DNA of 43,372 nucleotides from a virus. The stretch is from IMG/VR virus record IMGVR_UViG_3300044630_003426, positions 1 to 43,372 of that record; one strand, written 5' to 3'. The notes under the pieces were generated by a model that made no database searches, was not told where the DNA came from, and saw nothing but the letters and a program-made list of their open reading frames with translations. Positions 1 to 43,372 of this stretch are shown here, piece by piece. The translations under genes were made by a program, and so were the position numbers. Each line of letters starts with the position of its first letter. Positions within the stretch are counted from its first letter, which is position 1.

Positions 1-1
1 T

Positions 2-271
2 AAGCGGGCTGTGGCTGCTGGCGCTAAGGCAATTGCTCCTACGACCCCCACACCCACCCAGACTTCTAATACACCAATACCTGTGCAGGCAACGATTGTT
101 TCACCTGCGCCCACCCCCGCGTCGGTCATGCCTAACTACAACTGGATGGGCTACCAGAACCCTGACCTCGACGAGTCTTGGACACCCGGGCCTCCACCAA
201 CAACACCTCCAGAGCACATGGAGCCTGATGATGACCGTGCAGAGATTGCAGCCGCTCGTAAGGAGAACTGA
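2..271 (+). CDS. Proline/threonine-rich phage protein, C-terminal part (cut by window start)
   Basis: The frame is open to the left edge, so this is the 3' end of a longer gene. A GTG at 11 is in frame but has no visible ribosome site. The visible 89 residues are Pro/Thr/Ala-rich and end in an acidic-basic tail (EPDDDRAEIAAARKEN). Two bases separate it from the spanin gene, which it leads into. Position suggests a late structural or accessory gene. No family is recognised, so no function is assigned. Confidence 0.55.
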   Translation, partial: KRAVAAGAKAIAPTTPTPTQTSNTPIPVQATIVSPAPTPASVMPNYNWMGYQNPDLDESWTPGPPPTTPPEHMEPDDDRAEIAAARKEN

Positions 272-273
272 TT

Positions 274-774
274 ATGTTTGGCATCCCACTTCCTTGGCTT
301 TTGTTTGGTCTGTGCATCACACTGTTCGGCACTTACCGAGGTGGGTATCATTTCGGCTGGTCTGATCGCGACAAAGAAATGCAGATTGAGATTGCCAAGA
401 AGAACGAGGAGTCTCGGGCTAAAGAGCAACAGCTGAACGAACAGATTAACACCACTGCAACCAAACTTCAGGAGACCACAAATGTTGTTAACCAAAAGCA
501 AACTGATCTCAATCGTCTCATTGCTGCTGGCAGGGTGCGCCTCCCCACCCCCAGTTGTGTACAAACCCCCGCAGCTCCCACCCCTGCCTCCACAAATAGC
601 CCAGAAACAAGAAGTGAACCTGACAGACCGTCTAATGAAGCTTCTGATGCCGAACGAGCAACCCTCGCAGCCATCGCAGAAATCGTCGCCCAAGGCGACC
701 GAAACGCGGCCCAACTGAACGCGTGCATTGACGCCTATAACGAAGCAAGGAACATAATCAATGGTAAGTCCTGA
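274..774 (+). CDS. Rz: Inner-membrane spanin subunit (Rz-like)
   Basis: 166 residues. The N-terminus (about residues 3-20, IPLPWLLFGLCITLFG) is one hydrophobic segment acting as a signal anchor. It is followed by a charged, coiled-coil-like periplasmic region (about 30-85) and a Pro-rich stretch. This is the i-spanin layout: the periplasmic domain spans to the outer-membrane partner and fuses the two membranes in the last step of lysis. AAGGAG at 259-264 precedes the ATG. The o-spanin gene lies wholly inside it in another frame, and the endolysin starts 14 bases before its stop, so this is a compact lysis cassette. No holin is recognised nearby; it may lie upstream of the window. Confidence 0.85.
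   Translation: MFGIPLPWLLFGLCITLFGTYRGGYHFGWSDRDKEMQIEIAKKNEESRAKEQQLNEQINTTATKLQETTNVVNQKQTDLNRLIAAGRVRLPTPSCVQTPAAPTPASTNSPETRSEPDRPSNEASDAERATLAAIAEIVAQGDRNAAQLNACIDAYNEARNIINGKS
482..718 (+). CDS. Rz1: Outer-membrane lipoprotein spanin subunit (Rz1-like), nested inside Rz
   Basis: 78 residues, in the +1 frame relative to the Rz gene and completely embedded in it. A basic N-terminus (MLLTKSK) and hydrophobic core end in the lipobox LLAGC, so Cys19 is the predicted lipidated residue. The mature part is Pro-rich (PPPVVYKPPQLPPLPP), typical of Rz1-type o-spanins. The mature lipoprotein would sit in the inner leaflet of the outer membrane and bind the C-terminus of the i-spanin. Lipobox, Pro-richness and nesting together make the assignment firm although the protein is short. 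Confidence 0.87.
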   Translation: MLLTKSKLISIVSLLLAGCASPPPVVYKPPQLPPLPPQIAQKQEVNLTDRLMKLLMPNEQPSQPSQKSSPKATETRPN

Positions 775-1375
775 CCAACTCAAACAGATGCATATTGACC
801 CCTCGTTGGCAGACGCGTTCAACGAGACCTTCGAGCGGTTCGGTATTCTCACACCCTTGCAGCAAGCCAGCTGGATCGGCCAGTGTGGCCACGAGTGCGG
901 CAACTTCAAGATCATGGAAGAGAACCTGAACTACAGGGCTGCCACCTTGCTCAAGCTGTTTCCCAAGACGCCTAAGCGTGCGTGGGGCTTTACACCCGAG
1001 GAAGCTGCTGCCTACGAGAAGCAGCCTAAAAAAATTGCCAATAGGATTTACGGCAACCGTATGGGAAACCGAGATGAGGCTTCTGGGGATGGCTTTCGTT
1101 TCCGCGGCTCCGGCTTCCTCCAGTTGACTGGCCATAGCAATTTCTACCACGCAGGCAAGGCCCTCGGAGAAGACTTCGTGATGCAGCCTGAACTGGTACG
1201 CACACCCAAGTATGCCGCTCAAACTGCGGGCTGGTTCTGGCAGACACACAAGCTCAACCAGATTGCCGATGGCCGTGATTTCGTGACCATGACGAAACGC
1301 ATCAACGGAGGCACAATCGGCCTTGACGATCGCATCAAACACATCAATCAGGCCCTAGCTGTTTTGGGTGGTTAA
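761..1375 (+). CDS. Endolysin, glycoside hydrolase family 19 (chitinase-like muramidase)
   Basis: 204 residues, one GH19 domain over nearly the whole length. The motif GHECGNF (about residues 43-49) carries the predicted acid catalyst Glu45. It is followed by EENLNY and by the family pattern YGNRMGN...GDGFRFRGSGFLQLTG, then NGGTIGLDDR near the end. Phage GH19 enzymes cut the peptidoglycan glycan backbone. There is no signal peptide or membrane segment, so release would need a holin. AAGGA at 747-751 supports the ATG at 761, which overlaps the spanin gene by 14 bases. Confidence 0.9.
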   Translation: MVSPDQLKQMHIDPSLADAFNETFERFGILTPLQQASWIGQCGHECGNFKIMEENLNYRAATLLKLFPKTPKRAWGFTPEEAAAYEKQPKKIANRIYGNRMGNRDEASGDGFRFRGSGFLQLTGHSNFYHAGKALGEDFVMQPELVRTPKYAAQTAGWFWQTHKLNQIADGRDFVTMTKRINGGTIGLDDRIKHINQALAVLGG

Positions 1376-1405
1376 CACTACAATCTAGGCATATAGGAGT
1401 TAGCC

Positions 1406-3049
1406 ATGGCCGTTATTCGCTATGCGGGTTTTTCCGGTGAGAACCGGGCTATCAACCCCGTTCTGTTGCCTGAGACTGTAGGTGTCGCATCCCGCAACCA
1501 AAAACCCGGGCGTGGCGATCTGCGCCCTTGGAAATCCCCTCTGACTGTTGCAGCTTCTACGGCTGGCAGACAAACGATTTACCGCATGGGTCGTGACATT
1601 GACAATGATGCTCAGTACTGGCTTAGCTGGACAACTGCTGTGAATGTGGTGCGTGGCTTTGACGCCAACGATACAACCGAGCAGACCTTCTACACTGGCG
1701 ATGGCATCCCCAAGTTCACCGACAACATCCTTGGTCTGGCCACTGCCCCGTACCCCACAACGTCTCGCCCGATGGGCATCCCTGCACCCGTGGGTGCGCC
1801 TACGGTAACTGGTACAAACTCCGGTGCCACTTCGCCAGTCATCGAGTATTACTACTACGTCTACACCTATGTAAGCAGCGCGGGCTGGGAATCAGCCCCG
1901 TCACCCGTGAGCGCCCTAGTCACCCGGGACAACCTAGGCTCGACGTCCATCTCTGGATTTAGCTCAGTACCGTCTGGCAACTATGACATCAACAGGATTC
2001 GCATCTACCGCACGCAGGGTAGCTCAACAGGGACTGACTTTTACTTCCTTAGCGAAATCTCAATCGCGACATCATCAACGACAGACAGCAACCAAACACT
2101 GGGTGAGGTTCTGTCAACAAACTTCTGGTTCCCAGCTCCCGGTATTGCTACGGGCGGTGCGACGAGCATCACTGAGCCAACGCTGTCTAATCTGACGGCT
2201 ATGTGGAACGGAATGATGAGTGGTATCTCGGGTAACTCGGTGCGCATCTGTGAGCCCTACACGCCTTACGCATGGCCTCCAACGTACGAGATCATCCCAC
2301 CAGACAGCAAACCTGTTGGCCTTGGCGTGTTCGGGCAAACTTTGCTGGTGTTAACAACCGGACGCCCATTGGTTGCGCAAGGCTCGACCCCTGATGGTAT
2401 GGATCAAAAGCCCTTGGAAATCAACCAAGCCTGCGTAGCTGCACGTTCTATTGTAAGCATGGGTACTGGTGTGGCTTGGGCTTCTGAAGATGGTCTGTGC
2501 TGGCTTGGCCAAGATGGTGCTAGGGTTATTACTAATGGCGTTATGCTTCGTGAAGACTGGCAAGCACTGGTTCCAAGTAGCATCATTGGCAAGATGTATG
2601 AGGGTATGTACTTAGGCAGCTACAACGACGGCTCCGGTCGTAAGGGTTTCATCATTGACCCCAGTGGTGGCGGTATTTACTTCCTTGATGTTGGCTATGA
2701 AGCCATGTACTTTGACAGCCTGAAAGATCAGCTCTATGTGCTGAACGGCGCAAACATCGGCAAGTGGGACGCAGGCACTGCCCTGACATACCGCTCACGC
2801 AGCAAGCCATTCCGTCAAGGTGTTCCAATTAATTTTGCTGCTGCAGTGGTTGTGGCCAACGCATACCCTGTTACATTCCGCTTGTACGCTGATGGCGTCT
2901 TAAAGCACACGCAGACCGTTGCAGACCGCAATCCGTTTAGGTTGCCCAGTGGCTACCGCGCATTCGAGTTTCAGATTGAGTTGGAAGGCTCGAACCCTGT
3001 CCAAGATGCAGCCATTGCGACATCTATTGAGGAACTCAAACAGCTATGA
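1406..3049 (+). CDS. Tail structural protein, beta-rich, nozzle/stabilisation-like
   Basis: 547 residues, rich in Gly, Thr, Ser and aromatics, with no membrane segment. It shows repeated beta-strand-like patterns. The segment EDGLCWLGQDGARVITNGV (about residue 360) resembles the S-x-D-G-L blade signature of podovirus tail nozzle or P22 gp10-like stabilisation proteins. A fibronectin-like segment (about 125-215; YYYYVYTYVSSAGWESAPSP) precedes it. It lies between the lysis cassette and the fibre gene and overlaps the latter by four bases (ATGA). AGGAG at 1395-1399 sets the start. The tail assignment is by composition and context; the exact role is inferred. Confidence 0.6.
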   Translation: MAVIRYAGFSGENRAINPVLLPETVGVASRNQKPGRGDLRPWKSPLTVAASTAGRQTIYRMGRDIDNDAQYWLSWTTAVNVVRGFDANDTTEQTFYTGDGIPKFTDNILGLATAPYPTTSRPMGIPAPVGAPTVTGTNSGATSPVIEYYYYVYTYVSSAGWESAPSPVSALVTRDNLGSTSISGFSSVPSGNYDINRIRIYRTQGSSTGTDFYFLSEISIATSSTTDSNQTLGEVLSTNFWFPAPGIATGGATSITEPTLSNLTAMWNGMMSGISGNSVRICEPYTPYAWPPTYEIIPPDSKPVGLGVFGQTLLVLTTGRPLVAQGSTPDGMDQKPLEINQACVAARSIVSMGTGVAWASEDGLCWLGQDGARVITNGVMLREDWQALVPSSIIGKMYEGMYLGSYNDGSGRKGFIIDPSGGGIYFLDVGYEAMYFDSLKDQLYVLNGANIGKWDAGTALTYRSRSKPFRQGVPINFAAAVVVANAYPVTFRLYADGVLKHTQTVADRNPFRLPSGYRAFEFQIELEGSNPVQDAAIATSIEELKQL

Positions 3050-6000
3050 GAAACGACATCCCAAGCGACAGCGCCAGTAACTTTGGCGCTCGTGTCCGCG
3101 AAACCTTGATGACCTATTTGGGTAAGCAGGGCGACCCGCTTGACCGTGGTGTGACGCTACGCGACTTGGTTGACTCTGGCTTTGCATCTGTTAGCAATTT
3201 TAAATTCGGTGGTGGTTCTGCACCCTTGCTGGCGGGCCCGTCGATCACGGATGCTTACGTCCCTGACCTGACTCCGCCACCTACACCGACCGGTTTTACT
3301 GCGTCTGGTGCGATTTCAAATATCGTCATTGAGTGCGACGATCAGACATATTCGCAAGGTCATGGGCACAGACTTTCTCGTATCTATGGTGCTACCCGGG
3401 CGGGTAGTGCGCCGCAGCCTGTCTTTGCTGATGCAGTTGAGATTACTCAGTTTGCTGGTGCAGTCACGTCCTACTCTACAAACCCAGCCACCGAGTGGCA
3501 TCTGTGGATTAAGTGGGAATCTGTTGACGGTGTTCTCAGTGTTAACCCTGCTGGCGGAACCAATGGACTGGTTGTAACCACAGGTCAGGATGTCGCCAAG
3601 CTTCTAGAGGCGCTTACTGGCGAACTCACAGCCGCGCAGCTTTACGCTGATTTGGGCGCTCGCATTGATTTGATTGATGCTGCAGCCAGTGTTTCTGGGT
3701 CTGTGAACGCTCGTGTTGGTGCGGTTCAAGCTCAAGTTAATGACTTGCAAAATACGCCTGCGTACTCGGCTTCTACAACATATGTTCTTAATGATCTGGT
3801 AACGTACAACGGCAGTATTTACCAAGCAAAGTCCACAACCACAGGCAATCTACCTACCAACACTACATACTGGACAAAGGTCGGAGACTACACATCTCTG
3901 GGCCAAGTTGTGGCCGCGCACACAACGCAGATTGCTACGGTTGTTAGTGATTTAAGTGCTGAGTCAACGCTACGCCAAACCCTGAGCGCGCAGGTCAATG
4001 ACGCCACGACAGGTCTTCCAGCTACACGCTCAACCCTACTGACGAACTACTACACCAAGGCTGCTGCTGACTCGGCTATTTCTTCAGCGACCAGCACACT
4101 GGTTTCTACAACGGCGCTTAATACCGCGCTTGGCAACTACACAACCACTGCTGGCCTCGTTGCGGACTACTACACCAAGACAGCAACAGATTCTGCTATT
4201 AGCTCAGCTACACAGTTTTTGGTATCGACCACGGCTTTGAATTCAGCTCTAAGTGCGTATACCAACACTGCGACACTGACAGCAAACTACTACACAAAAA
4301 CTGCAGCCGACTCAGCAATTAGCCAAGCTACGACTAATCTTGTATCAACGACTGCGCTTAACAGTGCTCTGAGTGCCTACACCAACACGGCGACGCTTAA
4401 CTCTCTGTACTACACCAAGACGGGCGCAGACTCAGCCATTTCTGCAGCCGTTACAGGTTTAGTTTCAACATCTGGTTTAGCGACCGCATTAGGTGACTAC
4501 ACCACTACGGCATCCCTGCAAACCAACTACTACACTAAGACTCAGGCAGATTCTGCGATCAGCTCGGCGACCCAGAACTTGGTCTCTACGACTGCCCTGA
4601 ACAATGCTCTGGGCTCATACACGACAACTGCGTCGCTAACAACAAACTACTACACCAAGACCGCCACAGACTCTGCAATCAGTTCGGCCACGTCGACACT
4701 GGTTTCTACCAGCACGTTGAACAACTACACAACGACCGCGGCTTTGCAGGCCAACTACTTTACAAAAGCAAGTGGCGAGAATCTAGAAGGCAAGTATACG
4801 GTCAAGGTTGACCTCAACGGTTATGTCTCTGGTTTTGGGTTGGCCTCAACCGCCAACAATGCTACGGCTACCAGTACGTTCTCTGTCCGTGCGGATTCGT
4901 TCTACATTGCAAGCCCTAGCGGCCCGGGCATCACACCCACGATGCCTTTCATTGTGCGGACTTCAGCTACGACGATTAACGGTGTCGCAGTCCCTGCTGG
5001 CGTGTACATGACTGATGGCTATATTCAGAACGGCACAATCACAAACGCCAAGATCGCTGACCTTGCAGTTGACAACGCCAAGATTGCTTTCCTGTCTGCT
5101 GACAAAATTAGAGCTGGATCGATCAGCGTTGGCCAGTACATTCAGTCAGCTAACTACGTTTCTGGCTCTGCTGGGTGGAAGATTGATGGTAGTGGCTCGG
5201 CTGAGTTCGGTGCTGCGTCTATCCGCGGCCAGTTGTCTGCGTCTCAGATTAACTCTAACGGTTTGTCCATCCGTGCGGCTGACGGCACAGTGATTTTGTC
5301 TGCAGGTTCTTCCGTTGGTGCAAGCTCTTTCACTGGCAACGTCACTGGCTCGATCGATGGCACTGCTGCTTCGACTGTTGTCTCTACGGCTAACACGGCC
5401 AACTCCACAGCAAATACTGCTAACTCAACGGCAAATTCTGCCGTTTCCGCGGCTTCTACTGCCCAGAGTACGGCTACCGCAGCCAGCACAGCAGCTTCAA
5501 ATGCCCAGAGTACAGCTAATACCGCTAACTCTACAGCCAACACCGCTAACTCCACAGCCAATGCCGCTGCTACCGCCGCTGCCAATGCACAAGCCGCTGC
5601 TGATGCCAAACTCGCAAGGTCTGGCGCTCAGATTTTGACAGGCCCCGTGACGCTAAACGCAGCATCCGCAATTACTGTGGGAACTCCTGCGCTTAATGGT
5701 GCGTCTGGAGCCAACGGTTTCTATATCGGCAGCACAGGTATTGTCGGTACTAGGAACGGCGTTGCCACTTTTGCTCTAGATAACGCGGGTAATGCTACGT
5801 TCAAGGGTGATCTGACTGGTGCATCTGGTACGTTCAGTGGTGCTTTGTCTGGTGCGACAGGTACATTTAGCGGTGCTTTGTCTGGTGCAACAGGTAGTTT
5901 TTCAGGCGCAGTTACTGCATCGTCGCTGACCGCTAACACCATGAACGTGGCAAGACGCGATGTGTTGGAGAATGGGACTATTACCCTACCAACTCAGTCT

Positions 6001-6411
6001 GTACTAGGTTATTCCAGTACGTTCTACAACGATGAGGGCGGCACTACTCAAATTGATACGCCCTACCCTGTTGGGACTACTTTTACTGTAACCATTAACA
6101 AACTAATCGCGACAAACATCTACGACGACTATTTTTCACAGTACCCTCTTGCGGTCATCCTGAGACAGCCGTTCTCCTGCAGCGCTCACACTTTGTCTGA
6201 GGGCTATTATGTTGGAGGGGATGGCCAGTTTAATATTACTGTTGTTGCTGAAGTTGTTGTGAACAGGCGTTATTCAGTTGGCGGGGCAACAACCACGGAC
6301 GATAACCGCGTCTTTATCTATTTGCGGCAGTATTTGATTACCAACGTGTCTAGCACTTTTACTTCTTTATCAGTACCTACGCTTTTACGATGGGTGGTTA
6401 ACCGAGCATGA
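3046..6411 (+). CDS. Large tail fibre / host-recognition protein with J-like and chitin-binding-like parts
   Basis: 1121 residues. In order: a short N-terminal attachment region; a fibronectin-like stretch opened by PPPTPTGF (about 76-150); a CBM5/12-like segment (about 245-285; NDLVTYNGSIYQAK and a following W); six 41-residue repeats built on YYTKTxADSAIS; a lambda gpJ-like domain (about 580-740; GYVSGFGLAS, SADKIRAGSISV); an Ala/Ser/Thr/Asn-rich segment of STANTAN type; three 11-residue GATGTFSGALS-like repeats; and a unique C-terminus. Such mosaics are receptor-binding fibres. Start overlaps the previous stop (ATGA), with GAGGAA at 3028-3033. The next gene is its probable assembly chaperone. 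Confidence 0.82.
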   Translation: MRNDIPSDSASNFGARVRETLMTYLGKQGDPLDRGVTLRDLVDSGFASVSNFKFGGGSAPLLAGPSITDAYVPDLTPPPTPTGFTASGAISNIVIECDDQTYSQGHGHRLSRIYGATRAGSAPQPVFADAVEITQFAGAVTSYSTNPATEWHLWIKWESVDGVLSVNPAGGTNGLVVTTGQDVAKLLEALTGELTAAQLYADLGARIDLIDAAASVSGSVNARVGAVQAQVNDLQNTPAYSASTTYVLNDLVTYNGSIYQAKSTTTGNLPTNTTYWTKVGDYTSLGQVVAAHTTQIATVVSDLSAESTLRQTLSAQVNDATTGLPATRSTLLTNYYTKAAADSAISSATSTLVSTTALNTALGNYTTTAGLVADYYTKTATDSAISSATQFLVSTTALNSALSAYTNTATLTANYYTKTAADSAISQATTNLVSTTALNSALSAYTNTATLNSLYYTKTGADSAISAAVTGLVSTSGLATALGDYTTTASLQTNYYTKTQADSAISSATQNLVSTTALNNALGSYTTTASLTTNYYTKTATDSAISSATSTLVSTSTLNNYTTTAALQANYFTKASGENLEGKYTVKVDLNGYVSGFGLASTANNATATSTFSVRADSFYIASPSGPGITPTMPFIVRTSATTINGVAVPAGVYMTDGYIQNGTITNAKIADLAVDNAKIAFLSADKIRAGSISVGQYIQSANYVSGSAGWKIDGSGSAEFGAASIRGQLSASQINSNGLSIRAADGTVILSAGSSVGASSFTGNVTGSIDGTAASTVVSTANTANSTANTANSTANSAVSAASTAQSTATAASTAASNAQSTANTANSTANTANSTANAAATAAANAQAAADAKLARSGAQILTGPVTLNAASAITVGTPALNGASGANGFYIGSTGIVGTRNGVATFALDNAGNATFKGDLTGASGTFSGALSGATGTFSGALSGATGSFSGAVTASSLTANTMNVARRDVLENGTITLPTQSVLGYSSTFYNDEGGTTQIDTPYPVGTTFTVTINKLIATNIYDDYFSQYPLAVILRQPFSCSAHTLSEGYYVGGDGQFNITVVAEVVVNRRYSVGGATTTDDNRVFIYLRQYLITNVSSTFTSLSVPTLLRWVVNRA
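4045..4770 (+). repeat. 123-bp coding repeats in the fibre gene
   Basis: About six direct repeats of 41 codons, each carrying YYTK, ADSAIS and LVSTTALN, the last one degenerate. They are diverged at DNA level but kept at protein level. They probably form a trimeric coiled or beta-stalk segment; copy number could change by recombination. Confidence 0.8.
5388..5600 (+). repeat. STANTAN-type low-complexity coding repeats
   Basis: Repeats of the seven-codon unit Ser-Thr-Ala-Asn-Thr-Ala-Asn and variants, ending in an Ala-rich run. The heptad-like period with small residues suggests a slender coiled-coil stalk segment of the fibre. Confidence 0.7.
5818..5916 (+). repeat. 33-bp coding repeats (GATGTFSGALS type)
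   Basis: Three tandem 11-codon units, GASGTFSGALS, GATGTFSGALS and GATGSFSGAVT, nearly identical in DNA. Regular Gly/Phe spacing fits a repeating beta turn, as in triple beta-helix fibres. Confidence 0.7.
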
Positions 6412-6914
6412 AATACACATACGACGATCATAACTTCTACAGCAGCACGATCTATGCGGATTCCGATGTAGGCGTAGCCGACGCCCCGCCCGAGCCTTCT
6501 GGAAAGCTTCGCCCTAAATGGACTGGCACCGCTTGGCAGCTTACTGCTGACTACCGCGGAACGATGTGGTTTAACTCAGACACCAAAAAGTATGAAGTCT
6601 CTACACAGCCAGACGACGAAAGAGTAAATCCATGGGTTGAAGTTGTTGGCGGGACTGTTACAACTAGCTTTCCGCCTGCCGCCGACTACATCTTTGACTA
6701 CGTCACTAAAGAGTGGATTCCCGACATTCCGGTACTAGAAACCAAAGCTAGAGAACGGCGCAATCGCTTTCTTGTTGCTTCTGACTGGACTCAAATGCCC
6801 GACGTGTCGATAGCCACCAAAGCCGCATGGGCCACATACCGCCAAGAGTTGCGTGACATTACTACGCAGGCAGGTTATCCTACAGAAATCACTTGGCCAA
6901 CTCCACCGCAATAA
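6408..6914 (+). CDS. Tail fibre assembly chaperone (Phage_tail_APC-like)
   Basis: 168 residues. The C-terminal 50 residues fit the phage tail assembly chaperone pattern: RNRFLVASDWTQMPD, then W..YRQELRDITTQAGYP, ending WPTPPQ. The N-terminal part is aromatic-rich (MKYTYDDHNFYSSTIYA) and probably contacts the fibre. Proteins of this type sit directly after fibre genes and help the fibre fold or trimerise. Its ATG overlaps the fibre stop by four bases (ATGA), implying coupled translation. Confidence 0.75.
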   Translation: MKYTYDDHNFYSSTIYADSDVGVADAPPEPSGKLRPKWTGTAWQLTADYRGTMWFNSDTKKYEVSTQPDDERVNPWVEVVGGTVTTSFPPAADYIFDYVTKEWIPDIPVLETKARERRNRFLVASDWTQMPDVSIATKAAWATYRQELRDITTQAGYPTEITWPTPPQ

Positions 6915-6928
6915 GACATAATACGCAC

Positions 6929-7345
6929 ATGGCAGAACTTGTCTTTGACCAGAAGGATCGTATTGGCGCTTGGGTTGCTGAGCGTGTCGGTCAAGTCGCC
7001 GACTGGGGTAGTTTCTATGCGCTTGGGGTCATGCAAGGAGACGAGGTTCTAGCCGGAGTAGTCATAAACAACTACAATGGTTCCAACGCTACGTGTCACA
7101 TAGCCATCGCACGGCAGACGAAGCAGATCATCCCCCTCTTCGAGCATGTGTGCAACTACGCATTTAACCACTGCCAGTTAAAAAGACTCACTGGTATGGT
7201 GCCCACAAATGAACCGCATATCATAGAATTCGATAAGCATCTAGGGTTTGAGGAAGAGTTCGTAATGAAAGACGGCGCTCCCGGCGCTGATATGCAGATT
7301 TTGGTAATGCGGCCTGACAACTGTCGTTGGCTGCGCAAGGAGTAA
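6929..7345 (+). CDS. GNAT-fold acetyltransferase-like protein
   Basis: 138 residues from the ATG at 6929. An in-frame TTG at 6893 would overlap the previous gene and is less likely. The pattern resembles compact phage GNAT proteins: a central strand GDEVLAGVVINNYNG, then HIAIARQTKQIIPLFEHVCNYAF, KRLTGMVPTNEPHIIEFDKHLGFEEEFVMKDGA, ending in MQILVMRP. The GNAT fold transfers acetyl from acetyl-CoA to an amine; the substrate is unknown. No clear Shine-Dalgarno site precedes the start, unlike its neighbours. Related genes are frequent between podovirus tail and internal-protein genes. Confidence 0.65.
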   Translation: MAELVFDQKDRIGAWVAERVGQVADWGSFYALGVMQGDEVLAGVVINNYNGSNATCHIAIARQTKQIIPLFEHVCNYAFNHCQLKRLTGMVPTNEPHIIEFDKHLGFEEEFVMKDGAPGADMQILVMRPDNCRWLRKE

Positions 7346-7347
7346 AT

Positions 7348-8364
7348 ATGGGCGGAAAATCGCAACCAGCACCAGACTATTCGGCCATGGCCGCTGCCAC
7401 GGAACGTGGTATTGCTACTGCAGAGCGTCTAGGCAATCGTCAAATGGACTTCGCACAGCGTCAGTACGAGGAGATGAAACCTCTGGCTGAACGAGTTGCT
7501 GCTTCGCAGATTTCTGCCCAAGATGAACTGATGCGGCAGGGGCGAGACTACTACGACTACCAAAAAGCAACGTTCCGACCGTTGGAAGAAGGTTTAGTCA
7601 GGCAGGCGCGGGAGTACAACACCGAGGGTAACAGAGCCCAACTCGCTGCCCAAGCTTCGGCTGACGCGGCAAATGCATTCCAATCTGCGCAGGGTGTTAG
7701 CGGTCGTGAGATGGCTCGTCGCGGTATTAATCCATCATCTGGTGCTGGGTTAATGTTAAGAAATCAAAACGCTCTAGGCCTTGCAAGTATGACCGCAGGC
7801 GCAGCTACCAACGCCCGTCGTCAGGCTGAACAAACCGGCTTTGCTCGTAGCATGGACGTTACTGGCTTGGGCCGTGGTTTATCTGGCGCATCTCTTGGCG
7901 CTTACGGCGCAGCCAACGCTTCAGGTTCTACTGGCTTAGCTTCCTCAATGTCCGCGGGAGATCAGTATGGTAGGTCGTTCGGTCAAGGCGCAAATTACTC
8001 CTTAGAAGGTGCCCGACTTGGTGTTCAAGGCCAAGGTAGTATTCTCGGCGCACAAACTAGCGCCTTTAATGCTGGTCTTAGCGCAGAAGGTCAAGTTATG
8101 GGAACTTTGTTTGGCGCTGGCACAACTGCCGCGTTCAAATACTCTGACCGCCGCCTTAAAGAAAATATTGAAGTGGTTGGTCGCGACGAGCGTACCATGC
8201 TGCCGCTCTATGAGTTTGAGTACATCGGTGGAACCGGCAAGCGCTTCTTGGGCGTGATGGCCGATGACGTTGAGAAGAAATTCCCAGCTATGGTATTCAC
8301 AATGCCTGACGGCTACAAAGCAGTTAACTACGCCGGTCTCGGCATTGAGATGTTGGAGGTTTAA
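7348..8364 (+). CDS. Ala/Gly-rich virion protein with C-terminal S74 intramolecular chaperone
   Basis: 338 residues from the ATG at 7348; AAGGAG at 7337-7342 decides the start, two bases after the previous stop. Residues 1-250 are helical and Ala/Gly/Gln-rich, like an internal virion protein. The C-terminal ~75 residues are a peptidase S74 chaperone domain: SDRRLKENI (Ser266, Lys271, the Ser-x4-Lys dyad), YEFEYI, FLGVMADDVEKKFP and YKAVNYAGLGIEML. S74 domains trimerise fibres and then cleave themselves off before the Ser. The host domain here is not an obvious fibre shaft, so the role is uncertain. Confidence 0.75.
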   Translation: MGGKSQPAPDYSAMAAATERGIATAERLGNRQMDFAQRQYEEMKPLAERVAASQISAQDELMRQGRDYYDYQKATFRPLEEGLVRQAREYNTEGNRAQLAAQASADAANAFQSAQGVSGREMARRGINPSSGAGLMLRNQNALGLASMTAGAATNARRQAEQTGFARSMDVTGLGRGLSGASLGAYGAANASGSTGLASSMSAGDQYGRSFGQGANYSLEGARLGVQGQGSILGAQTSAFNAGLSAEGQVMGTLFGAGTTAAFKYSDRRLKENIEVVGRDERTMLPLYEFEYIGGTGKRFLGVMADDVEKKFPAMVFTMPDGYKAVNYAGLGIEMLEV

Positions 8365-8366
8365 TC

Positions 8367-10040
8367 ATGGGATTTGCAGCAGGATTTCAAGTAGGCGCAC
8401 AAGCCGTTGAGCGCGGTATTAAAATGCGCGAGGAAGATGCGCTAAAGCAAAGCCTAGCACAAGAAGCTGGCCGTTATGGCGTCACTGAAGGTGCTTATGG
8501 CCCCGGCTTGCAAGAGAACATCCAACAGCTTCAAAGTCTGCGCGAGCAAGACCCAACGCAAGCTCCAGCGTACGACCAAGCCATTGCCGAACTGACACGT
8601 CGTCAAGGTTTAACTGCTCCTGATTTCTCTGTAGCTAGTGGCCCTACCAACTTTGCAACTCGCCAAGAAGCTCGCCAAGCGGCTGCGCCGCTGCGTACAG
8701 AAGGTCTTGCAGGTGTGTATCGCCAGTATGGTGACATAGCCAAAGCCGACGAGTTGGAAGCCCGTGCGTTTGAACAACAGCGAGCCATTGCCCGAGAAGC
8801 CCGTGATGTAGAACGTGCAGGTCGTGAGTCACAGGAATTTGCTACTAGGCAGACCGAAACTGGTTTGCGAATCAATCAACTTACGCGCACTGATGCCGAA
8901 CAACAACGAGAAACTGACTTTTCTAGCTACGCAGCAGAGAACCCTGACATGTCCGTTAAAGACCTTAAAGAGGCTGCGTTTAAGCAATTTAAGTTTTCAC
9001 CCGCACAGTGGCAAAAGGTTGTGACTACCCGCCTCGGCATTGAGAATGCTGAAATGGACTCATTCAAGAACAACGTTAGAAAAAAACTGCAAGGTAAAAA
9101 CATCAATCAGGTCGGCGAGCTGTATAACACAGACCCTGACTTTGACGACAAGACCGACTTGGCCATCGTGCCGGGTAAGGGCGGTGCTGTTACGCTCAAC
9201 TTTATCGACAAGGCAACCAAAACCGTCAAGGAGTCACAGACTTTTAAGAACCAAGCAATTGCGCTTGAGTACCTGAACAAGCAAGCAACTGAGCCTGAGA
9301 CCATTGGTTCTTGGATGATGAATTTGCGGAAAACAGAGTCTGCGATTGACGCGCAAGGCGCAGCTGCGGAAGCGTCTAGGGCTACTGTTGGTTTGCGTGG
9401 TGCTCAAGCTAAGCAACTTAAGGAGTCAGCAGAAAACGCTACCGCTAGGGCTGACCTCGTCGAAAAATTTGAGGCGCTTACACCAGAAGAGCAAGCCGGT
9501 GCTAAGGGGCAAGGTCTTATCAAGCAGTTTAACCTCTTGAATGTTAAGGCTGGGGGCACCGTACCACTTGGCGCAGCTCCCAAAGCCGCTGGCCCAGTCA
9601 GAATGGACGATGTAGACAAAGAGAACCTACGTGCGTATCGTGAATGGGAGAAAGACCCACGCAATAATCGTTTACCGCAAGGAGAAAAAGACGCATACGC
9701 TGCTCGACTTGGTGTCACACAGTTCCTGAATCGTAACACTGCAGGGGGGCAAACCGGTGTTAGTTTAGGTGGTGATGCTTACGCTAAAGACCGTGAAGCT
9801 CCGCCCCCCGCTGCCGCACCTAAACAAGGTTTGACAAAAACTGTTGCTCCCCCTGCGCTAAGTACTGAGAACACAAAACTTTTAGGTCGTGCAGGGAGCT
9901 CAGGCTACAACGTTCAAATGCCAGACGGAACAACTAAAGTTTTGTCAATCAGCGAATTAAATGAGTTAGGATATCAATTCGTTGGTGGTAACACCGGGCT
10001 GCCAAGACCTTGGTACGCTGATTTATTGCCACGCCGATAA
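8367..10040 (+). CDS. Internal virion / ejection-type protein
   Basis: 557 residues, helical, rich in Gln, Ala, Glu and Arg, with long charged heptad-like stretches (about 130-190 and 315-385) and a disordered Pro/Ala segment (about 465-500). There is no signal peptide or membrane segment. GGAGG at 8355-8359 precedes the ATG. It lies between the S74 protein and the 1948-residue giant. In podoviruses this slot holds internal core proteins that leave the capsid with the DNA. No conserved enzymatic motif is visible, so the function rests on context and composition. Confidence 0.6.
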   Translation: MGFAAGFQVGAQAVERGIKMREEDALKQSLAQEAGRYGVTEGAYGPGLQENIQQLQSLREQDPTQAPAYDQAIAELTRRQGLTAPDFSVASGPTNFATRQEARQAAAPLRTEGLAGVYRQYGDIAKADELEARAFEQQRAIAREARDVERAGRESQEFATRQTETGLRINQLTRTDAEQQRETDFSSYAAENPDMSVKDLKEAAFKQFKFSPAQWQKVVTTRLGIENAEMDSFKNNVRKKLQGKNINQVGELYNTDPDFDDKTDLAIVPGKGGAVTLNFIDKATKTVKESQTFKNQAIALEYLNKQATEPETIGSWMMNLRKTESAIDAQGAAAEASRATVGLRGAQAKQLKESAENATARADLVEKFEALTPEEQAGAKGQGLIKQFNLLNVKAGGTVPLGAAPKAAGPVRMDDVDKENLRAYREWEKDPRNNRLPQGEKDAYAARLGVTQFLNRNTAGGQTGVSLGGDAYAKDREAPPPAAAPKQGLTKTVAPPALSTENTKLLGRAGSSGYNVQMPDGTTKVLSISELNELGYQFVGGNTGLPRPWYADLLPRR

Positions 10041-10052
10041 TCTGGAGCGACG

Positions 10053-13000
10053 ATGCCGATCTATAACATGAACGACTTGCGGGCGGCAGTGCCGTCCTCC
10101 ATGCGTGATTTGTCTGATGATGAGTTGATTCGAGACTACGCAGGGCGTGTTGGTAAAAGTTTTGAGGACACGGCAAGTTACTTAGGCTTTAAGCCTCGTG
10201 GCACGCTAGCGGAAATGGGCCGTCAGGCTATGGGCGGTGCTGTTGTTGATTTGCCTAAGATGGTTGGGCAAGGGCTTGAGTACACTGGTGTTGCCCCCGC
10301 GTATGGTCGTGAGATGGCTCAAGCCGCAGAGGCTCGTGCTCCTGCGTACATCCCTGATAATCGCGGTCGTGGGCTTATGGGCGAAGCATTGACGATGGGT
10401 GCTCGTGGTTTAGCTCCTGTACTGTCTACTGCGCCTCTGGCGTTTATTCCCGGTGTCGGCACTGCCGCCGCTGCCGGTGCAGCCGCTACGCTGTTTGGTA
10501 CGTCGTCCGCACAGGAAACATACGACAAGCTTATTGACCAAGGTATTTCTGAAGAAGATGCTGCAGCGGCGGCTCGCCGTGTTGGTCTAATCCAAGGCCC
10601 ACTAGAAGGCGCAGCTACTGCTGTAGGTCTTCGCGCTTTTAAACCTCTTGCAACTGCCTTGCGCGGAGCTCCTAAAACTACTTCTGGTGTAGCTGGTGCA
10701 TTAACAGACACCGCTGTCTCTAAGCCCTTCCTAAAAGGTATGGGCGTAAACTTGGCTGTGCAGCCGGGCACTGAAGTAGCTCAAGACGTAGGTAGTTCGA
10801 TGGTGGAGCGAGCCTACGGCGCGGCTCCAGAAGACCTTGGTGAGATGGCTAAGCAGTCTGCCTTGGGTGGTGTTGGCCTTACTTTGTTGCTAGGCCCATT
10901 GGCCTTTGGTTCGCATGTTAGCCGAGCCCGTAACGCAGCCAAACTCAAAGAGGCTTTGTACGGCGATAACACACCTACTGAAGTTCGCGCTCAAGCCATA
11001 GATATGATTATGGCCGAAGCTCAGCGTCAAGGCGTTCAAGAGCAAGATATCGACAAGTGGTTCGACACCCAGTTGGATATGGAAGACGCTCGCACAGAAA
11101 AGCTCCGCGAGATCGAACAGACCGAGGGCGATAAGTTCCGTGAGATGACTAAGGGCATCACAACCGAGGCAGAACCCATCGACCTTCAAGCTCGCATTGA
11201 TTCCTTGTTGGGTATTACCCCCGCGCAAGACCGCATGCGTGAAGTTGATTTAATCGGCGGAGCACGTGCACCTTCCGAGGACTACATCAGCGGTAGTCGT
11301 GGCTTGCTCACAGGTGATGAACAACTGCAGCAGGTAGAGACTGGCAAAGAAATTGCGCCCGGTATTATCCAGAGCGCTCCCGGTGTGTACTACCAACAGC
11401 CCGCAGCGCCTATAGACCTGACCTCGCCCGGTCGCGAACCCAACATACAACAACCTGCACCGCGCCGTACTTTGTCACAAATTCGTACGGGCATGTTCCA
11501 AACCCCGATTCTGAATAGCCAGCAGGTGCTTGCTCAAGAAGAGGGTGGCCCAACTGCCGCTGGCCCAGCTTTTACGCCTCCTGTCGACCAACCCGCTGCT
11601 GTTTCTCCTTTGGGTGGTGCATCTACGACCGCCCCTTTGCCTGCCGCCCCAGTTGTGGCAGGCGTTTCTTCTACCGTTCCCGTTACCAAAAATGGCGCTC
11701 AAACCCCTAAAACCGTCAAAACAAAAACGCAAGGACAAAAACCAGCCCCAGCCGTTGCCCCAGTAGTTGCGGTTACAGTTGGCCCCAAGGACGTATCTGA
11801 GGCCATCAAAGAAGACAACGAAATTGATTCTGTTCTTAAAGCTGTTGAAGCCGAAGACCAGAAGACTGATAACCTGTTTGCGGCAGTTAAGGGTGAAACT
11901 GGAAAAGCTCCGGGTAAACCCTCTATGCCTGCACAGGTATATGCCGCGATCCGCAATGCTATCGTAAGACCAAAAGCTGGTGTCATGGTGCGCAAGGCTA
12001 AGTCTGTCGAAAAAGACGAAGCTGCCACGGCTAAATATGGCGAAAAAATAAAACAAATTGCCGAAGCCGCACGTAATTTTGCTGAAACGTATGAAAATTA
12101 CTCAACGCAGAATTTAGTACGTACCGGAAAAGATCAGCCTGACATCATTGGTAATGATGAAACCGCAGACCAAGTTGTAGCCAACCGAGCAGTTGCCATG
12201 AAGGCAAATGCAAACGCGGTGCGGGCGGCCTTGGCTAAGCTAGGCGAAGCTGTTGGCGGCAACGCCAAAGACGTCGAAGCGATTGTCCGGTTTGTAAAAG
12301 ACCGCGCACAAAAAGAACGACGCGGAGATCAAACTTACGAACGTGCTGATATACGGTTGTCCCGCGCATGGGCGGCGGCGAAGAGTGAGTCTTTTATAGG
12401 CGAACCTGATCTGCTTGCCACAAACCCTAATGAAGTCCGTCAGTCACGGGAATCTACAGCAAGGGGTGCTGCTCCACAACTTGTGGAAGCAGCTACTGAA
12501 GGATACGCAACATTTGGTAAAGGGCCAGTAGAGACAGGTATCAACGGTATCCTGAACTACATCCGTACTACTGGGACTCCATTTGAAAAGACATTGGGGC
12601 TGGCCATCAAACGCGCTGTTGCCGGTAAACGTGACATAAAAGTTGTGTTTACTGAAGACGGTAAAGGCCAGTATGACCCCAAAACCAACACCATCACAAT
12701 TAATAGAACGAGCAGTAGAGAAGTAGCTTTACACGAAGCTTTGCACGGTGCATTACAGTGGTATGTCTACAGCAACCCAACATCGCAACTTGTTTCTGAC
12801 CTCAAAGCCTCTCTCATGCGCGTGGTCAATTTTGACACGGCAAAGCTACCACCTAAAGCCGCTGAAGTTCAGGCTGTGCTTAAAAAGGTTCTGGCTGGCA
12901 AGAGTAAGACTGCTGAGCTAGACGCTGTCCTTGAGTTGATTTCATACGGGAATACCCTTAACGACTTCCGTCGCGCACTGCAAGGTATGGAGAGCAACGC

Positions 13001-15899
13001 CCCTCGTACTTTCATCAAGTTTGCTAACGATACCATGGAGCTTGTGTACGCTTTGGTTCGCCGCATGCTTGGTATTAAGCAATCTGTTGCTAGTGATGTC
13101 ATGGAGAACACGTTTAAGCTGTTAGAAGCCGCCCGTGCAGCAGAGCAAACAGCGCCAAGTACAGGTAACGTATTGAAAGCGGCTGTTGAAACTACAAGGT
13201 CTTTATCTGACGCTAAAGTCGCCGCTGCGCTGGGTGTTACAGAACAGGACTACAGCCGGTTCAATAAGTCCAATGCCGTGCAGTTGCAATTATTGCAACG
13301 CGGGTTTGAAACTGTAGGTTGGAGCAAAGCCAACATGGAGAAGCTCATCGGCAAAGCTGGTGACAAGATGCGTGAATTCATCTCTAAGAACTTCCCCGGA
13401 GCTGAGATCGTTCTAGGTTGGATTAACTCACGCTACAACGTCGACCAGACCGTGTCCAAAGTTATGGATCGGTTTAAGCTCGACAAGGGTATTGGCTATC
13501 AGTACGCTGAGGACTTGGCCAATGTTATCTCACGCCGCCCTGCTAATGAAGTCAACGCATTGTTTGCGTACCTTGACGGTGATAAGAAAGCACTAGACAA
13601 GTTGCCAGACTCCATGAAAATGAAGGCCGTTGCCGACAAGCTTGATGCGTGGTTTAAGCTTTATGTTAAAGAACTAACGCCGGTTGAACAACGGTACTTT
13701 AACAGCCGCAAGTTCTCTGAAAATTTACTGTTCCCTGAGCGCACTGAGCAGGTAGCTGGCAGTACATTCGGACTTGGAAAGATCAATGAAGTGCTAGGCT
13801 TAAAGCGCGAAAGCATGACTGAGCTTGACCAAGATTGGTTCCAGAAGGACGACAACGGTGATCTGGTACTCGACGGCGATGTTTACCAAGTATTTCAGCC
13901 TAACAACGCAACGCCCGCAGGTGGGATGATTTCTGCTGGGTTTATTTCTGCCGCTCGTTTCGCCGAACTTAACAACACAAACCCACTGGGCTTTACTGTT
14001 GACACATCACGCAAGTGGCTGTTTGAAGGCTTTAAGGATAAAAAATATTCCTTTGTTACCAACACTACCGCTAGAGAAAAGATTGCCGATCAAAAGGCAA
14101 ACGACGTAGCCAACGCCTTGCGCAACACTATTGCGGCTCTGGCAAACAACTACGCTAGTAAGAACTTTATTAAGTCAGTGTATGGTATGGGACGTGGGGG
14201 TAGCGTCCACGCGCAAGTGGCGTTTGACAACTTAGAGCAACTTAATAAGGCGCTAAAAACCAATGTATTGGAAAACCAAGTTCTGCAAGTCTCACGTGAA
14301 ATTTCCCGCTCACCACAGACTAAAGCTCTGTACCGCCAGTCTGGCACATGGGTAAAAATTCCTGAAAACTCACCTGTCTATGGCGAGCTCTCTGGTAAGT
14401 ATTTGCCCGGCCCAGTATGGAACGCTTTGGGCGACATGTCGGACAGACAACCAGTCGTACCTTGGCGTGCGACCAACAACATCATGCGTTGGTTTAAGAA
14501 GTCCAAGACTGTGTGGAACTTTGGTACGCACGTAACCAACACTGCATCTAACGTCACTATGGCTATGGTGCATGACATTTCGTTCTCCACAATGTTGGAA
14601 GCGTCGCAGATTTTGGCTAAGTACGAAGCTAACCCCAAGTCGCTAAATAAAAACGATCTTGCGCTGATGATGGCCTTCCGGGATTCCGGTGCCATGTTGG
14701 CTGACTACTCAAGCGCTGAGGTGAAGGAAGCTCTTTACAAAGCCCACGCTGAGAACTTACGTGGTGGCGAAGACGTTTCTGTTATGCGTCGTGTGGCGGG
14801 TTGGCTCAGTATTGAGAAGTCCAAAGCTGAGTTCCTGCAAAAGCAAGCTGCCAAGGTAGGCAAAGGCGTGGAGTTTATGGACGAAGTGTCTTCACAGATG
14901 TATGCTGCTGAAGATAATATTTTCCGTTTGGCTGCATTCCTCAAGACTGCAGGTGCCTTGCAAAACCGTGCAGGCGCTAAGACACCTACACAAGAAATGT
15001 TACAGGAAGCCGGTCTGTTTGCTCGCAAAGCATTTGGTGACTACGACATCGACTCTAAGGCTGTCAAGATCGGTCGCCAGACTGTAATGCCCTTCATCTC
15101 ATGGTTCTATGCCATGGCACCTGTGATTGGCCGTATCGCTGTGTATGAACCATGGAAGTTAGCTAGCGTGCTGACAGCGTACATGATCCTCGAAGCTGCT
15201 ATGAGCGGCGCAGCGGGTGATGACGATGAAGAAAAACGCATGGAGGGGCCAGAGTCTCTTCGCGAACGTATGTTTGGTTCTGTGGGCCCGTATACACACA
15301 TCCGTATCCCATTTATGGGCGACGATGATAACCCTGTATACTATAAGCTCGGTGACTACTTCCCTACGTCATCGTTCACCCGTGGCTTGCCAAACGGCAT
15401 GGCTGGGCAGTCGTGGATTCCTGCGTCGCTTACTCCTAGCGGCCCGTTCGTCAGTGCGGTTCTCGGCATAGTAGGTGGCGTTGACCCATACACCGGCAAG
15501 TCACTGCACACACCAACTGATACTGAATGGCAAAAGCTGTGGACTACTACTAAGTTTGCGTACGATACAGCAACAATCCCCTTGTTCAATTCTAGGAATC
15601 TTAGTAAAGTTCAAGATATGATCGACGAAAAGACTGGCCTCACAGGGGGTGAACCTTCATCGTTGTTTATTGCACGTGCGTTTGGTTTGAAGTTCTATGA
15701 CTACAACGCGGATGAACAAGCCGCGCAGAATGAGATCATTCGTAAACGAATTGAAAGTGATTTCAAGACCGCTATAAACAAAGCTAAGCGTGATGAGTAC
15801 CGCAAGGGCTACCCAGACTATGATGAGCTTGATAAGACCTTAGAAGACTTGCAAGTTCGCATGGAAAAAGAGTTGGCGAAAGCACGAGGAGAAGAGTAA
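10053..15899 (+). CDS. Giant internal/ejection protein with HEALH metalloprotease motif
   Basis: 1948 residues. The N-terminal third has Ala/Gly-rich hydrophobic stretches (about 110-160, 260-295) able to insert in membrane. A low-complexity Pro/Ala/Lys linker follows (about 490-580). A zinc-peptidase motif HEALH lies at 894-898, after a strand VVFTEDGKGQYDPKTNTIT. The long C-terminal part includes a hydrophobic patch (about 1680-1720; PFISWFYAMAPVIGRIA) and a charged tail. The size, motif and order match large polyvalent proteins of podoviruses, thought to be ejected to help DNA cross the envelope. TGGAG at 10043-10047 sets the start. It is the largest gene of the window. Confidence 0.7.
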   Translation: MPIYNMNDLRAAVPSSMRDLSDDELIRDYAGRVGKSFEDTASYLGFKPRGTLAEMGRQAMGGAVVDLPKMVGQGLEYTGVAPAYGREMAQAAEARAPAYIPDNRGRGLMGEALTMGARGLAPVLSTAPLAFIPGVGTAAAAGAAATLFGTSSAQETYDKLIDQGISEEDAAAAARRVGLIQGPLEGAATAVGLRAFKPLATALRGAPKTTSGVAGALTDTAVSKPFLKGMGVNLAVQPGTEVAQDVGSSMVERAYGAAPEDLGEMAKQSALGGVGLTLLLGPLAFGSHVSRARNAAKLKEALYGDNTPTEVRAQAIDMIMAEAQRQGVQEQDIDKWFDTQLDMEDARTEKLREIEQTEGDKFREMTKGITTEAEPIDLQARIDSLLGITPAQDRMREVDLIGGARAPSEDYISGSRGLLTGDEQLQQVETGKEIAPGIIQSAPGVYYQQPAAPIDLTSPGREPNIQQPAPRRTLSQIRTGMFQTPILNSQQVLAQEEGGPTAAGPAFTPPVDQPAAVSPLGGASTTAPLPAAPVVAGVSSTVPVTKNGAQTPKTVKTKTQGQKPAPAVAPVVAVTVGPKDVSEAIKEDNEIDSVLKAVEAEDQKTDNLFAAVKGETGKAPGKPSMPAQVYAAIRNAIVRPKAGVMVRKAKSVEKDEAATAKYGEKIKQIAEAARNFAETYENYSTQNLVRTGKDQPDIIGNDETADQVVANRAVAMKANANAVRAALAKLGEAVGGNAKDVEAIVRFVKDRAQKERRGDQTYERADIRLSRAWAAAKSESFIGEPDLLATNPNEVRQSRESTARGAAPQLVEAATEGYATFGKGPVETGINGILNYIRTTGTPFEKTLGLAIKRAVAGKRDIKVVFTEDGKGQYDPKTNTITINRTSSREVALHEALHGALQWYVYSNPTSQLVSDLKASLMRVVNFDTAKLPPKAAEVQAVLKKVLAGKSKTAELDAVLELISYGNTLNDFRRALQGMESNAPRTFIKFANDTMELVYALVRRMLGIKQSVASDVMENTFKLLEAARAAEQTAPSTGNVLKAAVETTRSLSDAKVAAALGVTEQDYSRFNKSNAVQLQLLQRGFETVGWSKANMEKLIGKAGDKMREFISKNFPGAEIVLGWINSRYNVDQTVSKVMDRFKLDKGIGYQYAEDLANVISRRPANEVNALFAYLDGDKKALDKLPDSMKMKAVADKLDAWFKLYVKELTPVEQRYFNSRKFSENLLFPERTEQVAGSTFGLGKINEVLGLKRESMTELDQDWFQKDDNGDLVLDGDVYQVFQPNNATPAGGMISAGFISAARFAELNNTNPLGFTVDTSRKWLFEGFKDKKYSFVTNTTAREKIADQKANDVANALRNTIAALANNYASKNFIKSVYGMGRGGSVHAQVAFDNLEQLNKALKTNVLENQVLQVSREISRSPQTKALYRQSGTWVKIPENSPVYGELSGKYLPGPVWNALGDMSDRQPVVPWRATNNIMRWFKKSKTVWNFGTHVTNTASNVTMAMVHDISFSTMLEASQILAKYEANPKSLNKNDLALMMAFRDSGAMLADYSSAEVKEALYKAHAENLRGGEDVSVMRRVAGWLSIEKSKAEFLQKQAAKVGKGVEFMDEVSSQMYAAEDNIFRLAAFLKTAGALQNRAGAKTPTQEMLQEAGLFARKAFGDYDIDSKAVKIGRQTVMPFISWFYAMAPVIGRIAVYEPWKLASVLTAYMILEAAMSGAAGDDDEEKRMEGPESLRERMFGSVGPYTHIRIPFMGDDDNPVYYKLGDYFPTSSFTRGLPNGMAGQSWIPASLTPSGPFVSAVLGIVGGVDPYTGKSLHTPTDTEWQKLWTTTKFAYDTATIPLFNSRNLSKVQDMIDEKTGLTGGEPSSLFIARAFGLKFYDYNADEQAAQNEIIRKRIESDFKTAINKAKRDEYRKGYPDYDELDKTLEDLQVRMEKELAKARGEE

Positions 15900-16153
15900 T
15901 GGCTAAGACACCCGCATGGCAACGTAAAGAGGGCAAGTCCGAAAAGGGCGGCTTGAACGCCAAGGGGCGTGCCTCTTACAATAAAGCGAACCCCGGGAAG
16001 CCGGGGCTCAAGGCTCCTCAACCAGAGGGTGGCCCACGTCGAGATTCATTCTGTGCCCGCATGGAAGGCATGAAAAAGAAATTGACTAGCGAGAAGACGG
16101 CTAAAGACCCGAACTCCCGCATCAATAAATCGTTACGCGCTTGGAACTGTTAA
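15899..16153 (+). CDS. Small basic phage protein (DUF6321-like)
   Basis: 84 residues, strongly basic, with the motifs WQRKEGKSEKGGLNAKGR, NPGKPGLKAPQPEGGPRR and SFCARMEGMKKK, ending in SLRAWNC. This pattern recurs in small proteins of many environmental phages, which I associate with DUF6321; the name is from memory and unverified. Function is unknown. The ATG overlaps the giant gene's stop by one base (TAATG), and AGGAG lies just upstream. It may be a minor virion or DNA-binding protein. Confidence 0.7.
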   Translation: MAKTPAWQRKEGKSEKGGLNAKGRASYNKANPGKPGLKAPQPEGGPRRDSFCARMEGMKKKLTSEKTAKDPNSRINKSLRAWNC

Positions 16154-16170
16154 TTTAACTGGAGGTTATT

Positions 16171-16362
16171 ATGATGCCCTTTAAAGGTAAAGAGTCGAAG
16201 AAAGAAGAAGCCAAGGAAATGAAAGCTGCTGGCTCCAAGAAGATGTACATGAAGATGGAAAAAGCCGAAGGCAAGAAGTCCACTTCATTCAAGCCCTGCC
16301 CCGGCTGTAAGATGCCTGCCAAGTGCAAAGCCGCTGGCAAGTGCATGGCTAAAGGTAAATAA
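16171..16362 (+). CDS. Lys/Met-rich small protein with Cys motif
   Basis: 63 residues, about one third Lys. The N-terminal half is highly charged; the C-terminus has four Cys in CPGCKMPAKCKAAGKC, possibly metal-binding. GGAGG at 16161-16165 precedes two consecutive ATGs (16171, 16174). Its stop shares one base with the next gene (TAATG). Function unknown; charge suggests nucleic-acid contact. Confidence 0.65.
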   Translation: MMPFKGKESKKEEAKEMKAAGSKKMYMKMEKAEGKKSTSFKPCPGCKMPAKCKAAGKCMAKGK

Positions 16363-16514
16363 TGCCTTTTACGTCTGACAAACAAGCCCGCACTATGCGG
16401 GCCGCTGCGCACAATCCTAGCTTCGCTAAGAAGCTGGGTATTGAAGTCAAAGCTGCCAAGAAAATGGTAGCCCATGACAAAGCCAAGGGCGCTAAGCCCA
16501 AGGCCAAGAAGTAA
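16362..16514 (+). CDS. 50-residue basic small protein
   Basis: Reads MPFTSDKQARTMRAAAHN and then PSFAKKLGIEVKAAKKMV, ending in a Lys/Ala-rich tail. Short proteins opening with MPF-x-S-x-x-QAR and an aligned Ala-His are common at the end of phage late operons; their function is unknown. The start overlaps the previous stop by one base. The stop abuts the stop of the convergent HNH gene with no gap, leaving no room for a terminator between the two operons. Confidence 0.65.
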   Translation: MPFTSDKQARTMRAAAHNPSFAKKLGIEVKAAKKMVAHDKAKGAKPKAKK

Positions 16515-16766
16515 TTACTTCATCCCTGCAGAACGTGTTCGTGCGAACGAACGGTTTGCAGACTTAGGAACTGCGCGGAGGTTGCCTCCGCCATTTCCAC
16601 CGCCCTTCGCAATGGGCTTCTTGTGATCGACGTCGAGGCCATCGCCCTTGCGGACGACGCCTTTCTTTTCCATATGCCGACGAGCCGCGTTGCGGTCAGC
16701 TCGGTTAGCGATCTGTTCAGGACGCCCTTGGTAGTTGGCGTATTCCTTTTTGTAGTCACGTGCCAT
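16515..16766 (-). CDS. Small HNH endonuclease-like protein
   Basis: 83 residues. Core: GDGLDVDHKKPIAKGGG, then GGGNLRAVPKSANRSFARTR. The DH pair (Asp47, His48), Asn62 and Asn71 fit the HNH metal-dependent nuclease pattern; no zinc-finger Cys are present. The N-terminus is basic. Small phage HNH proteins nick DNA and sometimes help terminase, but here it belongs to the leftward set, being its last gene and convergent with the late operon. Function beyond the fold is inferred. Confidence 0.7.
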   Translation of the reverse strand: MARDYKKEYANYQGRPEQIANRADRNAARRHMEKKGVVRKGDGLDVDHKKPIAKGGGNGGGNLRAVPKSANRSFARTRSAGMK

Positions 16767-16790
16767 GATGTTTGCCTCACAAAAGATGGC

Positions 16791-19760
16791 TTATTGTCCC
16801 ACAGCTGTGCCATTTAGAACAGCCAGTAATACAGGACTTTGTTCCCTGAATGATGTGCCGGTCAGCGTGCTTGCAAACCGTGGGTGGTTCAGGTTCACGA
16901 TCAGGCAGTTGGTCTGGCCGGGGCTTCTGTCCTTACAACCCTTGAACACAGTCACACGCTCGCGCTTAGCAATCAATGCACCATTGGCCTGCAGTTCACG
17001 CTCAATACGGTCAAGGCTGTCGCTAGTTCTGTTTAGCCACGCTCTGAACAAAGTCAAGTTGAGTGCGGCCACGCTACCGGGCATGACGGGGGTCTTCGCA
17101 TCATAGACAACCTTGATACGTGCAACGGCTTTCTCTGGAGCGGGCTGTGTCACCTGTTCCTTGCCTGAGCCGTATACCTCTGTGCAATGCACCAAGCGGT
17201 CGTTGTGTTCCATGAGGAACTGGCCGATGGTGTCGAACACGTCAGACTTACTCTCAATAGCGGCCTGACGAGTTTGCTTAACGCGCTCAATCATGTACTC
17301 AATAGTTGCCTTGATGTCGAACGGGAACAAGCCCAAAGCCTGACCGATGCGACCCATGCCCCATGATGCAATGAGTAGCGTTCTATAGAAGCGCTCTTGC
17401 GGCTCGAACAGAAAACCGAATGTCTTATTGAACGACGCCTCAGACCAGTTCCACACAGGTTCTGGGCCACCCTTGTCGAGCACAACTTGCACAAGCTCAG
17501 GGAAAGCCCATCCGTTGTTCTTCTCAACAAGCGCAAAGAAATCATGACCATTGCTGTGGCCGTCTTCACGAGTTGCAACAAACAAACGGTCGTGCTGATG
17601 GAACTCCAAGCAACGTGCTTTCAGTGGGTCATTGCCCGCACGAGCGTTTTCAAATTTGTTGTACAGCGAATAGTTCGATGTCATGTGAGTTGGCCCACAC
17701 CATGTAGCAGGCTTACGAAGCTCACGCTCTTTCGTCATGGTAATCTTTTCACGGCCTTGGCTCAGTGTGTAAGCCATGTCTGCCATAGCCTCGTCGTCTG
17801 CTACCGTGACTTCATCAATACTGCAAGGCAAGCTGTTGAGCATGCCGCGTATCCCGTAGAAAGCATTCGCTGAGTCCTGCTTGCTCAGGAACAAAGCCTT
17901 GGGGCTACCGATCAAACTGTTAACAGCAATGATCGACAGTGATTTACCAGTTGTTGTTAAATCAGAGTAAACCGACACGATGGCTGTGGCGTTACCCGCC
18001 GCAGGGCCAAGGATGCCTACAGTAGCAGTCAACAGCGACGCACGAATGTTGTCAGTGCCGGGCAGGTTAAGCATCTCCATCGCACGAACAAACTCAGAAC
18101 GTTCACCATGCGGGCCAATGAGCTTAGCATAACTAGCGGCAGGGCCACGCAGACGTGTGTCTGTTGCACCAATGCTTGAGCCAAGAATAGTCTGGCCGCA
18201 CATGAATGAGCCATCCTCTTGCCAACCGAAGTTAACGAAATCCAAACCTGTGGGCGCTTGCTGTTGCACCATGGATAAATAGTCCATCAAATAGCTCCTT
18301 ACCTTTTCCTGTTGTCCTGCGTTCTTAATGTAGATTTGTTGGTTCAATAAGAACCCTGAGAAGTCCTTGCCGATCGATGCGAGCACAACGATCTCGTGTT
18401 CAGTTTCTTTCCACCCAGTCATCGGGTATTTGGTCAACAGCCTGAACGCTGACTTGCGGCTTGCAGGGTCGTGGTACACACCAGTGATGTGCATCTCGTA
18501 CGGGCTGACGTGATCGAACTCAGTAACTTCCTGTGCGACTTCATTGCCGTTTGCATCGGTTGTCGTGATCTCAGTCTTGACCTCACGCATGATGTTGTTG
18601 TTCTGAATCGCATAGCCCTTGGGCAGTGTGAACGTGAACTCTTCGCCTGCCGCAGTAACGACTTCGGTCTCAGTCGCAACGGACAACTGCGCAGGGCTTG
18701 TGATGTTCCCACGGCTTGGGCATCCCTCGCATCCCTTCGCACAGAACTGTTCGAACTTCGCACATGTTGTTGGGCCAGTGCCGTTCCAACCGTTTAGCTT
18801 GTTCATGCTTGCGTCGAGATCAAAGTCAGGGTGTTTCCCTGCAATCTTGATGACAGCTTCTTTTACGTCCGTGCAATGTTTGGCCAGACCAAGTGAAGCA
18901 CGCCATAGAGGCTCATCGACATCCCTACCAGCAGCATCCAATACGCCGCCAGATTCGACAAGGGCCCTGACTTGATTGCATCTGGAGGCCACTGCGTCAA
19001 GGACGACGTCGTTGGAATTGAGCACCGCATCAAGTATCGAGGACTTCCCACCTTTGCGTGAAGCTGTTGCCTTCTTAGTCGCAGGGCCTTTATTGAACCA
19101 TGGCTTGAGGATTGTGAAGAGCGAAGCAGGATCGTAGTCTGGGCAGTCCGCAACACACTTGACTTCCTTCCATGGCTGTTGCTTCTTATGATGCGTGCCG
19201 ACTGGACGTAGCACCATGGATGGATCGTGGATTTTAGATGTGTCAATTATAACTCCCTGTTCTTCCAACGCAACGCGAAATGCAATGGAGGCTTTCTCCC
19301 AATGATCTCTACTCACAGCCTGTGTTAGTGGCCAATACAAGTGCACGCCATTACCTGACGAAATCACCATGGGGTCTGGCATACCGATAGCCGCAAGCGC
19401 GGGCATCATGGCCTTCATGCCTTCGGCCTTGGTTGCGTACGGTGTTTTACTGCCGATGTCTAAGTCAAGTGCAAGTGCTTTGAACCACGTTGCTTTAACT
19501 TGAGTGCGTTCAATCTTTTCACGACCATCCGGTCGTGCAACTCTGTTGTTTGCGAATGCACCAACAGAAAAATAAATAGTTGTTTCGGGCTCAGTGTCCC
19601 ACATTGAAATGTTTGCAACAGCTTCATCGATGTCTGCAAACGAGCCGCGGTTCCAACCGAACCCACGGGGATTTTGGCCTGAGTGGTCAGGCTTGTGTGC
19701 CATGATGACGACTTCGTCACGTTGGGCAAATATACGAGTAAGAAAGTTTTTTGTGTCCAA
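16791..19760 (-). CDS. Primase-polymerase/helicase fusion (AEP-like N-terminus, DUF927-like ATPase)
   Basis: 989 residues from a TTG start; AGGGG six bases upstream supports it, and the first ATG (residue 20) has no such site. N-terminal part: archaeo-eukaryotic-primase-like motifs ALDLDIG (Asp99, Asp101), SGNGVHLYWP (135-144) and DTSKIHDPSMVLRPVGTHH (173-191). A Cys cluster (CAKFEQFCAKGCEGC, about 335-350) may bind a metal. C-terminal part: a helicase-like ATPase with YSDLTTTGKS (GKS at 605-607) and Walker B-like SLPCSIDEV. The classic first Gly of the P-loop is replaced by Asp. Likely primes and unwinds at the phage fork. Confidence 0.68.
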   Translation of the reverse strand: MDTKNFLTRIFAQRDEVVIMAHKPDHSGQNPRGFGWNRGSFADIDEAVANISMWDTEPETTIYFSVGAFANNRVARPDGREKIERTQVKATWFKALALDLDIGSKTPYATKAEGMKAMMPALAAIGMPDPMVISSGNGVHLYWPLTQAVSRDHWEKASIAFRVALEEQGVIIDTSKIHDPSMVLRPVGTHHKKQQPWKEVKCVADCPDYDPASLFTILKPWFNKGPATKKATASRKGGKSSILDAVLNSNDVVLDAVASRCNQVRALVESGGVLDAAGRDVDEPLWRASLGLAKHCTDVKEAVIKIAGKHPDFDLDASMNKLNGWNGTGPTTCAKFEQFCAKGCEGCPSRGNITSPAQLSVATETEVVTAAGEEFTFTLPKGYAIQNNNIMREVKTEITTTDANGNEVAQEVTEFDHVSPYEMHITGVYHDPASRKSAFRLLTKYPMTGWKETEHEIVVLASIGKDFSGFLLNQQIYIKNAGQQEKVRSYLMDYLSMVQQQAPTGLDFVNFGWQEDGSFMCGQTILGSSIGATDTRLRGPAASYAKLIGPHGERSEFVRAMEMLNLPGTDNIRASLLTATVGILGPAAGNATAIVSVYSDLTTTGKSLSIIAVNSLIGSPKALFLSKQDSANAFYGIRGMLNSLPCSIDEVTVADDEAMADMAYTLSQGREKITMTKERELRKPATWCGPTHMTSNYSLYNKFENARAGNDPLKARCLEFHQHDRLFVATREDGHSNGHDFFALVEKNNGWAFPELVQVVLDKGGPEPVWNWSEASFNKTFGFLFEPQERFYRTLLIASWGMGRIGQALGLFPFDIKATIEYMIERVKQTRQAAIESKSDVFDTIGQFLMEHNDRLVHCTEVYGSGKEQVTQPAPEKAVARIKVVYDAKTPVMPGSVAALNLTLFRAWLNRTSDSLDRIERELQANGALIAKRERVTVFKGCKDRSPGQTNCLIVNLNHPRFASTLTGTSFREQSPVLLAVLNGTAVGQ

Positions 19761-19776
19761 GACAAGCCCCTAGATG

Positions 19777-19799
19777 AAAAACCCCGGAGTTACCCGGGG
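19777..19799 (-). terminator. Rho-independent terminator after the SSB-like gene
   Basis: On the minus strand: stem CCCCGG / CCGGGG with a six-base loop followed by five T. It lies between the SSB-like stop (19819) and the primase TTG start (19760), so it should reduce read-through into the primase gene. Confidence 0.75.
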
Positions 19800-19818
19800 C
19801 GCGATTTATGTTTTTATT

Positions 19819-20736
19819 TTATAGCTCGTCGAACAAACTGTCGAGCTTCGCCGCTAATTCATCTGATGCTTTTACAGGAGCAACGATTGGTTTGGACGTT
19901 GGTGGACGTTGATGAACATTTACGGACGTTGATTCGTCTTCATATGCATCATCCACTGCTTGTTGTACTGGCGCAACAGGAGCCGCAATACTTTGCTTCG
20001 CTGTTGGTGCCGCAATAGCAGGCCCTGCCGCTTGAGGAGCCAGTTGACGAGTAGCTACTTTAACAGAATCACTTGCGATCAAAGTGTCGACGCGAGAAAT
20101 TGCTTTCTCTGGCACATAACCTTTTTGTTTGAACGTGATCTTGGGATAGCTAGCCGCATCATCAAAGCCCAACTCAGTGATAACCTCTTCAGGGCCAATG
20201 CCATAGTTGCCAAGCTCTTTGAAATATTCACGTAAGGCTTTCATGCCAGAGACGGGAACAGTCAGGCTGTAGACCTTTGATGGGTCAGCCGCGGCAACCA
20301 CTGCCAAGTGACGTTGGTCAGCACACATCTTAGACTTAGCACCAGAGGGCAGAACCTTAGAGCCAAGGACGTTGTTAGGGCAGTCAGCGCAACTGGTGTG
20401 CACGGGAGCCTCGACACTAGCGTCAGCCTTGAGGCCATCATTCGACCAACAATCTGGACGGACGTTCTCAGCAGAGGCATCGAATGCTTTCGCATAGAAC
20501 ACCTTGGATACGCGTGGGTTAGCACCAACGATGATGGTGTCCAGTGTGACGCCAACTGTTGTTTCTACGCCATCTTCGCTCAGGCGGTAACGGCCTGCAC
20601 GAATGCTGATACGGGGAATGCCACCGCCGCTGTCACTGCCAACGATGGCAGATGCTACGGCTGACTTTGTGCCCGCTTGTTGGCGGGCGGCGATACGAGC
20701 TGCAATGTGTGCAGGTACTGTTTGAATGTTGCTCAT
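19819..20736 (-). CDS. SSB-like replication protein with acidic C-tail and four-Cys site
   Basis: 305 residues. The central region (about 40-215) is beta-rich, consistent with an OB fold. It contains Cys96, Cys116, Cys119 (CADC) and Cys138, a plausible zinc site. A disordered Ala/Pro/Gln linker follows, ending in an acidic-hydrophobic tail LDSLFDEL, as in single-strand binding proteins that recruit partners by their C-terminus. AAGGAATAATC precedes the ATG. It is the first of the primase-side genes and is followed by a terminator. The OB fold cannot be proven by eye, so the SSB role is inferred. Confidence 0.5.
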   Translation of the reverse strand: MSNIQTVPAHIAARIAARQQAGTKSAVASAIVGSDSGGGIPRISIRAGRYRLSEDGVETTVGVTLDTIIVGANPRVSKVFYAKAFDASAENVRPDCWSNDGLKADASVEAPVHTSCADCPNNVLGSKVLPSGAKSKMCADQRHLAVVAAADPSKVYSLTVPVSGMKALREYFKELGNYGIGPEEVITELGFDDAASYPKITFKQKGYVPEKAISRVDTLIASDSVKVATRQLAPQAAGPAIAAPTAKQSIAAPVAPVQQAVDDAYEDESTSVNVHQRPPTSKPIVAPVKASDELAAKLDSLFDEL

Positions 20737-20746
20737 GATTATTCCT

Positions 20747-20983
20747 TTATGGGTTGCTGTCTGTTACTACGCCGTGAATACCCCGTGACCACAAAAGATT
20801 ACTTGTAGCCACTGCGCCTGCCGCAATTAATTGCGCCGCGCTATAACGATCTTTATTAGCACGGGGGTAGCCCGGGCCAACGTATATATCACTGTTTCTA
20901 AAGTGGGGTACGTATGTAACATCTTTTATTTTGTATGTTACTTGTGCTCCGATTGGAGCGGCTTCCGCTGAAGTCCGTTTCAT
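20747..20983 (-). CDS. Hypothetical small protein
   Basis: 78 residues from the ATG at 20983, which follows AAGGA. A longer frame to 21070 lacks support and would overlap the previous gene. It has a Tyr/Gly/Pro-rich middle (RNSDIYVGPGYPRANKDRY) and no recognised domain or membrane segment. It lies ten bases upstream of the SSB-like gene and one base after the coiled-coil protein gene, so it belongs to the same transcript. Confidence 0.55.
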   Translation of the reverse strand: MKRTSAEAAPIGAQVTYKIKDVTYVPHFRNSDIYVGPGYPRANKDRYSAAQLIAAGAVATSNLLWSRGIHGVVTDSNP

Positions 20984-20984
20984 A

Positions 20985-21377
20985 TTATTCCTTTGCTTGC
21001 GCTTTGCGCAAATTAAATACACGAGTAGATGAGAAGTTGACACCGGGAGGTGGAGCGCCGTTGGCTTCAATGAAACTCTTGACTCCCAGTTTCGATGCGC
21101 GGGCTTCTACCATGTCCCACGAATCGTTTTCCTTGCAATACGCAAAGAACTCTTCACGCGACGCAACGGTCGCGGTATGGTGTGTCGACCAATAGGCCGT
21201 ACCAGAATTTGTCTTGACTGATTCGAGACCGTCTTCCTGCGCTTTAGCAGTCATCCAGTTCTCAACGGCAACAAGCTTTTCCATAAGCTTGGCCTTGTTT
21301 GCTTTGTGCTCACGCTCAAGAGCGTCAATAGCACCTCGTACCTGCAGGTATTTCTCTGCGGCTAATTCGTAGTTCAT
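20985..21377 (-). CDS. Coiled-coil phage protein, possibly Gam-like
   Basis: 130 residues. Residues 1-45 form a charged helix (YLQVRGAIDALEREHKANKA), followed by ESVKTNSGTAYWSTHHTATV and a C-terminal APPPGVNFSSTRVFNLRKA. This layout recurs in phage proteins next to recombination genes and loosely recalls Mu Gam-type end-protection proteins; that link is weak. AGGAC precedes the ATG. It sits between the helicase and SSB-like genes, fitting a DNA-metabolism role. Confidence 0.6.
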   Translation of the reverse strand: MNYELAAEKYLQVRGAIDALEREHKANKAKLMEKLVAVENWMTAKAQEDGLESVKTNSGTAYWSTHHTATVASREEFFAYCKENDSWDMVEARASKLGVKSFIEANGAPPPGVNFSSTRVFNLRKAQAKE

Positions 21378-21398
21378 AAGTAAGTCCTAACTGTTTAA

Positions 21399-22949
21399 CT
21401 AATCGTCACTGTTGATGCCTTGCACCAAATTCAAAAACTCCGCCAATGTGTTTTTCTTTGCGCGGAGTCGGCGGTATAACTCTGCTTCAAAGCCAGTGGC
21501 CCAGATGTGCCACACAGTCGTCTTGCCAGTTGTTGTCAACCGGCGAATCCTTGCATTGGCTTGCTCATACTGCTCAAGTGAATAAATCGGAGCAAACCAA
21601 ACAATATCTTTCGCACGTGTCAAAGTCAATCCATGTGCCGCAACCTTTGGGTGAGCCAACAAAATCTGTGGCCTGTCCGTGTGTTGGAAGTCGTTGAAGA
21701 TTTGGTTGCGATCGTTTTTGCTAACGTCACCGTGAACCGATGCAACATCGAATCCATCAGCAGTTAACTTCGCTTGCAACTCATCTTGTACGCCTCGAAG
21801 CGGAACAAATATGATGACCTTGTCACCAATCTCATTTAGCAATTCAGTAAGTGTATTATACCTCAACGAGCCATCGATTGCAATCTTACCGGTCTCGCTG
21901 TACACGACACCGCAGCTAATTTGCAACATCTTACTCAACACCACTGCCGCATTCGCAGCAGTCACTTCACCCGCCGCAAACACAGTCACGGCTTTGTCTT
22001 TCATTTCCTTAAACGCTTTCTGTTGTTGAGGTGTTAGCTCTGTCTTGCGACCAACGAAGTTAGTGTCAGGCAAATCTTTACACTCGTCAAGCGAAAAGCG
22101 AATCGATGGTTGCAAAACTTTCTTGCATGTCTCAAGCGCGTCTTGACGTGGTGTCCACTTAAACGTTGTGACCTTCTGCATCACCATGTCTTTGAACGTC
22201 GTGAAGCTCTTGGGGCAAGTGGGTGAATCCACTAAGCGTGCAAGTGTCCATGCGTCCGCAGGCGTCTGAGAGATCGGCGTACCAGTGAGCATCCACAGCC
22301 ATGGCTTGTGCGTCTGCATCCACTTAGCAAATATCTTGTAGCGCTGTGAGCTAGGTGACTTCAGTGCTGTAGCCTCGTCGTAGATCACTACGTCAAAGTC
22401 TTTGAGGTCAGGTGCCATGTTACTAAAGCCATCATGGTTAATGATGAAGTACTGCACACCGGGCTTCTCAAGCAACTGCTTACGCTTCTCCTTCGTACCA
22501 GTGACGATCACAAACGTGCGGTGCGGCAAGTGGTGCTTAAGCTCCCTGCCCCATACAACGGTCAGCGTCGACAACGGCGCGATGATGAGAACCTTCTTGG
22601 CCACACCTTCGTCAAGCAGGAAGTCCGCGGCCCAGATCGAGCTAATGGACTTACCAGTACCCGGTGCGTTGAGGCACAGGGCACGCTTGTGTGTTGTCAG
22701 GAATGCCGCAGTGTCCTTCTGGTGATCCATCGGCGCGAACCGCGCAGGCCAACTGTAGTAGTGCATGATCGGAGCCGGAACACTAAAGCCCAAGTTCTTC
22801 AGCACGATGGACTCATCGACACCATACGGCACAGCTAGCATTGACTCACCACCATGCATGAACGTCTTGGCATGCGGCATCAGAGACTGCACAGTGGCAT
22901 TCTCATTGCTGTTGATAATGATCTTGCGCTTATCAGGTATTACAAGCAT
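21399..22949 (-). CDS. SNF2-type superfamily 2 helicase/translocase
   Basis: 516 residues from ATG 22949. A longer start at 22985 would overlap the upstream nuclease gene by 46 bases; neither start has a strong Shine-Dalgarno site. Motifs in order: Gln motif (DHQK), Walker A APGTGKS (GTGKS at about 97-101), IIAPLSTLTVVW, Walker B VVIYDEAT, motif III LTGTP, then the second RecA lobe with VIIFVPLRG, VHGDVSK and motif VI QANARIRRL. It is shorter than cellular SNF2 remodellers. Phage enzymes of this class are linked to recombination or fork remodelling. It overlaps the VRR-NUC gene by ten bases, suggesting that the two work together. Confidence 0.88.
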   Translation of the reverse strand: MLVIPDKRKIIINSNENATVQSLMPHAKTFMHGGESMLAVPYGVDESIVLKNLGFSVPAPIMHYYSWPARFAPMDHQKDTAAFLTTHKRALCLNAPGTGKSISSIWAADFLLDEGVAKKVLIIAPLSTLTVVWGRELKHHLPHRTFVIVTGTKEKRKQLLEKPGVQYFIINHDGFSNMAPDLKDFDVVIYDEATALKSPSSQRYKIFAKWMQTHKPWLWMLTGTPISQTPADAWTLARLVDSPTCPKSFTTFKDMVMQKVTTFKWTPRQDALETCKKVLQPSIRFSLDECKDLPDTNFVGRKTELTPQQQKAFKEMKDKAVTVFAAGEVTAANAAVVLSKMLQISCGVVYSETGKIAIDGSLRYNTLTELLNEIGDKVIIFVPLRGVQDELQAKLTADGFDVASVHGDVSKNDRNQIFNDFQHTDRPQILLAHPKVAAHGLTLTRAKDIVWFAPIYSLEQYEQANARIRRLTTTGKTTVWHIWATGFEAELYRRLRAKKNTLAEFLNLVQGINSDD

Positions 22950-23245
22950 GTCAGTGCAACCCAAGCTTTGAATTCCATTTCCCACACGTCTACGGACGTC
23001 TCACGAACGATCCAGACTCTTCCTCCGCTTTGTAGTATTGCGCTGATCTCTTTGTTTTGTAGGGCTGTAGTAGTGCCTTTGCCGAACTTGGTCTCAACAG
23101 CAAAAAAATTACCATCAACATGGCCCACAAAGTCAGGCACGCCAGCCCGACCAAAGCCATTAGCAGACGGCATAAACCACCAACACTTGTCAGTAGCTTT
23201 AAGTACATCTTTGACAATCTTTTTAACATCGCCTTCATTCTTCAT
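22940..23245 (-). CDS. VRR-NUC domain nuclease
   Basis: 101 residues, a single VRR-NUC (PD-(D/E)XK) domain. Core: GRAGVPDFVGHVDGNFFAVETK, with Asp38, Glu51 and Lys53 as the predicted metal-binding triad, and ALQNKEI with Gln63. Stand-alone phage VRR-NUC proteins are structure-specific nucleases for branched DNA. It lies between the SNF2-type helicase and the Cas4-like nuclease, overlapping both genes, so the three are probably translated together. Confidence 0.88.
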   Translation of the reverse strand: MKNEGDVKKIVKDVLKATDKCWWFMPSANGFGRAGVPDFVGHVDGNFFAVETKFGKGTTTALQNKEISAILQSGGRVWIVRETSVDVWEMEFKAWVALTCL

Positions 23246-23934
23246 CGTTTACCTTTCAGTCGTGCGTCAGGGCAGATGTCCTTAGCCGCGCACCATGGGC
23301 ATAAGCCCGAGGGTTTAGTTTTAAATACGCCGAGTTCAATCACGTCTTGCACTTTAGTGAACCGAGGCTTCAGTGCCCGCCACATAGAGTCCAAGAACCT
23401 GCGCTCGTACGTTGCGTTTGTTGTCTCGTTGAACTTGAGCCAGATGAATGACGTCTTGACCTTTGTTACTTCAGGGTAGTGCCAGAACACCATGGCCGCA
23501 AACAACTGCAACTGTGTTGGGTTGTCCTTCACTTTGCCAGTCTTGTAGTCAAGGCAGTACGCAGTGTCACCATCCACAACAAGCACGTCAGCAATCGATC
23601 TAATCCACACGTCCTTAGCAAACCAGTCGACGGGCTTGAGGTCAGCATTGACAGCCATCTGGTGCTCGAACAATTTCTCGCCCGGTCGTTTCATGATGAC
23701 GTCGACAACACTGCCCCACTGCTCTAGCGTCTTGCGTCCTTCAGCGGACAACGAGTCGAGGTCTAGTACACCACGGCCTTTAGCTTCTAGCAACTTGTGA
23801 ACACGGTCTCCGTACTCGGATGCCTCGTTCGATGTGTTGAGCACGCGCTTGGACACGTACAGGTAATCGAACTGAGCCTCGCATGTTTCAAATGTTGACA
23901 GACGGCTAAACGACAGCGGCATTGGTTGGGTCAT
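23242..23934 (-). CDS. Cas4/RecB-like PD-(D/E)XK nuclease with iron-sulfur-type Cys cluster
   Basis: 230 residues from ATG 23934, which has AGGAAA just upstream; a longer frame to 23982 overlaps the polymerase gene and is less likely. Nuclease core: IADVL (Asp116), LDYKTG (Asp129, Lys131) and Gln141. Four Cys, one N-terminal (C18 in TFETCEAQF) and three C-terminal (C212, C215, C221 in LCPWCAAKDIC), match the 4Fe-4S cluster of Cas4 and AddB nucleases. It likely resects DNA ends during recombination. No CRISPR array or cas genes are present, so it is not a CRISPR component. Confidence 0.85.
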   Translation of the reverse strand: MTQPMPLSFSRLSTFETCEAQFDYLYVSKRVLNTSNEASEYGDRVHKLLEAKGRGVLDLDSLSAEGRKTLEQWGSVVDVIMKRPGEKLFEHQMAVNADLKPVDWFAKDVWIRSIADVLVVDGDTAYCLDYKTGKVKDNPTQLQLFAAMVFWHYPEVTKVKTSFIWLKFNETTNATYERRFLDSMWRALKPRFTKVQDVIELGVFKTKPSGLCPWCAAKDICPDARLKGKR

Positions 23935-23941
23935 AAGTTTC

Positions 23942-25777
23942 CTATTTCGCCGCACCATATGACGGGCCAACACCCGTCTCACAAGATACGGGAATGCTCC
24001 GACACCACTTGGGCGTCAAAGCTAGGCACTCTTCCATATAGGCACGAGCTTCAGTAAGTTCTTCGTTTGGTACCACGCACACTGCTTCGTCATGGACTGA
24101 CAGCTTCACGGGATACCGTTGGTTAATACGTGCAGTTTGCCACATAACGATCCGCATTGCAGCATGTTGCGACAAATTTTCTACAACTTTTGGGCCAAAG
24201 ATGCGAACACGTTGTTTTCCCATCAGGTATGTCCACTCCTTGCCGTCCCACTTCAGGTCGTGGTACATGACACCGGGCTCACCGGGGCGGCCAAAGCCAT
24301 CCTTCTGCGTGATAAACCAACCATTGACGTCCACGTTCATCATGGTGCAACCATTGGCGATGTCCGGCAGAATGACTTGCTGACAACGACCCCACAGATC
24401 GACAACCTTGTGGTGCACTGAGCGGTACAGATTCACAATGTCGTACGCACGGTCAAGACCGATCGGCTGAACCGACGGATCAGTGCGCGACGCAATGCGA
24501 ACCATCTCTTGGAATCGCTGAGCACCGGCACCGTATTGCAGGCCCAACATCGCGGTCTTGCCAAGGAAACGTTCAGCCTTGTCAGCCTTGGTAATGTCAC
24601 GACCGAACAGCTTTGATGCAAAGTCACAGTACAAGTCAACGCCCTTGGCTAACTTCTCCACCACGTCATCCTGTCCGGCCAAAGCCATCACAGTGCGAAG
24701 CTCAATGTTCGACGAGTCACCGACGAGCACAGTGTGTCCCTCGGGAGCGAGCAAGGCGTTACGCAGACCCGCAGACGGGCCACGCGCAGGGATGTTCTGC
24801 CAGTTGATACTGTTGCCGCCTGAGTACCGGCCAGTGGTTTTAGCGCCCCAGAAGTTGAGGTACACCGGCAGTGGGCCACGCTTTGCAGTATCCACGAACT
24901 TGAGCGCACGGGTCTCAGCGATGGTTGTCTTCACACCAAGGCGTGCGGCGACGAGCGTCTGCACCTGTGGGTTCTCATGGTCGAGCAAGTCGGTGAAGTT
25001 CTTGTCGCTCTTAGCGAACGCAAACGTTTCCTTACCGGTTGTAGCACTAATCTTTTTGGGCGCGGGTACACCAAGCATCTCAAGCTGTTCAGCAAACTTG
25101 TCGTTAGACATCAGCGTGTCCTTGCCGACAACCAGTGAACGCATCAGCATGTCCTTGCGGGCGACCTCGTCTTTGTACAACTGTTCCATCATGGCTACAT
25201 CACCCACAAGCGTAGGCTCAGTGAACATCCGCACAGTCATGTCGATCAGGCGCGTCTCCAGTGTAGGTGTGAACGCATCCATCTTCTCACCGATTGCACG
25301 GCACAGCCACGTGTCATGCTTGCAGTAATCTGCGTACGCCTCTAATTCCATGGGATTAAAGTCATTACGGCGTTTGCCCATTGCTTTAATAACTTCAGTA
25401 CCCTTGTCAGGGAACCCGAAGAATTTGGTTAAGTTAGCAAGTGAGTGAGAGACTAAGTGGGGGTAGAGCATGCGGGCTTGGGAGAGTGTGTCCATCCACA
25501 ACCGCGGTCGTATTGCTAGTCGTTGCGTCAGCGCGTACCCGTCAAACAATGTGTTGTGGCATCGCACAGCAGAGTTAGCCCAGTCGTAGTTAGCGTGCAT
25601 CCACGCCATGATTACAGACTCAGGGCCAGAGAACCACACAGGCGGCTCAGCGTTACGTGCAACGCACACGCCAATGAATTCGAATCGATCGTCCATGATG
25701 TACGCATCAGTCTGCATCTTTGACAAACTGAATTGTGCATCGTAGTACGTCTCAATATCTACAGTGAGGATGTCCAT
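23942..25777 (-). CDS. Family A DNA polymerase with 3'-5' exonuclease domain
   Basis: 611 residues. The N-terminal DEDD-type exonuclease opens with VDIETYY (Asp7, Glu9), then CHNTLFDGY and YCKHDTWL. Polymerase motif A is VGDSSNIELR (Asp354), where most family members have DYSQIE. Motif B is KAERFLGKTAMLGLQYG and motif C is SVHDEAV (Asp563). All catalytic carboxylates are present, so it should be active as the phage replicase. There is no 5'-3' nuclease domain. The ATG shares one base with the preceding gene's stop. The motif A variant is shared by some phage polymerases and may alter sugar or base selection. Confidence 0.92.
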   Translation of the reverse strand: MDILTVDIETYYDAQFSLSKMQTDAYIMDDRFEFIGVCVARNAEPPVWFSGPESVIMAWMHANYDWANSAVRCHNTLFDGYALTQRLAIRPRLWMDTLSQARMLYPHLVSHSLANLTKFFGFPDKGTEVIKAMGKRRNDFNPMELEAYADYCKHDTWLCRAIGEKMDAFTPTLETRLIDMTVRMFTEPTLVGDVAMMEQLYKDEVARKDMLMRSLVVGKDTLMSNDKFAEQLEMLGVPAPKKISATTGKETFAFAKSDKNFTDLLDHENPQVQTLVAARLGVKTTIAETRALKFVDTAKRGPLPVYLNFWGAKTTGRYSGGNSINWQNIPARGPSAGLRNALLAPEGHTVLVGDSSNIELRTVMALAGQDDVVEKLAKGVDLYCDFASKLFGRDITKADKAERFLGKTAMLGLQYGAGAQRFQEMVRIASRTDPSVQPIGLDRAYDIVNLYRSVHHKVVDLWGRCQQVILPDIANGCTMMNVDVNGWFITQKDGFGRPGEPGVMYHDLKWDGKEWTYLMGKQRVRIFGPKVVENLSQHAAMRIVMWQTARINQRYPVKLSVHDEAVCVVPNEELTEARAYMEECLALTPKWCRSIPVSCETGVGPSYGAAK

Positions 25778-26100
25778 TATTCATTCCATTCGAGTAGCGT
25801 CGCGGCTACTCTGTTAGTTAACAAGTCAGTAATTTCTTTGAGGTCACTTGCAATGTGCACCGACCCGCCGATCTCCACAGTGTAACCGTTTTCAACCCGT
25901 TTAACTACTAAGTGAAGCGCACGATACGCCGACACCGCATATGGGTACGAGCTACCTGCAATAACTCCTTGCGCTGCGTTCCACTGTGCTTGGTTTGAAA
26001 TAAGTTGATTTTGGCCAAGCACGCCGGTTGTCACTGTGTTCGCCGCGATGCTGTTATTAGCTTGACCGGAACTGCCGAATAGTGAGTTAAGTAGTGACAT
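25777..26100 (-). CDS. Hypothetical small protein upstream of the polymerase
   Basis: 107 residues from ATG 26100; a longer reading frame to 26217 overlaps another gene and looks spurious. The N-terminus is Ser/Asn/Gln-rich (LLNSLFGSSGQANNS), followed by a compact region (SAYRALHLVVKRVENGYTVEIGG) and a C-terminal helix. Its stop overlaps the polymerase ATG (TAATG). No family is recognised. The tight coupling suggests a role with the polymerase. Confidence 0.6.
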   Translation of the reverse strand: MSLLNSLFGSSGQANNSIAANTVTTGVLGQNQLISNQAQWNAAQGVIAGSSYPYAVSAYRALHLVVKRVENGYTVEIGGSVHIASDLKEITDLLTNRVAATLLEWNE

Positions 26101-26254
26101 TGTTTTCTTTCTTAGGTTCCCTTGGGTTAACAATTTTCTCAAGCACACGCTTGAGTATTTGCACGTGCATGATGTTGTCTTTGTTGCGTACGATCGCACG
26201 GCGGACAATGGCCGCACAGCGTCTGCGTTCTACTTCTGTGTCTACGAGGATCAT
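26087..26254 (-). CDS. 55-residue charged protein
   Basis: A short frame that is easily missed. It reads MILVDTEVERRRCAAIVRR and continues as a basic helix ending in NPREPKKENNVTT. The ATG overlaps the glutaredoxin stop by four bases (ATGA), and its own end overlaps the next start by 14 bases, so it fits the coupled string of genes. No function is recognised. Confidence 0.6.
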   Translation of the reverse strand: MILVDTEVERRRCAAIVRRAIVRNKDNIMHVQILKRVLEKIVNPREPKKENNVTT

Positions 26255-26502
26255 AGAGGTACACTGCCGATTTGTTTGAGTGCGGCTTGCAATCCTGCAA
26301 GGCCACCTACACGTTGGTCGTTGAAAAATATCTGCGGCATCTGACGTGCATCAGGAAACTCTTTGAGTAAGTTCTTCAAGCGGTCGCCTACTTCGATGTC
26401 AACGTCTGCGTACTTCAGGCCGAAGCTAGTTAGTACCATCTTGGCAGTTTCACAGTTGGGGCAGTTAGCCTTTGTGTACATTGTTATGTTGATGTTGTTC
26501 AT
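26251..26502 (-). CDS. Glutaredoxin
   Basis: 83 residues, a complete thioredoxin fold. Redox motif CPNC at 14-17 (YTKANCPNCETAK), cis-Pro region RQMPQIFFNDQRVGG, and a Gly-Gly glutathione-site pattern. It reduces disulfides using glutathione; in phages this usually supports ribonucleotide reductase, which is not in this window. AAGGAAG upstream supports ATG 26502. The frame stays open upstream to another ATG at 26646, giving a 131-residue version with a short hydrophobic N-terminus; that extension looks compositionally unlike a protein. Confidence 0.85.
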   Translation of the reverse strand: MNNINITMYTKANCPNCETAKMVLTSFGLKYADVDIEVGDRLKNLLKEFPDARQMPQIFFNDQRVGGLAGLQAALKQIGSVPL

Positions 26503-26692
26503 GTCCGATCTTCCTTTCTTGATATGTGTAAGTGAATTGGCATTTCTTGCACTGACGCTGTTGCACATAAGAGTGTTCGCTTGGGAATGAGTACCAGTCG
26601 CCGTACTCGTGTTTGCAATCAGCACGGCGATCAGTGCGTAGATCATTCTTTCTCCTTGAGTTTGGCCCCGATAGCGTCACGCACTTGGGCAA
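26465..26692 (-). CDS. Cys/His-rich zinc-ribbon-like small protein, start unclear
   Basis: The frame contains CKHEYGDWYSFPSEHSY, then QRQCKKCQFTYTYQERK and a His-rich tail. This is the C-x-H-x-W-G-x-W...R-x-C-x-x-C pattern of many small phage zinc-ribbon proteins. The only start in frame is a TTG at 26692 deep inside the previous gene. The well-placed ATG at 26646 (after AAGGAG, in an ATGA overlap) is in the neighbouring frame and would give MIYALIAVLI before a -1 shift. Either a frameshift, an indel or a poor start is involved. It overlaps the glutaredoxin start by 38 bases. Confidence 0.42.
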   Translation of the reverse strand: MPKCVTLSGPNSRRKNDLRTDRRADCKHEYGDWYSFPSEHSYVQQRQCKKCQFTYTYQERKIGHEQHQHNNVHKG

Positions 26693-26816
26693 TGCGCTTC
26701 ATGTACTCGATGGCTTTCTTGTTGTCTTGCAGTTGCGTGGCAACAATCGCGTTTGCTTGTATGAAGTGCAAGTCCATCAAAAACCGCTTGGCATCGCGTA
26801 GGTCGTCATCGGTCAT
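26643..26816 (-). CDS. 57-residue helical protein
   Basis: Reads MTDDDLRDAKRFLMDLHF and continues as an amphipathic helix rich in Ala, Gln and Lys, ending KLKEKE. The start overlaps the previous stop and its stop overlaps the next ATG (both ATGA), a strong sign of a real gene in a coupled string. No domain is recognised. Confidence 0.6.
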   Translation of the reverse strand: MTDDDLRDAKRFLMDLHFIQANAIVATQLQDNKKAIEYMKRIAQVRDAIGAKLKEKE

Positions 26817-27019
26817 TTCGTCACCTGCCTTATCGCTGTTTCAATCAAACCCGAAAGCTCAGTCCACTCTGCTGCGGTGAACAGGCTCATGTGAAAGTCA
26901 CCGATCTGCGCTTCGTTTGGTGCAGCTTCTGAATTTGCGTCTGGCGCTGTAACTGTTGTGATGTGCAAGCCATCCATCTCAATGGTGACTTCGCTTACTC
27001 GTGAATTGAATGTGCTCAT
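26813..27019 (-). CDS. Hypothetical 68-residue protein
   Basis: Begins MSTFNSRVSEVTIEMDGLHI and ends in a helix FTAAEWTELSGLIETAIRQV. Acidic overall, no Cys. ATGA overlaps at both ends tie it to its neighbours. Function unknown. Confidence 0.6.
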   Translation of the reverse strand: MSTFNSRVSEVTIEMDGLHITTVTAPDANSEAAPNEAQIGDFHMSLFTAAEWTELSGLIETAIRQVTK

Positions 27020-27240
27020 GATGCGTACCCCGTTACCAATACATGGTTCTTTGCTTCTTCCAAAGCGCCGACCAACTCAAGTCGGTTCTCAATCTTGGAG
27101 CACTTGATTTTGAATTGCCCACTGCCACGGTGGAACATCAGCACGATGACTGCATCAGGCTCCTCGTCAATGGCCTCGTTCAGTGTGACCTTGGCCGCTA
27201 CTTTGTACTCATCGAATGTCAGTGATTTAAGTTTGCTCAT
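27016..27240 (-). CDS. Hypothetical 74-residue protein
   Basis: Start at ATG 27240 after AGGAG; the longer frame to 27387 runs through the next gene and is a shadow. Mixed alpha/beta: a helix LTFDEYKVAAKVTLNEA, strands DAVIVLMFHRGSGQFKIKC and a C-terminal helix. No family is recognised. Confidence 0.6.
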   Translation of the reverse strand: MSKLKSLTFDEYKVAAKVTLNEAIDEEPDAVIVLMFHRGSGQFKIKCSKIENRLELVGALEEAKNHVLVTGYAS

Positions 27241-27439
27241 TTGTTTCTCCTCTTGCTCGGATTGCTTCGTGCAATTCGATGTCGCCAGTGAAGTCGTATT
27301 GATGGCGGTGAAAAGCTTCTGCCATTGCTGCACACGCCTCACGCTCGGCAGAAGCAACAAGGGCGGCAAAGTGTTCAATGTCACCATGCAAGGTCAGTTC
27401 GTTGACTTCAATCAGTTTACAAATTTCGTCACTTGTCAT
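27227..27439 (-). CDS. Small helical phage protein (AEREAC type)
   Basis: 70 residues. It contains FAALVASAEREACAAMAEAF and ends AIRARGETNEQT. The combination AEREAC...AIRARG is widespread in small phage accessory proteins of unknown function. AAGGAT upstream supports the ATG. It overlaps the next gene by 14 bases. Confidence 0.65.
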   Translation of the reverse strand: MTSDEICKLIEVNELTLHGDIEHFAALVASAEREACAAMAEAFHRHQYDFTGDIELHEAIRARGETNEQT

Positions 27440-27659
27440 TGGGTTTATCCTTTTTTGTCATCTCATGCAATGCTTCCTCGATGTGACCCATGTGATTGCC
27501 TGACCACATGTCCCATGTAGCTGTGCGCTTTTGGTTGATGGTCAAATCGCCGTTAGGGCTGTGCCGTAGCAACTCCCCCATGTCTTTACAACTTGCTGTG
27601 AAGTTCTTCGGTGCCTCTTGGTCGGGGCAGATTGTGTATGTGTATGGTAGTTTTGCCAT
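27429..27659 (-). CDS. Hypothetical 76-residue protein
   Basis: Begins MAKLPYTYTICPDQEAPKNF, then a polar middle with RTATWDMWSGNHMGHIEEAL and a Lys/Asp tail. Two Cys, no clear motif. The ribosome site is weak. It overlaps the following gene by 11 bases. Function unknown. Confidence 0.55.
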   Translation of the reverse strand: MAKLPYTYTICPDQEAPKNFTASCKDMGELLRHSPNGDLTINQKRTATWDMWSGNHMGHIEEALHEMTKKDKPNDK

Positions 27660-27680
27660 GGTGTTTATAGCGGTGCATCC

Positions 27681-27887
27681 TCATGGTTTTCTGGGTTGAA
27701 CTTCGGAACTCGGTTGCCCTTGTCCTTCGGGTTTGGGAATGGCGGGAACGGCCATGTTGTACTTCTGTTTCCTGATCGGGCAGTCCCTTCCTTGGATACA
27801 GTCGTAGGTGCAACATTCCATGCCACTACTTCTGATTCTGTTTTCACGTTCAATGCGTTCGAACTCATAGTCTTCATCCGTTTTCAT
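27681..27887 (-). CDS. Small Cys-rich phage protein (QGRDCP type)
   Basis: 68 residues from ATG 27887, after AAGGTGG. An acidic N-terminal helix (KTDEDYEFERIERENR) leads to GMECCTYDCIQGRDCPIRK, a four-Cys knuckle seen in many tiny phage proteins; the tail is Pro/Gln-rich. It probably binds metal. The ATG overlaps the preceding microprotein stop (ATGA). Confidence 0.65.
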   Translation of the reverse strand: MKTDEDYEFERIERENRIRSSGMECCTYDCIQGRDCPIRKQKYNMAVPAIPKPEGQGQPSSEVQPRKP

Positions 27888-27976
27888 AGCATCCACCTTG
27901 ATATGGTTATGTAAACACAAGCCCAAAAAGAAGTTAGACAGATTGCAATCCAAATATAGATGTCGCGGTTGTTCAT
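27884..27976 (-). CDS. 30-residue membrane microprotein
   Basis: Reads MNNRDIYIWIAICLTSFW followed by ACVYITISRWML: one membrane helix with almost nothing outside it. ATGA overlaps at both ends support translation. Function unknown; it could modify a host membrane process. Confidence 0.55.
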   Translation of the reverse strand: MNNRDIYIWIAICLTSFWACVYITISRWML

Positions 27977-28443
27977 TTTGTCTCCACGATAGATCGCATC
28001 TTGCGCAGACGAAACTCTTCCTTCACAAGTTCAATGGCTTTGTCCATGTCCTTGATCGTGATGATGTCCATCTGTGCATCGTGCAATTCCATTACTAAGT
28101 TCAGCGCATTCATCTCGTCTGCTTTGAGAATGAATCTGCCGCTCTCAACACCTCTTCTACCTACATCACGCAACGCATCTAGTCCGTCTTTTACAACGTC
28201 AGCATACTCTTTACCAAAGCCCAATCTGTATAGGGCTTCTACTATGTTCACCGCTGCAATCAACGTGTCAATATCATTGCGCGTCGCAAGTCCTTTAGTC
28301 AAAGTTGTCATTGCCATATGAGTCTTGATCTTCAGGTCTACAAGATACTGCTCATACTTTGCCACAGGAGTAATACTCTCAAGCACGTAGCCCAAGGGGT
28401 TTACAAGAATGTTTCTAGGCCGGTACTTGCTTCTCTTGCGCAT
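27973..28443 (-). CDS. Conserved phage helical protein (MRKRSKYRP type)
   Basis: 156 residues from ATG 28443; upstream in-frame sequence belongs to the DUF3310 gene. It opens with MRKRSKYRPRNILVNPLGYV, then an all-helical body (TRNDIDTLIAAVNIVEALYR, ADEMNALNLVMELHDAQMDI) and a basic tail. I recognise this as a recurrent phage protein without assigned function. The basic N-terminus hints at nucleic-acid binding. It overlaps the DUF3310 gene by 29 bases. Confidence 0.68.
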   Translation of the reverse strand: MRKRSKYRPRNILVNPLGYVLESITPVAKYEQYLVDLKIKTHMAMTTLTKGLATRNDIDTLIAAVNIVEALYRLGFGKEYADVVKDGLDALRDVGRRGVESGRFILKADEMNALNLVMELHDAQMDIITIKDMDKAIELVKEEFRLRKMRSIVETK

Positions 28444-28663
28444 CGTTGAACTCACGTAGTTTGTAAATGTAGTGCATCGCTTTGCCTGCATCGTCACTAC
28501 CGTCCTTACGTCCGGCACGCATGCTGTACTTGATGATGTTGCCTTTGAGAAACCCACGGAACTCGTCGGGTGTCATTACAGCTTCCATCACCGCCCATGG
28601 TTGGATCGGCATGTCCTTGTAGTGAGCGCCACCCACCTGCATATCGTCTGCGCGTTCAGTCAT
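28415..28663 (-). CDS. DUF3310 domain protein
   Basis: 82 residues. The pattern VGGAHYKDMPIQPWAVMEAV, FLKGNIIKYSMRAGRKDGSDDAGKA and YKLRE is the DUF3310 family, small phage proteins sometimes annotated as nucleotide-kinase-like; their biochemical role is not settled. AAGGACG upstream supports the ATG. It overlaps the zinc-ribbon gene upstream by eight bases. Confidence 0.85.
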   Translation of the reverse strand: MTERADDMQVGGAHYKDMPIQPWAVMEAVMTPDEFRGFLKGNIIKYSMRAGRKDGSDDAGKAMHYIYKLREFNDAQEKQVPA

Positions 28664-28868
28664 TTTTCTCGTCCTTCTTTTTAACTTGTTTAAGGTTGCG
28701 TCCAGTCACGCGGTTAGTCCAACACGAGGCACAAATCCAACGTGACGGATTCATTTGTACGCCGCCCTCTGGCAGTCGCATCTCTTCACACTTGTTACAC
28801 AACCTAGACTTGTGCACCGGTTGCTCACTACCAATTGACAAGTGGTTGTTTACAAAATTACTCTTCAT
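28656..28868 (-). CDS. Zinc-ribbon-like small protein
   Basis: 70 residues from ATG 28868. Two Cys pairs, CNKC and CASC, are separated by about 20 residues with Pro/Gly/Arg, a typical four-Cys zinc ribbon, followed by a very basic tail (RVTGRNLKQVKKKDEKND). It may bind DNA or RNA or a host polymerase. It overlaps the upstream gene by 11 bases. An alternative ATG at 28877 is possible. Confidence 0.62.
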   Translation of the reverse strand: MKSNFVNNHLSIGSEQPVHKSRLCNKCEEMRLPEGGVQMNPSRWICASCWTNRVTGRNLKQVKKKDEKND

Positions 28869-29103
28869 CCGATTCATCCCAAATATCGTCAGGCCACACA
28901 AGCACGGGTGTCTCAACGCCCAAGTAGCCACCTTCAATGTTGAACTCAATAAATTCACGCGCTTCCTCGGCAGTCATGCCGTCACGCATAAGTATCTCCC
29001 GTATTTTCTCGGCGTCATACACCAGTACAGATACCATGGTGCTGTCTCGCCAGATGCTTGCAGGGCCAATGATGGCCTCGTCATAGCCATCGTACTTAAT
29101 CAT
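28858..29103 (-). CDS. Conserved hypothetical phage protein
   Basis: 81 residues. It reads YDGYDEAIIGPASIWRDS, then a helix AEKIREILMRDGMTAEEAREFIEFNIEGG and ends in an acidic VLVWPDDIWDESDEE. The pattern recurs in environmental phages, with no known function. The ATG overlaps the previous stop (ATGA). Confidence 0.68.
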   Translation of the reverse strand: MIKYDGYDEAIIGPASIWRDSTMVSVLVYDAEKIREILMRDGMTAEEAREFIEFNIEGGYLGVETPVLVWPDDIWDESDEE

Positions 29104-29408
29104 ATTGTCACCCTTAACTCTCGGATTGCGTTTGCGGCATAGTGGTAATAATTATGATTGCCCATCTGCGCTGCATGCAGTCCTAAAACAAGATCGATGC
29201 ACGCTTCTCGTTCCCCTTCTATAGCGTCTTCAACCATCGCAGTAATATGCTTACTTAATGCGGCGTCAATAAGCGCTACGCAAGCGTCAATCATCTCGTC
29301 GTACGTTTCAGGATCAGCCTTCTTTATCGCTTGCAAAGTTATTTTGGCGTCCTCAAGCGCATCGTTATCAGCCCAAACGGCTTCGCAAATATCTATGAAC
29401 TTAGTCAT
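29100..29408 (-). CDS. Hypothetical helical protein
   Basis: 102 residues from ATG 29408 (ATGA overlap with the preceding gene); the longer frame to 29681 is a shadow. All-helical and acidic (DICEAVWADNDALEDAKITL), with a C-terminal EGEREACIDLVLGL that resembles the AEREAC element of the 27227-27439 protein, so the two could share a fold. Function unknown. Confidence 0.62.
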   Translation of the reverse strand: MTKFIDICEAVWADNDALEDAKITLQAIKKADPETYDEMIDACVALIDAALSKHITAMVEDAIEGEREACIDLVLGLHAAQMGNHNYYHYAANAIRELRVTI

Positions 29409-29581
29409 TGCACATCTTTCTTCTGTAGCTCGTCCAGTGGTTTCCAACCGAAGCGACGCCACACAGATTGCACATCTGCACCGGCAGTCCACACAAAGCG
29501 GTTGTCGTCGGCGGGGATTCGGGGGAAGCACACAGAACGTACAGGGATGCCCATGTGTGTGACAGGAGTTGGCTGATTCAT
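29405..29581 (-). CDS. 58-residue conserved phage protein (RFVW...WRRFGW type)
   Basis: Begins MNQPTPVTHMGIPVRSV and contains RIPADDNRFVWTAGADVQ and SVWRRFGWKPLDE, a pattern seen in very small phage proteins. GAGGAC lies eight bases before the ATG. Aromatic and Arg-rich; function unknown. Confidence 0.6.
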   Translation of the reverse strand: MNQPTPVTHMGIPVRSVCFPRIPADDNRFVWTAGADVQSVWRRFGWKPLDELQKKDVQ

Positions 29582-29592
29582 GATAGTTGTCC

Positions 29593-29874
29593 TCATATGA
29601 TTGGCTTGAAACAAATTGACCCCACGACCTCGCCGCGATTGACGATGTCGTAGAACTTCCCAACGCTCTTGGCACCGGCACGTGCCATGTCGCTGAGTAC
29701 CACAGTCATAGAACGTCCCAGTGTTGAGACGTACACAACGAGGTTCTCTTCGTCGACGGACAACCACTCACGGTCTTGGTCGATGTTGACGCCCAGTTCC
29801 TCAAACCCGCGCACGAGTTTGGTCTCGATGCGGGTCAGTCGGTACATAACGTCTTTAGATAAAGTCGCGTTCAT
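29593..29874 (-). CDS. Hypothetical 93-residue protein
   Basis: Start taken at ATG 29874, seven bases after the VWA gene stop; an in-frame ATG at 29892 would overlap that gene. A helix RLTRIETKLVRGFEELGVNI is followed by strands (DEENLVVYVSTLG, MTVVLSDMARAGAKSVGKF). No family is recognised. It is the first gene after the MoxR-VWA block. Confidence 0.6.
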   Translation of the reverse strand: MNATLSKDVMYRLTRIETKLVRGFEELGVNIDQDREWLSVDEENLVVYVSTLGRSMTVVLSDMARAGAKSVGKFYDIVNRGEVVGSICFKPII

Positions 29875-29881
29875 ATAGTTC

Positions 29882-31030
29882 TCACAATGCAACAGTAACC
29901 CGTGTGCCGAATGGTTCGGTCGGGTGTGAATAGCCGATGTCGGCCCAGATAACAGGGAAGGTTGGTTCCTCGCATTCCTGCAAGTTGCCCTCCATGTCGG
30001 TGAAAAAGATCAGGCCGCAGTAGCGGTCGTCACTTGTAGCCAAGTGTTCGAACACTGGTTGGAATCGTGTGCCGCCACCACCCTTGGGGTGTAGCTTAAG
30101 CAAGTCGTCGCGCTCGAAGCGCTCGACCTTGGTCACACTGTAGTCGCAGTACACAACCTCGATGAAGGATGGTTGCAAGTCGTCAACGATCGCCTGAATC
30201 TCAGCGGCAATCTGGTTGCATTCCTTGGGGCCCATCGAGCCTGACGTGTCAAAGCCAATAGCCAAGCCACCGAGCGAGTCAGTGCGAAGCGATGGCATGT
30301 ACAAGCCAGAGCCAATGAAGCGACGCGATGGACGCAGGTACGTGTAGTCAGCGGCAGATGATTCTGTCAGCATGGAACGAGTCACGTCTTGCCAACGCAC
30401 ATGGGGTTGACCTACGTTGTCAAGGACACGATCGATGAGGGTAGAACCCTGACCACATTCCTTGGCCATCTTAGCGGCGGCCACAATGGTAGCTTCCATG
30501 TCGACACGAGTCGCCTCGTCTTGTGCATCCTCGAGATCACCCTTGCCATCGAACCCGCCTGCATTGGGTTGGCCATCGCCCTCGCCATCACCGGAGCCTG
30601 AGCCTGAGCCACCCATAGGGGGCGGAGGATTTTCCTTGAGCTTGGCGTAGACTTCCTCGGAGGACATGCTCTCACGTACCCACGACAAGTTGACACCGCC
30701 CTTGGGTAACTGCCACCCACGGCTACGGATGTAAGCGTTGATGAGTGCGTCATTGGCGTAGTTCCACAAGCTAGGGTCACGGCCATCGCGACGCCACATG
30801 TGCATCATGACAACGTGCACAGCCTCGTGTAACACGAGACCGAACAACTCCTCGTCAGTCAGTGGATCACAGAACGCAGGGTTGAAGCGAACCCATGTGC
30901 CATTGGTACCGGCAGTGGATACCTTGTCAGAGACCTCGCGCTTGACGCGTGTCATGACGGCGGCAATGAATGATTCGCGCAGACCGAGCTTGCTGTATGC
31001 AACATCGATGCGGTCAGATAGTGTGCTCAT
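29882..31030 (-). CDS. VWA-domain / metallopeptidase-like protein (DUF2201-like)
   Basis: 382 residues from ATG 31030, preceded by CTGGAG. N-terminal part: metallopeptidase-like, with HEAVH at 68-72 inside LVLHEAVHVVMMHMW. An acidic Gly/Ser-rich linker (GSGSGSGDGEGDGQ, about 141-154) follows. C-terminal part: a von Willebrand factor A-like domain with the MIDAS motif DTSGSMG (Asp261, Ser263, Ser265) and GGGGTRFQPVFEH. VWA proteins of this type work with MoxR AAA ATPases, whose gene lies two genes upstream. The VWA would grip a target that the ATPase remodels. A palindrome copy lies 24 bases before the ATG. Confidence 0.82.
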   Translation of the reverse strand: MSTLSDRIDVAYSKLGLRESFIAAVMTRVKREVSDKVSTAGTNGTWVRFNPAFCDPLTDEELFGLVLHEAVHVVMMHMWRRDGRDPSLWNYANDALINAYIRSRGWQLPKGGVNLSWVRESMSSEEVYAKLKENPPPPMGGSGSGSGDGEGDGQPNAGGFDGKGDLEDAQDEATRVDMEATIVAAAKMAKECGQGSTLIDRVLDNVGQPHVRWQDVTRSMLTESSAADYTYLRPSRRFIGSGLYMPSLRTDSLGGLAIGFDTSGSMGPKECNQIAAEIQAIVDDLQPSFIEVVYCDYSVTKVERFERDDLLKLHPKGGGGTRFQPVFEHLATSDDRYCGLIFFTDMEGNLQECEEPTFPVIWADIGYSHPTEPFGTRVTVAL

Positions 31031-31054
31031 AATTTCTCCAGTAAGTAAACAAGT

Positions 31055-31070
31055 TAATCCCATGGGATTA
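31055..31070. repeat. Palindrome copy 1 (TAATCCCATGGGATTA)
   Basis: A perfect 16-bp dyad in the leader of the VWA gene, two bases beyond the preceding gene's stop. One of nine copies of TAATCCCNNGGGATTA. Confidence 0.9.
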
Positions 31071-31072
31071 GG

Positions 31073-31354
31073 TCAATTATATTCCAATGCGAACAACGAC
31101 TCAACAAACACACGCGCAGTGGCAAGGTCATCGAAGCTCTGCACATCGTCGAACGTGTTGCGTGTCACAACCCAACCCTTGTCTGAGTCAAGTAACCCAG
31201 ACATGTTGTAGGCAGGGCGGACGAACGCAAACGCATGCCTAACGTGCATCTGCTTGAGTGAGCTAGCCCGCGAGCGTTTCTCAACATAGGCAGTCCACGA
31301 ACCCACGGGTGTGTTCTGCCATTTGAGCTCGGGTCGTTTGTCAACCATCTTCAT
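31073..31354 (-). CDS. Hypothetical protein between MoxR and VWA genes
   Basis: 93 residues from ATG 31354, which overlaps the MoxR stop (ATGA). Basic N-terminal half with SWTAYVEKRSRASSLKQMHVRH and a C-terminal helix DDLATARVFVESLFAL. No domain is recognised. Translational coupling to the ATPase suggests that it is an adaptor or partner of the MoxR-VWA pair; this is inference. Confidence 0.62.
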   Translation of the reverse strand: MKMVDKRPELKWQNTPVGSWTAYVEKRSRASSLKQMHVRHAFAFVRPAYNMSGLLDSDKGWVVTRNTFDDVQSFDDLATARVFVESLFALEYN

Positions 31355-32358
31355 TTCATTGCAAACGCCGCTTGGTTGGCAATAGCCCACTGTGTGAATG
31401 CCGCGCTCTTAGTGATCGTGCGGTCACGCTTGTGTGCCAGTTTGATGGTGAGTGTCTGCACCTCGCCGGGCATCTTAGCCAAGAACTTCCATGCCTTGTC
31501 GAAGTTGGTAGCGTCGAGGCGTGTAGCCAAGCCCATAGCGACGCAATAGCGTACGTTGAGTTCCTTGGGCACAGGCACGTCCTTGCCTTGCAAGATGTCC
31601 TCGATACGTGGCATGGATTCCCATACACGCAGGTGTGTCTCGAAGATCATGGCCGCCTCTTCACCGACGTCACCCTTGATAAGCTCGACGCGATCCTGCA
31701 CGGGCAGGTCAAGCTCCAGTGTGTGCGACACAGCGAACCATGAACGTGGTGAGGGGAAGGGACGAATGTCACCAGTGGGCTCGAACTTGTGCAACAAGTC
31801 AGGGCGGTCTTGCAACAGAGACAGAATCTCTGGGCGAATGCCACGTGTGATTGCATGGGCAACGAAGTCGTCGATCGTGGTGTTGACGTCGATGTCACAC
31901 ATGCGGTTCTGCAGTGGTGCGGCTAGGTTAAACGTCACGCCTCGGTCGGTCTTGCGATTGCCTGCGGCAATGACCATCCACTCAGGGGGAATGCCGAAGT
32001 CCTCGGGCGTCAGGCACAACTGGTATGCGGCGGCCTGCACTGAAGGGGGAGCTGACGTGATCTCATCAAGGAACAGTAGACCTGCACCTGACTCGGGTAG
32101 GAAACCGGGGCGTGCCCAGTGTGTGCGGCCATCGACAACGTGCGGGATACCGCGAAGGTCAGTGGGCTCCATCTGTGCAAGGCGAAGGTCGACGACCCCT
32201 TGCCAGTTAGATACATGCTCAGACAATAGCTTGCTTGTCTGGAACACAACCTCGGACTTGCCGATGCCCGATGGGCCACGCAAGAAAGTTGTACGTGCTC
32301 GTGTCTTGTCGTTGAGGTAACGCTTAACGAGGATGGGGGTAACGTGTGCAATACGCAT
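31351..32358 (-). CDS. MoxR-type AAA+ ATPase
   Basis: 335 residues. Walker A GPSGIGKS (28-35), Walker B LLFLDEI (Asp98, Glu99), sensor region VIAAGNRKTDRG, an Arg-finger candidate in APLQNRM, and a helical lid after it. MoxR proteins form hexameric chaperone-like machines that act on a substrate through a VWA partner. That partner is encoded at 29882-31030. Phage copies may remodel host enzymes or virion parts; the substrate is unknown. The leader contains a palindrome copy 58 bases before the ATG and AGGAAATTATC as ribosome site. Confidence 0.88.
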   Translation of the reverse strand: MRIAHVTPILVKRYLNDKTRARTTFLRGPSGIGKSEVVFQTSKLLSEHVSNWQGVVDLRLAQMEPTDLRGIPHVVDGRTHWARPGFLPESGAGLLFLDEITSAPPSVQAAAYQLCLTPEDFGIPPEWMVIAAGNRKTDRGVTFNLAAPLQNRMCDIDVNTTIDDFVAHAITRGIRPEILSLLQDRPDLLHKFEPTGDIRPFPSPRSWFAVSHTLELDLPVQDRVELIKGDVGEEAAMIFETHLRVWESMPRIEDILQGKDVPVPKELNVRYCVAMGLATRLDATNFDKAWKFLAKMPGEVQTLTIKLAHKRDRTITKSAAFTQWAIANQAAFAMK

Positions 32359-32416
32359 GATAATTTCCTATAAGTGAACAAGTTGAAAGGTGCCGATGAA
32401 CCGCATCGGCTACGGG

Positions 32417-32432
32417 TAATCCCATGGGATTA
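32417..32432. repeat. Palindrome copy 2
   Basis: TAATCCCATGGGATTA in the MoxR leader. Its first three minus-strand bases (TAA) are the stop codon of the upstream 70-residue gene. Confidence 0.9.
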
Positions 32433-32642
32433 GTTTAGGGGAGAAACGGGCATGCCGTCAACAACGTCAGTTGGTGCGGCCTCAGCGGCGGCACGTGCTT
32501 CCTGCTCTTGAGCTTGCGCTTGTTGGATGATGTTGTCGATCATTCCACGCATAAGACCATGAGGGCCTGCGTCGAGGGTACGCAACAAAACCTGCAATGC
32601 GTTAGCATCAAGATTCATCTCGAGTTTGATTTGGTAGTTCAT
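32430..32642 (-). CDS. Hypothetical 70-residue helical protein
   Basis: Begins MNYQIKLEMNLDANALQVLL, then a Gln/Glu/Ala-rich helix and a Pro-containing tail. AAGGAAACTT precedes the ATG. Its stop codon lies within palindrome copy 2. Function unknown; it is part of the MoxR operon. Confidence 0.62.
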   Translation of the reverse strand: MNYQIKLEMNLDANALQVLLRTLDAGPHGLMRGMIDNIIQQAQAQEQEARAAAEAAPTDVVDGMPVSPLN

Positions 32643-32695
32643 AAGTTTCCTTGGGTTAATAAGTACCTGCGGCTAAGCAGGCATACAGTTTACTC

Positions 32696-32926
32696 TCAGT
32701 CAGAGTCCAGTGCAAGCTCAGCGTACTGAGCTGTTGTAAATTGTCTAAGCGCTATGTTGTTAACAGTCGACTGACGCTTGGTACGCTTGTGTCGCTGTGC
32801 AGTCCAGTCGTATGTCACCTCTTCAGCTTGACACAACAGCGGGAACAGTTGCATGGCTACGTCAGTCGTCACCACAAGCCCTTGACCACCGAGCTCAATG
32901 ATGCAGTATGTTTCGGGCTTGGCCAT
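32696..32926 (-). CDS. Hypothetical 76-residue protein
   Basis: Begins MAKPETYCIIELGGQGLVV; a strand-rich first half, then a basic stretch TAQRHKRTKRQSTVNNIALR. TGGAG precedes the ATG. A small hairpin (CCTGC/GCAGG) lies in the 53-base gap to the next gene in place of a palindrome copy. Function unknown. Confidence 0.6.
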   Translation of the reverse strand: MAKPETYCIIELGGQGLVVTTDVAMQLFPLLCQAEEVTYDWTAQRHKRTKRQSTVNNIALRQFTTAQYAELALDSD

Positions 32927-32928
32927 GA

Positions 32929-33276
32929 TTACTCCAGACGCAGGACTTCTAAGCCCTTGCCATCATTGGTCAGTGACGATGTTGTAGCACCAGAGCCAAA
33001 CACCTTGGCACAACGTGATGACACAGACGAACGCAGTGACTGCATAGGTAATCCGTCAGGCACAGTGATGATCGCTGACTGACCAACAGCTAAGTTGTCA
33101 ATGACTGCTCGGTAGTCGATAACACCACGCACGTCAACCACTGGCTTGATTGGTTTCTTAGGTGCAATGACAAGTTCGCCATACTCATAGCCCTCGGGTG
33201 AAATGATCTTGAGATCACAGCCTAAGTTAGTGAGCTGATTGGCAAGGCGTTCGATGGTTTTTTCTGTGATTGACAT
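32929..33276 (-). CDS. Hypothetical 115-residue protein
   Basis: A helix MSITEKTIERLANQLTNLG, then strands with Pro/Lys-rich KKPIKPVVDVRGVIDY and a C-terminal region with AVGQSAIITVPDG. GGAGG precedes the ATG. It is two bases from the next gene. No family is recognised. Confidence 0.6.
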   Translation of the reverse strand: MSITEKTIERLANQLTNLGCDLKIISPEGYEYGELVIAPKKPIKPVVDVRGVIDYRAVIDNLAVGQSAIITVPDGLPMQSLRSSVSSRCAKVFGSGATTSSLTNDGKGLEVLRLE

Positions 33277-33279
33277 GGC

Positions 33280-34161
33280 TTAGTCCTCCAACATTGAGTT
33301 AATAGAATCGAGTAATGCAGTTGTCTGAATGTTGACCTCTCGACGTTTCTCGGGGTCGTCACGCAGTTGTTGTGGGTGTGGCGTTGTGTCCGCCACTGTC
33401 TTAGCTAGCGACAAGATGTCGTCAGGCAAGATGCCTGCGAAGTCATGAAGCAAGTTAATTTCTTCAGCGATGTTCTCGCACACTGAGTCACGGAAGATCG
33501 GTGAACGTACCTCAACGGCACCAGTTTTCTTGTTGATGATCTCGCGGTCAGTGCGGCCAGTCACCTCATGTAAGCGAGCGACAACTTCCTTCAGACGCTC
33601 CAGTGGTGCACGCAGTACAGCGTTCATGGATTCCTTGGTCGCATCCTCCACTTGTTGCCTGAGTGTGTTGAGCTCGTCTTCCTGCATAGCTACACGGAAG
33701 TCGGTCATGTCAGTGATCGGGCGGTAGTTGATACGGAAGCGGAATGCACTACGCAAGTCAGTCAGGTCAGGGTAAGCGTTGGGGTCGAACAGCTCACCTT
33801 GGCTAGCTTGTGCATGCATCATGACGTTGCCCCAGTTGTTGAGGAACGCAGTCACAGCCTGCTCGAACTCGATCTCGAACTTACCCATGCGCTCAGTGAA
33901 CTGCATGAAGCGTGCCGAGGGGAGCATGTCCTGACCTCTGTCCCACGGGTAGGTTGTGCTCTCGATGTAGGCACGGGCTTGTGACTCGACCATGTTGATC
34001 GGTTGCACCAGTGACTTGGGATACAAGTCCTTGCGGTACTGGCCTGCACCATGGGCGTTGTTGGCACGCTCAGCGTCTGAGGTAGCCTTGGCGTCCTTCT
34101 GAGTCATCTGTGGTTTGCTGACTGACAGGGACACTAGCAATGCGTGATCTTTAATAGACAT
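33280..34161 (-). CDS. DUF3150-like protein of the MoxR operon
   Basis: 293 residues, largely helical. It contains AERANNAHGAGQYRKDLYP, ARAYIESTTYPWDRGQDMLP and a long helical middle with MGKFEIEFEQAVTAFLNN. The order (an opening on substrate-like residues, a short WDRG-x-D segment, then FEQAVTAFL) resembles DUF3150-type proteins that accompany MoxR/CobS-like ATPases in phages; the match is from memory. It may be an accessory subunit of the same machine. TGGAGAATTTT precedes the ATG, and palindrome copy 3 lies 21 bases upstream. Confidence 0.6.
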   Translation of the reverse strand: MSIKDHALLVSLSVSKPQMTQKDAKATSDAERANNAHGAGQYRKDLYPKSLVQPINMVESQARAYIESTTYPWDRGQDMLPSARFMQFTERMGKFEIEFEQAVTAFLNNWGNVMMHAQASQGELFDPNAYPDLTDLRSAFRFRINYRPITDMTDFRVAMQEDELNTLRQQVEDATKESMNAVLRAPLERLKEVVARLHEVTGRTDREIINKKTGAVEVRSPIFRDSVCENIAEEINLLHDFAGILPDDILSLAKTVADTTPHPQQLRDDPEKRREVNIQTTALLDSINSMLED

Positions 34162-34182
34162 AAAATTCTCCAGTTAAAAAGT

Positions 34183-34198
34183 TAATCCCGTGGGATTA
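34183..34198. repeat. Palindrome copy 3
   Basis: TAATCCCGTGGGATTA before the DUF3150-like gene. The upstream gene's TAA stop is its first three minus-strand bases. Confidence 0.9.
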
Positions 34199-34567
34199 GA
34201 GGGCGTCACGAATGACGGTGCGAACAGCTTCCTCGAAGTCACCGCCTGAGAAGTTGGGCTCATAGTCAGTGAGTTTCTGGTCGACAACATCGTCGATCTT
34301 GGAGTCGAAGTCGAAGTCGTTCATGGCGTCCTCTACCTTTGACTCGACCTGATCGTCAATGTAGACAGCGGTTGCGTTATGCACAGCCTCGCGGGTCTGG
34401 TCGTCGTCGTTAAGTAACTCAATGAGTGAACTACGTAATGCCTCTGCGTCAAGCGCAAGCACTGCCTGAGTCTCAGCTTTCATCTTGCTGATAACTGCGT
34501 CTGCAACGTCCGACACAAGTTTGTCGTACACGCCACCAAAAATTGATAACAGTTGTGATTGATCCAT
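34196..34567 (-). CDS. Acidic helical protein, first gene of the MoxR operon
   Basis: 123 residues, strongly acidic, with few aromatic residues: SQLLSIFGGVYDKLVSDVADAV, a long Ala/Glu/Asp-rich helix and DFDFDSKIDDVVDQKL. It could be coiled-coil or a DNA mimic; no family is recognised. Directly downstream of promoter P1, with TGGAGATCATC as ribosome site and palindrome copy 4 in its leader. Confidence 0.62.
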   Translation of the reverse strand: MDQSQLLSIFGGVYDKLVSDVADAVISKMKAETQAVLALDAEALRSSLIELLNDDDQTREAVHNATAVYIDDQVESKVEDAMNDFDFDSKIDDVVDQKLTDYEPNFSGGDFEEAVRTVIRDAL

Positions 34568-34601
34568 GATGATCTCCAGTGAATAAGTAAAGTGAACAAG
34601 T

Positions 34602-34617
34602 TAATCCCACGGGATTA
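34602..34617. repeat. Palindrome copy 4
   Basis: TAATCCCACGGGATTA in the untranslated leader between promoter P1 and ATG 34567, about 42 bases after the predicted transcription start. Confidence 0.9.
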
Positions 34618-34665
34618 CGGAAAGCAGGGCAAGGGGTGTGGGCGATCCCCTAGTCCATAGTCATT

Positions 34666-34694
34666 ATTGTACCACTATGTGGTGTGGATGTCAA
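34666..34694 (-). promoter_or_regulatory. Strong sigma70 promoter P1
   Basis: On the minus strand TTGACA, 17-base spacer, TACAAT, a near-consensus promoter. The spacer holds CCACACCACAT and an inverted repeat CCAC-ATA-GTGG. It would start transcripts near 34659 and serve the operon from 34567 to the VWA gene. Its -35 box touches the stop codon of the upstream gene. Confidence 0.85.
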
Positions 34695-35311
34695 GTCAAG
34701 GGCACGTGCAGTGGAAGCTCTAACTGTCCGGGATGCAACGACCTGCGTTTCTCCCATTCCAATTCCTTGATGGCCTCATTGATCGTGGAAACCTTGTCCT
34801 CAACCAAGTCAGTGTCAAGCGGCAGGGAACTCTCGTACCCACCTACGTTGTACACGTGCTCGAAGTCAGGCTTGCCGTCAATCATCTGCGTCACCTCAAG
34901 TCGCACCCAGTGCCAGTCCTCCTCATACCAACCCTTGAGGTACTTGTAGTCCTGCTCGACCGCCTTGGTGCAATCCTCGGGCGTCTTGTGTCCCCATTCC
35001 CTGCGTGCAATGTCAAGCGTCGAGAAAAAGTCGTAGTACAGCCGATGCACTGTGCGTCTGTCATACCTGAACAGTGGTTTCAGCATCCGCAGGCGGGTCT
35101 CTTCCTCAAGGTCAGGTTCCTCGTCGATGATGTGTTGCTCCAGTTGCTCAGCGTTCAGCGGGTTCCAATCCATCTCGAGCACAATCCCGTGGCCGTCTGA
35201 CCACTCGAGCGGAGACCCTGCGTCGTAGTCCTGATACCAACGCACGCGGTACACCTTGCCGCACTTGTGCGTGAACATTTCCTCATGTGTGATGTCGTCG
35301 TCATAGCTCAT
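34691..35311 (-). CDS. Hypothetical acidic protein
   Basis: 206 residues, acidic, rich in Asp, Glu, Trp and Tyr. It begins MSYDDDITHEEMFTHKCGKV; the middle is DIARREWGHKTPEDCTKAVE and YLKGWYEEDWHWVRLEVTQM, and the end is HPGQLELPLHVPLT. No recognised domain. The last gene of the P2 transcript before promoter P1. Function unknown. Confidence 0.6.
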   Translation of the reverse strand: MSYDDDITHEEMFTHKCGKVYRVRWYQDYDAGSPLEWSDGHGIVLEMDWNPLNAEQLEQHIIDEEPDLEEETRLRMLKPLFRYDRRTVHRLYYDFFSTLDIARREWGHKTPEDCTKAVEQDYKYLKGWYEEDWHWVRLEVTQMIDGKPDFEHVYNVGGYESSLPLDTDLVEDKVSTINEAIKELEWEKRRSLHPGQLELPLHVPLT

Positions 35312-35320
35312 GATGTTTCC

Positions 35321-35719
35321 TTAAACAAAGTTTGATTTGCGTGTCAGCTCGATGTAGTTGTCCACGTACACGTGGATGTTGTCGTCATGTACACCGCTCT
35401 GCTCTTCAATGTCATCGTCTTCCTCACCCAAGCGCAAGAACACAAACGCACCCTCGTACCCATCCCGTGCGAGTTTCATGAGTTTCTCCTGCATGTCAAC
35501 CCATGGCGTCGACTCGTACCATTTCACGTCCTCATAATGCACACGTATCTGGTATGGAAAGTCCACGTCGTGTTCATCATAGTGAAAGTCGAAGTCGTTG
35601 ATTACCTCGAGCCCGTACTGCACCTCTGATGCAACGAGCTTAGCTTCCAAGTGGAATGCGTTGCGGTGATCCTCAGTCTTAAATAATATGACGTACTTTA
35701 CGTCTGATCTGTAACCCAT
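35321..35719 (-). CDS. Hypothetical phage protein (MGYRSDV type)
   Basis: 132 residues. The opening MGYRSDVKYVILFKTEDHRN is a recurrent start of phage proteins of unknown function. The body is acidic and aromatic (DFDFHYDEHDVDFPYQIRVH). AGGAAC precedes the ATG, and palindrome copy 5 lies only 14 bases upstream of it. Confidence 0.65.
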   Translation of the reverse strand: MGYRSDVKYVILFKTEDHRNAFHLEAKLVASEVQYGLEVINDFDFHYDEHDVDFPYQIRVHYEDVKWYESTPWVDMQEKLMKLARDGYEGAFVFLRLGEEDDDIEEQSGVHDDNIHVYVDNYIELTRKSNFV

Positions 35720-35733
35720 AATAGTTCCTTTCT

Positions 35734-35749
35734 TAATCCCGTGGGATTA
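35734..35749. repeat. Palindrome copy 5
   Basis: TAATCCCGTGGGATTA immediately upstream of the ribosome site of the MGYRSDV gene; it supplies the TAA stop of the gene before it. Confidence 0.9.
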
Positions 35750-36034
35750 GTTACCTTTGATGAAAAACAAGATGACCTTCTGCGTTGCACCATAGTGCCC
35801 AGTAATGTCGTCGAACGAGAATTCCTCACGAGAATCGTCAACCACAGACATGTGGGAATACACCCACAAGTTGTCGTCAGCGTCCCGCCAGTCGTCGGTG
35901 CTTGCACTGAACCATTCGTCGACAAGGGTTTGTTCCTCGTCATCAAGCCCAGTCGAGTCAGCGTTGATGAGACACGGCAAAGCAAACTCACCGATCTCAT
36001 ATTCGAAAGTTTCGTAAACAGTAAAAGTCATCAT
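35747..36034 (-). CDS. Acidic hypothetical protein
   Basis: 95 residues from ATG 36034, or 94 from the adjacent ATG at 36031, which is better spaced from GGAGG. Very acidic: MTFTVYETFEYEIGEFALP, then TDDWRDADDNLWVYSH and EEFSFDDITGHYG. Charge and size would suit a DNA mimic or host-inhibitor protein, but no family is recognised. The stop codon lies in palindrome copy 5. Confidence 0.6.
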   Translation of the reverse strand: MMTFTVYETFEYEIGEFALPCLINADSTGLDDEEQTLVDEWFSASTDDWRDADDNLWVYSHMSVVDDSREEFSFDDITGHYGATQKVILFFIKGN

Positions 36035-36120
36035 GGCCTCCAGTAAAACAAGTCAAGTGCAACAACAATTAAACCGAGTACAAAAAGTACTCGCTCCAGT
36101 TTTTCCCAGTTAGTCATCAT
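36031..36120 (-). CDS. 29-residue membrane microprotein
   Basis: Reads MMTNWEKLERVLFVLGL then IVVALDLFYWRP: a charged N-terminus and one membrane helix. GGAGGAAGATC precedes the ATG. It overlaps the genes on both sides (ATGA at its end). Function unknown. Confidence 0.58.
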   Translation of the reverse strand: MMTNWEKLERVLFVLGLIVVALDLFYWRP

Positions 36121-36241
36121 GATCTTCCTCCGGTTTGTCAATTACCTCGACGCGCAGAATCCGCACGCCCTCGAAAATTTCCACGACCTCGTAGTCAATG
36201 GCGAAGTAGTCAAGCAGTTTGTAAAGCTCTTGGGGTGTCAT
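36110..36241 (-). CDS. 43-residue acidic protein
   Basis: Reads MTPQELYKLLDYFAIDYEVV followed by EIFEGVRILRVEVIDKPEE and DHDD. AGGAAACAAA precedes the ATG, and palindrome copy 6 sits 11 bases upstream. Too short for a reliable family call. Confidence 0.58.
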   Translation of the reverse strand: MTPQELYKLLDYFAIDYEVVEIFEGVRILRVEVIDKPEEDHDD

Positions 36242-36252
36242 TTTGTTTCCTT

Positions 36253-36268
36253 TAATCCCGTGGGATTA
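36253..36268. repeat. Palindrome copy 6
   Basis: TAATCCCGTGGGATTA directly upstream of the ribosome site of the 43-residue gene, in the 38-base gap after the P2 gene. Confidence 0.9.
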
Positions 36269-36279
36269 GTCGTTAGTTG

Positions 36280-37050
36280 TTAATCGTGAATCCGTTGGTT
36301 GAGGGCAACGTAACCGGCCACTGTGGCACGCATCTGCTTTACTGGCATGGGGATTACTGTGTCGATGAATGTAAGCATGTCGTGGCATGCGGCCATGAAA
36401 GCGGGGTTATCGTGTGAGGCGGCAAGGGCGGACTCTGGGTGAATGTCACCCGACACGTTGCGAATGCATGTCTCGAGGTGAACCCGTGCATCGTGTAAAA
36501 GTGTGAACCTTGTCTCATCATGCAACCTTGGGCGAACCGCGGCAGTCTCGAGTTTGTCCATAGCCTCGGCATAGTTGACGCCATACTGACAAGCCTCAGC
36601 ACGATGTGGTTTTGTCAACCCGCTGAATCCCTTGTCGTCATTCCACTTGCAACGTGTGCGATAGCCCGCCTCGAAACACCCAGTGCGGTAAATTTTCTTG
36701 ACGGCAACGTCATAGCTAAACCCTGCAGACTTTTGTTGCTCTAGAAAAGCATTGAAGTAAAGTGACTTGTGACGTCTGGTCGTTGGTGAAAACCCGTTGA
36801 CGTGCAACCAGAGCTCCACGTTGTTTGTGTGGTTGTTGTGCACTAACTGGGCAACTTCTGTGCTGTATGAATAACCCACGGCTAGCACATCGAAATGTCC
36901 GCCTGACTCTAGGTTGATTGAACTTTGTTGGGAAAGCGTCGGGTTGCGTGCAGACATATTAGTGCCTACACCCAGTGAGCGCATTTCAGTGCCGACAAGT
37001 TTTTTAGCCGCAGACGCAAAGCGTGCGGCAACATGTGCATTTGTTGTCAT
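36280..37050 (-). CDS. Hypothetical protein, first gene of the P2 operon
   Basis: 256 residues. It begins MTTNAHVAARFASAAKKLVG and has a Ser/Asn/Gln-rich region, then HNNHTNNVELWLHVNGFSP, KSLYFNAFLEQQKSAGFSYD and a His-rich C-terminal third. No signal peptide or known motif. TGGAGATCAA precedes the ATG. Being the first product of a strong promoter beside the putative origin, it may be an early takeover protein; this is inference. Confidence 0.6.
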   Translation of the reverse strand: MTTNAHVAARFASAAKKLVGTEMRSLGVGTNMSARNPTLSQQSSINLESGGHFDVLAVGYSYSTEVAQLVHNNHTNNVELWLHVNGFSPTTRRHKSLYFNAFLEQQKSAGFSYDVAVKKIYRTGCFEAGYRTRCKWNDDKGFSGLTKPHRAEACQYGVNYAEAMDKLETAAVRPRLHDETRFTLLHDARVHLETCIRNVSGDIHPESALAASHDNPAFMAACHDMLTFIDTVIPMPVKQMRATVAGYVALNQRIHD

Positions 37051-37088
37051 TTGATCTCCAGTGATACGTATATAAGTGAGGGAGTTGC

Positions 37089-37104
37089 TAATCCCGTGGG
37101 ATTA
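37089..37104. repeat. Palindrome copy 7
   Basis: TAATCCCGTGGGATTA in the leader downstream of promoter P2, about 45 bases after the predicted start, matching the geometry at P1. Confidence 0.9.
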
Positions 37105-37155
37105 GCGCTTTACCGAATCGGGGTACCTGAAGGCGCTTTCCGACTCGATGGATAC

Positions 37156-37184
37156 ATTGTACCATGATGTGGTGTGGTTGTCAA
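37156..37184 (-). promoter_or_regulatory. Strong sigma70 promoter P2
   Basis: On the minus strand TTGACA, 17-base spacer, TACAAT. The spacer shares CCACACCACAT with P1 and has ACCA/TGGT arms around its centre. It serves the leftward genes from 37050. Confidence 0.85.
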
Positions 37185-37216
37185 GTCGTGGAGAATATGT
37201 CGTATGCGTGTTGGTG

Positions 37217-37307
37217 ATTAGTTGGGGGAATAGTTTGATTAGTCGGGAAATTAGTTGGCGCAAAATTCGTAAGTTGTTGATTTGCAAGGCTTTAGTAAAT
37301 TAGTTGG
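37217..37307 (+). repeat. Iteron-like ATTAGTTGG repeats
   Basis: Four copies of ATTAGT(T/C)GG start at 37217, 37238, 37250 and 37299, spaced 21, 12 and 49 bases. They lie upstream of the G-rich and AT-rich tracts and the DnaA box, as initiator-binding iterons would. Confidence 0.6.
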
Positions 37308-37336
37308 GTTTTCCAGCAAGAGAGAGAAATCTTGGA

Positions 37337-37367
37337 GGGGGTAGGGGGGGTTGAGGGCTTGGAGGGG
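37337..37367 (+). other. G-quadruplex motif
   Basis: G-runs of 5, 7, 3 and 4 separated by TA, TTGA and CTTGGA, meeting the usual intramolecular G4 rule. It lies between the iteron-like repeats and the AT-rich tract. Confidence 0.65.
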
Positions 37368-37403
37368 TTGAATGCTACTGGAATTTAACTTTTCCTCTCT
37401 TGA

Positions 37404-37448
37404 AATAGCTAACTAATAAATAATTTACTATTTAATAAAATATATATA
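37404..37448. other. AT-rich tract, candidate unwinding element
   Basis: About 45 bases almost wholly A/T, containing TAATAAATAATTTA and TATATATA, in an otherwise balanced genome. Followed 54 bases later by a DnaA box. Confidence 0.55.
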
Positions 37449-37501
37449 CCCCCTATGCCGAACCCATGCCGGAAAAAGTCCTTTAAAATCAACAACTTAG
37501 C

Positions 37502-37510
37502 TTATCCACA
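37502..37510 (+). other. Perfect DnaA box (TTATCCACA)
   Basis: An exact match to the consensus DnaA box beside the AT-rich tract. With the iterons it supports a replication origin that may use host DnaA. No second perfect box was found in the region. Confidence 0.6.
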
Positions 37511-37656
37511 CCACATATGGCCAATTTAACGTCGAAATAGTTTAGTAAATGTAAGTTTCGTGTAATCTAAAATCACCCTAAATTAGTGGTCACTTCGCCC
37601 GCAACCCGCATGAATCCTCATTTGTTGTGTATCTACAACATTACTGGCATTGTGGT

Positions 37657-37672
37657 TAATCCCGTGGGATTA
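37657..37672. repeat. Palindrome copy 8
   Basis: TAATCCCGTGGGATTA, followed by a run of G. It lies in the noncoding region and not in a gene leader. Confidence 0.9.
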
Positions 37673-37698
37673 GGGGGGGGTATGCCGAACGGGGCTTT

Positions 37699-37751
37699 TA
37701 CGTCGCTCATACGTCATACGTCAGCCATACATCGCCCATACGTCGTACGTC
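37699..37751 (+). repeat. Phased TACGTC array
   Basis: TACGTC starts at 37699, 37710, 37717, 37739 and 37746, with a variant TACATC at 37728. Spacings are 11, 7, 11, 11 and 7 bases, so most sites lie about one helical turn apart, as for a cooperative DNA-binding protein. Confidence 0.65.
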
Positions 37752-37773
37752 GTCGCATACTGGGCCGCGAAGA

Positions 37774-37814
37774 TGATAGTAGTGTGATGCACACGCATGC
37801 GTGATGATAGTAGT
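37774..37814 (+). repeat. Two TGATAGTAGT repeats
   Basis: Copies at 37774-37783 and 37805-37814, flanking a GATGCACACGCATGC stretch. Further copies are at 38665, 38759 and 39524, all intergenic. Confidence 0.6.
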
Positions 37815-37837
37815 TTGGTATTGGGATTTTTTGATGG

Positions 37838-37863
37838 AAAAAAAAGCCCGCTTGCGCGGGCTT
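37838..37863 (-). terminator. Rho-independent terminator
   Basis: On the minus strand: stem AAGCCCGC / GCGGGCTT with a four-base loop, then eight T. Placed 19 bases after the stop of the 37882-38526 gene. Confidence 0.88.
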
Positions 37864-37881
37864 GGCCGGTTTACCGGTTGG

Positions 37882-38526
37882 TTAAATCGACGCGGCGCCC
37901 TTGATGGTTTTGCCCTTGGCCGCCTTGTTGACGCTATACCCAAGGGTTATCAAGTGAGCCACAATGCGCGGGTGAAAAACGGCGTCCTTGAAATAACCTT
38001 CCATATCGTCAAGCCACAATGAAAACTTGTCGGTTTCGGTTTTGACCATATCAGGCGCGGGCGCGGCTGTAGGTGTTGCCGCGGCTTTGGGTTTTGAGCC
38101 GCCACCGGCTTTGCGTCCGATTCCATGGGTTTCGCGCACTTGCTTTGCCGCGTCTTTCATTGCGTGCTTTGGCATGTTGACCGCCTCCGCCGCCGTTACC
38201 GGCGTGTCAACCTTTTTTCCGTCTTTGCCAATAGTGTTAACCATAACGTGGCAAGTACTACCCGCATGCAAGGTTAACGCGTCAACGAACAATGATTTTA
38301 CATTGTGACCCGCGGCTTGAAAATCTGCCGCATAAAGTGCCACTACGTTCGCGATTCTCTCTCCCATGGGTTTCGTAGAATCTAACTGTTGGGCGGCTTT
38401 TGCCGCGGCTTCTTTGCACTTGGCAAGCATGCTTTGGGCGGCTTGTCCGGCTTCGTTGATAAGTGTGCCGATTGACGCGTCACGGGTTGCCACTGTAACA
38501 GTGGCGGCTTTGGTTGCTTTGCTCAT
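37882..38526 (-). CDS. Ala/Lys-rich hypothetical protein
   Basis: 214 residues from ATG 38526 after GGAGGCTCAC; a longer frame to 38550 lacks support. The N-terminal half is helical and Ala-rich (LINEAGQAAQSMLAKCKEAA), with LHAGSTCHVMVNTIG in the middle. Then come a basic disordered linker (GRKAGGGSKPKAAATPTAAP) and a C-terminal basic region with KAAKGKTIKGAASI. The layout suggests a DNA-binding protein, but no family is recognised. Own promoter (P3) and terminator, next to the putative origin. Confidence 0.62.
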   Translation of the reverse strand: MSKATKAATVTVATRDASIGTLINEAGQAAQSMLAKCKEAAAKAAQQLDSTKPMGERIANVVALYAADFQAAGHNVKSLFVDALTLHAGSTCHVMVNTIGKDGKKVDTPVTAAEAVNMPKHAMKDAAKQVRETHGIGRKAGGGSKPKAAATPTAAPAPDMVKTETDKFSLWLDDMEGYFKDAVFHPRIVAHLITLGYSVNKAAKGKTIKGAASI

Positions 38527-38595
38527 GTGAGCCTCCGATAAGTAAACCACTTAGAAAAACCGCTAAGCCGGTCATGTCTCAATTGACATGCGTCA

Positions 38596-38623
38596 AGTAT
38601 ACCACAACTGGACAACATGTCCA
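38596..38623 (-). promoter_or_regulatory. Promoter P3 with operator-like inverted repeats
   Basis: On the minus strand TGGACA, 16 bases, TATACT. The -35 box is one arm of an inverted repeat TGGACA-ACA-TGTCCA (38609-38623). A second dyad, TTGAC-ATGC-GTCAA, covers the start region (38583-38596). Two dyads framing a promoter imply repression. It drives the 38526 gene. Confidence 0.7.
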
Positions 38624-38635
38624 CCACAAAACCGC

Positions 38636-38651
38636 TAATCCCGCGGGATTA
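38636..38651. repeat. Palindrome copy 9
   Basis: TAATCCCGCGGGATTA, fully palindromic, just upstream of promoter P3. Confidence 0.9.
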
Positions 38652-38664
38652 ACGCGGCCACGCA

Positions 38665-38704
38665 TGATAGTAGTTGGGGCCCCATACGTCGTGCGTCACA
38701 CGTC
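38665..38704 (+). repeat. Second TGATAGTAGT / TACGTC block
   Basis: TGATAGTAGT at 38665-38674, then TACGTC, TGCGTC and CACGTC at 38685, 38692 and 38699 (7-base spacing), followed by GCATAC as in the first array. It is a degenerate second copy of the 37.7-kb block. Confidence 0.55.
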
Positions 38705-38758
38705 GCATACCGCTATGTTAGTGGAGGCTCACTTAGCCGGTCTGTCAAGCCGAACGCG

Positions 38759-38768
38759 TGATAGTAGT
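38759..38768 (+). repeat. TGATAGTAGT repeat
   Basis: A copy 16 bases from the terminator at 38784, repeating the terminator-repeat arrangement seen at 37805-37863. Confidence 0.55.
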
Positions 38769-38783
38769 GATAGTTTTTGGGCG

Positions 38784-38806
38784 AAAAAAAGCCCACTTTC
38801 GTGGGC
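38784..38806 (-). terminator. Rho-independent terminator
   Basis: On the minus strand: stem GCCCAC / GTGGGC with a four-base loop and seven T. It ends the 39404-38813 transcript. Confidence 0.87.
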
Positions 38807-38812
38807 TCGGGT

Positions 38813-38908
38813 TTAGAAGAACAGGACGTCAAAATAATGTAGTGCTAGCGCAGTGAGCGCGAGGCCCACTGCGACTGCGCTCAAGATATCAAGAGCACAC
38901 GATTTCAT
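38813..38908 (-). CDS. 31-residue membrane microprotein
   Basis: Reads MKSCALDILSAVAVGLALT then ALALHYFDVLFF: one strong membrane helix. GAGG lies nine bases before the ATG, and the start overlaps the end of the preceding gene by 20 bases. A terminator follows at once. Function unknown; a small holin-like role is possible but unsupported. Confidence 0.58.
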   Translation of the reverse strand: MKSCALDILSAVAVGLALTALALHYFDVLFF

Positions 38909-39404
38909 ATTGCGCGACCTCTTCGAGCTTCACTCCGGTTTGAACCTTTTTGCAGAATTCGGAGCCGTCTGCGATGTTGGCTTCGACTCGGACGGAAACG
39001 TCCACTTCGCCGATTGTGGCCTTGAAACGATAAACTCTGGAAGCGCACCACTCGAGCGCGTAATCGTGAGAGCCAACTGCCTCGAAGCCGAATGTGCCGA
39101 TGGCCTCGAGCAAAGCAGGGACTGCGCCGTCTTTCAGCGATGTTGCTGTGTCTTCGATTGTGATGGCCAACTCGTTGCGATAAATTCCAGACCAACCCAA
39201 CCACGTTGAGGGGGTGACGCGGAAATGTTTTGCAAAGCCGATGGCCTGCGCGTTTTCGATAATCGCGTTTGCGATGGCATAAGCTGGCACAAATGCCTGA
39301 GCTTGAGCTTGGAGGTCTGCCAAATCTTTGCGCTTTTCTGCCAGAGCTTCGCGCTTTTCAGTGATAGCGCGTGCGAATGAAACGGGTTTTGCGATTCTTG
39401 CCAT
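38889..39404 (-). CDS. Hypothetical protein
   Basis: 171 residues from ATG 39404 after AAGGA; the longer frame to 39485 is unsupported. The N-terminal helix is coiled-coil-like (KREALAEKRKDLADLQAQAQ). The C-terminal half is strand-rich (YRNELAITIEDTATSLKDGA, YRFKATIGEVDVSVRVEANI). Leftmost-reading gene before the divergent junction with the terminase genes. No family is recognised. Confidence 0.62.
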   Translation of the reverse strand: MARIAKPVSFARAITEKREALAEKRKDLADLQAQAQAFVPAYAIANAIIENAQAIGFAKHFRVTPSTWLGWSGIYRNELAITIEDTATSLKDGAVPALLEAIGTFGFEAVGSHDYALEWCASRVYRFKATIGEVDVSVRVEANIADGSEFCKKVQTGVKLEEVAQYEIVCS

Positions 39405-39820
39405 GATAAAAATTCCTTTAAGTAAATGATTTGAATTCCGTTTGGTCTCTTTCGCCCATGGGGAAATTATAAGGGGTTTTGCCATTTAATTGTGGGTTTG
39501 ACCCTTAATTCTGGATGATTGAGTGATAGTAGTAGCCACCCCCCACAGGCCCCCCGACCCACCCCCACCCATACCCCAGCCTTATCCGTGTCTCTCATAA
39601 CAAGGCCAATTTTTTAAGGTACCTCACGTACACCACATGTCCATAATTTAATTACCTAGCCCACACAACATCTCCACCACAAAAATTTTATAGCTATTTT
39701 TTATTTCCAAATACATATACAATATCCCGGCTGGTTAAGCGCACAGGGTTCGGAGACACTTTCGAGCACCGCGTCGGGTTAGGGGTTCCTAGCCGCCAGC
39801 ATTCATGTTACATTCCGCCC
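39405..39820. other. Divergent junction upstream of the terminase genes
   Basis: 416 bases with no supported gene. It holds a TGATAGTAGT copy (39524-39533), a C-rich tract, an AT-rich stretch (39641-39725) with a TACAAT at 39718, and GC-rich sequence just before the terminase. Packaging-site (cos/pac) sequences often lie here, but none can be identified by eye. Confidence 0.5.
39539..39577 (-). other. G-quadruplex motif on the minus strand
   Basis: Six C-runs of three to six bases on the plus strand within 39 bases give at least four G-runs on the minus strand, enough for a G4. It is the second G4 motif of the window, again at a region without genes. Confidence 0.6.
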
Positions 39821-40366
39821 ATGAACAATTCAATCAACGCCGATCAGGTGTTGCGCGAACTTGCACTTGCCATAGCCAGAAATAACGTGGGGGCCATGCG
39901 CCCGATCGCTGAGATTCTTGCAGGTGAAGGCTTGACGCAACAAGAATATGACGCTATCTCTGTGAACCCACAGTTCAAGAGGTATGTGGACAGCTACACC
40001 AAGGAAATGCAGGACAATGGGTTCTCATTTGCTGCGAAAGCACGCATCCTTGCTGAAGATTTGCTCCCTAATGCGTACCATATGGTCAAAGACCCCGACA
40101 TTCCTGCTGCAGTTAGGGTCAAAATCATCGAAAATCTGGTCGAATGGGGTGAATTGAAGCCTAAAAACAGTGCAATTTCGACTGCTGGCCCCGGTTTTTC
40201 GATCACAATTAACCTGCCAAACACTGCAAATTCGGCACCACAAACCATCGTTTTGGAGGCTGAAAGCACTGAAATAAGCCCAAAAATTGCAGAAAATGTG
40301 CAAAAACCGACGGTAATTTTGCTTGAAGACGAAAATTACGAATACGCAGGGGACGACTACTTATGA
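39821..40366 (+). CDS. terS: Terminase small subunit-like protein
   Basis: 181 residues. A helical N-terminal part (VLRELALAIARNNVGAMRPI, then LTQQEYDAISVNPQFKRYVD) fits a DNA-recognising helix-turn-helix-type domain, followed by FAAKARILAEDLLPNAYHMV and an acidic, disordered C-terminus. The position directly before the large terminase, with an ATGA overlap, makes the role likely: it selects phage DNA and loads the motor. No Shine-Dalgarno site is visible before the ATG, unlike most genes here. Confidence 0.75.
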   Translation: MNNSINADQVLRELALAIARNNVGAMRPIAEILAGEGLTQQEYDAISVNPQFKRYVDSYTKEMQDNGFSFAAKARILAEDLLPNAYHMVKDPDIPAAVRVKIIENLVEWGELKPKNSAISTAGPGFSITINLPNTANSAPQTIVLEAESTEISPKIAENVQKPTVILLEDENYEYAGDDYL

Positions 40367-41808
40367 GCGTTAATTACACCCCCGTAAAGTCCGTAACGCC
40401 ATATCTCCTCTCAGAAAAATTCCAGTCGTTCATTGTTGGGCCAGTAGGTTCGACAAAGACAACCGCGTCCTTGATGAAGATTCCCATCGAGGCTCGCAAG
40501 GTCGCAGCATGCGCGGACGGTATTAGGCGCTCCAGATGTGCAGTGGTACGTAACACGCGTCAGATGTTGCTGGACTCGACCATTAAGGATTTCTTGGGGC
40601 TGTTCCCCGAGGGGCAGGCTGGGGTGTACCACCGCACGGAGCTGCGCTTCACGCTTCGCTTCGACGACGTCGAGTGCGACGTGCTGTTCAGGGGTTTGGA
40701 TGACGCCAACGACGTGCGTCGCTTGCTCTCGCTACAACTTTCGTTCGCCATGGTGGACGAGGTGCGTGAGATTAACTCGGACGTGTTCGACGCGCTGACT
40801 GGTCGTCTGGGGAGATATCCCAATGGGATGATGGTGCCGCACCGCCCGCAGTGGGGAGTCGATGAGAAAGGCAACGCCGTGCAGGGTTGCGTGGACGACA
40901 CCGGTAAACAGGTTAAGAAAGTGTGGGGCGCGACTAACCCGCCGGACATGGACGCACACTGGGAGCAGTATCTCACCAACGCTGACCCTGAGAAAGTGCA
41001 CGTGACCATACAGCCCTCGGGTCTGTCTGAAGAGGCGGACTGGGTGCAACACTTGCCATCCAACTACTACGAGGATTTGTGTGAGGGTAAGAGCGAGGAC
41101 TGGGTAGACGTGTACGTGCATGGTAAGTGGGGCAGGTCTCTGTCCGGCACGCCGGTGTATCAGAAGACGTTCACGCAGGACTTCCACGTGGCCAAGGATA
41201 ACTTGCGTCCTATACAGAACTCGGACTACCCCATCACCATCGGGATTGACTTTGGCCGCACACCCGCGGCAGTGTTCATGCAGCGTGACCCGCGTGGTCG
41301 GGTACTGGTGCTCTCAGAGCTCACCAGCGAGAACATGGGCATCGAGACGTTTATCACCACACGCCTGCAGCCGCATATTTCCAACACATACCCGGGGTAT
41401 CAGTTCGTGGCAGCGCCTGACCCAGCAGGATTTATGAAGCAGCAGCTCAATGAGATGACGCTCGTGGACGCGCTGAAAAACGCGGGGTTTAAGTGCGTTA
41501 AGCCGCCGACAAACAAGCCAGACCTGCGCATTGAGGCTGTGGAAAGATTGCTGTCTAAGCAGCTCGAGGGTAAGGCGATGTTCCTCATAGACCCGCGTTG
41601 TTCCTCACTGATAAAAGGTTTTCGCTCTGGCTACCGGTACAAGGTGAAGAAAAACGGTGAGATGGAGGACAGCCCTGACAAGAACGAGTCGAGCCACATC
41701 CATGACGCGCTGCAGTACGGGGCGTCAGTCATCGACATGAATATCAGAGGGCTGGGACTTGAGGCTAAACGTCGTGAAGTGAAAAAAATGCGATACGCAT
41801 ACACTTGA
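40363..41808 (+). CDS. terL: Terminase large subunit
   Basis: 481 residues. The ATPase has Walker A GPVGSTKTT (Lys32, Thr33) and Walker B FAMVDE (Asp132, Glu133), then the coupling segment WGATNPP. The RNase H-like nuclease starts at IGIDFGRTPAAV (Asp296) and continues through AAPDPAGF (second Asp) to SSHIHDALQYG near the end. It pumps DNA into proheads and cuts it. The P-loop has GSTK where GSGK is usual. The ATG overlaps the terS stop. Confidence 0.92.
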   Translation: MSVNYTPVKSVTPYLLSEKFQSFIVGPVGSTKTTASLMKIPIEARKVAACADGIRRSRCAVVRNTRQMLLDSTIKDFLGLFPEGQAGVYHRTELRFTLRFDDVECDVLFRGLDDANDVRRLLSLQLSFAMVDEVREINSDVFDALTGRLGRYPNGMMVPHRPQWGVDEKGNAVQGCVDDTGKQVKKVWGATNPPDMDAHWEQYLTNADPEKVHVTIQPSGLSEEADWVQHLPSNYYEDLCEGKSEDWVDVYVHGKWGRSLSGTPVYQKTFTQDFHVAKDNLRPIQNSDYPITIGIDFGRTPAAVFMQRDPRGRVLVLSELTSENMGIETFITTRLQPHISNTYPGYQFVAAPDPAGFMKQQLNEMTLVDALKNAGFKCVKPPTNKPDLRIEAVERLLSKQLEGKAMFLIDPRCSSLIKGFRSGYRYKVKKNGEMEDSPDKNESSHIHDALQYGASVIDMNIRGLGLEAKRREVKKMRYAYT

Positions 41809-41832
41809 CCGCTTGACACGGCAGCGTACAAT
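41805..41832 (+). promoter_or_regulatory. Promoter P4 upstream of the portal gene
   Basis: TTGACC, 16-base spacer, TACAAT, overlapping the terL stop and ending 24 bases before the portal ATG. It would start transcripts near 41839 and could raise portal and capsid expression above terminase. Confidence 0.65.
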
Positions 41833-41856
41833 GCGGTAACTATTTAAGGACGACTG

Positions 41857-43372
41857 ATGGCTACAGGTATTGCTCTCATTCCAGTTGCCCGCGCAAGTGA
41901 CCTTGAGGCGGAATCTAAAAAGCGTAGTGATTCTATGCAGAACCAGCCCGTGATTCAGGGCTTAGCTGCGCACGTCCGCACTCGATGGGACAGTGCTCGC
42001 ACTGCGAAACGAACGTTGGAAGACCGCATGCTGCAGTGCCTGCGCCAGCGTAACGGCGAGTATGACCCTGAGAAATTGCAGGAAATCAGAGAGCAGGGCG
42101 GCTCCGATATTTATATCAACCTGACCTCAGTTAAGTGCCGCGCAGCGACAAGTTGGTTGCGTGATACGCTGTTAGGTTCTGGCTCTGACAAACCTTGGGC
42201 GATTGCTGGAACGCCGAACCCTGACATGCCTCCGGAGATCATGCAGGAATTGCAGGCACGATTGGCCAACGAGTTGATGGTTCACATACAGCAGGGCGGC
42301 ATGCAGCCTAGTCCCTCAGAGTTGCGCACAATGGCGCTTCAGATGAAAGACGAAGCTGAGCGTGAGATGCGTGAGCAATCCGCAGACCGTGTTAGCCGCA
42401 TGGAACGTAAGATGGAAGACCAGTTGCTCGAGGGCGGTTGGTATAAAGCGTTCAACGAATTCTTGGATGACATCGTCACCTTCCCATACGCCGTGCTCAA
42501 GGGCCCGATCAAACGCAAACGCAAAACACTGCAGTGGCAGAACAACGCACTGGTTCCTGTCGAAGAGATTCGCAACGAGTGGGAGCGTGTTGATCCGTTC
42601 ATGTTGTACTGGGCTCCATGGTCGTGGGACTTAGGCGATGGTTACGTCATCGAGCGTCATCGCTTAACAGCTGAAGCACTGCAGGCCCTCATCGATGTGC
42701 CCGGTTACAACAACGACGCTATTCGTACAATCCTGAACGACTTCGGCACAATGGGCATGAAGCAGTGGTTGTGGTCTGATTCATCGAAAGCAGAAGCTGA
42801 AGGTAAAGACGTTACCGAGAGTTCCATCACTGGCGACTTGGTTGATGCACTGCAGCTGTGGGACTCTGTCAAGGGTAGCTTGCTCCTCGAGTGGGGCCTG
42901 ACTGAGAAAGAGATTCCTGATCCAGCTCTGAGCTATCCATGCGAAGTGTGGCTTATCGGCAACGTTGTGATTCGTGCTGTTCTGAACTACGATCCACTGG
43001 GCCGCAAGCCTTACTACCTCACAAGCTATGAGAACCTCCCCGGTTCCGTTGACGGTAAAGGCGTGACTGACTTGTGCCGTGACGCACAGGCTATGGTGAA
43101 CGCATCGGGCCGCGCACTGGCGAACAACATGGGTATTAGCTCTGGCCCACAGGTCGGAATTAACATCTCACGCTTGCCCGCAGGTGAAGACATCTCTGAC
43201 ATGCACCCATGGAAGATTTGGCAGTTCTCGTCTTCTGACTACGGTGACAACTCTCCACCTATTACGTTCTTCCAGCCTAACAGCAACGCCAACGAGTTGA
43301 TGGCTGTGTTTGAGAAATTCTCTGCACGCGCTGACGAAGACACGATGATCCCTCGCTACATGACGGGTGAGA
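41857..43372 (+). CDS. Portal (head-tail connector) protein, 5' part, cut by window end
   Basis: Open from ATG 41857 (AAGGA seven bases upstream) to the window end, 505 codons without a stop. It begins MATGIALIPVARASDL, then a helical stem (WDSARTAKRTLEDRMLQCLR), GGSDIYINLTSVKCRAATSW and LLEGGWYKAFNEFLDDIVTF. Next come VDPFMLYWAPWSWDLGDGYV and GRALANNMGISSGPQVGINI, a pattern of podovirus portals. The dodecameric portal forms the DNA entry channel and binds terminase and tail. The rest of the gene lies to the right of the window. Confidence 0.85.
   Translation, partial: MATGIALIPVARASDLEAESKKRSDSMQNQPVIQGLAAHVRTRWDSARTAKRTLEDRMLQCLRQRNGEYDPEKLQEIREQGGSDIYINLTSVKCRAATSWLRDTLLGSGSDKPWAIAGTPNPDMPPEIMQELQARLANELMVHIQQGGMQPSPSELRTMALQMKDEAEREMREQSADRVSRMERKMEDQLLEGGWYKAFNEFLDDIVTFPYAVLKGPIKRKRKTLQWQNNALVPVEEIRNEWERVDPFMLYWAPWSWDLGDGYVIERHRLTAEALQALIDVPGYNNDAIRTILNDFGTMGMKQWLWSDSSKAEAEGKDVTESSITGDLVDALQLWDSVKGSLLLEWGLTEKEIPDPALSYPCEVWLIGNVVIRAVLNYDPLGRKPYYLTSYENLPGSVDGKGVTDLCRDAQAMVNASGRALANNMGISSGPQVGINISRLPAGEDISDMHPWKIWQFSSSDYGDNSPPITFFQPNSNANELMAVFEKFSARADEDTMIPRYMTGE

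Follow-up and report, generated by a model that had tools for sequence, protein, structure and literature searches.

A candidate iteron-type replication origin in a noncoding gap of a phage early region

The sequence analysed here in full, hereafter the window, is a linear virus record of 43.4 kb (43,372 nucleotides) representing a fragment of a phage genome of around 61 kb. The relative G001, 60,979 bases in length, is very probably complete, as its ends share an identical 127-base overlap; it matches the window at 90-97% over most of the window's length and carries around 16 kb of extra sequence between window positions 43372 and 1. The late and terminase genes run rightward from 39.8 kb, and the replication and early genes run leftward from 39.5 to 16.2 kb, with those for replication including a family A DNA polymerase, a SNF2-type helicase, a RecB-type exonuclease and a 989 aa primase/helicase. 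The divergent gap between the leftward early and rightward late genes harbours a strongly C-rich stretch (39530-39580). An AAA ATPase gene is found beside a VWA/metallopeptidase-like gene (29882-32358; PHROG 1297 and 1314) in all relatives, and likewise in Rhizobium phage RHph_TM3_14A, the polymerase of which is 34% identical to that of the window phage, an ATPase gene lies close to one with a metallopeptidase domain. No real match to named phages was found at the level of DNA similarity, Rfam and tRNA scans returned no match, and a search of bacterial genomes for proviruses or a host link found none.

Two leftward genes of the early region are separated by an 831-base gap (37051-37881), one of few long noncoding stretches, which is syntenic across relatives and holds the lowest-GC tract. 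Open reading frame tiling and a close-relative alignment of 15 sequences, with the gap covered by 14 viral contigs carrying the adjacent gene, indicate that it is noncoding, since it contains no long open reading frame and relatives differ by many non-triplet indels. The core of the proposed origin occupies 37217-37505, and repeats and conserved blocks extend over approximately 37106-37700; hence the preliminary description of elements stacked in 300 bases of noncoding DNA was accurate as to the elements and their noncoding setting but underestimated their extent. Across approximately 25 phages compared for this layout, the succession of iterons, A-box, B-box, GAGAGAG, G run, AT tract and second A-box is retained, and among the close relatives the ATTAGT cores, the B-box and the block around the second A-box are held while the spacers vary through non-triplet indels. 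A match to the core pattern in L133 was discarded, as it falls within what looks like coding sequence on an unrelated contig. To the right, a leftward intrinsic terminator (37844-37863, - strand) would shield the region from upstream transcription. To the left, a leftward sigma70-type promoter termed P1 (37156-37184, - strand; TTGACA-17-TACAAT, with TG before the -10), which is kept in relatives, is directed out of the region.

The iterons consist of exactly four copies of ATTAGTYGG in the window, as originally described, all on the + strand between 37217 and 37307: ATTAGTTGG at 37217-37225, the ATTAGT core of which is present in most relatives; ATTAGTCGG at 37238-37246 and a second ATTAGTTGG at 37250-37258, both identified by motif match and the relatives' alignment; and a fourth at 37299-37307, inside the B-box. 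At least as many copies occurred in only one of 100 whole-window shuffles, and 100 bp of the gap contain five copies of a single 6-mer, a density reached in none of 1000 shuffles. Throughout the approximately 25 relatives the iteron sequence differs by lineage although the layout is kept. In the syntenic gap of more distant relatives the repeat is TTTAGCAG (G005 and L041), TTTAGATTGG (G006 and L042), TCTACTCA (G007) or ATAGACAG (G008/L063), and the cultured phages KPP25 and Rollin have TCGTAACA and AAAGGTAG, respectively. Iteron counts exceeded those of all 300 shuffles in each of six lineages tested, KPP25 and Rollin among them; hence clustered short repeats beyond chance, as characterise iteron-type origins, are present in the window and kept in its relatives.

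Overlooked in the preliminary description was a longer element of 18-21 bases, the A-box, which is present in two copies. The first, TAAGTTGTTGATTTGCAAGG (37270-37289, + strand), forms a 20-base inverted repeat with the second (37480-37499, - strand; CCTTTAAAATCAACAACTTA on the + strand), which lies within the conserved block CCTTTAAAATCAACAACTTAG (37478-37505), where 86% of columns are invariant in the close-relative alignment. Such pairs occur in 11 lineages at a spacing of 196-210 bp, either inverted, as in the window group, L042 and G007, or direct, as in L045, L047, L050, L053 and L064. The copies differ by 2.1 mismatches within a lineage versus 3.5 across lineages (permutation p 1e-4, with kinship not corrected for), and in whole-genome scans A-box matches are almost confined to the origin gap, making the element near-unique in the genome. 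RHph_TM3_14A possesses CCTTTAAAATCAATGGGTTAG, similar to the second A-box, and an inverted copy around 325 bp away, the pair being situated in an AT-rich noncoding gap of the early region. In G004/G005, G006 and G008 the second A-box is absent or was not recognised, and KPP25 has no A-box at all.

Several further elements lie between and beside the A-boxes. The B-box CTTTAGTAAATTAGTTGGGTTTT (37290-37312, + strand), an inverted repeat also missed initially, contains the fourth iteron, is conserved among close relatives as CTTTAGTCAATTAGTTGGGTTTT with 80% invariant columns, and is found in distant lineages too. It is followed by a GAGAGAG purine element (37319-37328, + strand) seen in nearly all lineages read, and by a G-rich run with a G4 motif (37337-37367, + strand). 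A short G run is common, but the G4 motif, although present as first noted, is not conserved: the tract is the least conserved block of the alignment (22% invariant columns) and the strict motif occurs in four of 13 lineages, so it was rejected as a defining element. The AT-rich tract reported earlier was borne out at approximately 37404-37449, where 60-base windows fall to 22% GC; it holds an inverted B-box copy (37418-37430) and is a probable unwinding element, placed beside the repeats as in iteron-type origins. Further right, the + strand element AACCCGCATG (37603-37612) is kept in relatives; the iteron region of KPP25 has three copies of its counterpart AACCCGCGTG, pointing to a possible shared origin element.

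The right edge of the region is marked by a palindrome, TAATCCCGTGGGATTA (37657-37672), kept in relatives. The 16 bp palindrome TAATCCCRYGGGATTA is present in approximately ten copies, where shuffles lead to an expectation of 0.18, and is conserved in all relatives read. Its sites, at 31055, 32417, 34183, 34602, 35734, 36253, 37089, 37657 and 38636, with a weaker one at 25343, mostly fall immediately before the start codons of leftward genes, within their leaders, the copy at 31055 including the ATG; they might represent an operator or a leader hairpin. Repeats of (C/G)TACGTC and GATGATAGTAG are found right of the origin at 37697-37760 and 37772-37817, in relatives as well, and GATAGTAG occurs additionally at 38666, 38765 and 39525.

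Beside the second A-box is a perfect match to the DnaA box, TTATCCACA (37502-37510, + strand), which appears to be fortuitous. Its presence was correctly reported, but 0.21 such boxes are expected per window, at least one occurs in 19 of 100 shuffles, and relatives have TCATCCAYA (most of them, including L005, which is around 89% identical overall) or TTATCCAGA at this site. No DnaA box was found in the origins of 12 other lineages; thus the conserved box or boxes of an oriC- or pSC101-like origin are lacking, and the DnaA-type parts of the original proposal fail along with the poorly conserved G4 tract. An element overlapping the box, CCACACCACAT, is indeed shared between 37506 and two promoters, at 37167 and 34677. 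P1 (37156-37187) and P2 (34666-34697) are near-identical leftward TTGACA-17-TACAAT promoters with this element in their spacers, a feature of the window group alone. The suggestion that it links promoter control to the origin was not upheld, as it is confined to the window and its closest relatives L004, L005 and L017; elsewhere among the relatives CATACAACAT occupies the 37506 site, with a different sequence in the P1 spacer. A putative rightward promoter at 37495-37530 was likewise rejected, the TACAAT of some relatives being GCCAAT in the window.

The proposed initiator is the 989 aa protein (16791-19760, - strand), encoded around 17.5 kb from the origin (16.8-19.8 kb versus 37.3 kb), which combines a PrimPol-like N-terminus with a DUF927 helicase domain (Pfam, 4.2e-15). 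Foldseek comparison of its model, itself of modest confidence (pLDDT 60.6), against the PDB matched SCCmec Cch (5dgk, 7.5e-13), in agreement with the sequence search, and SaPIbov1 Rep (8tch, 4.4e-11), such that Pfam and Foldseek both point to a self-loading DUF927 helicase initiator of the SaPIbov1-Rep/Cch type; the cyanophage S-2L PrimPol was also matched (1.2e-4). Searches with the initiator profile identified homologues in Rollin (5e-91) and RHph_TM3_14A (6e-54) but gave no match for gp57 of KPP25. The RHph_TM3_14A protein, EVB41_076 (L221:42239-45322), is annotated as a 'putative integrase', which its match to the PrimPol-DUF927 profile suggests is probably a misannotation. Residues 902-956 of the window protein, predicted as two helices followed by two strands, may form a winged helix. 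This putative DNA-binding C-terminus is approximately as conserved as the rest of the protein while the iterons change, and such even conservation makes it more likely that the initiator recognises the A-boxes, themselves conserved, than the lineage-dependent iterons.

The first gene downstream of P1 encodes a 256 aa protein (36280-37050, - strand) that diverges sharply between iteron groups, with 70-90% identity among members of the ATTAGT group and 22-32% identity beyond it, compared with 53-97% for replication proteins. Its sequence divergence hints weakly that it might be a co-evolving, iteron-binding cofactor; other small early proteins are also fast-evolving, and its fold had no match in the PDB. 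A tentative and less probable extension would be an origin of two layers, in which a conserved PrimPol-SaPI-Rep-like initiator reads the A-box pair at its fixed spacing of around 205 bp and a fast-evolving partner, for which the 256 aa protein is a candidate, reads the rapidly switching iterons; in this way, relatives that infect a common host would keep their origins incompatible.

GC skew, proposed as a check on the origin, yielded a minimum that is weak and displaced. The detrended minimum in eight relatives is of low amplitude and lies 1-8 kb left of the origin; that of RHph_TM3_14A is around 2.4 kb from its gap, and in KPP25 the nearby extremum is a maximum, of opposite sign. Skew also follows gene orientation, and the whole-window signal is too weak and displaced to serve as proof; it is compatible with an origin nearby and gives no evidence for its exact place.

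Comparison lends good support to the original identification of a candidate replication origin, through its place, architecture, lineage-specific iterons, A-box pair, AT tract and phage-encoded initiator helicase resembling SaPI Rep. With a probability of roughly three in four, we consider the region to be a phage iteron-type origin fired by the phage's own initiator, independently of DnaA. Both this reading and the choice of initiator are supported by RHph_TM3_14A, which has the initiator homologue as well as an A-box pair in an early noncoding gap. The elements, how far they are conserved and how the proteins are related are read directly from sequence; binding, melting and bidirectional firing we infer from these. 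The PrimPol-DUF927 helicase, probably in the form of two hexamers, would recognise the A-box pair with its spacing of around 205 bp and would be assisted by a protein bound to the lineage-specific iterons; the AT-rich tract between the A-boxes would then melt, allowing the helicase to load, its fused PrimPol domain to prime and the family A DNA polymerase of the phage to extend.

It is unlikely, though the strongest of the alternatives, that the iterons and boxes instead represent operator or activator sites through which a phage regulator controls leftward early transcription from P1, with no origin present. P1 is near-consensus and only 30-120 bp from the iterons, its spacer element recurs at P2, and operators too come in arrays; however, P2 is a promoter of the same type without iterons, A-box or AT tract, and the fixed spacing of the A-boxes around an AT tract better suits an origin, albeit one that might have a dual use. 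Considerably less probable is a pac site, or another recombination or termini site of a circularly permuted genome. The end overlaps of complete relatives are all of the assembly type, as circular permutation would allow, terminase lies 2-3 kb from the region (around 2.3 kb in the window), and several contigs break nearby, but these breaks are scattered rather than at a single site, and the equivalent RHph_TM3_14A region is around 7 kb from terminase. Furthermore, pac sites usually fall within or next to the gene for the small terminase, and neither iterons nor an AT-rich melting tract would be expected. Least credible is a DnaA-dependent origin, with the perfect box beside the A-box opening the AT tract as in oriC or pSC101, since that box is at chance frequency (around one in five shuffled windows), its non-conservation largely refutes the idea, and a proposed initiator helicase is encoded by the phage itself.

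If the iteron-type reading is correct, a large, mostly uncultured group of freshwater phages, together with KPP25, Rollin and RHph_TM3_14A, would gain a defined origin and a named, testable initiator, and the self-loading initiator type of SaPI and SCCmec would be extended, in a primase-fused form, to tailed phages with a lineage-switching iteron code. The lambda ori/O system similarly places a cluster of four iterons next to an AT-rich tract, but its O sites are inside the O gene and host DnaB is recruited, whereas the window region is noncoding and Pfam and PHROG scans of the main leftward genes detected no O-like protein. The alpha protein of satellite P4, like the window system, joins primase and helicase in one protein alongside an iteron origin, although its helicase family is different. 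PrimPol-DUF927 fusions of mobile elements, such as the PrimQH and all3500 PrimPol families, resemble the window protein in linking an AEP primase to a DUF927 ATPase and have a proposed C-terminal winged helix, putatively origin-reading, but no origin is described for these families (PMC5862659). KPP25, Rollin and RHph_TM3_14A, in whose records these features are not annotated as origins, have in common a noncoding, AT-rich tract within or close to the early region, accompanied by iterons in KPP25 and Rollin, of unrelated sequence, and by the A-box pair in RHph_TM3_14A. SaPI Rep opens iteron origins, and both Cch and the SaPIbov1 initiator are self-loading helicases. Published work relates Cch, which has a DUF927 domain, to SaPIbov1 Rep, and indicates that SaPI Rep uses its C-terminal domain to recognise iteron origins, where it apparently acts as two hexamers (PMC7581432). 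In contrast to these systems, the window initiator is fused to PrimPol, its gene is distant where that of SaPI is adjacent, so the origin is not directly downstream of it, the origin has an additional pair of long conserved A-boxes, and the element is a tailed phage rather than a satellite; shared with them are an initiator of the DUF927/Cch/SaPIbov1-Rep fold, multiple short lineage-specific iterons and an apparent lack of need for DnaA.
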